From NCBI RefSeq assembly GCF_009806575.1, contig NZ_CP047095.1:3848001-3912000 (forward strand): a DNA stretch of 64,000 nt, in the 5' to 3' direction. A program made the position numbers and the translations under genes. Below the pieces are notes generated by a model that worked only from the letters and a program-made list of their open reading frames with translations, was not told the origin of the DNA and did not search any database. Position 1 is the stretch's first letter. Every line of letters starts with the position of its first letter. Shown here piece after piece: positions 1 to 64,000 of this stretch. This DNA is from Rossellomorea marisflavi (GTDB lineage Bacteria > Bacillota > Bacilli > Bacillales > Bacillaceae_B).

Positions 1-1
1 C

Positions 2-1216
2 ATCGCCAAGTGTGTACATTATGCCTGCGCAGTGGATGAACGAGGTAGGGAGGTCAAGAAAAGCTTCTCATTCCGTCAGTCCAGACAAGGCTTTGAAACC
101 TTTTACGCTACCATCCTAAAGGTGATGGAATCTCATCAAAAGAAGAATGTAGTCGTTGGATTTGAACCTACCGGTCATTACTGGATGAATTTATCCTCGT
201 ACCTTACGGATCGGGGCATTCGCTTTGTTCTCGTCAACCCTCTCCATGTGAAGCAAACCAAAGAATTGGATGACAACCTACAGAGTAAAAACGATCCGAA
301 AGACGCTCGTGTCATTGCCAAGATGATACCGCAAGGCTATTACAGTATTCCTCGTGACATGACTCCTATTGAAGCAGAGTTGCGTCATGGTTCGGCATTT
401 AGGGCTCGTCTGAAAAAACAAGGAGCGTCGACTCAAAACCGGATCAAGCGATGGATTGATCTATACTTCCCTGAGTTTATTTCGGTTTATAAGTCCATTG
501 GAATGAACGCCTCCACTGTTCTTTCTTCTTATCCTCTTCCGGAAGACCTTGTGAGAGAAGATCCTGAGAAGCTCTTGGAGAACCTCAAGAACCTGGGAGG
601 TAAGCATTTCTCGGTTAAAAACCTTACTAAGCTTCTTGATGTCGCGGCCACATCTATTGGCTATCAGGAGAGTCCTGAAATGGCACGGGCAGAAATCCAA
701 ATTCTATTGACACAGATGAAGCTGCTTGAAGAACAACTGGTAAGCATAGAAAAGCAGTTAGTGACGTTGGCGAAACAGATGACAGATTTCGATCTGTTCC
801 TTTCGGTCCCTGGTATTGGAGAAAACACCGTAGTAGAGATCCTTTCAGAAATAGGAGCCTTTTCACACTATAAGAGTCCACGCCAAATCCTAAAATTAGC
901 GGGTCTTACGTTAGTCACCAATTCCTCGGGAAAAAAAGAAGGGAACAAGCGATTGTCTAAACGCGGGCGGAAACGGCTACGCTCCTTGATATATAAGGCG
1001 ATTTTCCCGATTTTACACGCCATACCAGCGTTTCGGTCCCTGTACGATTACTATAGTGAACATCGCGAACACCCCGTCGCTAAGAAAGAAGCGTTGTTAA
1101 TCCTATGTCGGAAATTGATTCAAGTCCTTCATGGTTTAAGCAAAAGGGGCGAAACATTCAATGAAGAGCGTATGGTAGCTGATATCTCCTTCTTTGGTAA
1201 TCAAGAAGCTGCGTAA
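2..1216 (+). CDS. IS110-family transposase, 5' end cut by window edge
   Basis: Transposase of the IS110 family, which recombines DNA with a RuvC-like DEDD domain and a C-terminal serine domain. The first start codon in the window is a GTG at 32, but the frame is open to base 2 and reads IAKCVHYACAVDERG, which matches the family's N-terminus just after the first catalytic Asp (GIDIAK). The true start therefore lies outside the window. The C-terminal half has a helix-hairpin-helix stretch (LSVPGIGENTVVEI) and the conserved NSSGKK...LSKRG region that normally carries the serine. No frameshift is visible, so the gene is probably intact. About 280 bases of apparently non-coding sequence follow before ordinary chromosome resumes. 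Confidence 0.93.
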   Translation: MAKCVHYACAVDERGREVKKSFSFRQSRQGFETFYATILKVMESHQKKNVVVGFEPTGHYWMNLSSYLTDRGIRFVLVNPLHVKQTKELDDNLQSKNDPKDARVIAKMIPQGYYSIPRDMTPIEAELRHGSAFRARLKKQGASTQNRIKRWIDLYFPEFISVYKSIGMNASTVLSSYPLPEDLVREDPEKLLENLKNLGGKHFSVKNLTKLLDVAATSIGYQESPEMARAEIQILLTQMKLLEEQLVSIEKQLVTLAKQMTDFDLFLSVPGIGENTVVEILSEIGAFSHYKSPRQILKLAGLTLVTNSSGKKEGNKRLSKRGRKRLRSLIYKAIFPILHAIPAFRSLYDYYSEHREHPVAKKEALLILCRKLIQVLHGLSKRGETFNEERMVADISFFGNQEAA

Positions 1217-1500
1217 CATCTACGCTCGCTTAATTAAAACAACCTAGACACTGAGAAGCCGGCACACACAAGACTTTCGACGATCATCTTAGATCAGTCC
1301 ATGCAGGAGCATAAGCTGGCCTCTGCGTTAAGGCGAGACCCAACGAAGGAATGTGAGCACATAGATGCCAGGAGATATGGGAGGGTGAGTCCCCTTAACA
1401 AGCAGAGATCAAAGGTGCCCATAAGAATTAAAAAGGGGGGATTTATCCAATCTCCTGACGCAACGCGTAGGCTCGATCCCCTTTATTTTGAATAAATGAT
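1217..1500 (+). other. Non-coding 3' flank of the IS110 element
   Basis: No credible gene. It contains short hairpins, for example GCCT/AGGC around 1319-1337 and GGGA/TCCC around 1380-1394. It probably belongs to the insertion sequence, because IS110 relatives carry a long non-coding end that in some groups encodes the bridge RNA. The element's exact right end cannot be fixed, since IS110 elements lack terminal inverted repeats. Confidence 0.4.
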
Positions 1501-1595
1501 AAATGAAGGAATGAAGAAAATCCGAAAGGATATTCAAAAAAATTTTTCACCTAAGAAAAGTGTTGGGAACACCCGTCATAATAACTTTTTCCGAG

Positions 1596-1632
1596 GGAGT
1601 CAAGCGCCTTCCGCTCCAATCCACTCTGCGTT
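1596..1632. repeat. Fragment of a Bacillus-type dispersed repeat
   Basis: GAGTCAAGCGCCTTCCGCTC followed by CAATCCACTCTG matches, from memory, the right end of a large palindromic repeat common in Bacillus genomes. Only this end is present; the left arm is missing. The rest of 1500-1840 holds nothing recognisable apart from an 11-base direct repeat (CCATCTTGAAA, about 1738 and 1776). Confidence 0.4.
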
Positions 1633-1840
1633 TTCTATTAAGGATAGTAACGGTGGGACACTCCGAACCATCCCTCCTTTACAAACCATTCACAAAAAAT
1701 GAGAATAATAGATGGGCACATCACCCATTTTATGAACCATCTTGAAATCCATCACCACGACCTCAACACCATCCATCTTGAAACCAACCCAATAACTGAA
1801 TCGTAAATAAGGAAAAGCATCCAGCGAAAGGAGCACCCAC

Positions 1841-4099
1841 GTGAAAAAGATCATCCGATTCCTCACCTTCAACGGCGTCTTCTTCATCCCGGCCATTATC
1901 CTGAGTGTTATGCTCTGGAGCGGATACAATGACTCTATCTCAGATGGGAAACTCAAAACGGACGACATCGATCGGCTCTACACATTTGATGGAGGAAACC
2001 GTGTCATTGGCATTACATTTGACCATGTACCAATGACACAAATGACTGCCAGTATGTACGATACGAAAACCAAGCAAAAACTCCGGTCCTGGACATCCGG
2101 AAGCTACTCTTTTGATGAAATGTCGGCGACAATTCAAGGAAAACAGCTTCTGCTCGCATCCAAAAGCCCTGCAGAAGATCTTGAGATCTACAATTATTTT
2201 CCCGATGATGACCGAAAGGAACTGGTCAAAAAAAGACTCACCATCCCTTCTTTCCTGAACTCGAATACATATCAGTGGAATGGTCGAATGATTTTCTCTG
2301 GAGGAAGCGAAGGGACCGCTCTCATACTCGGGGAACTGAAAGATGGAAGATTCCTTCTTCACAATCTGAATGAGGAAGACCTCCCGGCAAGACCCACCAG
2401 GATGGAACCTGTCATGAATACCTTTAACGGCCAGACCCGCATCCCGATCTTTGAAGTCACGCTTAAAAATGATCAAAAGGCCTTTGTCAGCGCCATATCA
2501 GACGACAAAGATCACCTCAGTGTCTACGTTGCCGACGAAGAGGACCAGTTCCCCATCATGGGAGATGCGGTCGAGAAGCAAATGCAGCGCGACATCGGCC
2601 GGGAGCAGGAGATGGCCGTGGATGTAGAATGGGAATACCCCAACAGGGCCCGACTGGTGAAGGCTGACGGGGAACTCGGAAAAGTCGTACCGACACCAGA
2701 GCCGGTTTATCAAACAAAGGTGTACCAGCTGAACGACGAGGAAGTGCTGATTGCAGGATCCACCGAAGAGGACGATGCGAAAGGAAAACTGACCGGGTTC
2801 ATATACAACCACAACACAGGCAAAGCCGCCTCTGTAGACCCCATTTTCAACTCGTTATCCTTTAAGTACCTTGAAGACAGCGGGCTTTCGTTCCATAAAA
2901 ACCTGGAGAGTACCTCCCTTTACTATGCATACAACAACCGATCCACAGGTGTATACAATATGGATTCTAAGATAATGAACGAATGGACGGCGGCAGATAT
3001 TGTTGCTATGGAAAACGCCGATCCTTCCCATGAAAAATCGTTCAATTCCTTCAAAGGCTATATACTCGAAGGAGGGGCACTCGTGCTGAACTGGGTGATC
3101 TGGATTGTCATCCCGCTTCTGCTTCTTGCTGTCGTGTTCATTCTTCCTCCTATTTTCAGGATCATCAGAAGGAAGAAGCTTTCAGAAGGTGAAACAATGA
3201 CTGCCGAGATCATAGAAATAGAGGAGACGGGCAGCTATCTGAACGAGCAGCCGGTTGTGAGAATCCAGCTCAGATTCATACATGAAGGGGAGCGGATCGA
3301 GAAGACGGTCAAAACCGTCGTTTCCTATGTTCAGATGCCACGTCCGGGACAGCAGATCCTGATCCACTATCACCAGAAAAAACAAAAGGTGACGCCGCTT
3401 AAAGAAGGGGATGAGATCAGGAAGACCCAACCGGAAATGATCAACGGGGCCGTGTTGCAAAAAGTGGAGTCCTACGGGATGGTCGGACGGGGACATGTCG
3501 TCCTGCTCACATTTGAAGACAATCGGGAAAGCTATCCCATCCCTACCGTCCAAGCTCCCGGATTTGCGTTTAAAGAGGGAGAAAAAGCCGATTTGATGCG
3601 AATCAACGGGCAACTGAAGATGGTCGCTTACGGTGACGAAATCATGAACCGATCCGGAAAAGACGTCACCGTCACGGGGACCGTCCTCCGTGCCCAGACG
3701 TTCCCGATCGCCCTGCATGATCAGACCCCGGTCCTCCTGGATCTGACGATATCCTCCAGTGGAAAATCCGTTCAAAGGACCGTGAGTCAGTTCATCCCGA
3801 GTCATATTACGGTCGAACCTGGCACCACCATCCAGATTCAAACCAAACAAGAAGACCTGGATAAAGAGCTTGCCCTCGCAAACGAAAAACAAGGAAGCGC
3901 CACGATCACCAGTGTGTCCTTTATCGGCGTGGTAGGAAACCTTCCTCTCGCCACCATTCACGCTGATCGAAACGGCATACAGTATGAAATCAAGCAGACG
4001 ATCGACCCGATCACGGGTGTCATGCCAGGCGATGAATGCTGGATTGCCTATAACGAAAGGACGCATCAAGCACTCATCATCAAATACGCGTCCATATAA
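1841..4099 (+). CDS. Large two-helix membrane protein with repeated beta modules
   Basis: Unknown function. The GTG start is supported by AAAGGAG eight bases upstream. Residues about 8-27 form a membrane anchor, 28-410 a large soluble domain, and 414-440 a second helix (WVIWIVIPLLLLAVVFILPP) followed by basic RRKK. The 300-residue tail appears to hold four copies of a roughly 70-residue beta-rich module. Each starts with a (T/G)xxI/V strand and ends near a PG(Q/T/D)xxxI/W turn, resembling DUF3592-type domains. The charge distribution suggests the first domain faces outside and the tail the cytoplasm. It stands alone, between the IS flank and a convergent gene. Confidence 0.75.
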   Translation: MKKIIRFLTFNGVFFIPAIILSVMLWSGYNDSISDGKLKTDDIDRLYTFDGGNRVIGITFDHVPMTQMTASMYDTKTKQKLRSWTSGSYSFDEMSATIQGKQLLLASKSPAEDLEIYNYFPDDDRKELVKKRLTIPSFLNSNTYQWNGRMIFSGGSEGTALILGELKDGRFLLHNLNEEDLPARPTRMEPVMNTFNGQTRIPIFEVTLKNDQKAFVSAISDDKDHLSVYVADEEDQFPIMGDAVEKQMQRDIGREQEMAVDVEWEYPNRARLVKADGELGKVVPTPEPVYQTKVYQLNDEEVLIAGSTEEDDAKGKLTGFIYNHNTGKAASVDPIFNSLSFKYLEDSGLSFHKNLESTSLYYAYNNRSTGVYNMDSKIMNEWTAADIVAMENADPSHEKSFNSFKGYILEGGALVLNWVIWIVIPLLLLAVVFILPPIFRIIRRKKLSEGETMTAEIIEIEETGSYLNEQPVVRIQLRFIHEGERIEKTVKTVVSYVQMPRPGQQILIHYHQKKQKVTPLKEGDEIRKTQPEMINGAVLQKVESYGMVGRGHVVLLTFEDNRESYPIPTVQAPGFAFKEGEKADLMRINGQLKMVAYGDEIMNRSGKDVTVTGTVLRAQTFPIALHDQTPVLLDLTISSSGKSVQRTVSQFIPSHITVEPGTTIQIQTKQEDLDKELALANEKQGSATITSVSFIGVVGNLPLATIHADRNGIQYEIKQTIDPITGVMPGDECWIAYNERTHQALIIKYASI

Positions 4100-4101
4100 A
4101 A

Positions 4102-4132
4102 AAAAGCGTTCCTCTTCTGGAGGAGCGCTTTT
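4102..4132. terminator. Bidirectional terminator
   Basis: AAAAGCG(T)TCCTC-TTCT-GGAGGA(G)CGCTTTT hairpin between two convergent genes. It has A-runs on the left and T-runs on the right, so it can serve both strands. Confidence 0.85.
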
Positions 4133-4137
4133 CACCT

Positions 4138-4440
4138 TTATGCACGTGTTTCAAACTTGCGGAGGACCCTGTCATAGATAAAATTCCCGAACGGGATGAA
4201 GGCGACCAACACTCCTGCCACGGACCATTTCAGATGCCAGCGCACTTTGAACGTCACGTAAGCGAGGATCAACAGATAGATCACGAACAAACCACCATGA
4301 AGTGAGCCGACAATCGTGACGGCCATGGGGATATCCGCCATATATTTAAGCGGCATGGCGATCAAAAGCAGAATCAAAAGCGACATTCCTTCAACAAAAC
4401 CGGCCTGACGAAGCCGACCGATACTCGTTGTATGTTGCAT
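4138..4440 (-). CDS. DUF3817 membrane protein (YdzA-like)
   Basis: A 100-residue protein with three predicted membrane helices, matching the DUF3817 family (B. subtilis YdzA type). Family members are short integral membrane proteins without a settled function. The ATG at 4440 is chosen over a TTG at 4446 because GGGAGG lies seven bases upstream of it. It ends back-to-back with the large membrane protein and shares its terminator. It is monocistronic. Confidence 0.8.
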   Translation of the reverse strand: MQHTTSIGRLRQAGFVEGMSLLILLLIAMPLKYMADIPMAVTIVGSLHGGLFVIYLLILAYVTFKVRWHLKWSVAGVLVAFIPFGNFIYDRVLRKFETRA

Positions 4441-4689
4441 ACTCAAACCTCCCTGAGCTAAAGCTTGTTTTCCTCCTTCTAATATAAACGAAAGAAGTGA
4501 GGTACATGCCTGAATCGGTCAAAGATTCGAAATTTGTTCATGATTAAGGAATGAAATCCCTTGTCCTGATCGAAGCAGAAAAAAATCGGGAACAACCCGC
4601 GACTCCTGGTAGAGCGACCAAAACAATCCGCAAGCCTGTCAAATATTCAACATGGGTCCTTTGTAAGAGAGTAGGACAATCCCAAAACG

Positions 4690-4698
4690 TGTTATAAT
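4690..4698 (+). promoter_or_regulatory. Extended -10 promoter of the holin-like toxin
   Basis: TGTTATAAT is a perfect extended -10 (TGnTATAAT). No good -35 is visible, as expected for this class. Transcription would start near 4705, giving a leader of about 65 bases. Confidence 0.65.
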
Positions 4699-4721
4699 AG
4701 AGGTACACAACATATATGGGG

Positions 4722-4930
4722 GCAGCGGCTCACCCACTCCTGATTTCATTCGGAAGGGGGTGATACGCTTATGATAGCAATAGGTGATGTGCTTCATCTG
4801 ATGATTGCGTTTGGTTCGCTTATTGTGGCGATTATCGCGGTTACCGAAAAAAAGAAGTAACCATCGTCCCCATGGCCTTGAGGAAAATCAATGATTACTT
4901 CACTTTCGATTGACTCTTGTGAGCCGCTGC
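4722..4930 (+). repeat. 12-bp inverted repeat enclosing the toxin ORF
   Basis: GCAGCGGCTCAC at 4722-4733 is the exact reverse complement of GTGAGCCGCTGC at 4919-4930. In the mRNA the 5' leader could pair with the 3' region across the whole ORF. A second palindrome, CTGCATTCATGCAG, overlaps the right arm at 4927-4940. Confidence 0.75.
4771..4860 (+). CDS. Holin-like type I toxin peptide, 29 residues
   Basis: MIAIGDVLHLMIAFGSLIVA followed by IIAVTEKKK: one hydrophobic helix with a Lys-rich tail, matching the 'putative holin-like toxin' family of Firmicutes (LMIAFG core). Such peptides insert in the membrane and are usually silenced by an antisense RNA. A very strong ribosome binding site (GAAGGGGGTGAT) precedes the ATG. 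Leader and 3' region are complementary over 12 bases, a factor-independent terminator follows, and a promoter-like sequence on the other strand faces the gene. It is not in a prophage context. The family is recognised by eye; toxicity is inferred. Confidence 0.75.
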   Translation: MIAIGDVLHLMIAFGSLIVAIIAVTEKKK

Positions 4931-4951
4931 ATTCATGCAGGTTATGTTGTG

Positions 4952-4991
4952 AAGGAGTCCCGATGGCAGTCGGGGCTCCTTGTTTTATTTT
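4952..4991 (+). terminator. Terminator of the toxin mRNA
   Basis: AAGGAGTCCCGA-TGGCAG-TCGGGGCTCCTT hairpin with a single G-T type mismatch, followed by GTTTTATTTT. Confidence 0.85.
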
Positions 4992-5005
4992 GGTTTCGTA
5001 CTTCT

Positions 5006-5035
5006 ATTATATACGCTAAGCCTGGATTTAGTAAA
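5006..5035 (-). promoter_or_regulatory. Candidate promoter for an antisense antitoxin RNA
   Basis: On the minus strand TTTACT (5035-5030), an 18-base spacer and TATAAT (5011-5006) face the toxin gene. A transcript starting near 4999 would be complementary to the toxin terminator and 3' region, including the 4919-4930 arm. The 3' end of the RNA is not clear; a GGTTAC/GTAACC hairpin near 4838-4863 is one option. Confidence 0.5.
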
Positions 5036-5049
5036 GAAATTACACAACA

Positions 5050-7041
5050 TCAGCCGAATGAGACAAGCTTTTTCGCTTCATTTCTTCCCTCTTTTGTCAC
5101 CGTGCATCCACGAGCCCCTTTATGGATGGTGATCCAGCCCCGCTCCTTGAGCTCTTGAATGATTGATTTCACTTTGGATTCTCCGATCGACATGCCCTTT
5201 TGCCTGAGCTGGTCGACCATTTTTCTCCGTCCTATTCCATATGTATGATAAATCGTGAGCAGCACCTGCTCTTCTTCGGAAAGGGCAGATGATGAAAATC
5301 CCCGGCCCTCTGCCTCCCTGATCAAATATGGAGGGAGATCAGGAAGCTCAATTCGTTCACCAGGGGGTCTGATATTGATGACGTACTCCACTACATTAGT
5401 CAGCTCCCGGATATTTCCCGGCCAGGGGTGCTGAACAAGGAACTGAAGGGCTTCCTCTGTAAACACCTCGTGCAGATGATAATGTTCTTCCTCTGAATAA
5501 ACATTCAGATAGCTCAGCAATAATGAGGTGATGTCTTCCCTCCTCTGCCTCAAAGAGTGTGTCTGCAGGGGAAGGACGTTCAAGCGGTAATAAAGATCCT
5601 CCCGAAAACTCCCCTCCGCCACTCTTTCCTCCAGATTGATATTCGTGGCCGCAATGACCCGGACGTCGATCGGTACAAGTTCTGTTCCTCCGACTCTCCT
5701 CACGACCCCTTCCTGAAGGACGCGAAGCAGTTTCACTTGGAGGGACAGCGGCGCATCCCCGATCTCGTCCATGAAGATGGTCCCCCCATGGGCTTCCTCG
5801 AACAGCCCATGTTTCCCTCCTTTTTTCGCACCAGTGTAGGCCCCTTCTACATAACCGAATAGCTCGCTCTCGAGTATCGACGGGGAAAGGGCAGCGAAAT
5901 TCACCGGCACAAACGCCTGCCCCGCCCGTCCCGAACCGTTATGGATCGCTTGGGCCAGCAGCTCCTTCCCTGTCCCGCTTTCTCCCTGAATCAGGATGGT
6001 GGAGTTGCTTTTGGCCATACGCTTCGCCATGTCGATCATCCGAGTGACCTCAGGATTCTTCGATGACAGTTCGTCGAATACGTGTCGCGGAATGAACCTG
6101 TGATGCTGGATCTTAGACCTGAGGGCCGTATCTAGGCGCCTGAAGCTATCATAATTCCGACATTCCACCAAATAGCAGATGACTCCCTCCTGATTTTCAA
6201 CCCGGTCGACGGAGACAATGAACAAATTGCCGCCGATCTCGACGATTTCTTCCTCCCCCAGCTGATCAAGAGGCGTTTCTTCACCCATCAAGTCCGAAAT
6301 CTTCTCCCCGTCGAAGATCCACTTCATTTTTTCGTTGGCGTAGGTAATGTTTCCATGCGGATCACAGAACATCAGGGCTTTGGAGTATTTATCAAAGATC
6401 GTCGTCAGCAACAGGTTGGAGCGGTCCAGCTTACGGTTGAGGGTGGAAAGGTAGCGCGTGAGATGCACAATCTCACTGACGAACTCTGAAGAAGCCAAGG
6501 CTCCTGCGTCTTCCAGGATCTCAAGCTGGGCCATGACCTCCGTAATGGTGGTGATATCCACTTGCCGATGACCGATGTTGATGACCTGCTTGACCCCTTC
6601 AGGAACAAGATGAGGTTCACCTGGTGTAATGGAGACATCGCAAGGTCGGTATTCCTTGATCCCCGGGTAATACGGATGGAAGTTGAACGAGTGGAATCCC
6701 TGGCTCTTCAGTTGTGCGATCGATTCGATGCAGCTTTCCTCTGTATCATTCACAAGAAGGATATCAGTCGTCTCCTGAAGGGAAAAGACGGGTTCAATGA
6801 ACTCATAGCTCATGGTCCTCCTTGCCACGATGAGCTTTTGTCCGGAAGAAAGGTTGTTTGATATCATCCTGCCGACCAGGTCGCTTGTCACCAGGATGAG
6901 GGGACAGGACCGGTCTGGCTCCATCCCTTTCTCCAGTGCAAACCCCTTTACCTGTACCCGATCGCCCAGGTAGCGGTTCAACTGTTCCATCATGCTGTTC
7001 AATGTATTCTTCCCAAGGGAGACCACCGCTAATTCCTTCAT
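5050..7041 (-). CDS. Sigma-54-dependent transcription activator of the nhaC-iadA operon
   Basis: Enhancer-binding protein of 663 residues. An unassigned N-terminal sensor region (about 1-190) is followed by a PAS-like domain (about 205-310). The AAA+ domain (about 325-560) has Walker A GESGTGKE, the sigma-54 contact loop as GAYTGA, and FMDEIGD. The C-terminus (about 590-663) lacks the usual Fis helix-turn-helix. It reads as a winged helix instead (RRKMVDQLRQKG...ERGWITIHKGARG). It is the last gene of an operon with iadA 16 bases upstream, and a textbook -24/-12 promoter lies before the first gene. It most likely activates its own operon in response to a dipeptide or amino acid. The inducer is unknown. 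Confidence 0.9.
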   Translation of the reverse strand: MKELAVVSLGKNTLNSMMEQLNRYLGDRVQVKGFALEKGMEPDRSCPLILVTSDLVGRMISNNLSSGQKLIVARRTMSYEFIEPVFSLQETTDILLVNDTEESCIESIAQLKSQGFHSFNFHPYYPGIKEYRPCDVSITPGEPHLVPEGVKQVINIGHRQVDITTITEVMAQLEILEDAGALASSEFVSEIVHLTRYLSTLNRKLDRSNLLLTTIFDKYSKALMFCDPHGNITYANEKMKWIFDGEKISDLMGEETPLDQLGEEEIVEIGGNLFIVSVDRVENQEGVICYLVECRNYDSFRRLDTALRSKIQHHRFIPRHVFDELSSKNPEVTRMIDMAKRMAKSNSTILIQGESGTGKELLAQAIHNGSGRAGQAFVPVNFAALSPSILESELFGYVEGAYTGAKKGGKHGLFEEAHGGTIFMDEIGDAPLSLQVKLLRVLQEGVVRRVGGTELVPIDVRVIAATNINLEERVAEGSFREDLYYRLNVLPLQTHSLRQRREDITSLLLSYLNVYSEEEHYHLHEVFTEEALQFLVQHPWPGNIRELTNVVEYVINIRPPGERIELPDLPPYLIREAEGRGFSSSALSEEEQVLLTIYHTYGIGRRKMVDQLRQKGMSIGESKVKSIIQELKERGWITIHKGARGCTVTKEGRNEAKKLVSFG

Positions 7042-7057
7042 CCATTACACTCCTTCT

Positions 7058-8218
7058 TTACTCAAACACACCACGCTTCACCACGTCATACCCTTCTACA
7101 AATACCTCACCATTTATAAAGACGTCGCGTACGGCCAACGCATCATCAAGGAGGATGAAGTCAGCAGCTCCTCCCTCCACGAGCATCCCCCGCCCATGCT
7201 CAAGTCCAAGTCCTTTTGCAGGGTTGGCGGTGAAAGGCTTGATGGCCTCCTCCAATGAGAGTCCTTCTTCAACAACGAGCTCCTGAAGGGCAGTCAGATT
7301 CGGTTCGACTCCAGCCACTTTCAGTCCGATCAGCTGACCGTTTTCATCAAAGGTCGGCAGGCTCCCATTCGCATCGGAGCTGACAGTGATCGCATCGATT
7401 GAAACGCCTTTATCGAGAAGGTAGGTGACGCCCTGTGCAGGCGAAAGACTCCCAGCTGCCGTCTTTGTCTGGATATTCGACGTCAGGTCGATCAGCCCGC
7501 CCCGACCTGCAAATTCAACTGACGCATCGAGCAGCTCGCTTGTACGGTTGATATGGGTCGGACTGAACAAGGAAATCGGTAAATCCGTCGACTCCAGTAC
7601 GTCGTAAATCTGTTGGTACCGTCCTTTTCCCGAACCCATATGAAGGTGGATGAATCCTTTTTTCTTGGACAGCATCGATGCCACCCGGACATAGGAGGCG
7701 AGTCGTCTCAGTTCCTCGGTGGTCACGTAGGAAGCGCGGTGGTCTTCGATGGCCAGCTTCAACCCAAGTACTTCACTGAAGAACATGATGTCTTCCCGGA
7801 TATCACCGGTGATCGAGTTCGGCGGATAGCCGTAGCCCCCCGTCAGCATGAAGGCGTTCATTCCCTCTTCCCGAAGTGACTTCACTTTGGACAGCAGACT
7901 TTTCGTGCTCCTACCCACGTCGTTGGTCCCCAACAGCCCCACCACGGATGTGATACCGTTCTTCACAAGGGAACTGAGTCGGACCTCCGGCGTGCTGGAT
8001 GAAAATCCGCCTTCGCCTCCCCCTCCGGTCAGATGGACATGCCTGTCAACCAATCCTGGGATCATATGCATCCCGTTTGCTTCAATCACAGTATGATCAG
8101 TGGAGCCGAGGCTCAGGTCCGTTCCGATCTCGATGATCTTACCGCCCCCGACCAATACATCCCGGACTCCGGCGAATTGTGGTGTATATACGTTTGCTTG
8201 TTTAATCAATTTTAACAT
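7058..8218 (-). CDS. iadA: Isoaspartyl dipeptidase (beta-aspartyl peptidase)
   Basis: Amidohydrolase-fold zinc peptidase that hydrolyses beta-aspartyl dipeptides arising from isomerised proteins or cyanophycin. Visible metal and active-site elements are HVH in DRHVHLTGGGGEGGF (near residue 62), GGYGYPP, a bridging-lysine-replacing or acidic segment near EDHRASY, HLHMGSGKGRY, THINRT and the Asp in VSSDANG. The length (386) fits the family. It is cytoplasmic, with no signal peptide. It lies between the NhaC-type transporter and the sigma-54 activator, so import plus cleavage of a peptide or aspartate compound is a reasonable role. Confidence 0.92.
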   Translation of the reverse strand: MLKLIKQANVYTPQFAGVRDVLVGGGKIIEIGTDLSLGSTDHTVIEANGMHMIPGLVDRHVHLTGGGGEGGFSSSTPEVRLSSLVKNGITSVVGLLGTNDVGRSTKSLLSKVKSLREEGMNAFMLTGGYGYPPNSITGDIREDIMFFSEVLGLKLAIEDHRASYVTTEELRRLASYVRVASMLSKKKGFIHLHMGSGKGRYQQIYDVLESTDLPISLFSPTHINRTSELLDASVEFAGRGGLIDLTSNIQTKTAAGSLSPAQGVTYLLDKGVSIDAITVSSDANGSLPTFDENGQLIGLKVAGVEPNLTALQELVVEEGLSLEEAIKPFTANPAKGLGLEHGRGMLVEGGAADFILLDDALAVRDVFINGEVFVEGYDVVKRGVFE

Positions 8219-8245
8219 GAGTGATTTCCTTTCTGTCGTTGAACT

Positions 8246-9673
8246 TTAGATCGCTGATTTCTTAGGGTCTTCCAATGTCACAGGCTCGGTCTTTGCAATT
8301 CCAAACCCCGTATATCCATAGATGATGGCGAACACAAAGCCCATGTAACACATCACTGCCCAAGGAAGATAGTCGAGAACGGGTACGCCGAGCGTACTGG
8401 ACATGTAGACGCCTGCCAGTGACCACGGGACGATTGGAACAATGACCGTTCCGGAATCCTCCAATGTACGGGATAGGTTCTTGGCATCCAGTCCCCTCTC
8501 CGCATAGACTTTACGGAACAGCTCACCAGGAATGAGGATGGACAGATAGGAGCTCCCGGTTGTCACCGCCATCGTGATACACGAGAGGACGGTAGCGAGG
8601 ATGAGACTGCCAGTGGACTTCGCCTTTTGATTAATTTTCTCGAGAACCACCTCCAATGATCCTGTTTTACTCAGGATTCCGGCGAACGAGAAGGCACAGA
8701 AGGCAATCAGCGTCGTGCCCATCATGGAGCTCATGCCCCCTCGATTCAGGAGGTTGGCCACTTCGGGTGAAATCCCTTCCGATCCCGTAAGCATGTCGAC
8801 ATTGAACCCTGAAACGGATGAGAGCAGGGCGTTTTCAAGGCTTGCTCCCTGAATCCCCACCCCCAGGATGATGGCGACAATCGAGGATCCAAGCATGATC
8901 GGTATGGTCGGGTATTTCATGATCGAGCCAAGCAGGACGATGAGGACGGGAATGACCAAAAGGATATTCCACCCAAACATGGACGTGAGGGCCGACATCA
9001 TAGCCTCCAGCTTGGCCGGGTCTCCGGCACCTTCTGTCATGGCAGATTTACCGACGAACAGATAGATCACCATTCCCACCAATGCAGCCGGGATGGTCGT
9101 GTACAGCATATGACGGATATGATCATACAGATTGCTCCCTGCGGCAGCAGGAGCGAGATTCGTCGTATCAGAAAGTGGGGAGATCTTGTCCCCGAAGTAT
9201 CCACCTGCCACAATGGCCCCTGCTGTAACCGGGAGGGACACTCCCTGCACCATGGCAATCCCGATGACCGCCACTCCGATGGTCCCTACCGATCCCCAGG
9301 ATGTACCGGTAAAGGTCGAGACCACGGCCGTTACCAGGAAGGCCGTGATGATCAGGTAATCAGGATTGATGAAACGGATACCGTAGTAGATCATCATCGG
9401 GATCGTCCCTGAAATCATCCATGTGCCGATCAGGATTCCGACCGTGATCAGAATGAGGATCGCCGGCATGGATTTAGCCACTTTCTCCACAATCCCCTCC
9501 TGCATCTCCTCCCACGATAGCCCTAAAGCAAGGCCGATCAAGCCGGCAATGATGGTGGCTGTTATCAACAATGGCTCTGCTTTCAAATGGAATACCCCGT
9601 ATCCGACACCCAAAAGCACGAGCATAGAGACAATTGGCAGCAGTGCAAGTAACAAACCTGGTTTCTTCGTCAT
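8246..9673 (-). CDS. NhaC-family transporter
   Basis: Integral membrane protein of 475 residues with about 11 helices, of the NhaC Na+/H+ antiporter family. Family members exchange sodium for protons, sometimes with organic substrates such as malate/lactate. It is the first gene of the operon, 27 bases before iadA. It sits directly behind a sigma-54 promoter, which is unusual for a housekeeping antiporter and suggests it moves the substrate or product of the isoaspartyl peptidase. That role is inferred. GGGGGA upstream of the ATG is the ribosome binding site. Confidence 0.88.
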   Translation of the reverse strand: MTKKPGLLLALLPIVSMLVLLGVGYGVFHLKAEPLLITATIIAGLIGLALGLSWEEMQEGIVEKVAKSMPAILILITVGILIGTWMISGTIPMMIYYGIRFINPDYLIITAFLVTAVVSTFTGTSWGSVGTIGVAVIGIAMVQGVSLPVTAGAIVAGGYFGDKISPLSDTTNLAPAAAGSNLYDHIRHMLYTTIPAALVGMVIYLFVGKSAMTEGAGDPAKLEAMMSALTSMFGWNILLVIPVLIVLLGSIMKYPTIPIMLGSSIVAIILGVGIQGASLENALLSSVSGFNVDMLTGSEGISPEVANLLNRGGMSSMMGTTLIAFCAFSFAGILSKTGSLEVVLEKINQKAKSTGSLILATVLSCITMAVTTGSSYLSILIPGELFRKVYAERGLDAKNLSRTLEDSGTVIVPIVPWSLAGVYMSSTLGVPVLDYLPWAVMCYMGFVFAIIYGYTGFGIAKTEPVTLEDPKKSAI

Positions 9674-9706
9674 CTTTCATTCCCCCTCTTCTTTATTCTT
9701 TTCACA

Positions 9707-9722
9707 AGCAAGAACCGTGCCA
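9707..9722 (-). promoter_or_regulatory. Sigma-54 (-24/-12) promoter of nhaC-iadA-activator
   Basis: The minus strand reads TTGGCACGGTTCTTGCTT. GG at -24 and GC at -12 are separated by exactly 10 bases, matching the consensus TGGCACG-N4-TTGCW. Transcription would start near 9696, about 20 bases before the coding start. Confidence 0.92.
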
Positions 9723-9804
9723 ACTTCACTTTTTACTGATTTATCTGAATTATCAAGAAAAACGGATACAATACACACACTTCAAACGGAGTCGAAACGG
9801 GATG

Positions 9805-9827
9805 AATGGGATGATTGAACACCCATT
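9805..9827. promoter_or_regulatory. Candidate upstream activator site
   Basis: Inverted repeat AATGGG-N11-CCCATT about 95 bases upstream of the -24 element, the usual distance for a sigma-54 activator site. A trio of AAACGG motifs (9761-9800) lies closer. No binding data. Confidence 0.35.
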
Positions 9828-9858
9828 TATGTTGTACTGCATGATTCTGAACATAAAA

Positions 9859-9888
9859 AAAACGTTCCGAGCACCCTCAGAACGTTTC
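9859..9888 (-). terminator. Terminator of the acyltransferase gene
   Basis: AACGTTC...GAACGTT hairpin with eight Ts following on the minus strand. Between it and the acyltransferase stop (9890-10039) I see nothing else. Confidence 0.85.
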
Positions 9889-10039
9889 CATTTCCTTTAT
9901 TCATTTACATTAACTCCACGCCAAGGACCTCAATGAGCGAAGGTAAAAACAGGTACAATGATCAGGACCCATCCTGACACCTCATCATCCTATCCATCGT
10001 ACCCTATAGGTTCAAAAAAGGCCTGGCACATCTCAAATC

Positions 10040-12013
10040 TCAATTCAATGCCTCTCTCAGCGGTTCCTCCAACGGTCCGGCAAGCGTTCTGGAGAACAAA
10101 GTCGAGATATGGTGATAATCGCGGTATACATACACATTCCCGACCACAGGAGGGCAAGATCCATCCTGACAGAAAGAATCTGAAAGATCAGCGAACGTTA
10201 CATTGGAAGGTTTTTCTTCGAGACTCTCCCATGGGGCTTTAGGGGAAAGGACGTCAGAGCGTTGGGCACTGCATCCCTCTATTCCATTCTTCTCCACACA
10301 GGCGACCGGGTCACCTTCCATGGCAGGGTTATCACGTACGGCAAAGATGTCCGTCACCCCCTCAAGCTTTTTCCACTGATCCAGATAGCCCTGAGGGACC
10401 GTATCCCCACTGCCGACATTCGCCGTCGTGAACACAAGGTCCGGTGGATCTTTTTTGATCATCTTCACCACCGATCTGTTCCAGTCCATGCAGGAGCTGT
10501 TCAATGCCCCGTCAAAATCATCAGCGGAGAATCGGCAGGCATCTTTATTGTAAATGTCGATCTGGAGGTGAAGTTCATCTGCCAGCTCCTCCAGTGCAGG
10601 GAACCAATGGCCGGAGTGTGAGCCTCCTACAAGGGCAATCGTATGTTCCGGATTCTTCGTTTCCCCCATGGAACACCTCGTCACCCGGTCATCCTCCATG
10701 TTGGAGAAGCAGTCAGCCTGGTCGTAAAAGGCGGGCAAATCTTCTTTCACGACCGTAGGTGACGGAGCGGGGGCTTTCCCTTTTGCAGGAGCGATGCCTT
10801 CCGATACCGCCCTCGCTCCCGGATAATCCGCGATGGCATACGTTTCTTCCCCTTTTTGATGAACGTAGTAGCCCCAAGCCGTATTAGAACCCATTACAGT
10901 AAAGAGAAAGAGCGCCAGCGTGAAGATGAGTTTCTTCTTCGATGTCCGGACGCTCATCTTGCGGACGGGCTTCTCCATCATCCTGACCGAAATATATGCC
11001 AGGATGGCAGCAGAGATCATAATGGCGAGACCCGGGATGAAGGTCATATTATTGGCACCCGTTTTGGCATAATAAAAAATCAACAGTGGCCAATGCCATA
11101 GATAAAAACCGTAGGAAATCGACCCGAACGCCTGAAACGGTTTGGATCCCAGGAGCTTTTCCACTCCGAAGCGGCTTCCATTCTCTGCTGCGATGATGAT
11201 CATGATGACACCGCCTGTGGGAAGAAGCGCTGCATATCCCGGGAATACCGTCGATACCGGAAGCAGGATCCCCGTCAAGCAGATGATGGAGAGACCGATC
11301 CAACCGAAAACAAATCCCATGGCTTTCGTGAAACGCAGATACGGAAGCAGAAGGGCGAGAATTCCACCAAGGCTGAACTCCCATGCCCTGGCGAACGTAT
11401 CAAAGTATGCCCAAGGCTGTTCCACGGCCGTCCGGTAGATCGAGTACGCCATGGATAGCGTGAACAAGACAAGAAGGACCCCGAGGAGCGTTTTCCTTTG
11501 AGGCTTCTTCCACACTTTCCGGGCAAGCCAAAAGGAAAACAGGATCACAAACGGCCATGTGAGGTAAAACTGCCCCTGAATGGAGAGAGCCCAGAAGTGC
11601 TGCAACGGGCTTGCCTGATTCGTCTGTCCGAGATAGTCCACGGCACTGGTCGCGAGATACCAGTTCTGAGTATAGGTGCCTGAAGCGACGACCTCTCCAA
11701 TGATCTGTTTCCACTGACTTTCCGGAACAAGCAGGATTGATCCCACCACCACAAACAGGAGGACCGTGAAAGCAAGCGGGAATAATCGCCGCGCCAGACC
11801 GAGCCAATACTCTGCAAACTGGATCCTCCCCTCACGTTCCATCTTGGACACAAGTGAGGTGGTGATCAGATATCCAGAGACGATGAAAAATACATCCACC
11901 CCTCCGGAGACCGCTCCAATCCATATGTGATAGACTGCCACCAACAAGGCGGCAACCGTCCGAACCCCCTCTAATTCCGGGCGGAACTTTTTCTCGGGTA
12001 CTCGTAAATCCAT
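10040..12013 (-). CDS. OatA-like acyltransferase (acyltransferase-3 plus SGNH domain)
   Basis: Membrane O-acyltransferase of 657 residues. The N-terminal acyltransferase-3 domain (about 1-350) starts with the family pattern RPELEGVRTVAALLVAVYHI and GGVDVFFIVSGYLIT and has about ten helices. The C-terminal extracytoplasmic SGNH domain (about 430-657) has the nucleophile in GGSHSGHW and a DYHHIS Asp-His pair. OatA-type enzymes O-acetylate cell-wall glycans, passing the acetyl group from the membrane domain to the SGNH domain. The start is set at ATG 12013 because AGGGAG lies eight bases before it; a GTG at 12022 overlaps that site. It is monocistronic. Confidence 0.9.
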   Translation of the reverse strand: MDLRVPEKKFRPELEGVRTVAALLVAVYHIWIGAVSGGVDVFFIVSGYLITTSLVSKMEREGRIQFAEYWLGLARRLFPLAFTVLLFVVVGSILLVPESQWKQIIGEVVASGTYTQNWYLATSAVDYLGQTNQASPLQHFWALSIQGQFYLTWPFVILFSFWLARKVWKKPQRKTLLGVLLVLFTLSMAYSIYRTAVEQPWAYFDTFARAWEFSLGGILALLLPYLRFTKAMGFVFGWIGLSIICLTGILLPVSTVFPGYAALLPTGGVIMIIIAAENGSRFGVEKLLGSKPFQAFGSISYGFYLWHWPLLIFYYAKTGANNMTFIPGLAIMISAAILAYISVRMMEKPVRKMSVRTSKKKLIFTLALFLFTVMGSNTAWGYYVHQKGEETYAIADYPGARAVSEGIAPAKGKAPAPSPTVVKEDLPAFYDQADCFSNMEDDRVTRCSMGETKNPEHTIALVGGSHSGHWFPALEELADELHLQIDIYNKDACRFSADDFDGALNSSCMDWNRSVVKMIKKDPPDLVFTTANVGSGDTVPQGYLDQWKKLEGVTDIFAVRDNPAMEGDPVACVEKNGIEGCSAQRSDVLSPKAPWESLEEKPSNVTFADLSDSFCQDGSCPPVVGNVYVYRDYHHISTLFSRTLAGPLEEPLREALN

Positions 12014-12203
12014 CTTCCCCACTCCCTGAAGTCATGTTGCTTCGATCATAGATCATGTGTGTAAAGAGAAGGTATGGAGAGTGTTAGATCTTTGTAAAGG
12101 ATCTCTCTCCCCTACCGGTTTTATCTGCAAAGCATCCTCGCTTTTATTTTGTACTGCTCGTTCCACACCCTCCGTGGTAAACTTTAACAAAGGAGGAGAT
12201 GGG

Positions 12204-12740
12204 ATGATTAAGATGATCAAGCAGACCGACGAGGATACGTTTTATTGGGAGATCTGGGAGGAGGAAGAAGACCAGGAACTCTTGGAGCACTTCGGTATCG
12301 TGGGAGATCAGGGTGAGTCCCGGCGTTTTGTACTACCAACTGGAGAAGATGCGGAAGTATGGATGGAAGAAATCGCAGAGGAGAAAGAATCAGAAGGCTA
12401 TGAATACCTCGACGAAGAAGAACTGCATGAGCTGGTGGTCCAATACAGCTATGAAGAAGACCAGATCGAGGAAGCCCTCGAACGGAGACATGCCGTGGAG
12501 GAATTGATGAACGAGTGCCTCGGATGGACGGGGAACGGTCACTGTGACGGAGGGGACATCGGGAGCGGAACAACCAATATCTTCACCTATGTGGTCCATG
12601 TAGAGCGAGCCGTCAAGTCGATCCTCGAGGATCTTCAGGAAAACGACTTGATGGAGGGCGTCAAGCTGGCATACGCCAACCAGGATAACGAAGAGTATGA
12701 AGCCCTCTATCCAAAAGGAGCTCAATTCGAACTCATCTGA
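12204..12740 (+). CDS. WGR-like acidic protein
   Basis: A 178-residue, very acidic, cytoplasmic protein. Residues 1-75 follow the WGR-domain pattern: an aromatic strand (TFYWEIWE), a degenerate W-G-R (HFGIVGDQG), then A/E-x-W...EK-x-x-GY. The remainder (DNDLMEG, GNGHCDGGDIGSGTTNIF) is a separate unassigned domain. WGR domains bind nucleic acid or occur beside ADP-ribosylation enzymes, but the exact role here is unknown. AAAGGAGGAGATGGG before ATG 12204 decides the start; longer frames upstream are not supported. Confidence 0.7.
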   Translation: MIKMIKQTDEDTFYWEIWEEEEDQELLEHFGIVGDQGESRRFVLPTGEDAEVWMEEIAEEKESEGYEYLDEEELHELVVQYSYEEDQIEEALERRHAVEELMNECLGWTGNGHCDGGDIGSGTTNIFTYVVHVERAVKSILEDLQENDLMEGVKLAYANQDNEEYEALYPKGAQFELI

Positions 12741-12755
12741 AAAACAGAGCCCTAT

Positions 12756-12776
12756 CCCCTGAAGCTTCTTCAGGGG
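12756..12776. terminator. Hairpin between convergent genes
   Basis: CCCCTGAAG-CTT-CTTCAGGGG perfect 9-bp stem. T-runs are weak on both sides, so termination is likely but not certain. Confidence 0.6.
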
Positions 12777-12788
12777 GAGGAACGAAAA

Positions 12789-13229
12789 TCACCAATATGC
12801 AGCAACCGTCATCAGGATCGTCACGAGAACTATTCCGAAGGTTGCAGCCATGAAAGGTGTGACAGGAAGGGATAGGCCCTTGACATTCCTGTCTGCCGAT
12901 GCGGAGCTCGATATGTATCGCCGCTGAACGGTTTCCGTATTCAGTACCGGCCTGGCAAGAAACGGAGCTACCACCGCCGGAAGCACCAAAAAGAAACTGG
13001 AGATGAACATCGTGTTGAGGAGCTGGAAGTGATACGTGTAGTTAATCGCCACCACTACACTCAAAAGCAGGAAGAAGATCAGGCCCGACATCAAGGTGAA
13101 CTGGCCCTTATACCCCCACCTCCCGTCCAGCTTTTTGTAAAACCAGGATTCAAACTTCACCCATCCCTTCGAGAGCAAGAAGATCAGGACTATGAGAAGT
13201 AATACATTCAGCACTCCAATCCACAGCAA
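12789..13229 (-). CDS. Four-helix membrane protein of unknown function
   Basis: A 146-residue integral membrane protein with about four hydrophobic segments. The start is TTG at 13229, supported by AAGGAGG eight bases upstream. An extended -10 (TGGTATAAT, minus strand, 13254-13259) lies just before it, so it has its own promoter rather than depending on the ABC operon upstream. I do not recognise a family. Confidence 0.65.
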   Translation of the reverse strand: MLWIGVLNVLLLIVLIFLLSKGWVKFESWFYKKLDGRWGYKGQFTLMSGLIFFLLLSVVVAINYTYHFQLLNTMFISSFFLVLPAVVAPFLARPVLNTETVQRRYISSSASADRNVKGLSLPVTPFMAATFGIVLVTILMTVAAYW

Positions 13230-13301
13230 TTGGAACCCCTCCTTTTTTTACCATTATACCAAATAAACCCAATTAATGGGATGGGATTTGTCCAGACTCC
13301 G

Positions 13302-14060
13302 TCAAAAGATGGATATGAGCTCTTTTGTGTAGGTATCCCGATTTGGAGAGAAGATGTCCCCTCTGTGAAAATCGTCCACCAGCCTTCCATCCTTCATGAC
13401 CATGATGCGATCGCTCATCTCATGAAGAGCGGCCAGGTCATGAGAGATGAAAAGATAGGATAGACCCAGCTCTTCTTTCAAATCAGTCAGAAGATCGAGG
13501 ATAGAGGCCTGAGATACGACATCGAGACTAGCTGTCGGCTCGTCAAGGACGAGGACATCCGGTTCGATGCTGATGGCCCTTGCGATATTGACCCGTTGCC
13601 GCTGTCCCCCGCTCAGTTCATGAGGATAACGGGCGGCAAGTTCTCCCGGCAGCTCGACTGCATCCAGCAGTTCTTTGACAAGGAGTGATTCAGAAACGGC
13701 CGAAAAATGCTGGAGTCGGACATGCTTTCCAAGAAATAAGTAGGGATCGAGGAGGGAATCGGCAATTTTCTTCTTCGGATTCAGTGCTGCTGCAGGGTTC
13801 TGGAGGACAAGCTGCAGTCTTTTCCTGAAAGGTCTCAGCTTTCGATCAGATAAATGATCGATCCGTTCCCCCATCAAGTGGATCGCCCCCTTGTCCACCC
13901 GCTGCATTCCCATGATACAGCGGGCGAGGGTGCTCTTTCCGCTTCCACTCTCACCCATGAGGCCGAGACACTCCCCTTTTTCCAGTTCAAACGATACATC
14001 ATTCAACACCGGACTCCCGTGGAACTGCTTAGTGACCCCTTTCACCAACATTGCATTCAT
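13302..14060 (-). CDS. Metal/peptide ABC transporter ATP-binding protein (NikE/CntF type)
   Basis: ATPase of an oligopeptide/nickel-type ABC importer, 252 residues. Walker A is GESGSGKS, the signature is LSGGQRQR, and Walker B (VLVLDEPTASLD) and the H-loop (FISHDL) are intact. It overlaps the preceding ATPase gene by 4 bases and is the last gene of the five-gene operon. In this class two different ATPases form the motor pair. The cargo is judged from the Zur-box promoter of the first gene (see there). Confidence 0.88.
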   Translation of the reverse strand: MNAMLVKGVTKQFHGSPVLNDVSFELEKGECLGLMGESGSGKSTLARCIMGMQRVDKGAIHLMGERIDHLSDRKLRPFRKRLQLVLQNPAAALNPKKKIADSLLDPYLFLGKHVRLQHFSAVSESLLVKELLDAVELPGELAARYPHELSGGQRQRVNIARAISIEPDVLVLDEPTASLDVVSQASILDLLTDLKEELGLSYLFISHDLAALHEMSDRIMVMKDGRLVDDFHRGDIFSPNRDTYTKELISIF

Positions 14061-14851
14061 ACCGTTTCTCCCCCTTCCACGCCAGAACGAAGGCCGCGTC
14101 CCAATACCGGGGCCGATTCAATCAAGCGCTTTGTATAGTGATGGTGTGGATGATCGAGGATCCGATGTTTTCCACCTGTCTCCACGATGACCCCTTCTTT
14201 CATGACGGCAATCCGGTCGGCGTATCGCCGGACGGTACGCCAATCATGTGTGATGAAGAGGATGCCACATCCTGTCTCCTTTTGCCTCGAGGCGAGGAGC
14301 TGCAAGACCCGATGACCCGTCACGCTGTCGAGAGCAGTCGTGATTTCATCCGCAATGACCAGGCAGGGGGAAAGGAAGAGGGCGAGGGCAATCGCGATCC
14401 GCTGCAGCTGTCCACCACTCAGTTCTGAGGGGTATCTGGATTCCATGCCTGAAGCCAGCCCCACTGACTCCAGAGCTTCTCCCATCTTTCTCTTACACTC
14501 TTCGCGGCTCACCCCGTGAGCTTTACCGTACTCCTTAAAATGTTCCCCTATCGTCAGGAAGGGGGTGAACGAGCCATGATAATCCTGTGAAATATAAGCA
14601 ATATCCCTGCCGAGCATCGACCTCATTTCACTCTTTGAAAGTGAGCCGAGATCACAGTCACCCAGCATCAGCCTCCCCGACACCTCCATTCCCCGGGGGA
14701 GCATGCGCCCGATTGCCTGGGATAACAGGCTCTTCCCACTTCCGCTCTCTCCGACAAGAGCGAGCCACTCCCCTTGCTTGACCAGGAGGGAGACATCATC
14801 CACGATCTTCTTACCTCTACTGGTTATCGAGACCCGTTCCATCGTAAGCAT
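14057..14851 (-). CDS. Metal/peptide ABC transporter ATP-binding protein (NikD/CntD type)
   Basis: Second ATPase of the importer, 264 residues. Walker A is GESGSGKS, the signature LSGGQLQR, and Walker B LVIADEITTALD. Ile-Ala-Asp-Glu-Ile-Thr replaces the more common LDEPT, as in many NikD/CntD proteins. Start and upstream stop share a base (TGATG), so translation is coupled to the permease gene. Confidence 0.88.
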   Translation of the reverse strand: MLTMERVSITSRGKKIVDDVSLLVKQGEWLALVGESGSGKSLLSQAIGRMLPRGMEVSGRLMLGDCDLGSLSKSEMRSMLGRDIAYISQDYHGSFTPFLTIGEHFKEYGKAHGVSREECKRKMGEALESVGLASGMESRYPSELSGGQLQRIAIALALFLSPCLVIADEITTALDSVTGHRVLQLLASRQKETGCGILFITHDWRTVRRYADRIAVMKEGVIVETGGKHRILDHPHHHYTKRLIESAPVLGRGLRSGVEGGETV

Positions 14852-15669
14852 CAGCTATCCACCTCCCTTTTCACATCGTACAGATCCCTTACATGATCAC
14901 CCAACAGATTCGTCACAAATACCGTGATGACGATGGCCATGCCAGGCGCGAGCATGAGCTGCGGCATCGTTTGGAAATATGGCCTTGCTTCATTGAGCAT
15001 CGCCCCCCACTCCGGCGCCGGCGGCTGGGCACCCAGTCCGATGTAGGAGAAGGCAGATAGGAGCAGGATGATCTTCCCCAGGTCCAGACTGGCAAGGACC
15101 ACGACATTCCCTACGAGATGGGGGAGGAGATACCTCCTCATGATGGCGCCTTGAGTCAGCCCATTGACCTTCGCCATCAGGACATAGTCTTTTCCTGACT
15201 CTGTGAGTACCGTACTCCTGACCAACCGGGCGTAATTCACCCATTTCACCAGCATGATCGAAAGGACGAGGTTCACGATGCCTGGACCCATCATCCCCGC
15301 CAATACGATGGCCACGATGGTATCAGGAAACGACAGGAAGCCATCAGCTATCCGCATGAAGATCCGGTCGACAAGTCCTCCTTTATATCCCGCATAGATC
15401 CCCACCGGAATCCCGATCAACAGGGCCGCTCCAAGGGCGAGCAGGCTGAAGCCCACTGTCGTCACCCCTCCCGACAGGATTCTCGATAATACATCCCGGC
15501 CAAGATGATCCGTACCAAGCAGATGATCCATGCTCATCCCCTTCAAGCGTCGAGCCAGATCCGCGTCATCCGGGGCATGGCCGAGGATGAGGAAGGTGTA
15601 GACAGACAAGGACCCGAAGAAAACGATGGCCAAAAGAATCAACAGACCCCGCTTATGCATCCCTTTCAT
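14851..15669 (-). CDS. Metal/peptide ABC transporter permease (NikC/CntC type)
   Basis: Membrane permease of 272 residues with about six helices. It has the DppC/NikC N-terminal pattern (LLGTDHLGRDVLSRILSGG) and a cytoplasmic EAA-like loop (ALGLTQGAIMRRYLLPH region). The start is set at ATG 15669 because GGGGGAGGGG lies six bases before it, seven codons inside the longest frame. It lies one base after the partner permease stop. Confidence 0.9.
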   Translation of the reverse strand: MKGMHKRGLLILLAIVFFGSLSVYTFLILGHAPDDADLARRLKGMSMDHLLGTDHLGRDVLSRILSGGVTTVGFSLLALGAALLIGIPVGIYAGYKGGLVDRIFMRIADGFLSFPDTIVAIVLAGMMGPGIVNLVLSIMLVKWVNYARLVRSTVLTESGKDYVLMAKVNGLTQGAIMRRYLLPHLVGNVVVLASLDLGKIILLLSAFSYIGLGAQPPAPEWGAMLNEARPYFQTMPQLMLAPGMAIVITVFVTNLLGDHVRDLYDVKREVDS

Positions 15670-15670
15670 A

Positions 15671-16612
15671 TCAAACCCCTCCCCCTGCACGTCTCCACTC
15701 CGGTCTCAGAAGCCGGTAGGAGAGATCGACCGCTGTATTGACGACGAATACAAATAACGCCATGACCATGATATAGCCCTGGATGAGGGGATAGTCCCTC
15801 TGCCGAATCGCATCCACTACCATCTTGCCGATCCCCGGATAAGCGAAAAGGACTTCGATGACGACGACGCCTCCGATCAAGCTCCCAAGACTCACCCCGA
15901 AGACCGTGATCACAGGAGGAAGGCTATACCGCAGGGCATGGGCAAAGAACAGCCGGGTTTCTCCGATTCCCCTCGCCCTCCCGGAACGGATGAATTCCTG
16001 GCTGAGGGCGTCCGATAGATTGGATCGGAGGAGCCTGACGTACACGCTCGATATGGCGACACCAAGCGTCAAAGCAGGAAGGATCAACGTGGACAGCCCC
16101 TCCCTCCCCATCGTAGGGAACCATTGGAGACGCACTGCAAAAGCATCGATGAAGATCAATCCAAGCCAAAAGCTCGGTACCGCAGCACCGATCACAGAGA
16201 GGAATCGACTCAGGGAATCGATCCAGCTCCCTTGGTACAGGGCGGAAAGAGACCCTAAAGGCAAGGAGATGAAGATCATCACAAAGAGTCCCCCAGCCGT
16301 CAGCTCAATCGTGGCGGGGAGCCCTGCTTTGATCATGCTCATCACTGGCTGTCCTGTTACATATGAAGTTCCTGCATCGAGCTGGACAAAACGGAGGAGC
16401 CACTGCCCGTATTGCACAAGCAGCGGCTTATCGAAGCCCATTTCCTCACGGAGGGACTCCACCTGTTCCTGACTGACAGACACCTCGTCGACATTAAGGA
16501 TGGTCAACACGGGGTCTCCCGGTGCCAACCTGACAAAAGCAAAACTTGCAAACGTGAGGAAGAGAAGGAACAAGCCCGTTTCAGCGAACTTCCTCCCTAT
16601 GATGCGGATCAT
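15671..16612 (-). CDS. Metal/peptide ABC transporter permease (NikB/CntB type)
   Basis: Membrane permease of 313 residues, DppB/NikB family, with an N-terminal helix followed by RLAPGDPV. The C-terminal transmembrane core has the EAA-type loop GIGETRLFFAHALRYSLPP. It pairs with the next gene's permease to form the channel. Its start overlaps the stop of the binding-protein gene, so it is co-translated with it. Confidence 0.9.
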   Translation of the reverse strand: MIRIIGRKFAETGLFLLFLTFASFAFVRLAPGDPVLTILNVDEVSVSQEQVESLREEMGFDKPLLVQYGQWLLRFVQLDAGTSYVTGQPVMSMIKAGLPATIELTAGGLFVMIFISLPLGSLSALYQGSWIDSLSRFLSVIGAAVPSFWLGLIFIDAFAVRLQWFPTMGREGLSTLILPALTLGVAISSVYVRLLRSNLSDALSQEFIRSGRARGIGETRLFFAHALRYSLPPVITVFGVSLGSLIGGVVVIEVLFAYPGIGKMVVDAIRQRDYPLIQGYIMVMALFVFVVNTAVDLSYRLLRPEWRRAGGGV

Positions 16613-18144
16613 GGTTCCTTCACATCCAGTTCATTGGTGATCATATAGTACTCACTCTTGGTCGTCACCCAATTCTTCACACGATCACCGTTGTACGCCA
16701 CGATGGTGGATGGGTGGAGGATAAAGGAGTTGATCATATGATCATGCACATAATCTGCAGCCGCTTCCGACAGCTCTGCCCGCTTCTCTTGATCCACAGT
16801 ACGATTCAGTTCATCGATGATCGAGGTAAGCTCAGGCTCTTCTGCTCCGCTGAAGTTCAGCGCCCCTTTGGGATGATACGTCGCATTCAGGTAATACCCT
16901 GCATCTCCCCTGGGGGCCGTCAGATTACTGTAAGTGGCCAGATCCCAATCACGATTGCCCCCCATATAGTCTTCCGGCACATCGATCTGACGGATCTTCA
17001 CCGCGATCCCGATCTTCTTGGCATCAGATTGGAACACCTGGGCAATCAACGGAAGGTCTGCACGGGCAGAGTAGGTAAGTAGCGTCAAGCTGAGGGGCTT
17101 CCCATCCTTCTGCATCACTCCATCTTTGATGGTATAGCCCGCTTTTTTCAAGTAAGCCACCGCATCCTCTTGGCCATCCTCTTCATACGAAGGAGCAAAC
17201 GGCAGTGAAGGCAGGAATGGTCCGATGGCAGGCTCCCCATGTCCAAGCAGGATCGTATCGACGATTTCCTTACGGTCGATCAGCGCATCAATCCCGCGGC
17301 GGACGTTTACATCCTTCATTTCCTCCCGCTGCATATTCATCGTCATCTGATGAACACGGAAGGTCGAAGTGGAATCCACGATCATCCCCTTTTCCGCTTT
17401 GAGGGAATCAAGACTTTCCACTTCAGGACGATAGACGACATCCACCTGACCCGATTTGAGGGCAAGGGTCCGTGCGGAGGCATCTTCATTGAAGGCAAAC
17501 GTTACAGCATCCAACTTTGCCGCTCCGTCCCAATAGTCCTTATATCTCTCGACTTCAAGCTTGCTTCCTGGGGAAAAAGAAGACAGCTCGAACGGTCCCG
17601 TTCCCACAGGACGATTGATGATATCATCCTCTGACACATCGATGATCGCCGTGTTCGGGTTCACAAGCTCCGAGATGAATTCAGGGAATGGCTCCGTCGT
17701 TTGGATCTTCAAAATCTGACCATCCGCTTTCATTTCTTTGATCTTCAGGGCATTCTTCACCGCTATGCTCTCTTTCACCGCTCGCGCCAACGAATCCTTG
17801 ACGGCATCGGCATCAAGCTCTTTCCCATTATGGAATGTCACACCTTCACGAATATGTATCGTCCAGTTCTGACCGTCCTCCCCTTCAAAACTTTCGGCCA
17901 GCCATGGCGTGACCGTGAGCTTCTCTTCATCCAATTTCATCAGTGTTTCCGTAATACCTGCCCTCAAAGGGACATAGCTGGAATCCACATGGGGGTCCAA
18001 TGAATTCGTGGCAAAATTATAGAGGAAGGATAGATGCTTCCCTTCTGTTTCTTCTCCCTTTGTCGCAGTGGCACCCTGACAGCCCGTCAACATGAGGGCT
18101 CCTGCCAGTAAACCAACCAGTATCATAGATTGAAATGTGCGCAT
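16609..18144 (-). CDS. Metal/peptide-binding lipoprotein of the ABC importer (NikA/CntA type)
   Basis: Extracytoplasmic solute-binding protein, family 5, 511 residues. The start is set at ATG 18144, because AAGGAG is nine bases upstream and the signal peptide then reads correctly: MRTFQSMILVGLLAGALMLT before the lipobox Cys. The body shows the family-5 marks SLDPH, WLAESFE, and GVTFHNGKELDADAVKDSL. NikA, CntA and zinc-peptide carriers are hard to tell apart by sequence alone. The promoter contains a Zur box, which favours zinc or a zinc-metallophore complex. No metallophore synthesis genes are nearby. Confidence 0.88.
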   Translation of the reverse strand: MRTFQSMILVGLLAGALMLTGCQGATATKGEETEGKHLSFLYNFATNSLDPHVDSSYVPLRAGITETLMKLDEEKLTVTPWLAESFEGEDGQNWTIHIREGVTFHNGKELDADAVKDSLARAVKESIAVKNALKIKEMKADGQILKIQTTEPFPEFISELVNPNTAIIDVSEDDIINRPVGTGPFELSSFSPGSKLEVERYKDYWDGAAKLDAVTFAFNEDASARTLALKSGQVDVVYRPEVESLDSLKAEKGMIVDSTSTFRVHQMTMNMQREEMKDVNVRRGIDALIDRKEIVDTILLGHGEPAIGPFLPSLPFAPSYEEDGQEDAVAYLKKAGYTIKDGVMQKDGKPLSLTLLTYSARADLPLIAQVFQSDAKKIGIAVKIRQIDVPEDYMGGNRDWDLATYSNLTAPRGDAGYYLNATYHPKGALNFSGAEEPELTSIIDELNRTVDQEKRAELSEAAADYVHDHMINSFILHPSTIVAYNGDRVKNWVTTKSEYYMITNELDVKEP

Positions 18145-18163
18145 AACATCGGTTCTCCTTAAT

Positions 18164-18178
18164 ACGTAATGATTTCGA
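18164..18178. promoter_or_regulatory. Second, weaker Zur-box-like site
   Basis: ACGTAATGATTTCGA against the remembered consensus TCGTAATNATTACGA: two mismatches. It lies just upstream of the ribosome binding site of the binding-protein gene, centred 25 bp from the stronger site. Confidence 0.5.
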
Positions 18179-18182
18179 TTTA

Positions 18183-18211
18183 AATATATCGTAACCATTA
18201 CGATTTATCAA
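18183..18211 (-). promoter_or_regulatory. Sigma-A promoter of the metal importer with a Zur box in its spacer
   Basis: Minus strand TTGATA (18211-18206), a 17-base spacer, TATATT (18188-18183). The spacer contains TCGTAACCATTACGA (as read on the plus strand, 18189-18203), one mismatch from the Bacillus Zur consensus, with matching TTT flank. Zur binding there would block RNA polymerase when zinc is plentiful. Confidence 0.8.
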
Positions 18212-18224
18212 CAAGAAAATAAAA

Positions 18225-18248
18225 AAGACTCCTAGAATAGAAGTCTCT
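18225..18248 (-). terminator. Terminator of the DUF4190 gene
   Basis: AGACT(C)CTA-GAA-TAG(A)AGTCT stem followed on the minus strand by TTTTTTATTTTC. Confidence 0.75.
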
Positions 18249-18254
18249 CTCCCT

Positions 18255-18527
18255 TTAAGCCCCTGCAGCCACAAGCAACCAGAAGCCGAATTTATACACA
18301 AACGTCACGATACCAAGAATCAAGCCGGTGTAGCTCATCCCCTTTGATTGATTCTGCCTGATGCCCACCGCACCGAATATAATCGCCAAGATCCACGCAG
18401 GCATAAAGAACCAGCCGATGATTGGGATAATACCGATCACAAATCCCACGATTCCCAACACCAGCGACGTCACGGCCATACCGTTATGATGCGGATCCTC
18501 CACCACTACTGCTTTTTCTGTTTCCAT
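18255..18527 (-). CDS. DUF4190 membrane protein
   Basis: A 90-residue protein with two or three membrane helices and the DUF4190 pattern: NGMAVTSLVLGIVGFV at the start, then AIIFGAVGIRQNQSKG...SYTGLILGIV. The family is widespread in Gram-positives, and no function is established. It is monocistronic and ends at its own terminator, upstream of the metal importer. Confidence 0.8.
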   Translation of the reverse strand: METEKAVVVEDPHHNGMAVTSLVLGIVGFVIGIIPIIGWFFMPAWILAIIFGAVGIRQNQSKGMSYTGLILGIVTFVYKFGFWLLVAAGA

Positions 18528-18588
18528 TCCATCACCCCCAGTTCACTTTATGAGGATGACTTTTGGATTATTCGTTGGTTTTTCAGAA

Positions 18589-18650
18589 TGACACAAAGGG
18601 ACGGTTCCTGTGCGTCATTTTTTGACGCATCGGAACCGTCCCGTGCTTCA
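18589..18650. repeat. Dispersed hairpin repeat, copy 1
   Basis: GGGACGGTTCC...TGCGTCA-TTTTT-TGACGCA...GGAACCGTCCC at 18598-18642: a 45-base palindrome followed by GTGCTTCACTT. A nearly identical copy lies at 37472-37519. Both sit immediately after the stop codon of a minus-strand gene, so they may act as terminators. Confidence 0.85.
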
Positions 18651-18651
18651 C

Positions 18652-20103
18652 TTATTGTTTCTTCTTCCACTCATCGTACTGTTTCTGGATTTCATCGAGT
18701 ACTTTTTCCATTCCGGCTTCTTTCAGCTTTTTATTGAAAGCTGGGAGATATTCTTCCGGATCAACCGCGCCTTTGAGAAGGGCTGGTGAGAATTCGCTTG
18801 TTACGTTGGAGATGGCTGCAATTTCTGTACGTACGGGATTGGAGTCAAAATAGAATCCAAGAGCCGGTGACGGGGTAGAGTTCTTGTTGAACTCCTCGAA
18901 TTTTTCCCATTTGTCCTTCGGATCATCTTCGTACAGCTTCAGGATCAGCTGGTTTCCGATGGCGAAGCTTGGCATGTTGTAGTTTTCTACACGTGCGGGA
19001 AGATCTTTGATTGTACCATCTTCGTTTTCTTCGTAGTGGGTTCCTTTAATCCCTTTATCAAGAAGGTTCCGGAGGTATTCATCGGAGTTCAATAGATTCA
19101 GGAACATCATGGAACGTTCAGGATTCTTCGATGTGGCAGAGATCGCCTGCATGGATCCTGTTACAGAGTTATTGAAGATATACGGTTCGTGAAGTTCCCT
19201 TGTCACAATCTCATAACCGGCAGAGCGGGACCATACGTCTTCAGCATACGGTTGATAGATTTCTTTGCGGACGAACCAGTTCGGCGTTTCAAGCGGCCAG
19301 GAATCCGTGCTAGTGGCAGCATCTTTTTGGATATAGCCTTTTTTATAGTACTCATGCATGGTTTTTAATGTTTCCATGGTGATCTCTTCTTCATATTTGT
19401 TCACGACTTCATCTGTATCCCCATCTAAGCGGAAAGCAAACGGAAGCTCTTCTTGAAGAATGGAATCGAATGGAAGATAGGCATCGAATGTTGCGATTGG
19501 TGTGACATTCTTCTCTTTCTCTTTGATGACTTTTAAAAGAGGCTCGAGATCTGCAATGGAATTCACATTCGAGATATCAAGATTATGCTTTTTAACGAGT
19601 TCGTTGTTAAAGGAAAGTACAGCCTGCTGACCTACCTCTTTGTTAGCCGGGACCGCATAGAGTTCTCCATCGATCTGAGCCCCTTCCAGGAAGGCCGGGT
19701 CGATGAGCTTCTTCATGTCCTTCCCATACTTGTCCATAAGATCGTTCAGGCCAAGGAAGGCGCCTTTTCTTGCATTGAGGGCATAGTTATTCGCCCATGA
19801 GCTTGTGAAGGCGATATCATAATTTTCCCCAGAGGTCGTGATGACCTGCATGCGATCATTGTATTCGCCCCAATCGAGCATTTTCATATCGATGGTGGCG
19901 TTGATTTTTTCCTTTGTATACTTGTTGACTTCCTTCATGACGTCTTTTGTATCCTTTTGAGGCGTACCGATCATATACCATGTAAGTTTCACTTCTTCAT
20001 CAGTCGAGTCTCCCGATGATTTTTCACTTCCCCCTCCGCTACATGCAGCAAGGACACCAGTGAGCAGAAGCAAGACGAGCGACAGAATTCCGATTTTCTT
20101 CAT
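18652..20103 (-). CDS. Sugar-binding lipoprotein of the Lpl-type ABC importer
   Basis: Extracellular solute-binding protein, family 1, 483 residues, related to LplA/YtcQ. The signal peptide ends in the lipobox LTGVLAAC. A low-complexity SGGGSEKSSGDS linker precedes the folded domain, which opens with VKLTWYMIGTPQKDT. It captures an oligosaccharide for the two permeases encoded just upstream. No ATPase is encoded here, as is usual for Lpl/Yes-type systems that share MsmX-like ATPases. Given the neighbouring GH38/GH125 enzymes, the ligand is probably an alpha-mannose oligosaccharide (inferred). Confidence 0.88.
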   Translation of the reverse strand: MKKIGILSLVLLLLTGVLAACSGGGSEKSSGDSTDEEVKLTWYMIGTPQKDTKDVMKEVNKYTKEKINATIDMKMLDWGEYNDRMQVITTSGENYDIAFTSSWANNYALNARKGAFLGLNDLMDKYGKDMKKLIDPAFLEGAQIDGELYAVPANKEVGQQAVLSFNNELVKKHNLDISNVNSIADLEPLLKVIKEKEKNVTPIATFDAYLPFDSILQEELPFAFRLDGDTDEVVNKYEEEITMETLKTMHEYYKKGYIQKDAATSTDSWPLETPNWFVRKEIYQPYAEDVWSRSAGYEIVTRELHEPYIFNNSVTGSMQAISATSKNPERSMMFLNLLNSDEYLRNLLDKGIKGTHYEENEDGTIKDLPARVENYNMPSFAIGNQLILKLYEDDPKDKWEKFEEFNKNSTPSPALGFYFDSNPVRTEIAAISNVTSEFSPALLKGAVDPEEYLPAFNKKLKEAGMEKVLDEIQKQYDEWKKKQ

Positions 20104-20151
20104 GTTTCATCCCCCAATTCATAGTTTTGTTTCAAAAACATACAGAGGTGA

Positions 20152-21114
20152 TCAGTCTTTCACACCGCCGATGGTCAATCCTTTAATGAAATATTTCTGG
20201 AAGAATGGATAAGACAAGGCGATCGGCAGGGTCGCAATGACGACCATGGCCATCCTTGCAGAATCCTGCGGTATCGACTTCAAAATGGCACTGTTCTGGT
20301 TGGAAAGCATGGCATTCTGCTTAATGAAGTCCATGTTATTCTCGATCCGCATCAATAGGGACTGAAGCGGGATCTTGTTGGGATCATCAATGAATAGCAG
20401 AGCATTGAACCAGTCATTCCAATACGCGAGCGTACTGAAAAGGGCGATGGTAGCAATACCCGGTATGGATAACGGCAGTACGATCGTGAGGAAGATCCTC
20501 ATCTCTCCTGCACCGTCAATTCTGGCTGATTCGAGAATGGCCTCCGGCACTGAACGAAGGAAGAATGTCCTCATGATGATAATGTAGAATGCATTCACGG
20601 CCATCGGAAGGATGAGGGCCCACATCGTATTCTTCAGATCAAGGAACTGAGTCATGACGATGTAGAACGGGACCATCCCCCCGCTGAACAGCATGGTGAA
20701 GAAGGCAATGAATGTAAACTGTTTACGGAACTTGAATTGCTTGCGCGAGATAGCGTAGGCATACATGGAGATGACCGTCACGCTGAGGAAGGTTCCCACT
20801 ACAGTCACAAAGATGGTGACACCATAGGCCTGTAACACTTGGGCCTTCATATCCCACAGATACTTATATGCATCCAGGCTCCACTGCTCCGGAATGAGCT
20901 GATAGCCATTCTCCGCAAGGGATTGCTCGTTGCTGATTGAGATAATGATGACGTACAGGAATGGGAAGATGCACATGAAAGCAAAGCTACCGAGCAGCAC
21001 ATGCATGAGGACGCTTGTCTTACCTGTGAATCCATAGGGGTTATACGATTTGGGCTTCTTGACGGCCGGCTTCCCCTTAAGTCCGACCTCCGTGGTCTTG
21101 GTCGTCGTTTCCAC
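20152..21114 (-). CDS. Sugar ABC transporter permease (LplC-like)
   Basis: Permease of 320 residues with about six helices, of the carbohydrate-uptake CUT1/LplC class. The EAA loop reads EAILESARIDGAGEMRIFLTIVLPLS. The start is set at the GTG at 21114, eight bases after AAAGGAG; a GTG at 21123 overlaps the binding site. It lies 23 bases after the LplB-like gene and 48 bases before the binding-protein gene, all one operon. Confidence 0.88.
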   Translation of the reverse strand: METTTKTTEVGLKGKPAVKKPKSYNPYGFTGKTSVLMHVLLGSFAFMCIFPFLYVIIISISNEQSLAENGYQLIPEQWSLDAYKYLWDMKAQVLQAYGVTIFVTVVGTFLSVTVISMYAYAISRKQFKFRKQFTFIAFFTMLFSGGMVPFYIVMTQFLDLKNTMWALILPMAVNAFYIIIMRTFFLRSVPEAILESARIDGAGEMRIFLTIVLPLSIPGIATIALFSTLAYWNDWFNALLFIDDPNKIPLQSLLMRIENNMDFIKQNAMLSNQNSAILKSIPQDSARMAMVVIATLPIALSYPFFQKYFIKGLTIGGVKD

Positions 21115-21137
21115 CTGACACACTCCTTTCGTTCAGA

Positions 21138-22076
21138 TTAGAAGAGGGCATTGTCTTCGTCGATCTTCCTGACAATGTAGTTGGTGATCAAAATGAGGAC
21201 GAATCCGACAGTAGCCTGATAAAGACCTGCCGCTGTGCTCATCCCGATATCCCCCATGGTCATGAGTCCACGATAGACATATGTATCAATGACATTCGTA
21301 ACGGAGTAAAGCGGTCCGGAATCACGCGGAATCTGATAGAATAATCCAAAGTCTGCGCTGAAGATGCTTCCGATGTTCAAGATGGTCAGGATGACGATAA
21401 GCGGCATGATCATCGGGATCGTCACATGGCGGATTTGCTGCCACTTGTTCGCGCCATCGATCATGGCGGCTTCATAATGCGTCCGGTCAATACCTACAAT
21501 GGCTGCCAAATACACGATCGAACTGAATCCGACCCCTTTCCACTGGCTGATGAAGGTGATGAAATACGGCCAGTATTTGGGCTCGTTATACCAGGAGACG
21601 GGCTCGATGTTGAAGTAACCGAGTACGCTGTTGAACAATCCCCTATCGACGCTCAGGAAGGCGAAGACGAAATAGCTTACGACCACCCAGGAAAGGAAAT
21701 GCGGGAAAAGCATGCCCGTCTGATAGATTTTCGCCAGCTTCTGCTTGGTAATTTCACTAAGAATGATGGCTACTGCTACGGATAGGATTAGGCCGACGAC
21801 GATGAAAAGAATGTTATAAAGCAGGGTGTTCCGTGTGATGACGAATGCGTCATTCGTGCTGAACAAAAATTTGAAGTTTTCGAATCCGACCCATTCACTC
21901 GTAAAGACGCTGGCAAAGAATCCGTCCGGGTGAAACCGGAAGTTTTTGAAGGCGATCACTTGACCGAACATGGGAATGTACTTCATGACGATCAGCCAGA
22001 TGAGGCCTGGCAGGATCATTAAAAGCCAGATCCGGTTGTCGTATAGATCTTTGAAAAATTGTTTGACTCTGTTCAT
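21138..22076 (-). CDS. Sugar ABC transporter permease (LplB-like)
   Basis: Permease of 312 residues with about six helices, LplB/CUT1 class. The EAA loop is YEAAMIDGANKWQQIRHVTIPM. It is the first gene of the importer operon. A TATAAT -10 (22110 region, minus strand) and two direct repeats lie upstream. It partners the LplC-like protein to form the channel. Confidence 0.88.
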   Translation of the reverse strand: MNRVKQFFKDLYDNRIWLLMILPGLIWLIVMKYIPMFGQVIAFKNFRFHPDGFFASVFTSEWVGFENFKFLFSTNDAFVITRNTLLYNILFIVVGLILSVAVAIILSEITKQKLAKIYQTGMLFPHFLSWVVVSYFVFAFLSVDRGLFNSVLGYFNIEPVSWYNEPKYWPYFITFISQWKGVGFSSIVYLAAIVGIDRTHYEAAMIDGANKWQQIRHVTIPMIMPLIVILTILNIGSIFSADFGLFYQIPRDSGPLYSVTNVIDTYVYRGLMTMGDIGMSTAAGLYQATVGFVLILITNYIVRKIDEDNALF

Positions 22077-22129
22077 GTTTCTCCTCCCCTCGGTGCTATA
22101 CTCTCATTATATGAAAACCCTTTCATTTG

Positions 22130-22173
22130 AAATAGTTGAGATATCTTAGATTTACTGGTCAAAGTAAATAGTT
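22130..22173 (-). promoter_or_regulatory. Direct repeats upstream of the importer operon
   Basis: AAATAGTT at 22130-22137 and 22166-22173, start-to-start 36 bp, just upstream of a CATATAAT -10 on the minus strand. AraC-type response regulators often bind such paired direct repeats, so these are candidate sites for the neighbouring regulator. The rest of 22174-22370 shows an AAACCG/CGGTTT hairpin (22246-22269) and nothing else. Confidence 0.45.
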
Positions 22174-22375
22174 GTTTTTTTCAGTCAAAGGAATGGTGGA
22201 TACGGCTTTTGGATTTGGAGGTTTTTTTGTAATGAGTGCATCTGTTAAACCGTTTATCTTCAGCGGTTTTAAAGCTTCCAATCTACTTTCCTGAATCAAA
22301 ACGCAGGAGATAGCTGAGTGCTTTACAGTGGAAGAATTCTAACCAATCATCATCCCCCGATTCCCCTATAAAAAA

Positions 22376-22395
22376 ATCCCTTTAATAAAAGGGAT
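22376..22395 (-). terminator. Terminator of the two-component operon
   Basis: ATCCCTTTTAATAAAAGGGAT hairpin immediately at the stop codon, followed by TTTTTTTATAG on the minus strand. Confidence 0.85.
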
Positions 22396-23855
22396 CAAAC
22401 TCGCTGCTTCCTCCATTCTGAAGGAGTGGCGTTTTCGTATTTTTTAAACTGCTTATAGAAGTAGGTGGCGTCGGTATAGCCTACACGTTTACCGATTTGG
22501 CCAGCTTTCTCATGAGAGTTTAATAGGAGTTTCTTGGCCCGGTCAATGCGAAGTTTATTCAAGTACTTGGTGAAAGAGTCCCCGGCTTCCTTCTGGAAGA
22601 GCTGTCCAAGGTAGATAGGATTGATGTGGAAGCGATGGCCCAACGTTTTGAGGGACATATCCTCCGAATAATGTTGATGGATATACGTCAGGACCGTCTG
22701 GATGATCGGACTTCTCTTTTCTTCACCTTGACCTTCTCTTTCCATCCATTTCATACACGTGTCAAGAAGCCTCATCGCATCCTCCTCTCCTTCTATATGG
22801 AGGATCTCATGGATGATCTGGACATACTGACCGTATTCCAAAGATAAGAGGAAGCGCCCCTTCATCTGGAAGAAGGTATCAAGGAACACACTTTTCAATA
22901 GGAAGGGGTCAGAGGAGAGCTGAATGAAGACGTTGCCGAGTTCCTCGCGTACGCGTCCATACTCCTCGTTTGCCAGCCCCTCGAGCATCTCCGGCTTCAA
23001 GTAGTTCCGGACATCGATTGTCTTGATGGAAGGAGAGAGAATCATATCCTCTGCAAGGTGTTGCTCCTGATCGGGAAGGATCATCTTTAATTCACTCGCA
23101 CGCTCCAGCTCCTTCATCACTCTTGGGGTTTCACCGATCTCTTCCACTCTTCCGCTTGTCACCAGGATCCCTTTCCTTTCGTCTACAATCGGGGTTATTC
23201 GCTCTAGCTCAGCTTCAACATGTGCAGGGTCCCATAAGATCATCAAGTCCCCTTGTGGAGTGGTGACGCAGATGGATGGCCCGGTTTCAATCTGTTTCTG
23301 AACCTTTACACTGTCACTGTCCTCGACTTTGAGAAGCCCGAGATGAAAGGGGACCGGGAGAGTCAATTCAGGATAGAGCGCCAGCCTTTCCTGAAATTCA
23401 CGGAGGGGCATCTTCCCCATCATGTACCTCCAGATGGAGTGATCCCGCAGGATGAGAATCGATTCCTCTCCAAGATCCTGCTGATCGAGTTTATCTTTTA
23501 TATGAAGAAGGGAGGAGACCAGTTCATCCTCATTCACCGGCTTCAATAAATAGTTTTCGATTCCCAGGACGAGCCCCTTTTTAATTAAATCAAACTCCTG
23601 GAATCCAGAAAGGACAATGGCTTTCACTTCCTCCTGTTCTTCCTTCAGTGCTTCAATGAGCTCGAGCCCCGTCATTTCCGGCATTTTTATGTCGGTGATC
23701 AGAACGTCGAATGCAATCGTCCTGGATAATTCCAGAGCTTCTCTGCCGTTTCTCGCTTTGGCCACCACTTCAAATCCAAGGGACTCCCAATCCAATAGAT
23801 AGGTCAGTCCATCCAAGATCAATGGTTCGTCGTCTACAATCATCACCCGGATCAT
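22395..23855 (-). CDS. Response regulator with AraC-type DNA-binding domain (YesN-like)
   Basis: A 486-residue regulator. The receiver domain (1-120) has the acidic pair DDEP, the phospho-accepting Asp in VLITDIKMPEMTG, and the Lys in LLKPVNEDE. A long middle region (about 130-380) separates it from a C-terminal AraC double helix-turn-helix (about 385-486; LGQLFQKEAGDSFTKYLNKL, IGKRVGYTDATYFYKQFKKY). It directly abuts the histidine kinase gene. It probably controls the adjacent importer operon and perhaps the mannosidase operon. Confidence 0.92.
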   Translation of the reverse strand: MIRVMIVDDEPLILDGLTYLLDWESLGFEVVAKARNGREALELSRTIAFDVLITDIKMPEMTGLELIEALKEEQEEVKAIVLSGFQEFDLIKKGLVLGIENYLLKPVNEDELVSSLLHIKDKLDQQDLGEESILILRDHSIWRYMMGKMPLREFQERLALYPELTLPVPFHLGLLKVEDSDSVKVQKQIETGPSICVTTPQGDLMILWDPAHVEAELERITPIVDERKGILVTSGRVEEIGETPRVMKELERASELKMILPDQEQHLAEDMILSPSIKTIDVRNYLKPEMLEGLANEEYGRVREELGNVFIQLSSDPFLLKSVFLDTFFQMKGRFLLSLEYGQYVQIIHEILHIEGEEDAMRLLDTCMKWMEREGQGEEKRSPIIQTVLTYIHQHYSEDMSLKTLGHRFHINPIYLGQLFQKEAGDSFTKYLNKLRIDRAKKLLLNSHEKAGQIGKRVGYTDATYFYKQFKKYENATPSEWRKQRV

Positions 23856-25607
23856 TTATTGCACCTCTTTCATGAATGGTAGAGTGATCTGTACGGTCGT
23901 CTTTACACCCGCTATGCTTTTTATCTCCACCCCGTATCCTTCTCCATATTTCAGTCGGATCCGGCGATGGACATTCCCCACACCGATGGAGCTGGTGGAT
24001 CCCACTTCCTCCTTTAACCTTTCCATGATGCTGTGAAGTCGATCCTGCTCAATCCCGGTACCATTATCTTCAATAATGATTCTGGCCGTATCGCCCATTT
24101 TATGGATCGAGACACTCAAGTGATTATCCTGCCTATCCCTCCTGAACCCATGAATCAAAAAGTTTTCGATGAAGGGCTGCAAGATGAAAGGTGGTAGATA
24201 AAGGGACTTCAGCTCCTCTTCCACATACAGTTCAGTCGTCAGCTGATCAGGGAAGCGGACCTTGAACAGCTCGATGTATTGATGGGCATGATTGATTTCA
24301 TCCTCTACAGGCACCAGGTCTGCGGACTTCAAGGAGTAGCGGAACAGGTGGGCAAGCTGTACGATCATTTTTGCAGACGTCCTCCCTCCTTCAGATAGCG
24401 ACTTCATGCGGATCGCTTCCAAGGTATTGTAAAGGAAGTGTGGGTTGATCTGTGACTGAAGGTTGGCGAGTTCCGCTTCTGTCTGCTTCAGCTTGGAACG
24501 ATACACTTTATCGATGTAATCATTCAGATCGTCCAATGTCTTATTGATGGTGTGCGAGATGTCAGTGAGATCATCGTCTACATGGGTCGTCTCGATACGT
24601 GCATCGATGTTCCCTTCCTGGACTTCCTTCATCTTGTTCATGATTTCATCCAACCGCTTGGAGTACCCCCTGAGTGCAAAGTAAGGAAGGATGATGGCTA
24701 TGGTCGTAAGCAGGATCAAAAGGAAAAAGATCGTCGTTTTATACGTGAACAGCTGAGCGATCTCTTTCTCAGGTACAATGGCCGTCACCATGTGCCCGCT
24801 CACCGGCTCTATGGATGACTGGATATAATACCGGCCATGATCATCCACCTTCTTTTGCACGGCACTGTAGGAAAGACCGTCAATGAGGGATGTGGGGGCT
24901 TTTCCATAGCTGTACAGAATATCCCCCTCCTCATTCGTGATGATAAACGCACTTTTCGCAGGCATATCCGTAAGGGTGAGGAGACCGTCAATGGAGTCGT
25001 ACCCGAAGTACACCATCGCTTTCCCAAGACGGTCCATGGAGACAGGATCATTGATCTGCTCCTCCACGACAAACATATCCTTAGGCTCTGATGGTTCATC
25101 GGTAATGGGAGAAGCTCCTTCTTTATAATGATTCCCCTGTTTCCATCGGCTATGGTCGAATAGATACATATATTCTGTCCCCAGACTTTCATTCCGGATC
25201 CGCAGGGCGATCGATTCAGGGTCTCTGGAAAAATAGTTCTTCACGAAGATATCAAAGTTGTATGGGACGAATGAATCACTGTTGGAAAACTTATCGAGCC
25301 GGTAGCCGATATAGTCTTGATAGTCATGCTGCAGGGCAAATGCCAGATCCTCGATGAGGGGCTGCTCCTGATACAGTTGCTGGATGCCCTGTCTTACGAA
25401 CTGATGCTTGCCCTGCAGCTCCGATTTGATCTCGTTGATGATCGTTTCCTGGCGGTCAATTTCCCTTTGAACGATAAAATCAGAATAATAGTCTGTCAGA
25501 AAGACAAATAAGACGGTCATCGTCAGAAAAATGATGAGGGAGTATGTAAGAAAGACCCGGTAAAACATCCTTTTGCTGATACGTCTAATCGGCTGTAACG
25601 CTTTCAT
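23856..25607 (-). CDS. Sensor histidine kinase (YesM-like)
   Basis: Membrane kinase of 583 residues. One helix lies near residue 20-40, then a large extracytoplasmic sensor domain (about 42-290), a second helix (FFLLILLTTIAIILPYFAL), a HAMP domain, and the His_kinase/HATPase unit. The phospho-accepting His is in LQSQINPHFLYNTLE; the N box is IIEDNGTGI. This is the YesM class that senses extracellular oligosaccharides. It lies between the glycosidase operon and the importer operon it most likely controls. Confidence 0.92.
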   Translation of the reverse strand: MKALQPIRRISKRMFYRVFLTYSLIIFLTMTVLFVFLTDYYSDFIVQREIDRQETIINEIKSELQGKHQFVRQGIQQLYQEQPLIEDLAFALQHDYQDYIGYRLDKFSNSDSFVPYNFDIFVKNYFSRDPESIALRIRNESLGTEYMYLFDHSRWKQGNHYKEGASPITDEPSEPKDMFVVEEQINDPVSMDRLGKAMVYFGYDSIDGLLTLTDMPAKSAFIITNEEGDILYSYGKAPTSLIDGLSYSAVQKKVDDHGRYYIQSSIEPVSGHMVTAIVPEKEIAQLFTYKTTIFFLLILLTTIAIILPYFALRGYSKRLDEIMNKMKEVQEGNIDARIETTHVDDDLTDISHTINKTLDDLNDYIDKVYRSKLKQTEAELANLQSQINPHFLYNTLEAIRMKSLSEGGRTSAKMIVQLAHLFRYSLKSADLVPVEDEINHAHQYIELFKVRFPDQLTTELYVEEELKSLYLPPFILQPFIENFLIHGFRRDRQDNHLSVSIHKMGDTARIIIEDNGTGIEQDRLHSIMERLKEEVGSTSSIGVGNVHRRIRLKYGEGYGVEIKSIAGVKTTVQITLPFMKEVQ

Positions 25608-25637
25608 TTCATCACTTCCTCATCAAGGTAAAAAGGG

Positions 25638-25668
25638 AACAGGAGCTGTGAGCTCCTGTTCACCCTGA
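25638..25668 (-). terminator. Terminator of the glycosidase operon
   Basis: AACAGGAGCT-GTG-AGCTCCTGTT perfect 10-bp stem followed by CCCTTTTTACC on the minus strand. It separates the six-gene enzyme operon from the two-component genes. Confidence 0.9.
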
Positions 25669-25670
25669 AA

Positions 25671-28600
25671 TCACTTTTCCAGTTCGATTGTTTTTATTTC
25701 ATATGGGTGGAAGGTGAGGTCGATTGGACCTGAAGTGTATTCCGAAAGATACTCATCTTCCATGAGGTTCACTTCCCGCCATTTCCTCACGTCCATGTTG
25801 ATCCTGCAGGACGTGGTGGCTCCTTCCATTTCATGAAGGCGCACAATGAGCGTACCCCGCTCTTCCGCCTTCTTGACTGTATCGACGATGACGCCCGTTC
25901 CGCTGATGGAGAGGAGGGAATTTGTAAACTCCTCAGAGGCCGTTCCCTTCATAACCCTGATGGGGGCATTCAGGTAGGTGGCTTCCCTTTCTACATCATG
26001 CTTGGCCGTTTGTCCCGCAAATGGATACAGGGAGTAGACAAAATGATGGTGACCGATATCGGCCTTCGGATCCGGATAAACCGGACCTTTGAGAAGGGAG
26101 AGGGCCATGACATTGTCTTTGATCGAATAGCCGTATTTGCTGTCGTTCATGAGGCTGACGCCATAGAATGGTTCTGAAAGGGCCGCCCACTTGTGAGCGA
26201 CGGATTCGAAGCGTGCCACATCCCAGGACGTATTCCAGTGGGTCGGTCGTTTGACGTTCCCGAACTGGATATCATAGATGGCTTCCGTCGACCGTATCGC
26301 TACGGGGAATTCCACCTTGAGGAGCTGTTGACGGGCTTCCCAATCCACATCCGTTTCAAAATCGATCCGTTTGGAATGGGCATAACAATGGATCCGCTGA
26401 ATGATCTTCACCTGCGGGGCTTCCCACCTGAACTCGATGGTCGTCTGCAGGGGCCCATTATCAAGTATAGTACAGTCCTTCAGTAAATCAATAGACTTGG
26501 ATTTTTCCATATAATACAGATCAAGATCCCAGGCATCATGGGCCATCGGCTTATCTTCATAGAGTTTCAGGACATTCCCTGCACGTCCCGGCTCGATCAT
26601 TTCGCGCCCTTCCGCTTTATCGAATATGCTTGTGAATTGACCTTGTTCATTCCAGGATAATCGATAGAATGGCGTTTCCCATGATCGATGGGTAAGATCA
26701 ATTTCGCTCAAAGGAGATTCCTCTGAAGGACTTGCTCCCGTTGCGGTCAGCGTGCCATATGCAAATGCCTTCACATCCGGCACCAGTACAAGCGTGCCCC
26801 CTCCTGACAAGGGTTGGGTCCGTACCGGTTTCCCCTCGTGTTCATAGGAGTCGTGCTCACCCGGGACTGTCATCAGGACCGGTGCTGTGTATTGATGGGG
26901 ATGCATGAATGACCAGTTCTGCTTTTTGCTGATAATCTGTGATTCCAAGTCGGATACAACACCCTTTTGGATGATTCTCGCCTCATCATACTCAAGATGG
27001 GCGTCCTCATACACTTCGTTGATGGAGGAACCCGGGATGATGTCATGGAACTGATTGAGGAGGATTTTCTTCCACCCTTCTTCCAAGGCTTCCCCGGCAT
27101 ACCGCTCCCACCCGTTTAGCAAAGCATGCCAGGCAGCAAGGAACTCCGCTTCCCTGTAGGACAGTTCAAGCTGCCGATTCTGTTCTTTCATCCTGGCTTG
27201 GGATGTGTATGTTCCACGATGGTACTCGAGGTACAGCTCTCCGTCCCATGTGTGTACATACTGATCGGTTCCATCCACGGTCTCGTGAAGCTCATCAAAG
27301 AAATCCGAGGCACGCGTGGATTGAACATGAGGCATGCCCGGCACATCAGACAGCTTCCGCTTCATCTCGATCATCTCGCGGTTCACTCCGCCCCCACCGT
27401 CCCCATAGCCGTAAGCAAGGAGCAGATTCCGGTTCACATCCTTATCCCGGTATTTTTCCCAGATGCCCTTCACCGTCTCTCCAGTGACGAGCCCGTTGTA
27501 CGTATAGAACCAGGAGTCTGCAGGCCTGCCCGGTTCCGGGGTCGTGATGAAGTGGGTCAGGATCTCGGAACCGTCGATCCCCCGCCACCTGAACGTATCA
27601 TGAGGCATGCGGTTATACTGATTCCAGCTGATCTTGGTGGTCATGAAGGTATCAATCCCTGATTTTCGCAGAATCTGCGGGAGCGACCAGCTGTAGCCGA
27701 AGACATCCGGAAGCCATAGCGTGCGATTTCGTCGATCGAATTCCTTCTGGAAAAAGGCCTTTCCATAGAGGAGCTGCCGGACGAAGGATTCGCCCGACGG
27801 GATGTTGCAGTCGGCTTCCACCCACATGGAGCCTTCCACTTCCCATTGACCCTCTTCGACTTTTTTTTGGATGGCTGTGTAAAGCTCAGGCTCTTCCTCC
27901 TTCACCCATGCATACAGCTGCGGTTGACTCTGAATGTAGGTGTAATCCGGGTACAGCTCCATGAGGCGGAGAACGGTTGAGAATGTCCTTTTCGCCTTCT
28001 CCTTTGTATGTTTGGTGCGCCACAACCAGGCAAGGTCGATATGGGAATGACCAATCGCATGAACCGTCACTTCGGAGTGCTTCTGCCACTTGTTCTTTTC
28101 CGCTTCCAGGACAGCTGCTGCCTTCCTCACGCTTTCATAAAAAGACTCTCCCCGATCGGTCCAGTCAATTTCGTAAAATACCCTGTTCAGGAGGGCAATC
28201 AAGTTGGAGCGCACACCATCATGTTCGTCCAGCTCCTTGGCCGTTTCCAAAATGGCTTTGGATTTGAAATAGAATTCGTCGACCTCACCATCAAGGAAGC
28301 CCCACCACGCTTCTTTCAACCGGTAGTATTGCTCCGACGGGTTCCCACCGCCTTCAAGACCCGACCATAGCTGAATCGTCACATCGAATCGGCCTCCTTC
28401 AGGGAGGATCACTTCACGATGATTGGAATCTACCCCCTGAAACGGTCGTCCGTTCAGGTAAAGGAGTGACTCGAACCCGGAGTTGTTTCCCCCGCCGGTT
28501 CGCCCGAGGTCGAGATAAAGCACTGCTCTCCGCTCATCCTCGGGTACATGCAGAGTAGTGTGGAGCCACAAATACCGGTCCCGCCCGGACCACGTATCGT

Positions 28601-28757
28601 GTACATTCATTTCTCCCTCGAAATGGGTTGGAAGGAGATTCTCTTCTCCCTGCTTCGGTTCGTGGACGCTAAATGGGCCGAGCCCCCTGCAATCACGGTA
28701 ACGAAGTCGATCCAGTTCGTTCAGTCTATTTTCGATTTTTTGGATTGAGTAAAACAT
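25671..28757 (-). CDS. Alpha-mannosidase, GH38 (large, AMS1-like)
   Basis: Glycoside hydrolase family 38 enzyme of 1028 residues, close in design to the cytosolic/vacuolar AMS1 type. An N-terminal beta domain (about 1-220) precedes the catalytic barrel. The zinc site is GHSHIDLAWLW (His and Asp ligands) and the nucleophile Asp is in WLPDVFGYSWSLPQ; a third ligand region is ILTHFITTP. Beta-sandwich domains follow. There is no signal peptide, so it acts in the cytoplasm on imported alpha-mannosides. GGAGGG precedes the ATG. It is the last gene of the operon and one of two GH38 enzymes, so the pair likely differ in linkage preference. Confidence 0.92.
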   Translation of the reverse strand: MFYSIQKIENRLNELDRLRYRDCRGLGPFSVHEPKQGEENLLPTHFEGEMNVHDTWSGRDRYLWLHTTLHVPEDERRAVLYLDLGRTGGGNNSGFESLLYLNGRPFQGVDSNHREVILPEGGRFDVTIQLWSGLEGGGNPSEQYYRLKEAWWGFLDGEVDEFYFKSKAILETAKELDEHDGVRSNLIALLNRVFYEIDWTDRGESFYESVRKAAAVLEAEKNKWQKHSEVTVHAIGHSHIDLAWLWRTKHTKEKAKRTFSTVLRLMELYPDYTYIQSQPQLYAWVKEEEPELYTAIQKKVEEGQWEVEGSMWVEADCNIPSGESFVRQLLYGKAFFQKEFDRRNRTLWLPDVFGYSWSLPQILRKSGIDTFMTTKISWNQYNRMPHDTFRWRGIDGSEILTHFITTPEPGRPADSWFYTYNGLVTGETVKGIWEKYRDKDVNRNLLLAYGYGDGGGGVNREMIEMKRKLSDVPGMPHVQSTRASDFFDELHETVDGTDQYVHTWDGELYLEYHRGTYTSQARMKEQNRQLELSYREAEFLAAWHALLNGWERYAGEALEEGWKKILLNQFHDIIPGSSINEVYEDAHLEYDEARIIQKGVVSDLESQIISKKQNWSFMHPHQYTAPVLMTVPGEHDSYEHEGKPVRTQPLSGGGTLVLVPDVKAFAYGTLTATGASPSEESPLSEIDLTHRSWETPFYRLSWNEQGQFTSIFDKAEGREMIEPGRAGNVLKLYEDKPMAHDAWDLDLYYMEKSKSIDLLKDCTILDNGPLQTTIEFRWEAPQVKIIQRIHCYAHSKRIDFETDVDWEARQQLLKVEFPVAIRSTEAIYDIQFGNVKRPTHWNTSWDVARFESVAHKWAALSEPFYGVSLMNDSKYGYSIKDNVMALSLLKGPVYPDPKADIGHHHFVYSLYPFAGQTAKHDVEREATYLNAPIRVMKGTASEEFTNSLLSISGTGVIVDTVKKAEERGTLIVRLHEMEGATTSCRINMDVRKWREVNLMEDEYLSEYTSGPIDLTFHPYEIKTIELEK

Positions 28758-28769
28758 ACGGACCCTCCG

Positions 28770-30083
28770 TTATGAAGTGTGGTGTGATTGGGCAAGCGGG
28801 CTTTCCGGAACATGGATGCCCAACTCACTCAGGATGAATTCACTGAACATCGAGTTCGCCCATGCGAACCAATCGCGTGTGAATTCTTCCGGACGATCGG
28901 CATCAAATCCTTCATGCATGAAACCTGTTCCCCCGTGGGTGTTCTTGAACATATCCACGATTGCGTCCCGTTCTTTCCTGGTGATGGCTGTCATCCCCTG
29001 AACCGCCAGGCCGATATGCCAAATGTAGTGATCCGGGGTATGCGGGCTGCCGATTCCGGAAGCCTTTTTGCCTTCGTAATAGTAAGGGTTGTGACGGCTG
29101 AGGATGAAGTTTCGGGTATTCACGTACGTCTCATCTTCTGCGTCTGCATACCCCATATATGGAATTGCCATGAGGCTAGGTACGTTCGCGTCGTCCATCA
29201 GGTTGTATCGTCCTGCACCATCTGTTTCGAACGAGTAGATCTTCCCGAATTCCGGATGGTCCACTACGGCATGTGCTTCGATGCCATCGCGTATTTCACG
29301 ACCGAGTGCCGCCATCTTTTCACCCAGATCAGATTCTCCCATCGTAACGAGCATTTCCTTTGCATAGCCGAGGACAACGGCTGCGAACATATTGGCAGGC
29401 ACAAGATACCCGTATAGGCAGGCATCGTCACTCGGACGGAATCCGGACCACGTCATGCCTGTCGGTACGGAATAGCCGCCCTTTCCGTCGCGCAACAGCG
29501 TATCGGATACGCGGCAGTCATCACGTTGGAACCGGTAAGGGGAGTTTTCTTCATGGTCCTGCTCCACCCTCCATAGATCATGGATCACAGCAAGGACTTC
29601 CTTAAGCGTCTCATTCAGAACCGTCTCGTCTCCCGTCGCCTTCCAGTATAGATAAGTGAGCTGAATCGGATAGCAGAGGGAATCCACCTCGTACTTACGC
29701 TCCCAGATCCATGGTGTCATGTCGGTGTGATCCTGTTGATGCCCTTTATTGTCCGCTGTCCTGTTGAACGCATTGGCATAAGGGTCCATGAGGATGTACT
29801 TCCATTGTCGCTGGATGACTTCCTTCAGCATGGAGGCGATTTCCCTGTCCTCTTTGGCCAGGATCAAGTAAGGACGAACCTGTGCAGATGAGTCACGGAG
29901 CCACATGGCCGGGATATCACCTGTAATGACAAAGGTTCCCTCTTCATCCTTCTTCAAGGTGGTCTGGTACGTATTCAAAAAGCATTTTTCGAATAAAGTA
30001 TACACTTCGGGATCGTGCTCGTAGGCTTTCTTTACCTTCTCCAGTATGTGTTGAAATGAGGCTGGTATCACTTGTTCTGTCAT
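28770..30083 (-). CDS. Exo-alpha-1,6-mannosidase, GH125
   Basis: Glycoside hydrolase family 125 protein of 437 residues. Characterised members remove non-reducing alpha-1,6-linked mannose with inversion, for example from N-glycan cores. The family pattern is clear: GDIPAMWLRDSSAQVRPYL, AFNRTADNKGHQQDHTD, YEVDSLCYPIQL, YNLMDDANVPSLMAIPY and GGTGFMHEGFDADRPEEFTRDWFAWANS. The start is set at ATG 30083 (AAGGAG eight bases upstream) rather than a GTG at 30092. It sits 12 bases after one GH38 gene and 12 before another. Confidence 0.93.
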   Translation of the reverse strand: MTEQVIPASFQHILEKVKKAYEHDPEVYTLFEKCFLNTYQTTLKKDEEGTFVITGDIPAMWLRDSSAQVRPYLILAKEDREIASMLKEVIQRQWKYILMDPYANAFNRTADNKGHQQDHTDMTPWIWERKYEVDSLCYPIQLTYLYWKATGDETVLNETLKEVLAVIHDLWRVEQDHEENSPYRFQRDDCRVSDTLLRDGKGGYSVPTGMTWSGFRPSDDACLYGYLVPANMFAAVVLGYAKEMLVTMGESDLGEKMAALGREIRDGIEAHAVVDHPEFGKIYSFETDGAGRYNLMDDANVPSLMAIPYMGYADAEDETYVNTRNFILSRHNPYYYEGKKASGIGSPHTPDHYIWHIGLAVQGMTAITRKERDAIVDMFKNTHGGTGFMHEGFDADRPEEFTRDWFAWANSMFSEFILSELGIHVPESPLAQSHHTS

Positions 30084-30095
30084 CGTCTCCACTCC

Positions 30096-32771
30096 TTATT
30101 CTTCATCAATGATCATGGTGATGATCTCATACGGTCGAACGGCGCATGCCGCTTTTCCTGTACCGATCTGTTCCTTCTTTTCTTCAAGTATGGTAGAACG
30201 GTAGATCACGCTGCCCTCTACGGTCAACAACTGCTCCTCCGCTGTCGGATTGAACCAGCGGACGATGATCCCAGTTCCCTTCAGTGATGGTTTGATGGCC
30301 GTAAGCGTAAGGGACTCTCCTGTCCACTTGAAGGGGGCTTCACCTCTTGAGCCGTTCCCATCATTCCGCTCGACCTGGACCACGGTCGGATCGAGCGGAT
30401 AGCTGTACGCTCTGTTATACATGTTGGATTCAAGAACCGATCCTGCATGAGGAATGATCATGAAGGATGCCGATTGCTCCCCGATGCACTGTGCTTCCGG
30501 AGTATCGAACACACCCCAGTCACCCAGTTCCCCGACAGACCGCAATAAGGTGAGCTCCACGACGTTTCCTCCTGTGATCTCGTATTCATGGAGACCGATG
30601 CCTGCCACCGTGAGACCCTGAATCCCGTCATCAAGACTCGCGAATCGTTGCATATGGTGGTCGAATGTCGGATTCGCCCACTGCCTTTCCGGTTGATTGG
30701 GACGCTTGACAATTTCGAAGATGCTGTCCGCATAGTGATGGTCATTTCCCTTGCCGACCGGGAATCGGGCCCGTATACGGTGATCCCTTACCTGATTATC
30801 CATCTTCACATCCACCTTCAGCCCCTCTGCTCCTTTCAGGAGGGTGAGGGTCGTCGTGATCGTGAATTCCGTCAACTCTTCTGATCGCGTTGCAGTCCGC
30901 TCCGGGTGCCATACCAAGTTTTCACGTTCTTGCTGGAGATGTTCATGAGCGCTTTTCGGGATGATCATGGTTGTGCGGATCTCAACGATGGATTTGTATG
31001 GGGTATCCGTGACGACATCGATAGCAGACAGGGCATCTTCCGTCGTAAACCTGAGGCGATCTCCGGTTTCCTTGAACATGTATTCGTTCCCGATATCACC
31101 GCTATCCTCATAGACGCCGAGATTCGGATATTCATAGCCTGTGCGTTTATCCACAAGGCTATAGCTTCCATTCTCATGGATGGTCACCAGAAGGTTCCCG
31201 TTTTCAAGCTGACGCTTCTCCTCGTTCCACATCCCTTTTCCCACTATTCTTTCATCTGAAGGAATGAGGTGTACCACTTCATAGCCGAGAGCCGTCGTGA
31301 AGTCGATGGGGAACGTGATGCTGATCTCCCTGCCGTAGTAAGGACGCCTGAAGCCATCACGCGGCAGATCATATCCGAAGGAAACGCCATGGTCCTCTAC
31401 ATGGACCGGGATCAACGTCCCATCAGCGCGCTCCAATGCATATACCGGAAGCTCACGACCTTTTAATAACCCAGGGATCTCACGGAAATCCCTGTCGCTG
31501 AAGTAGATCTTATCCACCATCACCTTTTGGGTGATCACCCGGGATGATGCTTCCGTATGTAAAAGGATAAGGGGTACTGCCAACGGATCGGCATGCCCGG
31601 TATCAAGGCCTGACGCCATGTCGCGGAGCTGCTCATGGATAAAGCGCTGCGCTCCCTTCTCCACCTTCTCGAATCGCGTCACCATCTCCCTGTGGACTTC
31701 ATCGACACTGCACCCGCAGATGCTATCGTGTGGATGATTCTCCATGAGGAGCTTCCAGTAGTATTCTGAGAAATCCCGATGCAGATCCCGATCCCCCACA
31801 AGAACACCAAGGGGTTCAAGCACTTTCTCCAGCAGCAGCTGGCAGCGGTCGTTCGCCTGCTTCAAATAGATGCGCGCTGAAGCCGTGTTCACAAGCGTTG
31901 ACCAACCATCGGTCTTTTGATTCCTCAGCTCCCCACGGATCGTTTGCAGATCATCGGGCAGCTCGTTTTTCACGTCGTCTATGTATGCTTTGAAGCTCGA
32001 ATGCTTAAACGTCACATCCGGCATGAGTTCGTTGGCGACTTCAATGGCCGTCGTAATGTCTGCCTGCAAGGGTTGATGATCGCATCCGTTCATATACAGG
32101 AGCTGGGAAGTCGAGGCAAACCGCTCCGACTCCGCGAGCTTCTTCTCCCAATAGACCCTCGCCTCTTCACGGTCTGAAGGAACTTCATTTCCATTCGAGT
32201 ACCAGTTGGCAAACAGGATCCCGAGCACCTGCGATCCGTCCGGTGCTTCCCAAACCATCTCGGAATAAGGCGACGAGAACTCATCATGGTGCACCTGGTT
32301 ATTAAAGCCCGTCGGGGTCACGCCCCTTCCGAAGGCGGCTGTATCAATATTGGCCTGCTTAAGGAGCTGGGGTGCCTGACCGTAGACGCCGAACGTATCA
32401 GGGTAGTAGCCGAGATACCCGTCCTGCCCCCACTCTGCCGTGTCCTTCATCCCATACAGGAGATTGCGGACATTGGCCTCCGAGCTTGTAAGAAAGGCAT
32501 CCTGCAGAATGTACCACGGTCCGACGATGAGCCTGCCCTCCCGGATATACGCCTTCACTTCCGCCTCCCTTTCCGGCCGGACGCCAAGGTAGTCATCTAC
32601 CATGATGGTCTGCCCATCAAGGTGGAAACTATGAAAATCAGGATCTTCCTTTAATTTCGCGAGAAGATCATCGAACAGTTTGACCAGATAATATTTATGT
32701 TCTTCCAAGGACATGTACCATTCCCGGTCCCAGTGGGAATGAGAGATGATATGCGCTGTCTTTTTCCCCAT
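30096..32771 (-). CDS. Alpha-mannosidase, GH38 (MngB/streptococcal type)
   Basis: Second GH38 enzyme, 891 residues, of the bacterial MngB-like type. The zinc motif HSHWDREWYM is at the very N-terminus. The nucleophile Asp is in GYYPDTFGVYGQ, and MNGCDHQP and NHPHDSICGCS are family-typical. There is no signal peptide. It starts at an ATG overlapping the stop of the DUF624 gene (TGATG). Relatives in streptococci act on alpha-1,3-linked mannose in N-glycans, so together with GH125 this enzyme would strip branched mannans to monosaccharide. Confidence 0.93.
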   Translation of the reverse strand: MGKKTAHIISHSHWDREWYMSLEEHKYYLVKLFDDLLAKLKEDPDFHSFHLDGQTIMVDDYLGVRPEREAEVKAYIREGRLIVGPWYILQDAFLTSSEANVRNLLYGMKDTAEWGQDGYLGYYPDTFGVYGQAPQLLKQANIDTAAFGRGVTPTGFNNQVHHDEFSSPYSEMVWEAPDGSQVLGILFANWYSNGNEVPSDREEARVYWEKKLAESERFASTSQLLYMNGCDHQPLQADITTAIEVANELMPDVTFKHSSFKAYIDDVKNELPDDLQTIRGELRNQKTDGWSTLVNTASARIYLKQANDRCQLLLEKVLEPLGVLVGDRDLHRDFSEYYWKLLMENHPHDSICGCSVDEVHREMVTRFEKVEKGAQRFIHEQLRDMASGLDTGHADPLAVPLILLHTEASSRVITQKVMVDKIYFSDRDFREIPGLLKGRELPVYALERADGTLIPVHVEDHGVSFGYDLPRDGFRRPYYGREISITFPIDFTTALGYEVVHLIPSDERIVGKGMWNEEKRQLENGNLLVTIHENGSYSLVDKRTGYEYPNLGVYEDSGDIGNEYMFKETGDRLRFTTEDALSAIDVVTDTPYKSIVEIRTTMIIPKSAHEHLQQERENLVWHPERTATRSEELTEFTITTTLTLLKGAEGLKVDVKMDNQVRDHRIRARFPVGKGNDHHYADSIFEIVKRPNQPERQWANPTFDHHMQRFASLDDGIQGLTVAGIGLHEYEITGGNVVELTLLRSVGELGDWGVFDTPEAQCIGEQSASFMIIPHAGSVLESNMYNRAYSYPLDPTVVQVERNDGNGSRGEAPFKWTGESLTLTAIKPSLKGTGIIVRWFNPTAEEQLLTVEGSVIYRSTILEEKKEQIGTGKAACAVRPYEIITMIIDEE

Positions 32772-33394
32772 CAAGCTTTTCCTCCTGTCGCTGCAAATTG
32801 GTTATAGCGGTTCATGGATACCTTCATGATCCAGTAGGCCGGCATGACGCCCAAGGCAAATGGAATCAACCCAGGCATCTGATAGATGAGATAGCCTACC
32901 ATCGTGAGGCCGATCGTGATGACCAGGTTCTGCTTGAAGCTGATCAGGGTGAGGATGAATGGCTGGATCAAATAATGTTTGAGCGATTGCTCAAAATGGA
33001 CGTAATACGGGAAAACATATAAAAATGAAAAAACATATAGGATTGAGAGGAATAGGATGATTGCCGTGCTGAACAACACGACGATTCCTTTCAGTTGGGT
33101 AACGAGATATAGATCCAGGGCAAGGAAAACACCGATTGATGTATAAATCCATCCGATTGCATTCGTCTTCCAGAAATGCGCCTTGTAGTAGCGATGATAG
33201 CCATCGTAGATCGGCTCTTCGAGACCGCCCTTCAGCCATCTCCGTGTGGTGGCGAATAGGGCCGTTGTGGCAGGAAAGAAGCCCAGAACGACTCCACCAA
33301 GAAGGATATGCATGAACCAGATCACATTGAGCTGCATCGTCTTCCAGATCCAGAGGCTCGCTTCTGTGAACAGACTTCCCAAGCGATTAAACAT
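32771..33394 (-). CDS. DUF624 (YesL-like) membrane protein
   Basis: Integral membrane protein of 207 residues with about five helices, DUF624/YesL family. Such proteins accompany Lpl/Yes-type sugar ABC systems and their glycosidases in Bacilli, and their role is not known. The ATG at 33394 is preferred over one at 33400 because AAAGGAAG is then correctly spaced. It overlaps the ROK kinase gene by 8 bases, which shows tight translational coupling. Confidence 0.85.
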   Translation of the reverse strand: MFNRLGSLFTEASLWIWKTMQLNVIWFMHILLGGVVLGFFPATTALFATTRRWLKGGLEEPIYDGYHRYYKAHFWKTNAIGWIYTSIGVFLALDLYLVTQLKGIVVLFSTAIILFLSILYVFSFLYVFPYYVHFEQSLKHYLIQPFILTLISFKQNLVITIGLTMVGYLIYQMPGLIPFALGVMPAYWIMKVSMNRYNQFAATGGKA

Positions 33395-34280
33395 GTACAT
33401 CTTCCTTTCCGTATGTCTTCCTCCACACATAGGCTGCCCCTATGAGCTGAGCCTGGTCCAAATGGGTACAGACTTCCACAGTCGGCTTCACCTTTGCAAT
33501 CGGCTTGGCCGTCATGACATGATCAAGCTCAGTCTGCAACCGCTGAAGGAAGCTCGGCTGTCTCGTAATGCCTCCGCCCACGAGGATTTTCTCGGGATCA
33601 AGCATATATTGAAGATTGAATATCCCGACAGCCATCGTATGGAAGAACTGATTGAGGGATTTCTCTGCTGCTGCATGACCCTTTTCAGCCTCTTCGAACA
33701 CACGCGAGCCGGTCCATGCGGCTCCATGTGGGGGCTCATCCTTCAGACGCTTCGTCAGGGCAAATGATGATCCACGTTCACTCCACGTTTCATGGCCTTC
33801 CATCAGGGAATAACCGAATTCTCCACCATGGAGATTCGCTCCCTTATGCAGCCGACCGTTGATGACGATCCCTCCGCCGATCCCTGTGCCACACACGATG
33901 CAGGCAAATGTATCACAACCGGCACCAGCCCCGCTCCACTGCTCTGCAAGGGCCGCACAATTGGCGTCATTCTCCATTGTGACCGGCAACCCGTATCGTT
34001 CGTGGAATAAAGCACGCAGATTCACGACATGGATGAAATTCACCGCACTATGCCCGAGGACAAAACCGGCATCCGTTACGCTGCCTGGAGAACTGATGGC
34101 GATCCCCTCTATATGGTGGTCCCTCTGCCATCTTCCCAGAACCTGATCGACATGAACGCTGAATTCCTCTACACTGACAGGCGTCGGGACCTCCTCTTTC
34201 AGAACAATGTCAGCATGACTGGTGACCAGGGCGAATTTCGTGAACGTCCCACCGATATCAATGGCGAATAGATGTTTCAT
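33387..34280 (-). CDS. ROK-family sugar kinase
   Basis: Sugar kinase of 297 residues. The phosphate-binding motif is AIDIGGTFTKFAL; the substrate and catalytic region is TMENDANCAALAEQ and GTGIGGGIVINGRLHKG; GEFGYSLMEG follows. The CxCGxxGC zinc site of many ROK kinases is absent, as in the short ROK subgroup. The start is set at ATG 34280; the longer frame upstream reads through the GH1 gene and is not credible. It overlaps the GH1 gene by 23 bases. In this operon it most likely phosphorylates mannose released in the cytoplasm, feeding ManA. Confidence 0.88.
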   Translation of the reverse strand: MKHLFAIDIGGTFTKFALVTSHADIVLKEEVPTPVSVEEFSVHVDQVLGRWQRDHHIEGIAISSPGSVTDAGFVLGHSAVNFIHVVNLRALFHERYGLPVTMENDANCAALAEQWSGAGAGCDTFACIVCGTGIGGGIVINGRLHKGANLHGGEFGYSLMEGHETWSERGSSFALTKRLKDEPPHGAAWTGSRVFEEAEKGHAAAEKSLNQFFHTMAVGIFNLQYMLDPEKILVGGGITRQPSFLQRLQTELDHVMTAKPIAKVKPTVEVCTHLDQAQLIGAAYVWRKTYGKEDVHV

Positions 34281-35658
34281 CACATGCCGCCTCTCCCGGT
34301 AATCGATTCGATTCCGCCAGTTTCCTGAACCAGTCAGCACTCTTCTTTTTCCTGCGTTCGCCACTATCAAGATCGAACTCAACAAGACCGTAGCGGTTTT
34401 TGTATTCATTGAGCCATGACCAGTTATCGATATAGGTCCATACATGGAATCCATAGCAATTGGAGCCTTCACCAATTCCCTTATGGAGCCATTTCAGGTG
34501 CTCTTCAAAAAACTCGATCCGGTACTCATCCTGTATGGATCCCGCCTCGTCCCTGAAACGGCCTTCCCCCTCGACACCCATGCCGTTCTCAGCGATAAAC
34601 CAAGGGATATTCCCGTATTCATCACGGATCTGAATGGCGATGTCATAGATCCCCTTCTCATAGATCTCCCATCCCCGGTGCGGATTCATCTTTCTATCAG
34701 GCCACTCGTAATGGAGGAAGGAACGATCCAAGACATGTTCAGCCCCCTCATCCCCTGCCTTCACCCTTCTCGGCTGATAATAATTGACCCCGAGGAAATC
34801 CACCGGGTTGTCTTTGATCAACTTCAGGTCATCGGGGTACATGTTGACATTGATGCTTTCATTCCGTATAAACTCACATAAGACATGTGGGTATTCACCC
34901 TTGACGACTGGGTCAAGAAAACTCTTATTGAATAGGGCGTCTGCTAGTTCTGCCGCCTTCACATCATCCACATTCTCTGATCTCGGATAACTCGGCGTCA
35001 GATTCAGTACGATGCCGATCCTTCCCCGATGCTCATTCTTCCGGAAAGCCTGTACTGCCTTGACATGGGCAAGCAAGGTGTGGAACCCAGCCTGACAGGC
35101 TCTCCTGATGTTGAACACACCAGGTAGATGCTTATCATTCAAGTAGCCCATCTCTACAGGGACAATCGGTTCATTGAAGGTCACCCAGTCCTCTACAAGA
35201 TCCCCAAAACATTTAAAAGCCGTTTCCGCATATAAGGCGAAAGCTTCCGCTGACTCCCTGATATCCCATCCACCTTTCTCATAAAGCCAATACGGCATGT
35301 CAAAATGAAAAAGATTCACCACGGGGCGGATGCCCTGGTCAAGCATTCTGGTGAACACATCACGGTAAAACTCCACTGCTTCGTCATTCAACGTGTGACC
35401 GTCGGGCATCAGCCTCGTCCATGAAATCGATGTACGATAGGAATTGAACCCGAGCTCTTTCATCAGTGAAATATCTTTTTTATAATTGGCATAAAAACCT
35501 GTTGTCTCCTCAGGCCCAATCCTTTGATAAAAGACGTGTGGCTCTTTCTGGAACCAATGATCCCAAACGCTCGGAGACTTCCCCCCTAGGCTTGAAGCCC
35601 CTTCCATCTGAGGCGCCGATGAAGCCGCTCCCCACATAAAACCTTTCGGGAATTCCAT
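34258..35658 (-). CDS. Beta-glycosidase, GH1
   Basis: Glycoside hydrolase family 1 enzyme of 466 residues, cytoplasmic. The acid/base Glu is in WVTFNEP and the nucleophile Glu in WFIAENGMG. The usual glucosidase DNFEW segment near the C-terminus is replaced by DNWSWLNEYKNRYG, which resembles phospho-galactosidases of the LacG type (Ser and Tyr kept, Lys shifted one position). No PTS permease is in this operon. A beta-mannosidase acting on the Man-beta-GlcNAc core is an attractive but unproven alternative. The start is at ATG 35658 behind AAAGGGGGG. It is the first gene of the operon, downstream of a cre site. Confidence 0.88.
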   Translation of the reverse strand: MEFPKGFMWGAASSAPQMEGASSLGGKSPSVWDHWFQKEPHVFYQRIGPEETTGFYANYKKDISLMKELGFNSYRTSISWTRLMPDGHTLNDEAVEFYRDVFTRMLDQGIRPVVNLFHFDMPYWLYEKGGWDIRESAEAFALYAETAFKCFGDLVEDWVTFNEPIVPVEMGYLNDKHLPGVFNIRRACQAGFHTLLAHVKAVQAFRKNEHRGRIGIVLNLTPSYPRSENVDDVKAAELADALFNKSFLDPVVKGEYPHVLCEFIRNESINVNMYPDDLKLIKDNPVDFLGVNYYQPRRVKAGDEGAEHVLDRSFLHYEWPDRKMNPHRGWEIYEKGIYDIAIQIRDEYGNIPWFIAENGMGVEGEGRFRDEAGSIQDEYRIEFFEEHLKWLHKGIGEGSNCYGFHVWTYIDNWSWLNEYKNRYGLVEFDLDSGERRKKKSADWFRKLAESNRLPGEAACDETSIRH

Positions 35659-35675
35659 TATCCCCACCCCCCTTT

Positions 35676-35691
35676 TAGAAATCGCTTACAT
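35676..35691 (-). promoter_or_regulatory. cre site (CcpA) of the glycosidase operon
   Basis: Minus strand ATGTAAGCGATTTCTA matches the cre pattern WTGNAANCGNWNNCWW at every position. It lies about 20 bases before the GH1 start, downstream of the likely promoter, so CcpA would repress the operon on glucose. Confidence 0.8.
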
Positions 35692-35819
35692 TTTCTCTTA
35701 TCCCTATCATATAGACAAAAAATCAACCATGGAACTGCCTGGCAGGAAGTCCTTTAATAAAGGCAGGAAAACTTTAATATGGACAGTTTATGAGAGCGAA
35801 TTGGTGGCACCCAAGAAAA

Positions 35820-35848
35820 AAACCTTCCGCCATAAGCGGAAGGTTCAC
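35820..35848 (-). terminator. Terminator of the DD-carboxypeptidase gene
   Basis: AACCTTCCGC-CATAA-GCGGAAGGTT perfect 10-bp stem followed by TTTTTTT on the minus strand. Confidence 0.9.
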
Positions 35849-35853
35849 CTTGA

Positions 35854-37353
35854 TTACTTCACATATTTCTCGAACGTCATGTTCTTGGAGTAAATCTCTT
35901 TAGCTGCATCTTTCCCAACATAGCGCAGATGCCACGGCTCGTAAGCATACCCGGTTTCATTTTCTTTTCCTTTAGGGTAACGGATGATGAACCCATATTT
36001 ATGGGCGTTTTTCGCGACCCATTTTCCTTCTTTCGTGTTGGCGAATTTTTCTACGAGGCCATAGCCGACGGATGGACTGGTCACATCCATGGCAAGACCG
36101 GTCTGGTGCTCGCTTGTTCCCGGTTTGGCACTGATTCGGCTTGCGTACTTTTCCCCGTAGGTGCGTTTGTAGTAGTTATACAGTTCCGCCTGTCTGTCGT
36201 AGGAGCGGTAGCCGGACTGTGCGTAAAGCTTCACGTTATCTTTCCAAGCCGCCTTCATGAGGGCCTCGAAGTTCGGGACGGCGCGGCTGTCCATGAGACG
36301 CTTTGGATCGTTGTAGCTGAAGGCGAATTTAACCTTTGGTTCTACGAGTTTCGCAGCTTTATAGTCTTTCCCTACAGCGACTTTTTTGTTCACGAGGAGA
36401 TGCTCGATCGGCTGTTTGAGCTCGGCGCCGACTTTGTTGTCAATGATATTCGTACCACCTATGACGGTGAACTGCGTCAATTTGTTTTGATCGATGACGA
36501 CTTTGACAGGGGTGGAGACGTAGGTTTTCTCCACGAAGAGGAGCCCCCCTCCGTCTTTCGCTGCCAGAGCGGATGCCGATACTGCATCGGTCATATCCTT
36601 TCCAGTGACCACATACGATTTCTTTTTCGTGCCCATGAGCTTGGCGATTTGTGCAGATGTGTCGTAGCGATCGCTGCCACTGATCCTGATTGGTTTAGGA
36701 AGCTGTTTCTTCACTTTTTCCGAAACGGCTTTTGTACGACCGATCACGATGGTGCTTTTCTTCCCTTTCAGCGCTTTTTTCGTAGCTGCCGGAAGACTGT
36801 CGGACTTGGTTAATAGAATCGGCATCTTATTCTTAGCTGCATACGGGGCAGCAGCCAATACATCGTGCAGGTAACCACTGTAAGCGACCACAGCCTTAGA
36901 TGAAGCCGGAAGCTCCTTTGCCACCAAAGCAGCCGTCTCGTAGCTGTCTTTCCCGCCGATCCGCTTCACCTTTGCCTTGATCGTTTCATCGATCACCTTG
37001 TCAGAAAGGTTCTTTTTTCCACCAAGGAGAATGATGGTTTTCGGGTTCAGCCGTTGAATTTCCTTGCGTGTGGCTGAAGACAGTGCGGTTGGATTCGTCA
37101 GAAGCACCGGGGCATCCAGATGCTTGGCAAGCGGTGCAGCAACAGCTGCTTCCGAAAGATCCTTCCCATTCACGAGGATGACGGTCTTCGCCCCGCTCTT
37201 CCATCCTTTTTTGGATACAGCGACCGACGTCTGGTACCGGTCATTGCCACTGATACGGTCAAGGGAATATGCAGATGCAGTCTGGCCGCCGACGAGTATC
37301 AAGATAATCACAGCGAACAGGCTTGATAATGATATTTTATACATGCTCTTCAA
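35854..37353 (-). CDS. Secreted D-alanyl-D-alanine carboxypeptidase with cell-wall-binding repeats
   Basis: Signal peptide (about 1-28, ending QTASA), three cell-wall-binding type 2 repeats (about 30-310; each opens with a RISGNDRYxTS/RIGGKDSYETA-like motif), then a VanY/M15 peptidase domain (about 360-499). The peptidase has SGYRSYDRQ, SEHQTGLAMDVT (zinc His and Asp) and EPWHLRYVG (catalytic Glu, zinc His). It trims the terminal D-Ala from peptidoglycan stems while held to the wall. TTG 37353 is preferred as start because AGAGG is seven bases upstream; a GTG at 37371 lacks such a site. It stands alone within the mannose region. Confidence 0.9.
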   Translation of the reverse strand: MKSMYKISLSSLFAVIILILVGGQTASAYSLDRISGNDRYQTSVAVSKKGWKSGAKTVILVNGKDLSEAAVAAPLAKHLDAPVLLTNPTALSSATRKEIQRLNPKTIILLGGKKNLSDKVIDETIKAKVKRIGGKDSYETAALVAKELPASSKAVVAYSGYLHDVLAAAPYAAKNKMPILLTKSDSLPAATKKALKGKKSTIVIGRTKAVSEKVKKQLPKPIRISGSDRYDTSAQIAKLMGTKKKSYVVTGKDMTDAVSASALAAKDGGGLLFVEKTYVSTPVKVVIDQNKLTQFTVIGGTNIIDNKVGAELKQPIEHLLVNKKVAVGKDYKAAKLVEPKVKFAFSYNDPKRLMDSRAVPNFEALMKAAWKDNVKLYAQSGYRSYDRQAELYNYYKRTYGEKYASRISAKPGTSEHQTGLAMDVTSPSVGYGLVEKFANTKEGKWVAKNAHKYGFIIRYPKGKENETGYAYEPWHLRYVGKDAAKEIYSKNMTFEKYVK

Positions 37354-37463
37354 TTGTTTTCCTCTTTTCACTAATCAACTAGTTACATGAAAAATATTCC
37401 TGTTCCCTAGTATAATAGTTTCATATGGAGATAACTAGCAAAATTTGCTTTTTTTCGACAACA

Positions 37464-37527
37464 TGACACATGGGGACGGTTCCTTTGCGTCATTTTTTTG
37501 ACGCATCGGAACCGTCCCCTTGCTTCA
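37464..37527. repeat. Dispersed hairpin repeat, copy 2
   Basis: GGGGACGGTTCC...TGCGTCA...TGACGCA...GGAACCGTCCCC at 37472-37519, followed by TTGCTTCACT. It is nearly identical to the copy at 18598-18642 and again sits right after a minus-strand stop codon (manP). Confidence 0.85.
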
Positions 37528-37529
37528 CT

Positions 37530-39485
37530 CTATTCTATTTTTTCCAGTAGTGTGTAGGCTTGTTCTTTTGTTTGGACGGCGAGGAGCTGGTTGCGGAAGT
37601 CGTCGTCCATGAGCTGGCGTGATAGGAGCTGAAGGATCTTCAGGTGTTCGTTGCCGGCGCTTTGCTTCGGTACGGCGATCATGAAGATGAGCTTGGCTTC
37701 GGATCCGTCGAGGCTCTTCCAATCTACTCCGTCCCGTTTGATGCCGAAGACGACGCTTGGCTTCTGGACCGAATCGGACTTACCGTGCGGAATGGCGATG
37801 TTCATGCCGATTCCGGTGGAGCTTTCTTCTTCACGGGCAATGATGGCTTCCTTGAAGTCTGCGGTTGAAGCGATGCTTCCATTGGCGTGAAGCTTGGTGA
37901 TCATTTCGTCGATGACGTCATCACGGGTCTCCCCGGCGAGGTCGATCTCGATCAGATCGAGGTTCGTGATATCGGTCAGGCGGTTGATTTCAACCGGTGC
38001 TGCAGCCTGTGTTGCCTCAGGCGCAGTTTTGTGTACGGCAGGTTCTTCCACTTTCTCTTCTTCCGGTACGCTGACTGAGACACCTTCAGGAGTAAGGGCT
38101 TCTTCCACAATGTCTTTTTTCAATAGATTCACAACGATGGCTGCGACGAATGAGCCGACGATGACGGCGACGAAGAACATGAATACATTATCCACGGCAC
38201 CAAGTACGGCAACGATTGGACCACCGTGTGCCACGCGGTCTCCTACGTGACCGAGCATGGCGATGACGGAACCGGTCATGGATCCGATCATGATGCTCGG
38301 GATGACGCGGAGTGGATCTTGTGCAGCAAACGGGATTGCTCCTTCGGTGATCCCGAAGAGTCCCATCGTGAACGATGCTTTTCCTGTTTCTTTCTCGGCG
38401 GCATGGAATTTCTTGCGGCCGATGAATGTTGCGAGTCCCATGGAGATCGGCGGGATACAGATGGCCGCGGCAATCGGGCCCATGATCTCATAGTTTCCTT
38501 CTCCGATCATGGCAGATCCGAAGAGGAAGGCGACCTTATTGACCGGCCCACCCATATCGAATGACACCATGGCTCCAAGGATCAAGGCAAGAAGGATGGA
38601 GCTTGTTCCCTGCATACCGGCGAGCCAGTCTGTCAGGACTTCAAAGATATTCGCAACCGGCGCCCCGATCAGATAAACGAAGGCAAGGCCGACGATGAGG
38701 GAGGCGAGTACCGGGATGATGATGATCGGCATGATCGGCATGATGGCTTTTGGTACTTTGATCTTCTTGATCAAGAGAGCGGCATACCCTGCAAGGAAAC
38801 CGGCGATGATCCCACCGATGAATCCGGCTCCTGCTTCACTTCCATAAAAACTTCCGTTGGCGGCGATGAATCCTCCGACGACACCTGGTGCAAGACCCGG
38901 CCTGTCGGCGATGCTGTAGGCGATGAACCCGGCGAGGATCGGCACCATGAACGTGAAGGACGCAGAACCGATGGCTTCGATATGCTTCCAGAATGAATCA
39001 TCCGGAATGACGAGTCCGCCCGGCGTTTTCTGGCCTCCGAGTGTCAGGGCCACGGCGATGAGCAGACCGCCGATGACGATGAACGGAACCATGTACGATA
39101 CGCCGTTCATAAGGTGACGATAGATTGGGTTTTCTTTCTTATCGGACTTCTTCTCGGTCTGTCCGCTTGATTGATGGATCGGAGCATCTCCGTCGATCAC
39201 CTTTTGGATGAGTTCCTTCGGCTTGCGGATCCCGTCCTGCACGCCCGTGACGAGGAGCTGCTTGCCGTTGAAGCGGTCTTTATTGACGGTTTTATCAGCG
39301 GCGATGATGATGCCTGCTGCTTCCTGGATGTCTTTATCGGTCAGTTCGTTCTCGACACCGATGGAGCCCTGTGTCTCGACTTTTATTTCGACGCCCATTT
39401 CTTTGGCTGCTTTTTCGAGGTTCTCGGCGGCCATGTATGTATGGGCAATTCCATTTGGACATGAGGTGATGGCTAGTATTTTCAT
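37530..39485 (-). CDS. manP: Mannose-type PTS permease EIIBCA
   Basis: A PTS transporter of 651 residues that imports and phosphorylates mannose. The order is EIIB (1-100; phospho-Cys in ITSCPNGIAHTYMAAE), EIIC (about 120-460; membrane, VGGFIAANG and AMVSFDMGGPVNKVAF), a Pro/Ala/Glu linker, then EIIA (about 510-651; phospho-His in GIGMNIAIPHGKSD). Size and order match B. subtilis ManP of the fructose-family permeases. It sits downstream of its regulator gene manR with a cre site at its promoter. Fructose cannot be excluded from sequence, but manR and manA nearby favour mannose. Confidence 0.9.
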   Translation of the reverse strand: MKILAITSCPNGIAHTYMAAENLEKAAKEMGVEIKVETQGSIGVENELTDKDIQEAAGIIIAADKTVNKDRFNGKQLLVTGVQDGIRKPKELIQKVIDGDAPIHQSSGQTEKKSDKKENPIYRHLMNGVSYMVPFIVIGGLLIAVALTLGGQKTPGGLVIPDDSFWKHIEAIGSASFTFMVPILAGFIAYSIADRPGLAPGVVGGFIAANGSFYGSEAGAGFIGGIIAGFLAGYAALLIKKIKVPKAIMPIMPIIIIPVLASLIVGLAFVYLIGAPVANIFEVLTDWLAGMQGTSSILLALILGAMVSFDMGGPVNKVAFLFGSAMIGEGNYEIMGPIAAAICIPPISMGLATFIGRKKFHAAEKETGKASFTMGLFGITEGAIPFAAQDPLRVIPSIMIGSMTGSVIAMLGHVGDRVAHGGPIVAVLGAVDNVFMFFVAVIVGSFVAAIVVNLLKKDIVEEALTPEGVSVSVPEEEKVEEPAVHKTAPEATQAAAPVEINRLTDITNLDLIEIDLAGETRDDVIDEMITKLHANGSIASTADFKEAIIAREEESSTGIGMNIAIPHGKSDSVQKPSVVFGIKRDGVDWKSLDGSEAKLIFMIAVPKQSAGNEHLKILQLLSRQLMDDDFRNQLLAVQTKEQAYTLLEKIE

Positions 39486-39502
39486 AGTGTTTGTCTCCTT
39501 TA

Positions 39503-39518
39503 TCGAAATCGCTTACAT
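39503..39518 (-). promoter_or_regulatory. cre site (CcpA) at manP
   Basis: Minus strand ATGTAAGCGATTTCGA, identical to the site before the GH1 gene in 15 of 16 bases. A TATAGT -10-like element (about 39519-39530) sits just upstream, so the cre overlaps the transcription start. Confidence 0.8.
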
Positions 39519-39644
39519 TTACTATACACCGAGAATCCTGTCGAAAAAGGTCAAGTTGTTACCGGAGGTTGTGGTAAAAGTGGATATATTGTTTTTCCCG
39601 GGGTTATGATGCTTGGCTACAAATACCTTGGTTCCATAGATTGG

Positions 39645-39770
39645 ATGTGTCTTTCCGCTTCGGTCGACCGCTTTCCTGCGAGGCGGGCGGTGAGCCGCTT
39701 CGGCAGGCCTGCAGGGTCTCACCTGCCCGCTACTCCCGCTGGAGTCGGTCGACCTCCACTGCAAGACACT
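39645..39770. repeat. Large Bacillus-type palindromic repeat
   Basis: About 125 bp with nested inverted arms: TGTCTT/AAGACA at the ends, GGTCGACC on both sides, GGGCGGTGAG/CTCACCTGCCC inside, and a GCAGGCCTGC centre. It matches, from memory, a repeat scattered in Bacillus intergenic regions. It lies in the 436-base gap between manR and manP; the rest of 39779-39905 shows nothing. Confidence 0.7.
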
Positions 39771-39905
39771 TGTGCGAAATAGTAGAATAAATTCCTGACG
39801 ATTGGTCTGTAAATAGAATCCCGCACGCATACTTATGTCTCTTTTCATCACGAGCCGAGGAATTACTAACCCTTTCATCTCTGTGTTTCATTTAAAATAC
39901 TAAAT

Positions 39906-39931
39906 AAAAAAAGAGGCCGTTTCACACGGCC
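39906..39931 (-). terminator. Terminator overlapping the manR stop codon
   Basis: GGCCGT-TTCAC-ACGGCC hairpin spanning the stop codon, followed by TCTTTTTTTATTTA on the minus strand. Confidence 0.8.
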
Positions 39932-41847
39932 CCGAGATGGGTCAGGAATGTCATGGCGTCACGGTCGGAGAGGAGCTGCTCGATCCGTTCCGGGTTCTCG
40001 GTGAGGTGCGAGATTTCCTGGAAGAGCTGGCGGGATTCGGCCGGTTCGGTGCTTTTGACGGCGAGGAGGAAGACGAGGGAGACTTTCTCCTCGCCCCATT
40101 CGATCGGTTCACGCAGGGTGGCGATGGCGATGGCCGACTGGTGGATGAGGTCGGGATGACCATGGGGAATGGCGATCCCTGCCCCGATGGTGGTTGCCGA
40201 CATCCGTTCGCGGATCATGGCATTTTCTATGTAGGCATGATCGACGAACCCTTTGTCCACGAGGGTCCCTGCAAGCTTCCGGATCAACTCGTAGCGGCTG
40301 GAACCTTCCTGTTGAAGAAAGACGAGGAATGGGTTGGCGAACTTCAGGATGACCGATTCCTTTTGTCCCCTCTGCACCGGGTCCTCGAGGTACGTCAATC
40401 GCTCCTTCAGCCTTTCTTCATCTTGTTTTCCGAGCAGCGGGGAAACGACGATCGCCGGGACGCCCATGTCGGGAAGGCTGATCGTGGAAATGATGAGATC
40501 CGCCTCGCTTGTCTCGAGGAAGGACTGCAGCTCCCCTTTACCGATGCTTGCCAGCACAAGGACAGACGTGAATTTCCGCTCGATTTTTGTACGAAGGAGC
40601 TGGGACATCCCCATCCCCATATGACAGACGATGACGACTCTTTTCACGTCTGTTATGGATTGTTGCAGGCGCTCGAGTGATGCCTGGAAGTGTAGGGTGA
40701 TATAGGCGGCTTCCTCTTCCGGCACCTCGATGCCTGCCAGTTCTTCAAGGACGAGCATGATCCGGTCGAACATGAACGGATACATCCGCTTGATGTCCCC
40801 GAGCATCACATTTGTGACTGGAAGTCCGTATGTCAGGCGATTCAACGTGGAATTCAAGTGCACGGTCAGACCGTTGAAGAGTTCCGGGTCACTGTAAAAA
40901 TCCACGCCGTGCATCTCGGACAGCTTCCCGAGAAGAAGATCCGTCACTTCCCCGAGTCGATTGTCGTGGCCGGTGAGCTCGCGGATCGCTTCGTCGTCCT
41001 GATATCGGAACTTCCCACCAAGGAAGTGCAGGGCCAGGTATGCCTGCTCCGCTTCGGGGAAGCGCACGGAAAAATACGGCTCGATTCCTTCGAGGAATGC
41101 CACCGTCCACCCATATTCTTTTTTCACCATAATCATCGTTTTTTCTTTTTCCGAAAGGGAGATCGTCTGCTGCAGCTTCGTCCGCTTGATCATGAGGAGG
41201 GTATGAACGACGATCCGTTCGAAGGTTTCATCGGTCAGATGAAGATCGAACCTCTCCTGCAGCTCTTCAAGCCTCCGCCGCACGATGGTGATCTCATGCT
41301 GGGTGAATTGAGCGCTAATGAAGGAATCCGCCCCATCATCCACGAGTTGTGAAAGCCGCGTCAAAGCCAGACGACGGTTCAGCTCGGTCCCTTCGATCGT
41401 GAGCCCCACCTTCTGCTTTGACAGAAGCTCCAGATCAAACCGTTTCAACCAGTCCCCGATCCGTTCGAGGTCCTTCCTGATCACCGACTTGCTTACATAA
41501 TACCGGTCTACCAGGTTCTGCACGACGACAGGGTCTGTATTCATGAGAAGAAAGTACGCAATCTGGACGATCCGATCCTCCTCATCCACATGACTGCTTC
41601 CCCTCGTTTGCAGTTCGCGGTATAGCTCCGCACGGTCGCGTCCGCCGATTTCCAGGCAGATTCCCTGACCCGGCTTCCGGATCAACTCCGCCGTCGGATA
41701 GGCTGCAATGGATTCCTGTATCACCTTGAGGTCGTTCCGCACCGTTTTTTCGGAACAGTGCAGCTCCTCACTGAATTCTTTGATCAAGACATATTCATGA
41801 TGCCGGCTCACCAGCATCCGCAAGATCTCCTGCTGTCTTTCATTCAT
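39922..41847 (-). CDS. manR: PTS-controlled transcription activator
   Basis: A 641-residue regulator like B. subtilis ManR. N-terminal helix-turn-helix domains (about 1-160; HTH_11 and Mga-like) precede two PRDs (about 180-390) with candidate regulatory His residues. An EIIB-like domain follows (VIVCHMGMGMSQLLRTKIE, Cys present), then an EIIA domain (about 495-641) with the phospho-His in GAGIAIPHGHPD. Phosphorylation by the PTS and by EIIB of ManP would set its activity at the manP promoter. ATG 41847 is preferred over GTG 41856, given AGAAGG eight bases upstream. Confidence 0.9.
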   Translation of the reverse strand: MNERQQEILRMLVSRHHEYVLIKEFSEELHCSEKTVRNDLKVIQESIAAYPTAELIRKPGQGICLEIGGRDRAELYRELQTRGSSHVDEEDRIVQIAYFLLMNTDPVVVQNLVDRYYVSKSVIRKDLERIGDWLKRFDLELLSKQKVGLTIEGTELNRRLALTRLSQLVDDGADSFISAQFTQHEITIVRRRLEELQERFDLHLTDETFERIVVHTLLMIKRTKLQQTISLSEKEKTMIMVKKEYGWTVAFLEGIEPYFSVRFPEAEQAYLALHFLGGKFRYQDDEAIRELTGHDNRLGEVTDLLLGKLSEMHGVDFYSDPELFNGLTVHLNSTLNRLTYGLPVTNVMLGDIKRMYPFMFDRIMLVLEELAGIEVPEEEAAYITLHFQASLERLQQSITDVKRVVIVCHMGMGMSQLLRTKIERKFTSVLVLASIGKGELQSFLETSEADLIISTISLPDMGVPAIVVSPLLGKQDEERLKERLTYLEDPVQRGQKESVILKFANPFLVFLQQEGSSRYELIRKLAGTLVDKGFVDHAYIENAMIRERMSATTIGAGIAIPHGHPDLIHQSAIAIATLREPIEWGEEKVSLVFLLAVKSTEPAESRQLFQEISHLTENPERIEQLLSDRDAMTFLTHLGAV

Positions 41848-41889
41848 GCTCGTCACCTTCTCTGTTTTGACAGGGAGTTTTATCTATTT

Positions 41890-41918
41890 ATGATACTTTT
41901 TGCTTACGGAAATGTAAA
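41890..41918 (-). promoter_or_regulatory. Sigma-A promoter of manR
   Basis: Minus strand TTTACA (41918-41913), 17-base spacer, TATCAT (41895-41890). A perfect palindrome CAAACGTTTG (41919-41928) abuts the -35 and may be an operator. Confidence 0.65.
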
Positions 41919-42096
41919 CAAACGTTTGGATGGGGGGCATGGATTGAGTACTGTCCCGGGTGGTGGGGTTAAACAGTTGTTTAGGTTTGGTGGTGGTATG
42001 AGATGCTCCACCCGTTTGTAGTGGGTGTGAACAATAATCGGAATGTAGAATGGCTGGGCGTGTTAGCAGAGCTCTTATTTGCTTCTTTTTTCAAGA

Positions 42097-42445
42097 CCTA
42101 GCGGAATGGTTCGCTTATTTGCAAATTGGGTCCTGATATCAGCGATACTAAAGGTCGAAAACACTCCATCCCACCTCTATGACATCATTCGACAATTCTC
42201 GCAGCCGCTTTTCCCTGTTTTAAGGGTTCGGTCACTGTCTGGTAGGTCCAGTGACCGCAAATACTTGCGAATCCCCAAAAAATATTTGCAAAAATCCAAA
42301 AATTATTTGCGGAACTGAAAAATTTATTTGCGAGTCTGATTTCAGGTCTTTTTTTTATTTGCGAACGAAGGTGTTTACATATGATTGAATGACATCTCTT
42401 GCACTCAACATGATTTCCATACGAACCCCGCCTAATATTTGCGAA
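42097..42445. repeat. Phased TTATTTGCGAA repeat element, copy 1
   Basis: A motif close to TTATTTGCGAA recurs at 42261, 42282, 42303 and 42324 (exact 21-bp steps), again 31 bp later at 42355, and singly at 42115 and 42435. Spacers are A/T-rich. The left end shares CCTAGCGGAATGGTTCG (42097-42113) with copy 2 (CCTAGTGAAATGGTACG). It fills the gap between manA and manR. No known feature class fits. Confidence 0.8.
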
Positions 42446-42478
42446 CCCGAACCTGATCCAGCCAACACAAAAAAAGAA

Positions 42479-42507
42479 ACGCAAAACCAAAAGGTCCTGC
42501 GCTCTTC
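42479..42507 (-). terminator. Probable manA terminator
   Basis: Imperfect hairpin CGCA(AA)ACC-AAAA-GGT(CC)TGCG followed on the minus strand by TTTCTTTTTTTG, just after the manA stop. Confidence 0.6.
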
Positions 42508-42517
42508 CCTTAATCCA

Positions 42518-43465
42518 TTACACATGAGAAACAATCAATTCAACCTGACCTTCCACTTCAAACGTTTCCACATCGGCAGGGATGATGAGATGCATGCCCT
42601 TTTCCAAGACGTGGTCTTCTCCCTGCACGCGCAATGTCCCGGCTCCGCTCAGTACGCTGGCGAGCTGGAACGGCTTGTCCTGGATGAAGGATGCGTGGCC
42701 GTTCACTTCCCATTTATGCACGGTGAAGTATTCTGCTTCGACGAAGGTGGTGATGGTCACGCCGTCGCGGCTGTCGACTTCCGGCTCCACGGATTCCGCG
42801 GTATGTGGGATCGTGGTCACGGCGATGGATTTGTCGATGTGAAGCTCACGGGTGTTGCCGTCTGCATCGGTACGGTCGTAGTCGTATACGCGGTACGTCG
42901 TATCAGAGCTCTGCTGCGTTTCAAGGACGAGGGTCCCGGTGCAGAGGGCGTGGATCGTGCCGCTTGGTACATAGAAGAAGTCGCCGGGTTTGATCTTCAC
43001 GCGACGGAGCAGATCGCTCCACACACCTTTTTCGATCATGCTTGTGAATTCCTCTTTTGAAAGGGCGTTGTGGCCGAAGATCATGTCGGCTCCTTCATCA
43101 CAGTCGATGATGTACCAGCATTCAGTCTTTCCTAGCTCGCCGTTCTCATTGATATTTGCATAGCTGTCGTCCGGATGAACCTGAACGGACAGATCGGCGT
43201 TGGCATCGAGGATCTTCGTCAATAATGGGAATACAGGTGAATCGTAATTCCCGAATAATTCAGGGTGCTGATCCCAAAGTTCCCCGACGGTCTTCCCTGC
43301 GAATTCCCCGCTTCGGACGGTACTTTGTCCGTTCGGGTGCCCGGAAATGGCCCAGCACTCACCGGTCTTGTCAGAAGGAATGTCATAACCGAACTGATCC
43401 CTGAGGGCCGTCCCTCCCCAAATTCGTTCCTGGAACACGGGTGTTAAGAATAATGGTTGATTCAT
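42518..43465 (-). CDS. manA: Mannose-6-phosphate isomerase, class I
   Basis: Zinc enzyme that converts mannose-6-phosphate to fructose-6-phosphate, 315 residues, the same length as B. subtilis ManA. It has a cupin fold with zinc ligands in LSVQVHPDD and KTECWYII, and the catalytic region KPGDFFYVPSGTIHAL. The start is set at ATG 43465 behind TAGGAGGATC; the 29-residue extension in the longest frame is not supported. It is separated from manR by the repeat element. It serves both the PTS route (mannose-6-P from ManP) and the intracellular mannoside route (via the ROK kinase). Confidence 0.93.
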   Translation of the reverse strand: MNQPLFLTPVFQERIWGGTALRDQFGYDIPSDKTGECWAISGHPNGQSTVRSGEFAGKTVGELWDQHPELFGNYDSPVFPLLTKILDANADLSVQVHPDDSYANINENGELGKTECWYIIDCDEGADMIFGHNALSKEEFTSMIEKGVWSDLLRRVKIKPGDFFYVPSGTIHALCTGTLVLETQQSSDTTYRVYDYDRTDADGNTRELHIDKSIAVTTIPHTAESVEPEVDSRDGVTITTFVEAEYFTVHKWEVNGHASFIQDKPFQLASVLSGAGTLRVQGEDHVLEKGMHLIIPADVETFEVEGQVELIVSHV

Positions 43466-43728
43466 GATGATCCTCCTATGTATGTAAGAATGAACAGAGC
43501 CATTCCTTTTTTCTTCCCCACCTATTTTCTTACATTGTGAGAAGGGTTTCAATCTTTTTTATTCCATTGCCGTGTGGGAGGGGGATGCCAGGAATTGTTC
43601 ATTGACTGTTCCACCGCACTCCCCTATCTTGGAGCCATATGACCAAATCATAAAATTCGCTTGCCTTGGCATTACTATATAGAGAGATCGGGTAAGGAAT
43701 ACTGTCAGTCTTAAATGAGGTGAAAAAG

Positions 43729-44940
43729 GTGAGGATCTTTTTATACATAGCACTTGCCGCGGTAGTGGTCGGTGGCATCCTTTTTGTGAATCAAGGAAAA
43801 GAAGAGAAGGTGAAGGAAAGGCACTGGATGGGCGCCTGGATGACGGCGATGCAGGAGCCCTTCGATGACGGTGAATCCCATGAAGGGTTCAAGGATCAGA
43901 CCGTGCGCATGGTGGTCAAACCCCATGTGGACGGAGATCAGGTTCGAATCCGGCTGTCAAACGTGTTTTCTGATGAAGAGCTGAAGGTCGATAAAGTGAG
44001 TATCGGCATAACGAAAAAAGGGGCGGAAACAAAGGAAGATCCTGTATCCGTCTCCTTTGACGGTAAAAAGGATGTACGCATCCCGGCCGGCGAAAGGACC
44101 TACAGTGATTCGATCCCCATCAAGATCTCTAAAGATGAAGCTCTGACGGTGAGCCTATATTTCAAAGGGGAATCAGGACCTGCCACCTGGCACCCGCGGT
44201 CGATGCAGACGACCTATTCAGCTGATGGAGACGCCGCTGGCAAGGCAGGAAAAGACGGATTCAAATCCATTGAAAAAGGATGGTACTGGCTCGATGGGGT
44301 CGATGTGCGGACCGATAAGAAGGTCAAAGGGTCCATCGTCGTCCTCGGCAGCTCCATCGATAACGGGAACGACTCAAAGGTCGACTCCAATCACAGGTGG
44401 ACGGACTATCTGTCCGAGCGGATCAATGATGAGTCAGACGGAAAATGGACGGTCCTGAACGCAGGAATCTCTGCGAATCAGCTCCTCGACAGTCCTGAGG
44501 AAAAAGGGGAAAAAGCCCCTGATCGACTGAAGAGGGATGTGTTTGAACAAACAGGCGTGAAAGGCGTCATCGTCCATCAGGGAATCAACGATATCCGCCA
44601 TCACCCGGAGACAGATGCCGTGACCATCATCGATGAAATGAAGGCCATGATCAAGGAGGCCCATAAGAACGGCGTCGAAATCTATGGAGTCACGATCTCC
44701 CCATACAATGACTCAGGAAAATACACCGCGGAAGGCGACCGGACGCGCCGCAAAGTCAACGCATGGATGCGGAATAGCGGTGCCTTCGACGGGGTGATCG
44801 ACTTTGATAAAGTGCTGCGGAATCCCGATGATCCATCCAGACTCCAGCCGAAATACAATTCAGGGGACGGACTGCATCCGAATGAAGCAGGGTACCGGAA
44901 AATGGCCGAGACGGTAAAATTGAAGATGTTTGACCATTGA
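43729..44940 (+). CDS. Membrane-anchored SGNH/GDSL hydrolase
   Basis: A 403-residue esterase-like protein. An N-terminal membrane anchor or uncleaved signal (about 1-20) is followed by a beta domain (about 30-190). The SGNH domain has the Ser block as GSSIDNG (in place of GDSI), the Asn block as HQGINDI, and the catalytic Asp-His as DGLHPNEAGY. It probably removes acyl groups from a surface glycan or lipid outside the cell. The start is at GTG 43729, with GAGGTG six bases upstream. Another GTG at 43720 lacks a binding site. It ends at a strong terminator. Confidence 0.85.
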   Translation: MRIFLYIALAAVVVGGILFVNQGKEEKVKERHWMGAWMTAMQEPFDDGESHEGFKDQTVRMVVKPHVDGDQVRIRLSNVFSDEELKVDKVSIGITKKGAETKEDPVSVSFDGKKDVRIPAGERTYSDSIPIKISKDEALTVSLYFKGESGPATWHPRSMQTTYSADGDAAGKAGKDGFKSIEKGWYWLDGVDVRTDKKVKGSIVVLGSSIDNGNDSKVDSNHRWTDYLSERINDESDGKWTVLNAGISANQLLDSPEEKGEKAPDRLKRDVFEQTGVKGVIVHQGINDIRHHPETDAVTIIDEMKAMIKEAHKNGVEIYGVTISPYNDSGKYTAEGDRTRRKVNAWMRNSGAFDGVIDFDKVLRNPDDPSRLQPKYNSGDGLHPNEAGYRKMAETVKLKMFDH

Positions 44941-44974
44941 GAGAGGGCGGCAGAGGCCTATCCCCAAAATGAGT

Positions 44975-45008
44975 AAGGAGCGGTCCCACCTAGGAGGGAC
45001 CGCTCCTT
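44975..45008. terminator. Bidirectional terminator
   Basis: AAGGAGCGGTCCC-ACCTAGGA-GGGACCGCTCCTT, a 13-bp perfect stem between convergent genes. Flanking T-runs are short. Confidence 0.8.
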
Positions 45009-45011
45009 TCA

Positions 45012-45173
45012 TTACCTCCTCACAAACGCCCTTCTCTCCGCATATTCCGTACACTTCCTGCACACGAGCACCGGCTCCCCGCGGTCATTCATGTAGCGCT
45101 GCGGTTGCACGGGCTTCCGGCCGCATACCGCGCAGCGGGATGGCTTGAACCATTGTCTGATTGCATTGAACAT
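45012..45173 (-). CDS. Small zinc-ribbon protein
   Basis: A 53-residue basic peptide with two CxxC knuckles (CAVC and CRKC), so probably a zinc ribbon. The start is ATG 45173 with AAGGGGG upstream; the longer 74-residue frame is not supported. Unknown function. Confidence 0.65.
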   Translation of the reverse strand: MFNAIRQWFKPSRCAVCGRKPVQPQRYMNDRGEPVLVCRKCTEYAERRAFVRR

Positions 45174-45254
45174 GGTGGTTCCCCCTTGAGAACAATCGTT
45201 ACTTCCAGTGTAGAAAAATCCTCCTCCATTATGCAATCATTTCTACTTCCGTAG

Positions 45255-45280
45255 TTTAGTTGGAAAGAAATAGTGGTAGA
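45255..45280 (+). promoter_or_regulatory. Weak sigma-B-like promoter before ydaP
   Basis: GTTTAG-N14-TGGTAG against the sigma-B consensus GTTTAA-N13/15-GGGTAT. B. subtilis ydaP belongs to the general stress regulon, which makes this worth noting, but the -10 match is poor. Confidence 0.3.
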
Positions 45281-45314
45281 GAATGAAAGACATATACACC
45301 AGGAGGGAATACTT

Positions 45315-47036
45315 ATGGCAAAAACGCTGGCAGGACATGCCGCTGCAGACGTCCTTCAAAACTGGGACGTTCAGCATATCTTCGGGATGCCCGGTGATTC
45401 GATCAATAACTTTGTAGATGTACTTCGCGGAAAGAAAGACGACATTGAGTTCATCCAGATCCGTCATGAGGAAGTGGCGGCACTGGCCGCCTCGTCCTAT
45501 GCAAAGCTGACCGGGAAGATCGGTGTCTGCATGACGATCGGCGGACCTGGCGCGATCCATCTGTTGAACGGACTGTATGACGCAAAGGCCGACGGAGCAC
45601 CGGTGCTGGTCCTCGCAGGTCAGGTGGCGACAACGGAACTCGGCCGTGATTCATTCCAGGAGGTTCATCTGGCACGCATGTTCGACGACGTTTCGGTCTA
45701 TTCAGAGACCGTAGCCTCGGCGGAAGCTTTCCCTGACATGCTGAACCAGGCCATCCGCACAGCCTATGCGCGAAATGGGGTCGCCGTCCTCGTCATCCCG
45801 GACGACATCCCGAGGGACAAAATCAAGAATGCAACTTCTTTCACATCGAGTCTGACATCATTCTCAAGACACATCCCTCAAAAGGAGGATCTCATCACCG
45901 GTCTCAACTTCATCGAAAATGCCAAGCGCCCTGTCATCCTGGCGGGAACCGGAACGAAAGCGGCAAAGAAAGAGCTCGAGGCATTCGCCGATACGATCGG
46001 GGCCCCGATCATCTTCACCCTTCCCGCTAAAGGCGTGCTGCCGGACCGGCATCCTCTGAACCTCGGACAGCTTGGTCAGATTGGGACGAAGCCTGCGTAT
46101 GAAGCAATGGAAGAAACAGACCTCATGATCATGATCGGGACCTCCTTCCCGTACCGGGATTATCTACCGGATGATGCCGAAGCGATCCAGGTCGATGTGG
46201 ATCCCGCCCAGATCGGGAAGCGGTACCCCGTTTCCGCCGGCATCGTAGGGGATACGGCCCTCGTACTGGAGGAATGGAATAAGCACCTCCAGCGCAGGGA
46301 CGATCGCTCCTTCCTGGAAGAGTGCCAGAAGAATATGCAGAACTGGTGGACCCATATCGGGAAAGACACGGAAGAAACATCCACACCACTCAAAGCACCC
46401 CAGGTCATCCCTCACATCGAGCGGATTGCAGACGAGGATGCCGTCCTTTCTGTTGATGTCGGAAACGTAACCGTGTGGATGGCCCGCTACTTCAACATCA
46501 CCAATCAGGACTTCATCATTTCCAGCTGGCTGGCCACGATGGGTTGCGGACTGCCGGGTGCCATTGCAAGCTCGCTCGCCTATCCGGACCGACAGGCCAT
46601 CGCCGTCTGCGGAGACGGTGGTTTCGCGATGAACATGCAGGACTTCGTGACCGCCGTTAAATATAAGCTTCCGATCATCGTGGTGGTGCTCAACAACAGC
46701 CGCATCGGCATGATCAAGTATGAACAGGAAGCAGCCGGTCATCTTGAATACGCCACAGAGCTTCAGGAGATCGATTTTGCCCAATTCGCCAAGTCATGCG
46801 GAGGGGAAGGCTATCACGTGAAGACATACGAAGACCTCGGACCTGCCTTCGATATGGCGAAAGCATCGAATAAACCTGTCATCATCGATGTTGAAATCGA
46901 CCTTGAACCTCCCCTTCCAGGCAAAATCACCTGGGAACAGGCCCAAGGCTATACGAAACATATGATGAAGAAATTCTACAAAGATCACAGCGTCGAAATG
47001 CCGCCTCTCAAGAAAGCTTTGAAGCGCCTGTTCTGA
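45315..47036 (+). CDS. ydaP: Pyruvate oxidase, thiamine-diphosphate dependent
   Basis: A 573-residue ThDP enzyme of the pyruvate oxidase/acetolactate synthase fold, matching YdaP of B. subtilis (574). The N-terminal Pyr domain has the catalytic Glu in IQIRHEEVAALAAS; the central domain is FAD/nucleotide-binding; the C-terminal PP domain has the ThDP motif GDGGFAMNMQDFVTAVKYKLPIIVVVLNN (ThDP/Mg). The product is probably acetate or acetyl-phosphate plus CO2 from pyruvate. ATG 45315 behind AGGAGGG decides the start. It is followed by a strong terminator, so monocistronic. Confidence 0.9.
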   Translation: MAKTLAGHAAADVLQNWDVQHIFGMPGDSINNFVDVLRGKKDDIEFIQIRHEEVAALAASSYAKLTGKIGVCMTIGGPGAIHLLNGLYDAKADGAPVLVLAGQVATTELGRDSFQEVHLARMFDDVSVYSETVASAEAFPDMLNQAIRTAYARNGVAVLVIPDDIPRDKIKNATSFTSSLTSFSRHIPQKEDLITGLNFIENAKRPVILAGTGTKAAKKELEAFADTIGAPIIFTLPAKGVLPDRHPLNLGQLGQIGTKPAYEAMEETDLMIMIGTSFPYRDYLPDDAEAIQVDVDPAQIGKRYPVSAGIVGDTALVLEEWNKHLQRRDDRSFLEECQKNMQNWWTHIGKDTEETSTPLKAPQVIPHIERIADEDAVLSVDVGNVTVWMARYFNITNQDFIISSWLATMGCGLPGAIASSLAYPDRQAIAVCGDGGFAMNMQDFVTAVKYKLPIIVVVLNNSRIGMIKYEQEAAGHLEYATELQEIDFAQFAKSCGGEGYHVKTYEDLGPAFDMAKASNKPVIIDVEIDLEPPLPGKITWEQAQGYTKHMMKKFYKDHSVEMPPLKKALKRLF

Positions 47037-47046
47037 CCATGATTCG

Positions 47047-47070
47047 GCCGGGCATCCGCCCGGCTTTTTT
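47047..47070 (+). terminator. Terminator of ydaP
   Basis: GCCGGGC-ATCC-GCCCGGC followed by TTTTTT. Confidence 0.9.
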
Positions 47071-47099
47071 CCATTCAATCACTAAAGGGGGTCTTCCTC

Positions 47100-48680
47100 A
47101 TGGAAACGATATTACTTTGGATCCTGCTCATCCTCCTTGCACTGGTCATCCTTGTTCCCGCCGCCTTTCTTTTTTACATATGGCGGGTCGATGAGCGCCA
47201 GGAGGAACATGCGATCCTGCGTCACTATCCCGTTCTCGGCAAGATGCGATATATCCTCGAAAAGATGGGACCAGAGCTCAGGCAATATTTCTTCAATAAT
47301 GATTCTGAAGGGAAACCCTTCTCCCGAAATGACTATACAAGCACCGTGAAATCCGGCAAGTATAACACCCGCATGCTTGGCTTTGGTTCGGAGCGCGACT
47401 TTGACGGGGAGGGCTACTTCATCCGGAATACCCTGTTCCCCGTCCAGCGCGATGAACTGAACGTGGACAATGAGAAAAAGGTGCCGACGAAAGTATATAA
47501 GATTGATAAGGACAACCTCTTCAACCGCAAGGAACACCGCGAAGAAACGTTGGCCGATCCCTTCCTCCTGAAAGATGAAGACGCTCCCATCATTGGAGAG
47601 CATACATGCCGCCACCCCTTCCGCGTCAAAGGGCTCGTCGGACAGTCGGCCATGAGCTACGGCTCCCTCGGGGGCAACGCCGTCACCGCCCTGTCGACTG
47701 GACTCGGCCTTGCGGGCGGGACATGGATGAACACCGGGGAAGGCGGATTATCGAAGCATCATTTAAAAGGCGGTGTGGACATCATCTGCCAGATCGGACC
47801 CGGGCTATTCGGTGTGAGGACGAAAGACGGGGATTTCTCCTGGGAAGAATTCAAGAAGAAAAGCGACCTGAAGGAAATTAAAGCGTTCGAATTGAAGCTC
47901 GCCCAGGGTGCCAAGACCCGCGGCGGCCATCTTGACGGCAAGAAGGTCACTCCCGAGATCGCTTCGATCCGGAACGTGGAGGCGTGGGAGTCCATCGACA
48001 GCCCGAACAGATTCCGTGAGTTCAATTCCCCGGAAGGCATGCTCGACTTCATTGAACAACTTCGTGAAGTCGGTGGAAAACCCGTCGGCATCAAGCTCGT
48101 TGTCGGGAACACCGGGGATATCGAAGAGCTCGCTTCCTTCATGGCCAAAACGGGCCGTCATCCCGATTTCATCACCGTCGACGGTGGAGAAGGCGGGACC
48201 GGTGCATCGTATCAGGAGCTCGCCGATGCCACGGGTGTGCCCATCAAATCGGCCCTTCCCTTCGTCCATGATACCCTCGTCCAACACGGGGTCCGGGACA
48301 AGGTGAAAATCTTCGCATCCGGGAAGCTCCTCACCCCCGACAAGATTGCGTACGCCCTCGCCCTTGGAGCCGACTTCGTCAACATCGCCAGGGGCCTCAT
48401 GTTCTCCGTCGGTTGCATCCAGGCTCAGGTATGCCATACGAACAACTGTCCCGTCGGGGTTGCCACCACCGACGATAAGCTTCAGGAAGCACTCGTGGTC
48501 GAAGAGAAGTCCTTCCGTGTCTGCAACTACATCCTTTCCCTCAGGGAAGGGCTCTTCAACCTTGCAGCAGCGGCCGGCATCGATTCCCCGGCGAAATTCA
48601 CCCGGGATCATATCGTCTACAAGGACCGGGACGGCCGGCTGATGCCCCTGTCTCCCGATGTCCCGCAGAAAGCCCTGTAA
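47100..48680 (+). CDS. yerD: FMN-binding glutamate synthase-family protein (YerD)
   Basis: A 526-residue protein with one N-terminal membrane helix (about 4-26) and a large FMN-binding glutamate synthase domain. FMN and substrate residues lie in GLVGQSAMSYGSLGG, ITVDGGEGGTGA and ADFVNIARGLMFSVGC. The Cys cluster C-x5-C-x4-C (CIQAQVCHTNNCPVG) fits a 3Fe-4S site. There is no glutaminase domain, so ammonia or another donor would be used; the physiological reaction of YerD proteins is not settled. It has the same size as B. subtilis YerD. Confidence 0.9.
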   Translation: METILLWILLILLALVILVPAAFLFYIWRVDERQEEHAILRHYPVLGKMRYILEKMGPELRQYFFNNDSEGKPFSRNDYTSTVKSGKYNTRMLGFGSERDFDGEGYFIRNTLFPVQRDELNVDNEKKVPTKVYKIDKDNLFNRKEHREETLADPFLLKDEDAPIIGEHTCRHPFRVKGLVGQSAMSYGSLGGNAVTALSTGLGLAGGTWMNTGEGGLSKHHLKGGVDIICQIGPGLFGVRTKDGDFSWEEFKKKSDLKEIKAFELKLAQGAKTRGGHLDGKKVTPEIASIRNVEAWESIDSPNRFREFNSPEGMLDFIEQLREVGGKPVGIKLVVGNTGDIEELASFMAKTGRHPDFITVDGGEGGTGASYQELADATGVPIKSALPFVHDTLVQHGVRDKVKIFASGKLLTPDKIAYALALGADFVNIARGLMFSVGCIQAQVCHTNNCPVGVATTDDKLQEALVVEEKSFRVCNYILSLREGLFNLAAAAGIDSPAKFTRDHIVYKDRDGRLMPLSPDVPQKAL

Positions 48681-48687
48681 ACACAGC

Positions 48688-48713
48688 AAAGCCCGGTGAT
48701 TCCACCGGGCTTT
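48688..48713. terminator. Bidirectional terminator
   Basis: AAAGCCCGGTG-ATTC-CACCGGGCTTT between yerD and the convergent nadR. Confidence 0.9.
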
Positions 48714-48716
48714 CTT

Positions 48717-49739
48717 CTATTCCAGGATTCCATTCACAAGCCGGAGCGCTTCCTCCCACTTCTCCCGGTACGAACCCGTGAGCGTAGTGAACGGAATGCC
48801 GTTTTCCTCCAGCAGCTTCTGTAGCCGCTCGTGATTCTGCCTTCGGACGGCCTCTTCCCCGTGCATCCGCCAGCCATCGTCCACCCACTCGACATCAGGC
48901 TCAAGGAACAGATACAGATCATATTCCTGGGCTTTTGCGATGGAATCCAGTACATCCTGATGCTTCGCGTTATACAATTCCGAATAAAATTGGGTCACCG
49001 TCGCCTCCGTATCCACGAACAGGACGCGATGGCTCAGGATCGATGACTTCTCTACCTGACGCTGCTGCTCATAAGCGATCATGGGGTAATCCTCATCAAG
49101 CAGCACCCCGTCATATCCGCCGATCTCCTCACAGCGCGTCCGGCCATATTCCGCCACATAGTTGGTATTGAACGCCGTAGCCAGATTCCGCACGAGCGTC
49201 GATTTTCCGCAGCTCTCTGTACCGACCACCACGACTTTTTTCACGAAATACGATCTTGCCACAGACGGGATCATATCCCAGTGACGGTATACCCCGTCAG
49301 TCCTGATCATGGTGGCAGAGATCGGGGCGAACATCCGCTCTTCATCCAGGATGATATGCTCGGCACCGGGATAGCACTCCCGGAAAATATCCGAGTATCC
49401 CCGTTCAGACGAAAAGACCGCATCAATCGGCTGGCCGATCGCCTCCTTGATCAGGGCTGCCCCGTCTCTCCAGTCATAGTCCTCATCTCCCGCATCGTCT
49501 TCGATCGACACTATATGAACATGCGGCATATCCTTCGTGAGCTGATGGAGCCAGCGCAGTCGGACCGTCGCCGGAACATAGGGGAAATCCGTCCGGGCAC
49601 AGATCTCCCGGTCCCGCTTTTCAGAGTGTGACAGGACGACATACAGCTCCTCCACCATGGTGGACGCCTGAATGAGGGCATACACATGCCCCTGATGAAG
49701 CGGCAGGAATTTCCCTCCGTAGAATCCGATCTTCTTCAT
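48717..49739 (-). CDS. nadR: NadR-type NMN adenylyltransferase / ribosylnicotinamide kinase
   Basis: A bifunctional 340-residue enzyme. The N-terminal nucleotidyltransferase (GGKFLPLHQGHVYALIQAS, the HxGH motif; about 1-160) makes NAD from NMN. The C-terminal kinase (about 170-340; P-loop GTESCGKSTL) phosphorylates nicotinamide riboside to NMN. The DNA-binding domain of enterobacterial NadR is absent. It is the last gene of the NAD salvage operon, one base after pnuC. Its neighbour supplies the riboside. Confidence 0.92.
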   Translation of the reverse strand: MKKIGFYGGKFLPLHQGHVYALIQASTMVEELYVVLSHSEKRDREICARTDFPYVPATVRLRWLHQLTKDMPHVHIVSIEDDAGDEDYDWRDGAALIKEAIGQPIDAVFSSERGYSDIFRECYPGAEHIILDEERMFAPISATMIRTDGVYRHWDMIPSVARSYFVKKVVVVGTESCGKSTLVRNLATAFNTNYVAEYGRTRCEEIGGYDGVLLDEDYPMIAYEQQRQVEKSSILSHRVLFVDTEATVTQFYSELYNAKHQDVLDSIAKAQEYDLYLFLEPDVEWVDDGWRMHGEEAVRRQNHERLQKLLEENGIPFTTLTGSYREKWEEALRLVNGILE

Positions 49740-49740
49740 A

Positions 49741-50436
49741 TCATGCTGCCTCCATCCCCTGTTGACTGCCGATCCGTCTCCAATTGATGTAGCCGTAGAC
49801 GCTGTTCACAAGGAACGCACTCCACATCACGAGCATGGCAAAGTCATTGCCTCCCTGTGTCATCAAGGTGGTCAGCCATAGGACGATGGAGAGGACGTTC
49901 ACCATGATCCAGACGAGCCACTGCTCCGTAAACCGCTTCAACATGAGGAGCTGCGCAATGACCGACAGCACCGTGGTGGCAGAATCGACCCACACATTGC
50001 GGCCGCCGATTTCCTGAAGGATGAGGGCATAAGCCGTGAACCCGACGGCGAATCCCGCAATCGTCCACATCCACCCGGACTTACTGAGGGAATGGACGAC
50101 CACATCCTCCCCACGGGCATCACTCTTCACGGTATGACGGCTCCACAGATAGATCCCCACAAACTGGAGGGGGAAATAGAACAGGCCGTTCAGCATGACC
50201 TCCCCATACAACCCGTAGCCGTACGCGATGTACGCATACAGTCCGGTCTGGATGATCCCGAAATAGTAATTGGCAATCTTCCCCTTCGCCACCAGCACCA
50301 CACACATCATCCCGGTCAGGGACACGATCAGTCCGAGGAGAGTGTCATCGAGTGCAACGAAAAGATACAGATTGATGACCGTAAAGACCGCCAGCCAGCA
50401 CTTCTCAAACAGCGTCCAGTCCTTGAAGACACTCAT
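49741..50436 (-). CDS. pnuC: Nicotinamide riboside transporter
   Basis: Integral membrane protein of 231 residues with about seven helices, PnuC family. The family motif region reads NYYFGIIQTGLYAYIAYGYGLYGE and WLVWIMVNVLSIVLWL. PnuC lets nicotinamide riboside diffuse in and relies on NadR kinase to trap it. It overlaps pncA by 4 bases (ATGA). Confidence 0.92.
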   Translation of the reverse strand: MSVFKDWTLFEKCWLAVFTVINLYLFVALDDTLLGLIVSLTGMMCVVLVAKGKIANYYFGIIQTGLYAYIAYGYGLYGEVMLNGLFYFPLQFVGIYLWSRHTVKSDARGEDVVVHSLSKSGWMWTIAGFAVGFTAYALILQEIGGRNVWVDSATTVLSVIAQLLMLKRFTEQWLVWIMVNVLSIVLWLTTLMTQGGNDFAMLVMWSAFLVNSVYGYINWRRIGSQQGMEAA

Positions 50437-50984
50437 CTGACATCAGCCCCCAGGGTGTGTTTGAAATGGTCCAGCGCCCATTCATGCCCCGCCTGATTGA
50501 AGCTAGCAACAGCTTCCCGGTGCACGACCATGCTGTACCCGAGGTTGTAGCCATCCACTGCCGTATGGAGGACGCAAATGTCCGTACACACGCCAACAAG
50601 GTGGATCTCCCGGATGCCGCGCTCCTTCAGGCGCAGATCAAGCTCCGTTCCGGCGAACGCACTGTATCTCGTTTTATCGAATTCAAGGATCGAAGCGCCC
50701 GATGCTTTCACATCGTCATACGCCGTGCGGACGGCTCCGTATAGCTCCCGGCCTTCCGTCCCCGCGATATTATGAGGCGGGAACAGTCTGGTTTCGGGGT
50801 GGAACTCATCCCCTTCGAAGTGGATGTCATTTGCCACGACCACATAGTCGCCCGCTTCAGCAAATTCCCTCATCAGCCCGGCAATCTTTCCTTGGATCAC
50901 TTGCCCCGGCTCCCCGCACGTGAGCTTTCCTTCATCCGCTACAAAATCCACCGTATAATCAATCACAATCAATGCCCTCTTCAT
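50433..50984 (-). CDS. pncA: Nicotinamidase
   Basis: Isochorismatase-fold amidase of 183 residues that converts nicotinamide to nicotinic acid. The catalytic triad is visible: Asp in IDYTVDF, Lys in FDKTRYSAF, Cys in GVCTDICVLHT. The metal-binding Asp/His lie in NDIHFEGDEFHPETRLFPPH. It is the second gene of the NAD salvage operon. Confidence 0.92.
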   Translation of the reverse strand: MKRALIVIDYTVDFVADEGKLTCGEPGQVIQGKIAGLMREFAEAGDYVVVANDIHFEGDEFHPETRLFPPHNIAGTEGRELYGAVRTAYDDVKASGASILEFDKTRYSAFAGTELDLRLKERGIREIHLVGVCTDICVLHTAVDGYNLGYSMVVHREAVASFNQAGHEWALDHFKHTLGADVR

Positions 50985-51002
50985 TGTTTCTCCCCCTAAA
51001 GA

Positions 51003-51779
51003 TTAATAGATTGATGGTGCAGGTGCCTCTCCCCTGAAGCGGAACAATCGCGTCGCCCGCTTCGCCGTCCTCGTTGTGGTCTTCACATTTCCTTCCCTAT
51101 CCGTGACAGGCTCCAGGAACGGGTACTTCGGTGCATCGCGGTTGAATGCCGACACATTGGCAATCCCCGGGTCATCCGTCATGAGAAGAAGAAGGCTCCT
51201 CAGCTCAGACAGCGTGAATGCCTCGGGCAAAAACTCTTTCGCCACCGTCGTCTGTAGCATTTCCCCCTGAATCATCCGGAAGGCATCATTCAGCATGTCA
51301 CGGTGATCAAACGCAAGATCCAACTCCAGCGCTTCCTCCCACGTGAACAGCTCCACCTCCGCTGCGTCTTCTGACGCGGTCCGCCCTGCCAGGTATCCTG
51401 CCTTCACAATCGCATAGAATGCATTCGAGAGGATCCACCCACGGGGATCACGATCCGGCGCATCGTACACGGCAAAATGCTTCAGATGGATGCGATCGAC
51501 CCCCGCCTCCTCCTTCAGTTCGCGGATTGCCGCTTCAGCCGCCGTCTCCTGCGGCCGGACGAAACCACCTGGCAGCGCCCACTTCCCGGCTTCGATATTC
51601 GGTTCCCCTTCAAGATTGAACTCTGCCCTTTTGATGAGCAGGATCTTCAGCGTCGGAACCGGCGGCTTATGTTCCTCCGGATAATGAAGGTCGATGGTGA
51701 ACACCGCAATGTCGCTCGTGTATCCGTCCGGAGTAGTGAAGGATGGCTGGTTGGTGTATGAGGATGTAGTGTGTTTCAT
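51003..51779 (-). CDS. Nudix protein heading the NAD salvage operon (hydrolase or NrtR-like)
   Basis: A 258-residue protein with an intact Nudix box, GGFVRPQETAAEAAIRELKE followed by EAGV, so hydrolysis of ADP-ribose or a similar NDP-sugar is possible. The C-terminal 80 residues (KYPFLEPVTDREGN...RATRLFRF) resemble the winged helix of NrtR, the Nudix-derived NAD repressor. Its position as first gene of pncA-pnuC-nadR supports either role. The start is at ATG 51779 with AAGGAG six bases upstream; the longer frame runs into the repeat element. Confidence 0.8.
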   Translation of the reverse strand: MKHTTSSYTNQPSFTTPDGYTSDIAVFTIDLHYPEEHKPPVPTLKILLIKRAEFNLEGEPNIEAGKWALPGGFVRPQETAAEAAIRELKEEAGVDRIHLKHFAVYDAPDRDPRGWILSNAFYAIVKAGYLAGRTASEDAAEVELFTWEEALELDLAFDHRDMLNDAFRMIQGEMLQTTVAKEFLPEAFTLSELRSLLLLMTDDPGIANVSAFNRDAPKYPFLEPVTDREGNVKTTTRTAKRATRLFRFRGEAPAPSIY

Positions 51780-51903
51780 GACAGGCTCCTTTTTAATTTG
51801 CGATTTGTTAATTAATATCAGTGTACGCTGTGGAGGGAGGATTTGGCAAGTGTTTTTTTGCGGGGCACGCAGTCTGGCACTCAATTTGCTACAATTTTTG
51901 TAT

Positions 51904-52235
51904 CCTAGTGAAATGGTACGGGTATTTGCGAACGGAGGCCATTTACCATGAGTTCCCTTCACTGATCCCGCCTCCAGAGCACCTAAATCCTTTAAAACTA
52001 GCTCATTTTGATTGAAATCGACCATCTTTAAGCCCTCTCAGTACCTCCCCCACCCCCATTCCCTTCAATTATTTGCGAAAATCAAAAATTTACTTGCGCG
52101 TTTTTGAAATTTATCTGCGAAAAATCCAATTCTATTTGCGAACTCATTTTTCTGCCATCCCTCTATTTGTATAAAAAATAAGATACATATGAATTAATAA
52201 GGTTATCATCGACCATCAGCGATTATTTGCGACTC
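51904..52235. repeat. Phased TTATTTGCGAA repeat element, copy 2
   Basis: Motifs begin at 52069, 52090, 52111 and 52132, exact 21-bp steps, with single copies at 51923 and 52223. The left block CCTAGTGAAATGGTACG (51904-51920) lies at the same position relative to the next motif as in copy 1. The distance from that motif to the array is 147 bp (146 in copy 1). An ACATATGAATTAAT block (52185) also has a counterpart in copy 1 (42377). The gap 51780-52324 holds no gene. Confidence 0.8.
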
Positions 52236-52280
52236 CCAACCCTCCAAACCTCCCTCTCCCAACTCCAAACCAAATAAAAA

Positions 52281-52305
52281 AAGCAGAGGAATTCATCCCC
52301 TGCTT
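52281..52305 (-). terminator. Terminator of the YhfK-like gene
   Basis: AAGCAGAGG...CCCCTGCTT hairpin with TTTTTTTATTTGG following on the minus strand. Confidence 0.8.
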
Positions 52306-52324
52306 CCGTCAAACATGTATCCAA

Positions 52325-52972
52325 TTAAATGCCGCTCAATGCATCCTCTACAGAATGATCGCCGCTCTTAATGAACACGGATTTCTTCTTCAGATTGTCC
52401 TTCCCGATCGCTCCTACAAGAACACGAGCCACGTCACCACGAGGAATCTCATAGCTTCCCGGGTCACCGGTCAGCTCTGCCTTCACGTCGACCTTCCCTG
52501 TTGGTTCATCATTTTTCAATGGTCCGGGGTGGACGGTTGTGTAGGCGAGCGACGATTTTTGCAGATAGTCGTCGGCCATATGCTTGGCAACGGCGTATGG
52601 TTTCATCTTGTCGCTCTCTGAATCCGGGTCCAGACTGTCGGTCGCGCTCAGCATGACGAAGTGTTTCACGTCATGTTTCTCTGCGTAGTTCACCGCTTTG
52701 ACGGCACCCCACAGGTCGATGAGCATCGTTTTGTCAGCGCCTGTGCTTCCGCCTGATCCGGCCGCGAAGACGACGGCATCCACATTATCGAACGCATGGG
52801 AGAAATCTTCTTCAAGATCCCCCAGTACGACTTTATCAGCACCTGCTGATTCGAGATCTTTGATCTGTTCTTCTTTTCTCACAAGGGCAACGGATTGATG
52901 ATCCGACTCCTTCAGCTGTTGGATCACCTGGGTTCCTACTTGTCCGTTTGCTCCGATTACTAAGACGTTCAT
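52325..52972 (-). CDS. NAD(P)-binding atypical SDR (YhfK-like)
   Basis: A 215-residue Rossmann protein of the atypical short-chain dehydrogenase group (NmrA/BLVRB-like), close to YhfK. The dinucleotide motif is VIGANGQVGTQVIQQL; AAGSGGSTGADKT and YAVAKHMAD follow. Such proteins bind NAD(P)H and may reduce flavins or quinones or act as sensors; no substrate is evident. It is monocistronic with its own terminator. Confidence 0.85.
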   Translation of the reverse strand: MNVLVIGANGQVGTQVIQQLKESDHQSVALVRKEEQIKDLESAGADKVVLGDLEEDFSHAFDNVDAVVFAAGSGGSTGADKTMLIDLWGAVKAVNYAEKHDVKHFVMLSATDSLDPDSESDKMKPYAVAKHMADDYLQKSSLAYTTVHPGPLKNDEPTGKVDVKAELTGDPGSYEIPRGDVARVLVGAIGKDNLKKKSVFIKSGDHSVEDALSGI

Positions 52973-53192
52973 GATATCCCTCCATAATGTACTTTACTGA
53001 ATATGTTCATACCCTATCTATTCCCCTTTATTTCTCCATCAAACGTCACGACTCTCTCCGTCCATATCCCCTGTGACGACATTGAGAACTAGAAACCTAC
53101 TAAAAACAGGTAAAAGGAACGATTCCACTTTCTCTCAAAACGAAACCAAATACTTCCTGTTACCGTATGATTGGTATAAGGAGGAGATGTTC

Positions 53193-53363
53193 ATGACATG
53201 CAAAGAATGCAACGGAACTGAATTCATCAAGGCAACGGATTTCATCAATCTTCGACCTCTTCATAAAAGAATGAGCGTGGGGACGGAGAAGATCTTCACG
53301 ATCTGTGCCGGATGCGGAGAAGTGGTATCCATTAAAGTGCGAGACACCACCAAGCTGAAATAG
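53193..53363 (+). CDS. Small zinc-ribbon protein
   Basis: A 56-residue protein with CKEC and CAGC knuckles forming a probable zinc ribbon. ATG 53193 is decided by AAGGAGG eight bases upstream; the longer 96-residue frame is not supported. Unknown function. Confidence 0.65.
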   Translation: MTCKECNGTEFIKATDFINLRPLHKRMSVGTEKIFTICAGCGEVVSIKVRDTTKLK

Positions 53364-53379
53364 ATTGATTAGTGAGCGG

Positions 53380-53388
53380 TGGTATAAT
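53380..53388 (+). promoter_or_regulatory. Extended -10 promoter of the second sigma-54 activator gene
   Basis: TGGTATAAT (TGnTATAAT) about 54 bases before the start codon; no good -35. Confidence 0.5.
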
Positions 53389-53441
53389 CCCCTTACATAC
53401 CATATAATTTAAATTATCAGAAAAAACAAATGGGGGATTCC

Positions 53442-54800
53442 ATGCTTTCACAGAATCAGATGGTAGACTGGCTAGAAGGCGTTATAGAAGCCATCCATGA
53501 CGGAATACTGGTCATTGACCGGAGTGGAACCGTTCAATTGATCAATGAGGAATATACACAGATAACAGGAGTCAAACGAGAACAAATCATCGGAAAACCA
53601 TTAATACAGGTACGTCCCAGTGCCAAGCTCCCTCAGGTCTTAAAAGATGGACGAGCCAGGGAAGGTGTCTTTCGCAAAGAAAAATCCATGGAATATGTAG
53701 TAGACATGGCTCCGATCATCAAGGATGACGAGGTCGTCGGGGCAGTATCGGTGTGCAAGAGCATTCCGGAGGTCTATCAGCTTTCTGAGGAATTAAAGCG
53801 AAGTCGGAAAAGGGTACAACAGTTGAAGCAGGCGTTCGGAAGGATTCATCAGGCCACCTACACGTTCTCGCACATCATCGGACAAAACAAAGACCTTCTC
53901 CACATGATCGAACGGGCAAAGAAAGCCGCCGCCACGAACCTGAGCATCCTGCTGACTGGAGAATCGGGGACAGGAAAAGAACTTGTGGCCCAATCCATCC
54001 ACCATACCAGCAGTCGATCCTCGTCTCCCTTCGTCCCAGTGAACTGCGCAGCCATCCCAAGTGCGCTTCTGGAGAGTGAACTGTTCGGTTACGAAAAAGG
54101 GGCTTTCACCTCTTCTAATGAAGACGGAAAGAGCGGCCTGTTCGAACTTGCCCATGGGGGAACGCTGTTCTTGGATGAAATTGGAGATATGCCGGTTGAC
54201 CTTCAATCTAAGCTGCTTCGGGTACTTCAAGAAGGTACGTTCCGTAAAATCGGTGGTCTTGAAGAACAAAAGGTCGATGTACGGATCATTGCCGCAACAA
54301 ATAAAGACCTGCCCAGTATGGTCTCGAACAAAAAGTTCAGGGAAGACTTGTTCTATCGGATCAATACCATCCAACTGGCCATCCCGCCACTCAGGAAGCG
54401 TAAAGACGATATACCTGCCATCCTGACATCACTCCTTAAAGAGCAGGGGCACACGGGGATTCAGGTTGCCCCACAAGCAATGAATACACTTCACCAATAT
54501 GAATGGCCGGGGAATATACGGGAACTGAAGAATGCCGTCCACTACGCCATCAGCATGTGTGAAGGAAGCACCATATCGGTGGAGCATCTTCCAGATACCA
54601 TTCGCCCAACGACAGGCTACCGTCCAACAGACAGCCCTCGACTACTTGAAGACGTTTTAAGAGACACAGAGAGAGAAGTGATTGTAAGCGTTTTAAATAA
54701 AACCGGTACCTCTGTGATCGGAAAAAAAGCCGCCGCCAAACAGCTCGGTATTTCCCTTGCTTCCCTCTATAACAAACTATCAAAATTGAATATCACCTGA
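53442..54800 (+). CDS. Sigma-54-dependent activator of the citM-like/AtuA operon
   Basis: An enhancer-binding protein of 452 residues. A PAS domain (about 5-110; GILVIDRSGTVQLINEEY) precedes the AAA+ domain (about 140-370) with Walker A GESGTGKE and Walker B LFLDEIGD. A Fis-type helix-turn-helix (KKAAAKQLGISLASLYNKL) ends the protein. The loop normally reading GAFTGA is GAFTSS here, an unusual change at the sigma-54 contact. The ATG at 53442 is chosen because GGGGG precedes it at the right distance; the ATG at 53430 has no site. A sigma-54 promoter lies 170 bases downstream, before the transporter gene. Confidence 0.9.
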   Translation: MLSQNQMVDWLEGVIEAIHDGILVIDRSGTVQLINEEYTQITGVKREQIIGKPLIQVRPSAKLPQVLKDGRAREGVFRKEKSMEYVVDMAPIIKDDEVVGAVSVCKSIPEVYQLSEELKRSRKRVQQLKQAFGRIHQATYTFSHIIGQNKDLLHMIERAKKAAATNLSILLTGESGTGKELVAQSIHHTSSRSSSPFVPVNCAAIPSALLESELFGYEKGAFTSSNEDGKSGLFELAHGGTLFLDEIGDMPVDLQSKLLRVLQEGTFRKIGGLEEQKVDVRIIAATNKDLPSMVSNKKFREDLFYRINTIQLAIPPLRKRKDDIPAILTSLLKEQGHTGIQVAPQAMNTLHQYEWPGNIRELKNAVHYAISMCEGSTISVEHLPDTIRPTTGYRPTDSPRLLEDVLRDTEREVIVSVLNKTGTSVIGKKAAAKQLGISLASLYNKLSKLNIT

Positions 54801-54808
54801 CTGCTCGC

Positions 54809-54831
54809 GCATAAACAGACTGTTTGTGCGT
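54809..54831. promoter_or_regulatory. Candidate binding site of the second sigma-54 activator
   Basis: CGCATAAACA-GAC-TGTTTGTGCG, an inverted repeat with one mismatch, about 140 bases upstream of the -24 element. TGCGTTT/AAACGCA half-sites overlap and extend it to about 54856. It may double as the terminator of the activator gene. Confidence 0.6.
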
Positions 54832-54971
54832 TTTCCAGTTTTATAGAAACGCATTTCCAAGATGTTAGAATTCACTTCCCCCAATAGGTTTCTCCCCTTT
54901 TGCCTTAATAAAATTCCAACCTTTTAGAAATCCCCTTATCCGAACCCCTTATTCTCATGCGCTTTTTGTCT

Positions 54972-54987
54972 TGGCACAATTGTTGCA
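54972..54987 (+). promoter_or_regulatory. Sigma-54 (-24/-12) promoter of the transporter/AtuA operon
   Basis: TTGGCACAATTGTTGCATG: TGGCAC-N5-TTGCA with GG and GC 10 bases apart, a full match. Start expected near 54998. Confidence 0.93.
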
Positions 54988-54994
54988 TGTATAG

Positions 54995-55010
54995 TTGTAA
55001 GCGCTTTTAT
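54995..55010 (+). promoter_or_regulatory. cre-like site overlapping the sigma-54 transcription start
   Basis: TTGTAAGCGCTTTTAT, one mismatch to WTGNAANCGNWNNCWW. Its place at the start site suggests CcpA blocks the operon when glucose is present. Confidence 0.6.
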
Positions 55011-55025
55011 TAGGAGGAGAATACT

Positions 55026-56321
55026 ATGTTGGCTTTACTCGGGTTTTTAACCATTGCGGTGTTTCTTTATCTGATCCTTTCTAAAAGAGTATCGGTCATC
55101 GTCGCTCTCATACTGGTTCCCATTGTGTTCGGCCTGTTCACGTCGTCCATTTCGGAACTTGGGGAAATGATTCTCGCAGGAATCTCGGGTGTGGCCCCAA
55201 CCGGCATCATGCTGGCGTTCGCCATCCTGTTCTTCGGAATCATGAACCGGGCCGGACTGTTTGACCCGTTCATCTCAAACGTCCTGAAACTGGTCAAGGG
55301 CGATCCACTCAAGATTGTCATGGGGACAGCCCTCATTGCCATGGCCACCCATCTGGATGGTTCAGGGGCCTCAACCTTCCTCATTACAATCCCAGCTCTA
55401 TTGCCGATCTATGATCGACTTGGCATGAGCCGACTCGTCCTTACAGGGGTCACCGCACTTAGCTGTGGCGTCATGAACATGGTTCCTTGGGGAGGACCGA
55501 CAGCACGGGCTGCAAGTTCCCTAGGGGTCGATGTGTCGTTGATCTTCAACCCCCTTCTTCCTGCCATGGGAATTGGACTGATTTGGGTCTTGTTCGTCAG
55601 CTATATCATCGGGAAGAGAGAACGCAAACGGGTTGGTATCAAGGAATTCAACTACGACTTCCACGCTGAACTGAGTGAAGAGGAGCGAACAACACGTCGG
55701 CCGAAGCTTATCTGGCTCAACCTATTGATTACGGTCATCACAATTGTTGCCCTGATCAAGATTTGGCTACCACTTCCAGTCATATTCATGGTGGCCTTTG
55801 CTATCGCCCTCCTGATCAATTATCCCAAACCGAAAGATCAGCAGGACCGCATCACCGAGCAAGCTAACGGAATGGTCTCTGTCGTTTCCATCATCTTCGC
55901 TGCCGGTATCTTCACCGGCGTCCTATCAGGATCGGGGATGATTGAAGCAATGGCGACTGCCATGGTGAGTGTCATACCAGAAAGCACTGGGTCCTTCATG
56001 GCGCTATTCGTTGCCATTACCAGCATGCCCCTGAGCCTGGTCTTCACCCCTGATGCGTATTATTTTGGTGTGCTGCCTGTCTTAAGTGAGACGGCAGCCG
56101 CCTACGGGATTGCTCCCGAAGTCATCGGCAGAGCCGCTATCCTAGGGCAGATGACCACGGGCTTTCCACTGAGTCCCCTTACGGCAGCGACATTCCTTCT
56201 CATCGGTTTAGCCCGCGTCGAGCTCGGGGACCATCAGCGTTTCATCTTCCTATGGGCATTCGGATCCACCATTGTGATGACGATTGCCGCATTCATTACC
56301 GGAGCCCTTTCATTTTCGTAA
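55026..56321 (+). CDS. CitMHS-family carboxylate transporter
   Basis: Integral membrane protein of 431 residues with about 11-12 helices, CitMHS family (citrate-metal/proton symporters). Family features are the opening LLGFLTIAVFLYLILSKRVS, the GSGASTFLITIPALLPIYDRL stretch and the VPWGGPTARAAS re-entrant region. There is no citrate lyase or citrate-sensing kinase nearby, so the substrate may be another organic acid. It is the first gene of the sigma-54 operon; AGGAGGAG precedes the ATG. The AtuA-like genes follow 17 bases on. Confidence 0.88.
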   Translation: MLALLGFLTIAVFLYLILSKRVSVIVALILVPIVFGLFTSSISELGEMILAGISGVAPTGIMLAFAILFFGIMNRAGLFDPFISNVLKLVKGDPLKIVMGTALIAMATHLDGSGASTFLITIPALLPIYDRLGMSRLVLTGVTALSCGVMNMVPWGGPTARAASSLGVDVSLIFNPLLPAMGIGLIWVLFVSYIIGKRERKRVGIKEFNYDFHAELSEEERTTRRPKLIWLNLLITVITIVALIKIWLPLPVIFMVAFAIALLINYPKPKDQQDRITEQANGMVSVVSIIFAAGIFTGVLSGSGMIEAMATAMVSVIPESTGSFMALFVAITSMPLSLVFTPDAYYFGVLPVLSETAAAYGIAPEVIGRAAILGQMTTGFPLSPLTAATFLLIGLARVELGDHQRFIFLWAFGSTIVMTIAAFITGALSFS

Positions 56322-56338
56322 ATTAAGGAGTGTTCATT

Positions 56339-57670
56339 ATGCTAAAAATCGGAGCTGGAACCGGGTTTGCAGGTGATCGGATCGAGCCTGCCCTTGCCCT
56401 TGTCGAGAACGGAAACATCGACTATCTGATCCTGGAGGGCTTGGCGGAACGGACCATTGCCCTTTCGCAACAACAAAAACGGATGAATCCGGATCTTGGA
56501 TTCAATGAGTATCTGGAAGAAAGAATTCGGCTTTTACTCCCTTCCCTTCTCTCTCATAACGTGCGGTTGATCACCAATATGGGCGCGGCCAACCCTACCG
56601 CAGCGGCCAGAAAGATTCAAGAGGTAGCAGAGGAAATGGAGCTGGATTGTAAGGTAGCAGCAGTCATTGGCGATGATGTTCTGTCCAAACTAAATCCTCA
56701 TGCCATCGTGCATGAAACTCAAAAGCCTGTTGAAGAATACACACCTCTGATAAGCGCGAACGCCTATCTTGGGGCAGAGGCCATCCTGCCAGCCCTGGAA
56801 TCAGGAGCAGACATCATTGTGACAGGCAGGGTCGCGGATCCTTCCCTGTTCCTCGCCCCCATGATCCATCACTACCAATGGGATCAAACCAATTACCAGC
56901 TCCTAGGTCAGGGGACCCTGGTCGGACACTTGTTGGAATGTGCCGGACAGGTGACGGGAGGGTATTTTGCGGATCCATTGTATAAACCCGTCGATCACCT
57001 CGACAATCTCGGCTTCCCCATCGCTTCCGTCAAGGAAGACGGTACGGCCATCCTGACCAAATTGCCGGGGACAGGGGGAGTGGTAAACGCCATGACTGTG
57101 AAGGAGCAGCTCCTATATGAGGTACATGATCCGACAAGCTACTTCACGCCTGATTGCGTGGCGGACTTCAGCACGGTCATCATTGAAGAAGTCGGACCCG
57201 ATACCGTCAAGGTCCAAGGAGCGACGGGGCGAAAACGCCCGGATACATTAAAGGTGTCCCTCGGCTATCATGCCGGCTATCTCGGGGAAGGGGAAATCTC
57301 CTATGCAGGTTCCACTGCCACTGAACGGGGACAACTGGCCGCTGACATCCTCGAGAAACGGCTGGGCGGGATGGGTGACGAAGTCAAAATCGATTTGATC
57401 GGTACGACCTCTCTCCATCATGGTGAACATGAAGGCTTTCGTCCATACGAGGTCCGACTACGCGTGGCTTCCCTATGTCCATCACGAAAAGAGGCTGTCA
57501 GGATAGGTCATGAAGTCGAAGCGCTTTATACAAACGGTCCAGCCGGTGGCGGCGGTGTACGCAAGCGGGTCGAAGAAGTGATCGGAGTGGTCTCCACCTT
57601 CATGGACCGCTCCCTGATCACGTCTCATTCTGAGCTACTGGAGGGATCCTCATGGCAACAATCAAATTGA
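56339..57670 (+). CDS. AtuA-family (DUF1446) protein
   Basis: A 443-residue protein of the AtuA/DUF1446 family, named for acyclic terpene utilisation in Pseudomonas but widespread and without a defined reaction. The motif stretches GAGTGFAGDRIEPALAL at the start and ADIIVTGRVADPSLFLAP in the middle are family-typical. The start is at ATG 56339 with AAGGAG eight bases upstream. The usual C-terminal ferredoxin-like domain is missing; it is encoded by the next gene, which overlaps by 19 bases. It probably acts on the acid imported by the CitMHS transporter. Confidence 0.85.
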   Translation: MLKIGAGTGFAGDRIEPALALVENGNIDYLILEGLAERTIALSQQQKRMNPDLGFNEYLEERIRLLLPSLLSHNVRLITNMGAANPTAAARKIQEVAEEMELDCKVAAVIGDDVLSKLNPHAIVHETQKPVEEYTPLISANAYLGAEAILPALESGADIIVTGRVADPSLFLAPMIHHYQWDQTNYQLLGQGTLVGHLLECAGQVTGGYFADPLYKPVDHLDNLGFPIASVKEDGTAILTKLPGTGGVVNAMTVKEQLLYEVHDPTSYFTPDCVADFSTVIIEEVGPDTVKVQGATGRKRPDTLKVSLGYHAGYLGEGEISYAGSTATERGQLAADILEKRLGGMGDEVKIDLIGTTSLHHGEHEGFRPYEVRLRVASLCPSRKEAVRIGHEVEALYTNGPAGGGGVRKRVEEVIGVVSTFMDRSLITSHSELLEGSSWQQSN

Positions 57671-57891
57671 TCGAAGTGGCCCACAGCCGCACAGGAGACA
57701 AAGGAAATACGCTGAACTTCTCCCTCATTCCCTATAAGGAAGAAGACTACGATCTACTTAAAGCTGAGGCAACGGTTGAACGTTTTGCTGAACACCTGCG
57801 GCACATCGTGAAAGGGTCGATCACACGATACGAACTACCCACTATCAAAGCGTTGAACTTTGTATGCGAACAGGCTCTGCTCGGGGTGTGA
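57652..57891 (+). CDS. AtuA-like C-terminal domain as a separate protein
   Basis: A 79-residue protein whose AHSRTGDKGNTLNFSLIPY segment matches the A(R)SGDKGN motif at the C-terminus of longer AtuA-family proteins. It most likely completes the preceding DUF1446 protein as a second subunit. GGAGGG before the ATG and a 19-base overlap in another frame show a genuine gene start, not a simple frameshift. A terminator follows at 57975. Confidence 0.8.
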   Translation: MATIKLIEVAHSRTGDKGNTLNFSLIPYKEEDYDLLKAEATVERFAEHLRHIVKGSITRYELPTIKALNFVCEQALLGV

Positions 57892-57974
57892 CCACATCCA
57901 TTGCGCTCGATACGCATGGAAAGAGCATAAGCAGCGCCGTCTTGGAAATGGAGATTGAGCGACCTTGAAACAAC

Positions 57975-58004
57975 AAGGACCCCACCCGTCACAGGTGAGG
58001 TCCT
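57975..58004. terminator. Terminator of the AtuA operon
   Basis: AAGGACCCCACC-CGTCACA-GGTGAGGTCCTT followed by TTA; also usable from the other strand by the DUF4064 gene. Confidence 0.8.
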
Positions 58005-58082
58005 TTTACATGCATGACGAACTTTCCAGAAGGTTCTCCATCCTGGGCCGCCCCGTCATGGATCTTTCGCGTAAAGCGGCCG

Positions 58083-58490
58083 TTACATCAATTCATTCTC
58101 CTTCTCAAAAGCCACTTTCTTTTCATTATCAAACGGAATATGGGTCTCATCTTCCTTCGGCTTGACCTCACGGAATGCGATGGCACCGGCGGCAATATAC
58201 AGCCCTGCTGGAATGAACATCAGGAAGATCGATGGAGGAAAACTAAGGACTCCCACTCCAATCATGATTCCACCGAATACTTTATTATTCATGCGATTGG
58301 CAAGGCACCCGACCACGAGTCCCCCAACCTGCACCAAAAGGAAACCGATCGTCAAGAAAACGGTGATCATTCCTGCATCCGAGTCACCCTCATCGAAGAA
58401 GGCCCACCCCAAGAATAATCCAAAAAAGGACATACAGATTCCGAGAAGCCCTCCGATTAATCCTAATAAAAATTCTGGTAATCTCTTCAT
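58083..58490 (-). CDS. DUF4064 membrane protein
   Basis: A 135-residue membrane protein with about four helices and a charged C-terminal tail, matching the DUF4064 pattern (EFLLGLIGGLLGI...; GGIMIGVGVLS...). Function unknown. It is monocistronic; 58491-58752 upstream shows no gene. Confidence 0.75.
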   Translation of the reverse strand: MKRLPEFLLGLIGGLLGICMSFFGLFLGWAFFDEGDSDAGMITVFLTIGFLLVQVGGLVVGCLANRMNNKVFGGIMIGVGVLSFPPSIFLMFIPAGLYIAAGAIAFREVKPKEDETHIPFDNEKKVAFEKENELM

Positions 58491-58752
58491 TTCCCTTCAC
58501 CTCTCCGCACCGGTCTTGTTGTTTCATTACATTTGATCTCTCTTTTTTCCATTCTCTTACTCCTTCTATGTTGTTTGTGAGATTTGATGCCCTCCAGATC
58601 TCGGTCACGAATCCCTAATTATGTAAGTTTCTCATATCTTTACCCAGGTCGGTAGCTACTTAATCCCTAGGAGGAAATTCTTAGAATATTTTTTCGTTGT
58701 GGTAGTTCCTTTTTGAATTCTAAAGGTTCCCCAGCCGAAAAAGAGAACCCCT

Positions 58753-59910
58753 TTACACTCCCCCCGTTTTTCCCCATGCTGCCACAAAAGACAGGGCCAT
58801 CAGAATGAATACGATCCCAAATGCCATCACCCGCTCTTTCCTCACGAGTGAGATCAAGGCATACCCCATGAACGATCCGGTGTACACGAGGTCAAAGATG
58901 CCTCCACCCGTGACCCATGACAAAAGCACTCCCACCAAACCGATGAAAAACAAAGCCCTTTTAATATAAACCGTTCCTTCCAACCATGGGGGTCCTTTCA
59001 CCTTCCAGGTTCCCAATAGCTCTGTGACCCCTAGGTCCCGGTATGGTACGTTGTCATCGAATTTTATGTACACCGGCTGAAGATACGGCGCCGCTCCGTC
59101 GAGTGACTGCTGCCCCCAGCAAAACGATTGCCCATTGATGGGCAGGACGTTGAATAGGACAGGATCTTCTTCGTCCTCATAAGCAGGCATCAAAGGCAGT
59201 TCCGCATCTTTTGAGAAGACGATGCGTCTTCCCTCTGTCCTTCCAAAATAACGTTCCCAGTACAGCGTGGGAACATCGCTGCCAAAGAAGCGATGAGGCT
59301 GCCGCTTCTGAATATTCGCCATGCTTGTATCGACGGGGATCCATCCCTCCCCTTCAATGTAGCACTCATTCCAGACATGGGCGTTCATCTTTCCGTTTGC
59401 CCAGCTCCCCACGATGGTCCGTGCCGGCACCCCTGCCGCCCGGCACATGGCCGTAAACAGGAAGGAGAATTCCCCGCAGTCGCCCTTTCCCGTCTGAAGA
59501 AATGATGCCACACCCCTTTCGGAAGGGGGATAAACGTAACGGAACCCCTTGACGATGTGCATGAAGATCACCCGTGCTTTTTCCTTCGGATCCGTCAAAT
59601 GACCCGTCAGCTCCTGTGTCTTCTCCTTCACCTCATCTATAGAAGAAAGCGTCGTATCCCTGAGGTAAAACAGACGCTCCCCAGCAGACAGCTCCTGTTG
59701 ATCCGGCGTGTATTCGCCTTGCTCAAAGGTGACTTCCATTTCCGTCCCTTCTTCAAGAACAAAATAACCAAGCTCTTCGCCCGTGGGAAGGGCAGTCACC
59801 GTCTTGGGTTGCTCCCCTGTCACTACTGCACCTGAAGGAATCACCATCCAAAGGGAGAGTGTCGGGCACACTGAATTTTTATACGCATAACGAACATGGA
59901 AACTCTTCAT
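58753..59910 (-). CDS. Transglutaminase-like membrane protein
   Basis: A 385-residue protein. The N-terminal beta domain (about 1-110) precedes a transglutaminase/protease-like core (about 115-215) with the Cys in GKGDCGEFSFLF, the His in MNAHVWNECY and the Asp in WIPVDTS, so the catalytic triad is complete. Two or three membrane helices close the protein (about 310-385). There is no signal peptide, so the core may be cytoplasmic. Bacterial members act as peptidases or peptide crosslinkers; the substrate here is unknown. Confidence 0.85.
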   Translation of the reverse strand: MKSFHVRYAYKNSVCPTLSLWMVIPSGAVVTGEQPKTVTALPTGEELGYFVLEEGTEMEVTFEQGEYTPDQQELSAGERLFYLRDTTLSSIDEVKEKTQELTGHLTDPKEKARVIFMHIVKGFRYVYPPSERGVASFLQTGKGDCGEFSFLFTAMCRAAGVPARTIVGSWANGKMNAHVWNECYIEGEGWIPVDTSMANIQKRQPHRFFGSDVPTLYWERYFGRTEGRRIVFSKDAELPLMPAYEDEEDPVLFNVLPINGQSFCWGQQSLDGAAPYLQPVYIKFDDNVPYRDLGVTELLGTWKVKGPPWLEGTVYIKRALFFIGLVGVLLSWVTGGGIFDLVYTGSFMGYALISLVRKERVMAFGIVFILMALSFVAAWGKTGGV

Positions 59911-60100
59911 CTTTTCATCAGTCCCTTTACAGTATCCTTATACGTTACCATTCCAGATTTCTTCCCATTCTCCTCCCAACTCTTTCAAGTTCCGCAGGAC
60001 TTCCCTACCGATTCGGTAAAGTGTAATGCAAGTTGGTTGATATCCACATGGAAGAGGCGTAATCTTTCTCTCTGCTAACACGTTTGAGAGGATGATTGAT

Positions 60101-60970
60101 ATGTTGAAAGATGGATTCGTAAAAGTAAATGATGTCAACCTGCACTATGTAACGGAGGGCGAAGGAGAGCTCATGCTGTTCCTCCACGGGTTCCCCTACT
60201 TCTGGTACAACTGGCATCATCAGCTCGAGGAGTTCTCGAAGGACTACCGCGTCGTCGCCGTGGATATGCGCGGATACAATCTGTCCGAAAAGCCTGAAGG
60301 GATCGAGTCCTATGAGATGTCCACGCTCGTCGAGGACGTCAGACAGCTGATCGAGGCATTCGGAGAAAAGGACTGTACCCTTGTCGCCCATGACTGGGGC
60401 GGTGCCATTGCCTGGACATTCGCCTACACCCACCCTGAATATGTGAAGAACCTGATCATGTTCGATGCGCCACATCCGTACACATTCCGCAGGGAGCTTG
60501 CCAACAATCCGGCACAGCGTGAAGCGAGCAGCTACATGGGCTTCTTCCAACAGGATGATTCCCATGAGATCCTGCTGGCGAATGAAGCCGGACGTCTACG
60601 GAAGATGATGACGGAGCCAGGGAAGAAAAAAGGCTATCTGACCGAAGCCGACGAAGACAAATACGTCGACGCCTGGACACAGCCGGATGCCATGAAATCC
60701 ATGCTTCATTACTATCGCGCCATCTCCTTCTTCCCGTTCGAAGAGCATGTGCAAAAGCCTCTTGACCTGAAGCATGACATGTTTAACGCACCGACGCTCA
60801 TCCTTTGGGGAGACGCTGATTCCGCCTTTGAAAACAGTAATCTCGATGGCCTCGGAGACTATGTGAGCGATCTGACCATCCACCGCTTCGAAGGCGTCGG
60901 ACATGCGCCGCAGCACGAGAAGCCTGAAGAAGTAAATGCCTATATGAGGGCGTTCTTGAAGAAGGACTGA
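60101..60970 (+). CDS. Alpha/beta hydrolase (epoxide hydrolase/YfhM-like)
   Basis: A 289-residue alpha/beta hydrolase. The oxyanion motif is HGFP and the nucleophile elbow AHDWGG, with Asp as nucleophile as in epoxide hydrolases and haloalkane dehalogenases. The catalytic His is in GVGHAPQHEKPEEV. Similar to B. subtilis YfhM. The start is set at ATG 60101, since GAGAGG lies nine bases upstream; an ATG at 60092 overlaps it. It stands alone. Confidence 0.85.
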   Translation: MLKDGFVKVNDVNLHYVTEGEGELMLFLHGFPYFWYNWHHQLEEFSKDYRVVAVDMRGYNLSEKPEGIESYEMSTLVEDVRQLIEAFGEKDCTLVAHDWGGAIAWTFAYTHPEYVKNLIMFDAPHPYTFRRELANNPAQREASSYMGFFQQDDSHEILLANEAGRLRKMMTEPGKKKGYLTEADEDKYVDAWTQPDAMKSMLHYYRAISFFPFEEHVQKPLDLKHDMFNAPTLILWGDADSAFENSNLDGLGDYVSDLTIHRFEGVGHAPQHEKPEEVNAYMRAFLKKD

Positions 60971-61023
60971 CTCCAAAGGGCTGTTGTCACCAATTTGGAA
61001 ATTCGTGACGTACGATTCAAACG

Positions 61024-61227
61024 ATGGGAAGGAGTCACCCCTTTGATAAACAAAGACTGAACCCAGTCCTGCTCTACGTAGCCGGAATGGTGATCGGTAT
61101 GACCATCGGCCTCGTTGTATTTGCTCCCATATTCGAGGATATGGTCCTACGGATCGTCATGGGCATCGTCCTTGGCGTCACGACCGGATGTTCCCTTCAG
61201 CCCCTCGCTCCCAAGATCAAGCTATAA
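61024..61227 (+). CDS. Small two-helix membrane protein
   Basis: A 67-residue protein with two hydrophobic helices. No strong ribosome binding site precedes the ATG; the only purine-rich stretch (GGAAGGAG, about 61026-61033) lies inside the frame, so the start is uncertain. A clear terminator follows. Unknown function. Confidence 0.55.
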   Translation: MGRSHPFDKQRLNPVLLYVAGMVIGMTIGLVVFAPIFEDMVLRIVMGIVLGVTTGCSLQPLAPKIKL

Positions 61228-61232
61228 TCATG

Positions 61233-61262
61233 AAACGGCGGTCCCTGCACCGCCGTTTTATT
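61233..61262 (+). terminator. Terminator
   Basis: AAACGGCGGT-CCCTGC-ACCGCCGTTT followed by TATTTTTTT. Confidence 0.9.
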
Positions 61263-61441
61263 TTTTCCCGTACCTGCTTCAATAAACATAGGGAGTCCTA
61301 GTTGCAGCCGACTGAACCTTTTTTTGTCACCCCCCTTGAAAAAATACCCATAATGCGGTTAGATAATAGATAGGTATTTTATATCATGCCATTATACATA
61401 TCTATAAAAATCTGTATGTACCAAGAAAGGAGCCACCTCTT

Positions 61442-61687
61442 ATGAGTGAACGCACAGTCATTGCCGTCCCGCGCAAAAGCGTCGGACTCTCCCTCGTCCT
61501 CACCTTCTTCTTCGGATCCCTGGGAATGCTCTACTCAACCGTAGCAGGAGCCCTCATCATGATTGCCATCGAATTCGTGGTCGGATTCCTGACATTCGGT
61601 ATCGGCCTCTTCTTCACACACATCGTGTGTATGATCTGGGGAGCCGTTGCAGCAAGTAATTATAATAACCGGGTGTTTGGGCAGTAA
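61442..61687 (+). CDS. Small membrane protein
   Basis: An 81-residue protein with two helices separated by a short loop and a charged N-terminus (MSERTVIAVPRKS). It resembles small TM2-like proteins but I cannot assign a family. AAAGGAG precedes the ATG. 61263-61441 holds a possible promoter (TTGAAA with TAGATA 18 bases later) and nothing else. Confidence 0.65.
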   Translation: MSERTVIAVPRKSVGLSLVLTFFFGSLGMLYSTVAGALIMIAIEFVVGFLTFGIGLFFTHIVCMIWGAVAASNYNNRVFGQ

Positions 61688-61698
61688 AAACACGAGTA

Positions 61699-61728
61699 GG
61701 TCACCGCGATATGTGCGGTGGCCTTTTT
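61699..61728 (+). terminator. Terminator
   Basis: GGTCACCGC...GCGGTGGCC hairpin followed by TTTTT. Confidence 0.85.
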
Positions 61729-61780
61729 GCTGGATTTTCTCCTTATCAAAAAGTGTATAGGTGTTCATGGTCATCAAACA

Positions 61781-61830
61781 AAAAGTGCCCTGTAGGGAGA
61801 CTATTCACGTCTTTCCCACAGGGCACTTTT
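61781..61830. terminator. Long bidirectional terminator
   Basis: AAAAGTGCCCTGT...ACAGGGCACTTTT with further pairing AGAC/GTCT inside; follows the lipoprotein stop on the minus strand and faces the small membrane gene on the plus strand. Confidence 0.85.
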
Positions 61831-61845
61831 TAGGCACTACTTTGC

Positions 61846-62466
61846 TTATTCCTCTGTACCCGCTTCAGCTTCTTCTTTTAAATCATCCATCGCATCTGGA
61901 TAAATGATTTCATCAAACTGCTTGCCTGTCGATTTATCCTCGACGGCTACTTTGATCTTGATCTTGTCACGGTCCTTCCCGTCAAATACCTGGTACATCA
62001 TCCCCGTCATCCCTACTGTGATGGAGGCAAATGCATCCATGCTGTTTTTGTAGGATTCCTCATCCGTTACCAGCATGGTGAATTCAGTGAAGTCCTTATT
62101 GTAGGTGATATCTTCGATGGACTCAAAGCCGTCCTTTGCTTCATCAATAGACTCTTCCATACCCTTAGCCATTTCTTTCATCATCTTTTTATGATCCGCT
62201 TTGGACATGACGTATGTCAGGGAGCCGTCATCGTTCTTCTTGACTTCCTTCACGCCTTCTTCCTTCGCCTGTTTTATCATATCATCGACATCTTGCCCTT
62301 CGGTGAACTCAGCCGGTAATGTAATTTCCACGTTCAAAAGACCCTTTTTCACTACTTTTTCTTCCTTTTCATCTTTCTTTGTATCTGCTTTCCCGCTGCT
62401 GTCAGATGACGAGCATCCCGCCAGCAATAGAGCAAGAACAAGCATGCCCACCGCTAATTTCTTCAT
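61846..62466 (-). CDS. Lipoprotein of unknown function
   Basis: A 206-residue lipoprotein with signal peptide and lipobox LLAGC, a Ser/Lys/Glu-rich linker, and a compact, highly charged domain. Secreted and tethered to the membrane. No family recognised. 62467-62768 upstream (about 300 bases) holds only an AT-rich stretch and the next gene's control region. Confidence 0.75.
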   Translation of the reverse strand: MKKLAVGMLVLALLLAGCSSSDSSGKADTKKDEKEEKVVKKGLLNVEITLPAEFTEGQDVDDMIKQAKEEGVKEVKKNDDGSLTYVMSKADHKKMMKEMAKGMEESIDEAKDGFESIEDITYNKDFTEFTMLVTDEESYKNSMDAFASITVGMTGMMYQVFDGKDRDKIKIKVAVEDKSTGKQFDEIIYPDAMDDLKEEAEAGTEE

Positions 62467-62768
62467 ATTCCTTCACTCCCTATTTTTGGTTGCATTTTAC
62501 ACACATTGACCATTCTAGAGATTCTGGATAGGTTTGTAAATAGGGACTTTGGGATGATTTCAGCGCTTTACTACGATGCATTCTCACATGGAAAACTACC
62601 TGTACTTAAACGCTTATTGCTACTGATCTGCCCATCACTTTCAGAATAAGTACCCATCCTAAATATCCCAAAAACCCCTTCAAAAAGATGGAAGAGAAGG
62701 TTTCGTTTATATAAGGACCGGGGAAAGAATACTAATTACTCTGTTCGTTCTTAAAGGAGGGGATTTTC

Positions 62769-63347
62769 GTGAACCGGGAAGAAGCACTTGAAAGGCTGGA
62801 GGAAGTCGAGTACCTCCTGAAAGAGGTCGAGCACTGCGAGGCGATCATTGTGAAGAGGCGGCGCATGACGGGGATTCTGTTCTTGTTACTGTGGACGATC
62901 GGCATCCTGTCACTGTTTTATTTCGTCTTATTACCTGTACTCGATATGCTCTGGATTTCCCTTCATGCGAAATTCTTCCATACAATGGACATCGCCCTCA
63001 GCTCGTATCCGTTCATCACCTTCACCATCGTCATCATTCCGACGATCTATAACGGACTGAAGATCTCAAGGGCCAATGAAGCAGCCGTCCTGTCGGCGCA
63101 GGAAACCATCAACACCCATTTCTCCCAGGCAGCCGACCTGCTCCCCCTTCCACCCGAGCTGCAGTACTCGGACGAAATCCCCGTCCTGAAGGACTTTTTG
63201 TATCTTGAGCAGGCCGACACCATCGAGGAGGCCATTGATATGCGAATCAGTGCCCTTCCCCCTTCCTCTGAGGAGGAAAAAGAAATCACTGTTCCCACCT
63301 TGATCGGGCAGTCCGCCCCCTGCCTGTCAGACAAAAGAAATGAGTGA
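62769..63347 (+). CDS. Two-helix membrane protein with coiled-coil start
   Basis: A 192-residue protein. A charged, probably coiled-coil N-terminus (EEALERLEEVEYLLKEVE) is followed by two helices (about 38-60 and 75-95) and a soluble tail of about 95 residues. GTG start at 62769 with AAAGGAGGGG upstream. Unknown function. Confidence 0.65.
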   Translation: MNREEALERLEEVEYLLKEVEHCEAIIVKRRRMTGILFLLLWTIGILSLFYFVLLPVLDMLWISLHAKFFHTMDIALSSYPFITFTIVIIPTIYNGLKISRANEAAVLSAQETINTHFSQAADLLPLPPELQYSDEIPVLKDFLYLEQADTIEEAIDMRISALPPSSEEEKEITVPTLIGQSAPCLSDKRNE

Positions 63348-63380
63348 AGACCTTCTAATTTAGCGGAGGTCTTTTTTTGT
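63347..63380 (+). terminator. Terminator
   Basis: AAGACCT...AGGTCTT hairpin directly after the stop, followed by TTTTTT. Confidence 0.85.
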
Positions 63381-63461
63381 TAAAGACTTTGTTAAAGCTT
63401 AATGTTGTTTTTTATTATGACAAAAACACTTCTATTTTTTGTAAGTGTTTTCTTTGGTTTA

Positions 63462-63911
63462 CTAAACTCCAAATTGTTTTAAATGATGGTCAAGGTGCTT
63501 ATAAATTCCTTTTCCCCATTGCTCAGAAGTAAGTTTCCCGAAAAAAGGATGTGGGTGATTTGCACACTCTTGAGTACCCTTATTTTGAAAATTTATAATT
63601 TTTTGTTTTAATTTCTCCTTTTCTGTATCAAATTCTCTTTCATCTACAATCAAAATTGTAGGGATTGTGGACATATTTCGGGGTAATGGCTTGTCATTAT
63701 ATAAAATTGGTTTCACAAACTTCCCAATTAATCTCCCTAATAAACCTCTCGAAGGAAAAGTGTTTCCCATTGCAATGTCTTGAAAGGATGAACAATGTGC
63801 CAGCATTTTTGCAACATCCATATTGCCCCATTGTGGTTTGGAATTTGGGCTTAAATTGTTGATTCTATTTAGAATTTCTTCTGCGTGCGACTGATTAAAA
63901 ATATCCTTCAT
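63462..63911 (-). CDS. DUF1569 (DinB-like) protein
   Basis: A 149-residue protein matching DUF1569, a branch of the DinB four-helix fold. The conserved segments are PQWGNMDVAKMLAHC near the N-terminus, PRNMSTIPTI in the middle, and HPHPFFGKLTSEQWGKGIYKHLDHHLKQFG at the end, where His residues would bind metal. Function unknown. It and its flanks (63360-64000) are clearly more AT-rich than the rest of the window, suggesting a separate origin. 63912-64000 upstream shows nothing definite. Confidence 0.8.
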   Translation of the reverse strand: MKDIFNQSHAEEILNRINNLSPNSKPQWGNMDVAKMLAHCSSFQDIAMGNTFPSRGLLGRLIGKFVKPILYNDKPLPRNMSTIPTILIVDEREFDTEKEKLKQKIINFQNKGTQECANHPHPFFGKLTSEQWGKGIYKHLDHHLKQFGV

Positions 63912-64000
63912 TTTTGTGCCCCCTTTGCATATTTGTTACCACATATCCCTAATTAATTGTTCATCTATACTGCTCCGTTAGTTGAATAAAGAGTATGCTT

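Follow-up and report, generated by a model that had tools for sequence, protein, structure and literature searches.

The manA-manR gap

The window, by which we mean the whole 64-kb stretch of DNA that was analysed (G000:C1:3848001-3912000, from the Rossellomorea genome G000), contains a gap flanked by two genes on the minus strand. The first, manA (42518..43552), encodes a mannose-6-phosphate isomerase (TIGR00218, 291 bits) and is given as the longest reading frame, with a provisional start codon. The second, here called manR (39922..41856), encodes a PTS/PRD-type regulator that matches the AcpB/EbpR/MafR and PTS EIIA profiles, both under their cut-offs. A terminator-like hairpin after manA (42477..42504, minus strand) and a promoter-like site before manR (41890..41918, minus strand), which are consensus matches only, lie on either side of the element described here. 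On the plus strand at 43720-44940, the window also encodes a 406-aa protein without an NCBIfam match at 1e-3.

The central part of the element is an array of five phased TTTGC/CTTGC sites (42261..42365, plus strand), which start at 42261, 42282, 42303, 42324 and 42355. The core G of these sites falls at 42267, 42288, 42309, 42330 and 42361, with steps of 21, 21, 21 and 31 bp, exactly as the original prediction had it. Tandem Repeats Finder reports a period of 21 over 42259-42333 with 74% matches, and when the 64 kb were scanned for lags of 10-60 at thresholds of 22 and 26, this array, at lag 21, was the sole segment returned. The same frame fits all of the copies found elsewhere in the genome (see below). 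The array is accompanied by an outlying first site found by motif search (TTATTTGCAAA, 42115..42125, plus strand), at a site-to-array distance of 146 bp here and 185-186 bp in several other copies. A conserved block upstream of the array (TGACATCATTCGACAATTCTCGCA, 42180..42203, plus strand) was recovered in two alignments; it is clear in six of the eight aligned copies and absent from L002 and L009. Motif search also found an outlying last site (ATATTTGCGAA, 42435..42445, plus strand).

The whole element spans 42115..42445 (plus strand), with a profile hit at G000:C1:3890174-3890368 (E 3e-34) from a profile whose building set includes this copy. A second copy is present in the window at 51922..52233 (plus strand; profile hit G000:C1:3899987-3900175, E 9e-30, again with the copy in the building set). 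Its array has sites at 52069, 52090, 52111 and 52132 plus a weak site at 52163, and fell below the threshold of the lag scan.

The abundance of the motif is not itself raised: allowing up to two mismatches, TTAYTTGCGAA occurs 32 times in the window against 26.9 expected, and 21 of 100 shuffles reached as high a count. What is unusual is its clustering, with 14 of the 32 occurrences in two gaps, together with its phasing. Across the genome the exact 11-mer occurs 11 times (reversed control, 1). Pairs of TTTGCG up to 30 bp apart number 17 (reversed control, 16), and 12 of the 17 are at steps of 20, 21 or 31, in a listing of steps that covers the motif pairs alone.

A dispersed element in the Rossellomorea genome

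The original prediction would have lost its force if the genome held just the two arrays of the window. A sequence profile built from eight copies instead found 11 strong copies (E <= 1.4e-22) in the genome, three of them beyond the eight used for building, with weaker hits below. Aligned copies reveal an element larger than the array, in which the five sites are joined by an outlying site, TTATTTGCGACTTTTT, and by a block that surrounds TGACACCATTCGACATTCCTCGCA and is missing from two of the eight copies; this wider element had escaped the original prediction, as had the link to NERD genes described below. The frame 0/21/42/63/94 fits all 11 copies, with at least four of the six core letters kept at 52 of 55 sites and three kept at the other three. 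Information per position is 1.71 bits in the cores, 0.87 in the rest of the array and 0.70 in the upstream part.

rRNA operons account for five of the 11 copies, each on the 3' side of the 5S gene, and in the one rRNA-linked copy that was read (L012) a terminator-like hairpin separates the 5S gene from the element. The genome has nine 5S genes, and the four without an element continue into tRNA-like genes, as judged by eye. Other copies adjoin manA, eno, an rsuA-like gene, dnaB, a NUDIX/NAD-binding gene pair and a transporter pair. No copy lies between 1.03 and 3.23 Mb of the 4.41-Mb genome, an origin-proximal placing that we do not press since it arises partly because five copies are rRNA-linked. 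Arrays are sparse in the surveyed 800 kb of this genome. Two further arrays on G000:C1, L023 (790838) and L024 (817623), have other cores (TTACCGAC and a mixed array) and are possibly leftovers of earlier NERD specificities.

The arrays could in principle be host structural sites that are read by shape, by gyrase, by supercoiling or by a nucleoid protein, with NERD genes merely adjoining some of them. Such a role would suit the element's presence after five of the nine rRNA operons, namely the ones without a continuation into tRNA genes as judged by eye, and also a spacing that persists while the cores differ. The core letters nevertheless follow the sequence of the NERD protein, such arrays are rare at ordinary genes and the G000 copies are without raised curvature, and we regard this explanation as distinctly improbable. 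Intrinsically bent DNA, which the original prediction had offered beside a multimeric protein, found no support: the 11 G000 copies have a mean z of -0.38 against their own shuffles in a wedge model of curvature. Under the same model, four of five arrays from other species were unremarkable, and L120 was raised (z 2.7).

Several other candidates were tried and rejected. A step of 21 bp would suit coding repeats of seven codons, yet no reading frame survives the 31-bp step or the 20-bp period seen in related arrays. Structured RNA was dismissed with two-sided change at one of 13 predicted pairs and no Rfam match in the window, and a strand-bound RNA function with arrays that have no orientation preference. 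As for a mobile element or phage, one copy of the element had no plasmid match and another no phage match, and NERD proteins had no match in plasmids, phages or viral contigs, in collections that may omit records near this genome.

Arrays and switched cores in related genomes

Two close genomes, G027 and G034, encode ManR proteins that are 96 and 98% identical to that of G000, and BLAST of fetched stretches shows that they hold 10 and 8 of the 11 copies, respectively, in the same surroundings. In the comparison of the manA-manR gap that the original prediction had proposed, G034 keeps the frame and G027 is short of exactly one 21-bp unit. Two distant genomes have another core upstream of manR. 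These two, G013 and G004, are among five genomes with ManR orthologues at 53-57% identity, and each has a GCATGATT/GCACGATT array upstream of manR, with steps of 20 and 41, three and four units, and 0 of 10 shuffles each; the next gene there may differ from manA. By eye, these arrays (L082, L083) resemble NERD cores of the GGCTGGATT kind. The core finder detected no array at the other three orthologues of 53-57% identity or at three of 44-47%, and it also missed the G027 manA-manR array, which is plain by eye.

Orthologous arrays differ at 119 of 1437 positions and their flanks at 528 of 3744, in comparisons that share ancestry. By part, and with the same shared ancestry, differences number 56 of 414 in the 31-bp gap, 316 of 2086 upstream and 212 of 1658 downstream. 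The contrast between cores (36 of 534) and spacers (83 of 903) is weak (p 0.11; shared ancestry again applies).

These data bear on whether the arrays are neutral minisatellites, 20/21-bp units multiplied by slippage and devoid of meaning. The clean loss of a unit in G027 is what slippage would produce, and mixed units are seen within arrays such as L051 and L120. Slippage would not be expected to give a frame with a 31-bp step that fits 11 dispersed copies, arrays that differ less than their flanks between orthologues, or the same lags and the same covariation with protein across many genera. We consider neutral minisatellites very unlikely indeed.

A profile search of 61 genomes gave matches at E <= 0.01 in 35 of them, strong in G000, G027 and G034 and weak elsewhere. 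The weak matches that were read (L032-L058) were mostly similarly spaced arrays with other cores, which L057 is not. ATCRGCG pairs occur in 34 of 36 genomes of the genus, also off phase; G014 contains 82 such pairs (control, 0), of which 78 are spaced at 20 or 21. Scanning named genomes returned 46 stretches. Hits in other taxa numbered 21, of which 14 were read: 13 appear unrelated, and the other, L176 from the cyanobacterium Westiellopsis prolifica, is a tandem 21-bp ATCAGCGAAATACAAA array that may or may not be related. Repeated ATCAGCGAAATC elements in a Saprospiraceae MAG (L165, L167, L171, L172 and L175) apparently form a separate repeat family. In the R. aquimaris group, arrays (L126, L177; L120, L148) lie between a T-box-like leader, recognized by eye, and the start of a gene that is either proS, again by eye, or of the tyrosyl-tRNA synthetase type.

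The same array places recur across species. At the two places followed up where G000 and G027 differ, an array is present in each genome and the core is different. In the cshA-uvsE gap, the G000 array carries the core that belongs to this genome's NERD gene (GTTGAAAGTAAA), and G027 and G034 have the TCGCAA type. In the eno gap, it is G027 that has the core of its own NERD gene (GTCGGTAGAAAA); G000 has TTTGCGA, and G034 has a strong profile hit of the TTTGCGA type.

Arrays upstream of NERD-domain genes

The neighbours of the arrays pointed to a NERD-domain gene, which was found beside arrays of three different cores. The family comprises proteins of about 325 aa with a NERD nuclease-related domain (PF08378) above the curated cut-off, a zinc-ribbon-like motif of four cysteines and a C-terminal portion whose sequence looks like that of a winged helix. 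A Pfam scan of three of these proteins found NERD alone over cut-off and no winged-helix, HUH or Rep family. E46, D79, E92 and K94 and the four cysteines are invariant in 75 of 75 proteins, and the first four fit what we take to be a nuclease-type acidic/lysine pattern, that of a putative nuclease. PF08378 is found in all 36 genomes of the genus, with 1-10 matches each, and B. subtilis was without a hit among the control genomes. Homologues of the family are spread over 227 of the 299 genomes searched in the order, and over 86 of 116 genera. A NERD-protein search of the window and 79 other stretches matched nothing beyond the known gene and a weak stretch in L205 (91 residues, E 0.001).

In the first 30 PF08378 loci, a 20/21-bp segment was found in 7 of 10 loci of the longest class (about 330 aa) and in 1 of 20 of the two shorter classes. 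A further 40 loci, taken in E-value order with the shorter classes and one 271-aa hit left out, had a top lag of 20, 21, 41 or 42 in 29 cases, no lag in six and lags of 15 or 33 in five, which look like coding repeats of the upstream gene. Among the best 30 loci of an order-wide search, five of which come from the genus, the top lag was 20, 21, 40, 41 or 42 in 18 and absent in 12; that no other top lag appeared is a better internal control than ordinary upstream regions. A related test on 474 such regions gave any segment in 25 and one at 20, 21 or 42 in three, an approximate comparison given that the finders depend on composition and that these regions come from the G000 genome itself (about 50% G+C) and the NERD loci from many genomes.

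With the core finder, an 11-mer repeated in phase three or more times was detected upstream in 77 of 89 entries, equal to 71 of 83 distinct NERD loci. Doubt attaches to some of these 71 cores: those of L320 and L324 have irregular steps, and those of L333, L340 and L345 are weak. Regular 20/21-bp arrays precede 69 of the 83 loci (52/58 within the genus and 17/25 outside it), and a mononucleotide-shuffle control of the NERD upstream regions gave 1 of 445. Nineteen of twenty further long-class loci from six genomes also have an array, which leaves NERD loci without one at 12 of 83 and 1 of 20. Five or six units are present in 46 of the 71 arrays. L266 and L269 have steps of 30, 21, 21 and 21, which corresponds to the window spacing seen on the other strand.

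The placing of these arrays could also be that of ordinary operators, with NERD acting as a conventional autoregulator and the solo arrays serving a normal regulon. The arrays do lie close upstream of the NERD start codon, ending 81-120 bp before the inferred start in 45 of 71. Their orientation, read with a crude pattern, is sense only in 36 of the 71 and antisense only in seven (both in three, undecided in 25). However, 65 arrays compared with their flanking genes favour neither strand (19 ++, 18 --, 20 +- and 8 -+, with heuristic reading frames); a histogram of array steps from the same comparison admitted preselected steps alone and carries no weight here. Arrays also follow rRNA operons, separate metY from metX and occupy gaps where genes converge, and no common function was seen among their neighbours. 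An ordinary regulon is, in our judgement, an unlikely account.

Covariation of cores and proteins

Cores differ between NERD paralogues and track protein similarity chiefly via the C-terminal half. Across 75 distinct proteins, core similarity rises with protein identity from 0.49 at 30-40% to 0.62 at 50-55%, 0.85 at 60-70% and 0.95 above 80%. The Mantel correlation between core and protein is 0.286 (67 proteins with a core, 2211 pairs), and 0 of 999 permutations, which ignore kinship, reached this value. In a rank regression, residues 1-40 receive a weight of 0.04 and the NERD domain one of 0.009; the linker has 0.155, the cysteine motif 0.143 and the C-terminus 0.184. The correlation need not mean recognition, because a gene and its adjacent upstream DNA descend together, and joint descent could account for part of it. 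What supports recognition beyond joint descent, without proving it, is the unequal weighting of the segments together with the matches of solo arrays.

Solo arrays were sorted into 19 groups with cores typed by reading, and a match was defined as a similarity of at least 0.9 to a NERD core of the same genome. Thirteen of the 19 groups have such a match, 10 at first and three after further loci were fetched; for the first ten, cores of other genomes match equally in up to 0.16 of cases. Six groups are unmatched: three consist of TTTGCGA arrays, in G000, G027 and G034, and the other three come one apiece from G021, G024 and G005. No NERD gene with a TTTGCGA core was found in G000, G027 or G034, each of which has one long-class homologue (best similarity 0.73, 0.78 and 0.55, respectively); for G000, the comparison covers its located NERD gene, and a second PF08378 hit lies outside it. 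The long-class protein of G000 (L255, G000:C1:4380555-4381460) has 303 aa against 323 in G034 and G027, with an earlier end. G034 and G027 have NERD proteins of 60% identity, with differing cores, at what looks like a shared locus, while their ManR proteins match the one of G000 at 96-98% identity.

The window array thus has the spacing of the NERD-linked phased arrays (20/21 bp, with 30/31 allowed) and falls short of the core match within its own genome (0.73). The NERD core closest to TTTGCGA belongs to another species, and therefore the window arrays look orphaned in G000. They may have lost, or never had, a cognate NERD gene there. The failure to find a cognate gene in G000, and the extra conserved parts of the element, would also be expected if the window array belonged to an unrelated site family that merely resembles the NERD-linked arrays. 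We give that reading little credence, as a very similar core lies upstream of a NERD gene in G025 (L276, similarity 0.91), and gaps with a window-type array in one species hold NERD-core arrays in another.

Interpretation

Taken together, we consider it likely that the window array is a solo copy of an iteron-like site, of a kind that lies 5' of NERD-family genes and would be bound head to tail on one face of the helix. The original prediction of a multimeric DNA-binding protein on one helix face is accordingly the best-supported part of its reading, now with a candidate family. The repeats seem to have changed in step with the protein, as would be expected if the protein bound them, and phasing at two (and three) helical turns fits head-to-tail binding of the kind known from plasmid iterons. 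Several NERD protein molecules would line up on a single DNA face in head-to-tail order, one for every two helical turns, with each paralogue recognizing its own core via its C-terminal half. The array upstream of a NERD gene would probably serve autoregulation, and solo arrays could be extra binding places maintained in fixed gaps. A change in protein specificity would then leave the arrays in old gaps orphaned or rewritten. We infer binding, autoregulation and rewriting by NERD proteins from these patterns in the DNA and protein sequences.

If true, this explanation would provide a function for a nuclease-related domain whose role is largely untried, and would account for a class of intergenic repeats. 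It would also offer many natural protein-core pairs, often with several paralogues of differing cores in one genome, from which a DNA recognition code could be derived. A literature search, mostly of open-access papers and of the top-ranked results of long lists, returned no report that joins NERD genes with arrays.

Comparison with known systems

STAR elements of Staphylococcus are likewise an intergenic iterated motif with variable spacers and no known function, and differ from the arrays described here in spacing and sequence. To our knowledge, they have no partner protein.

The TAACTGA repeats of Beggiatoaceae are lineage-restricted intergenic direct repeats whose binder is not known (PMC4679880). 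They differ in being heptamers that are mostly found just before start codons and are thought to act in translation, and the abstract describes no linked protein family (PMC4679880).

The Staphylococcus aureus protein SmdA shares the NERD domain (PF08378) with the array-linked family. It is described as a membrane protein with effects on cell shape and on division, and its authors state that, to their knowledge, NERD function had not been studied previously; the excerpted account of SmdA mentions no repeats (PMC9040797).

Plasmid-origin iterons occur as two to seven direct repeats per origin and are bound cooperatively by a winged-helix Rep protein, and displacement by half a turn abolishes cooperativity (PMC4980987). 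The arrays described here differ in being chromosomal and in having no Rep protein. The marks of an iteron replicon were missing: one NERD protein had no plasmid or phage match, and three scanned proteins contained no Rep family.

REPtrons, which consist of REP sequences with a RAYT/TnpA-REP protein, pair dispersed repeats with a co-evolved chromosomal DNA-processing protein (PMC8266576). The array family recalls them in its dispersed repeats, its chromosomal protein and the joint change of repeat and protein (PMC8266576). In contrast to REPs, which are palindromic and handled in single-stranded form by an HUH enzyme, the repeats here are direct, spaced at two turns and associated with a NERD, zinc-motif protein. 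The consensus of 55 sites is not palindromic by eye, and no HUH protein was present among the three scanned. A bolder possibility, which we put forward tentatively and hold to be doubtful, is that the NERD family both reads and rewrites its own arrays, with a putative cleavage or strand-processing activity that would drive copying and core conversion; arrays in fixed gaps would in this way keep up with every shift in the specificity of the protein. It would then represent a direct-repeat counterpart of REPtrons across Bacillus-like bacteria.
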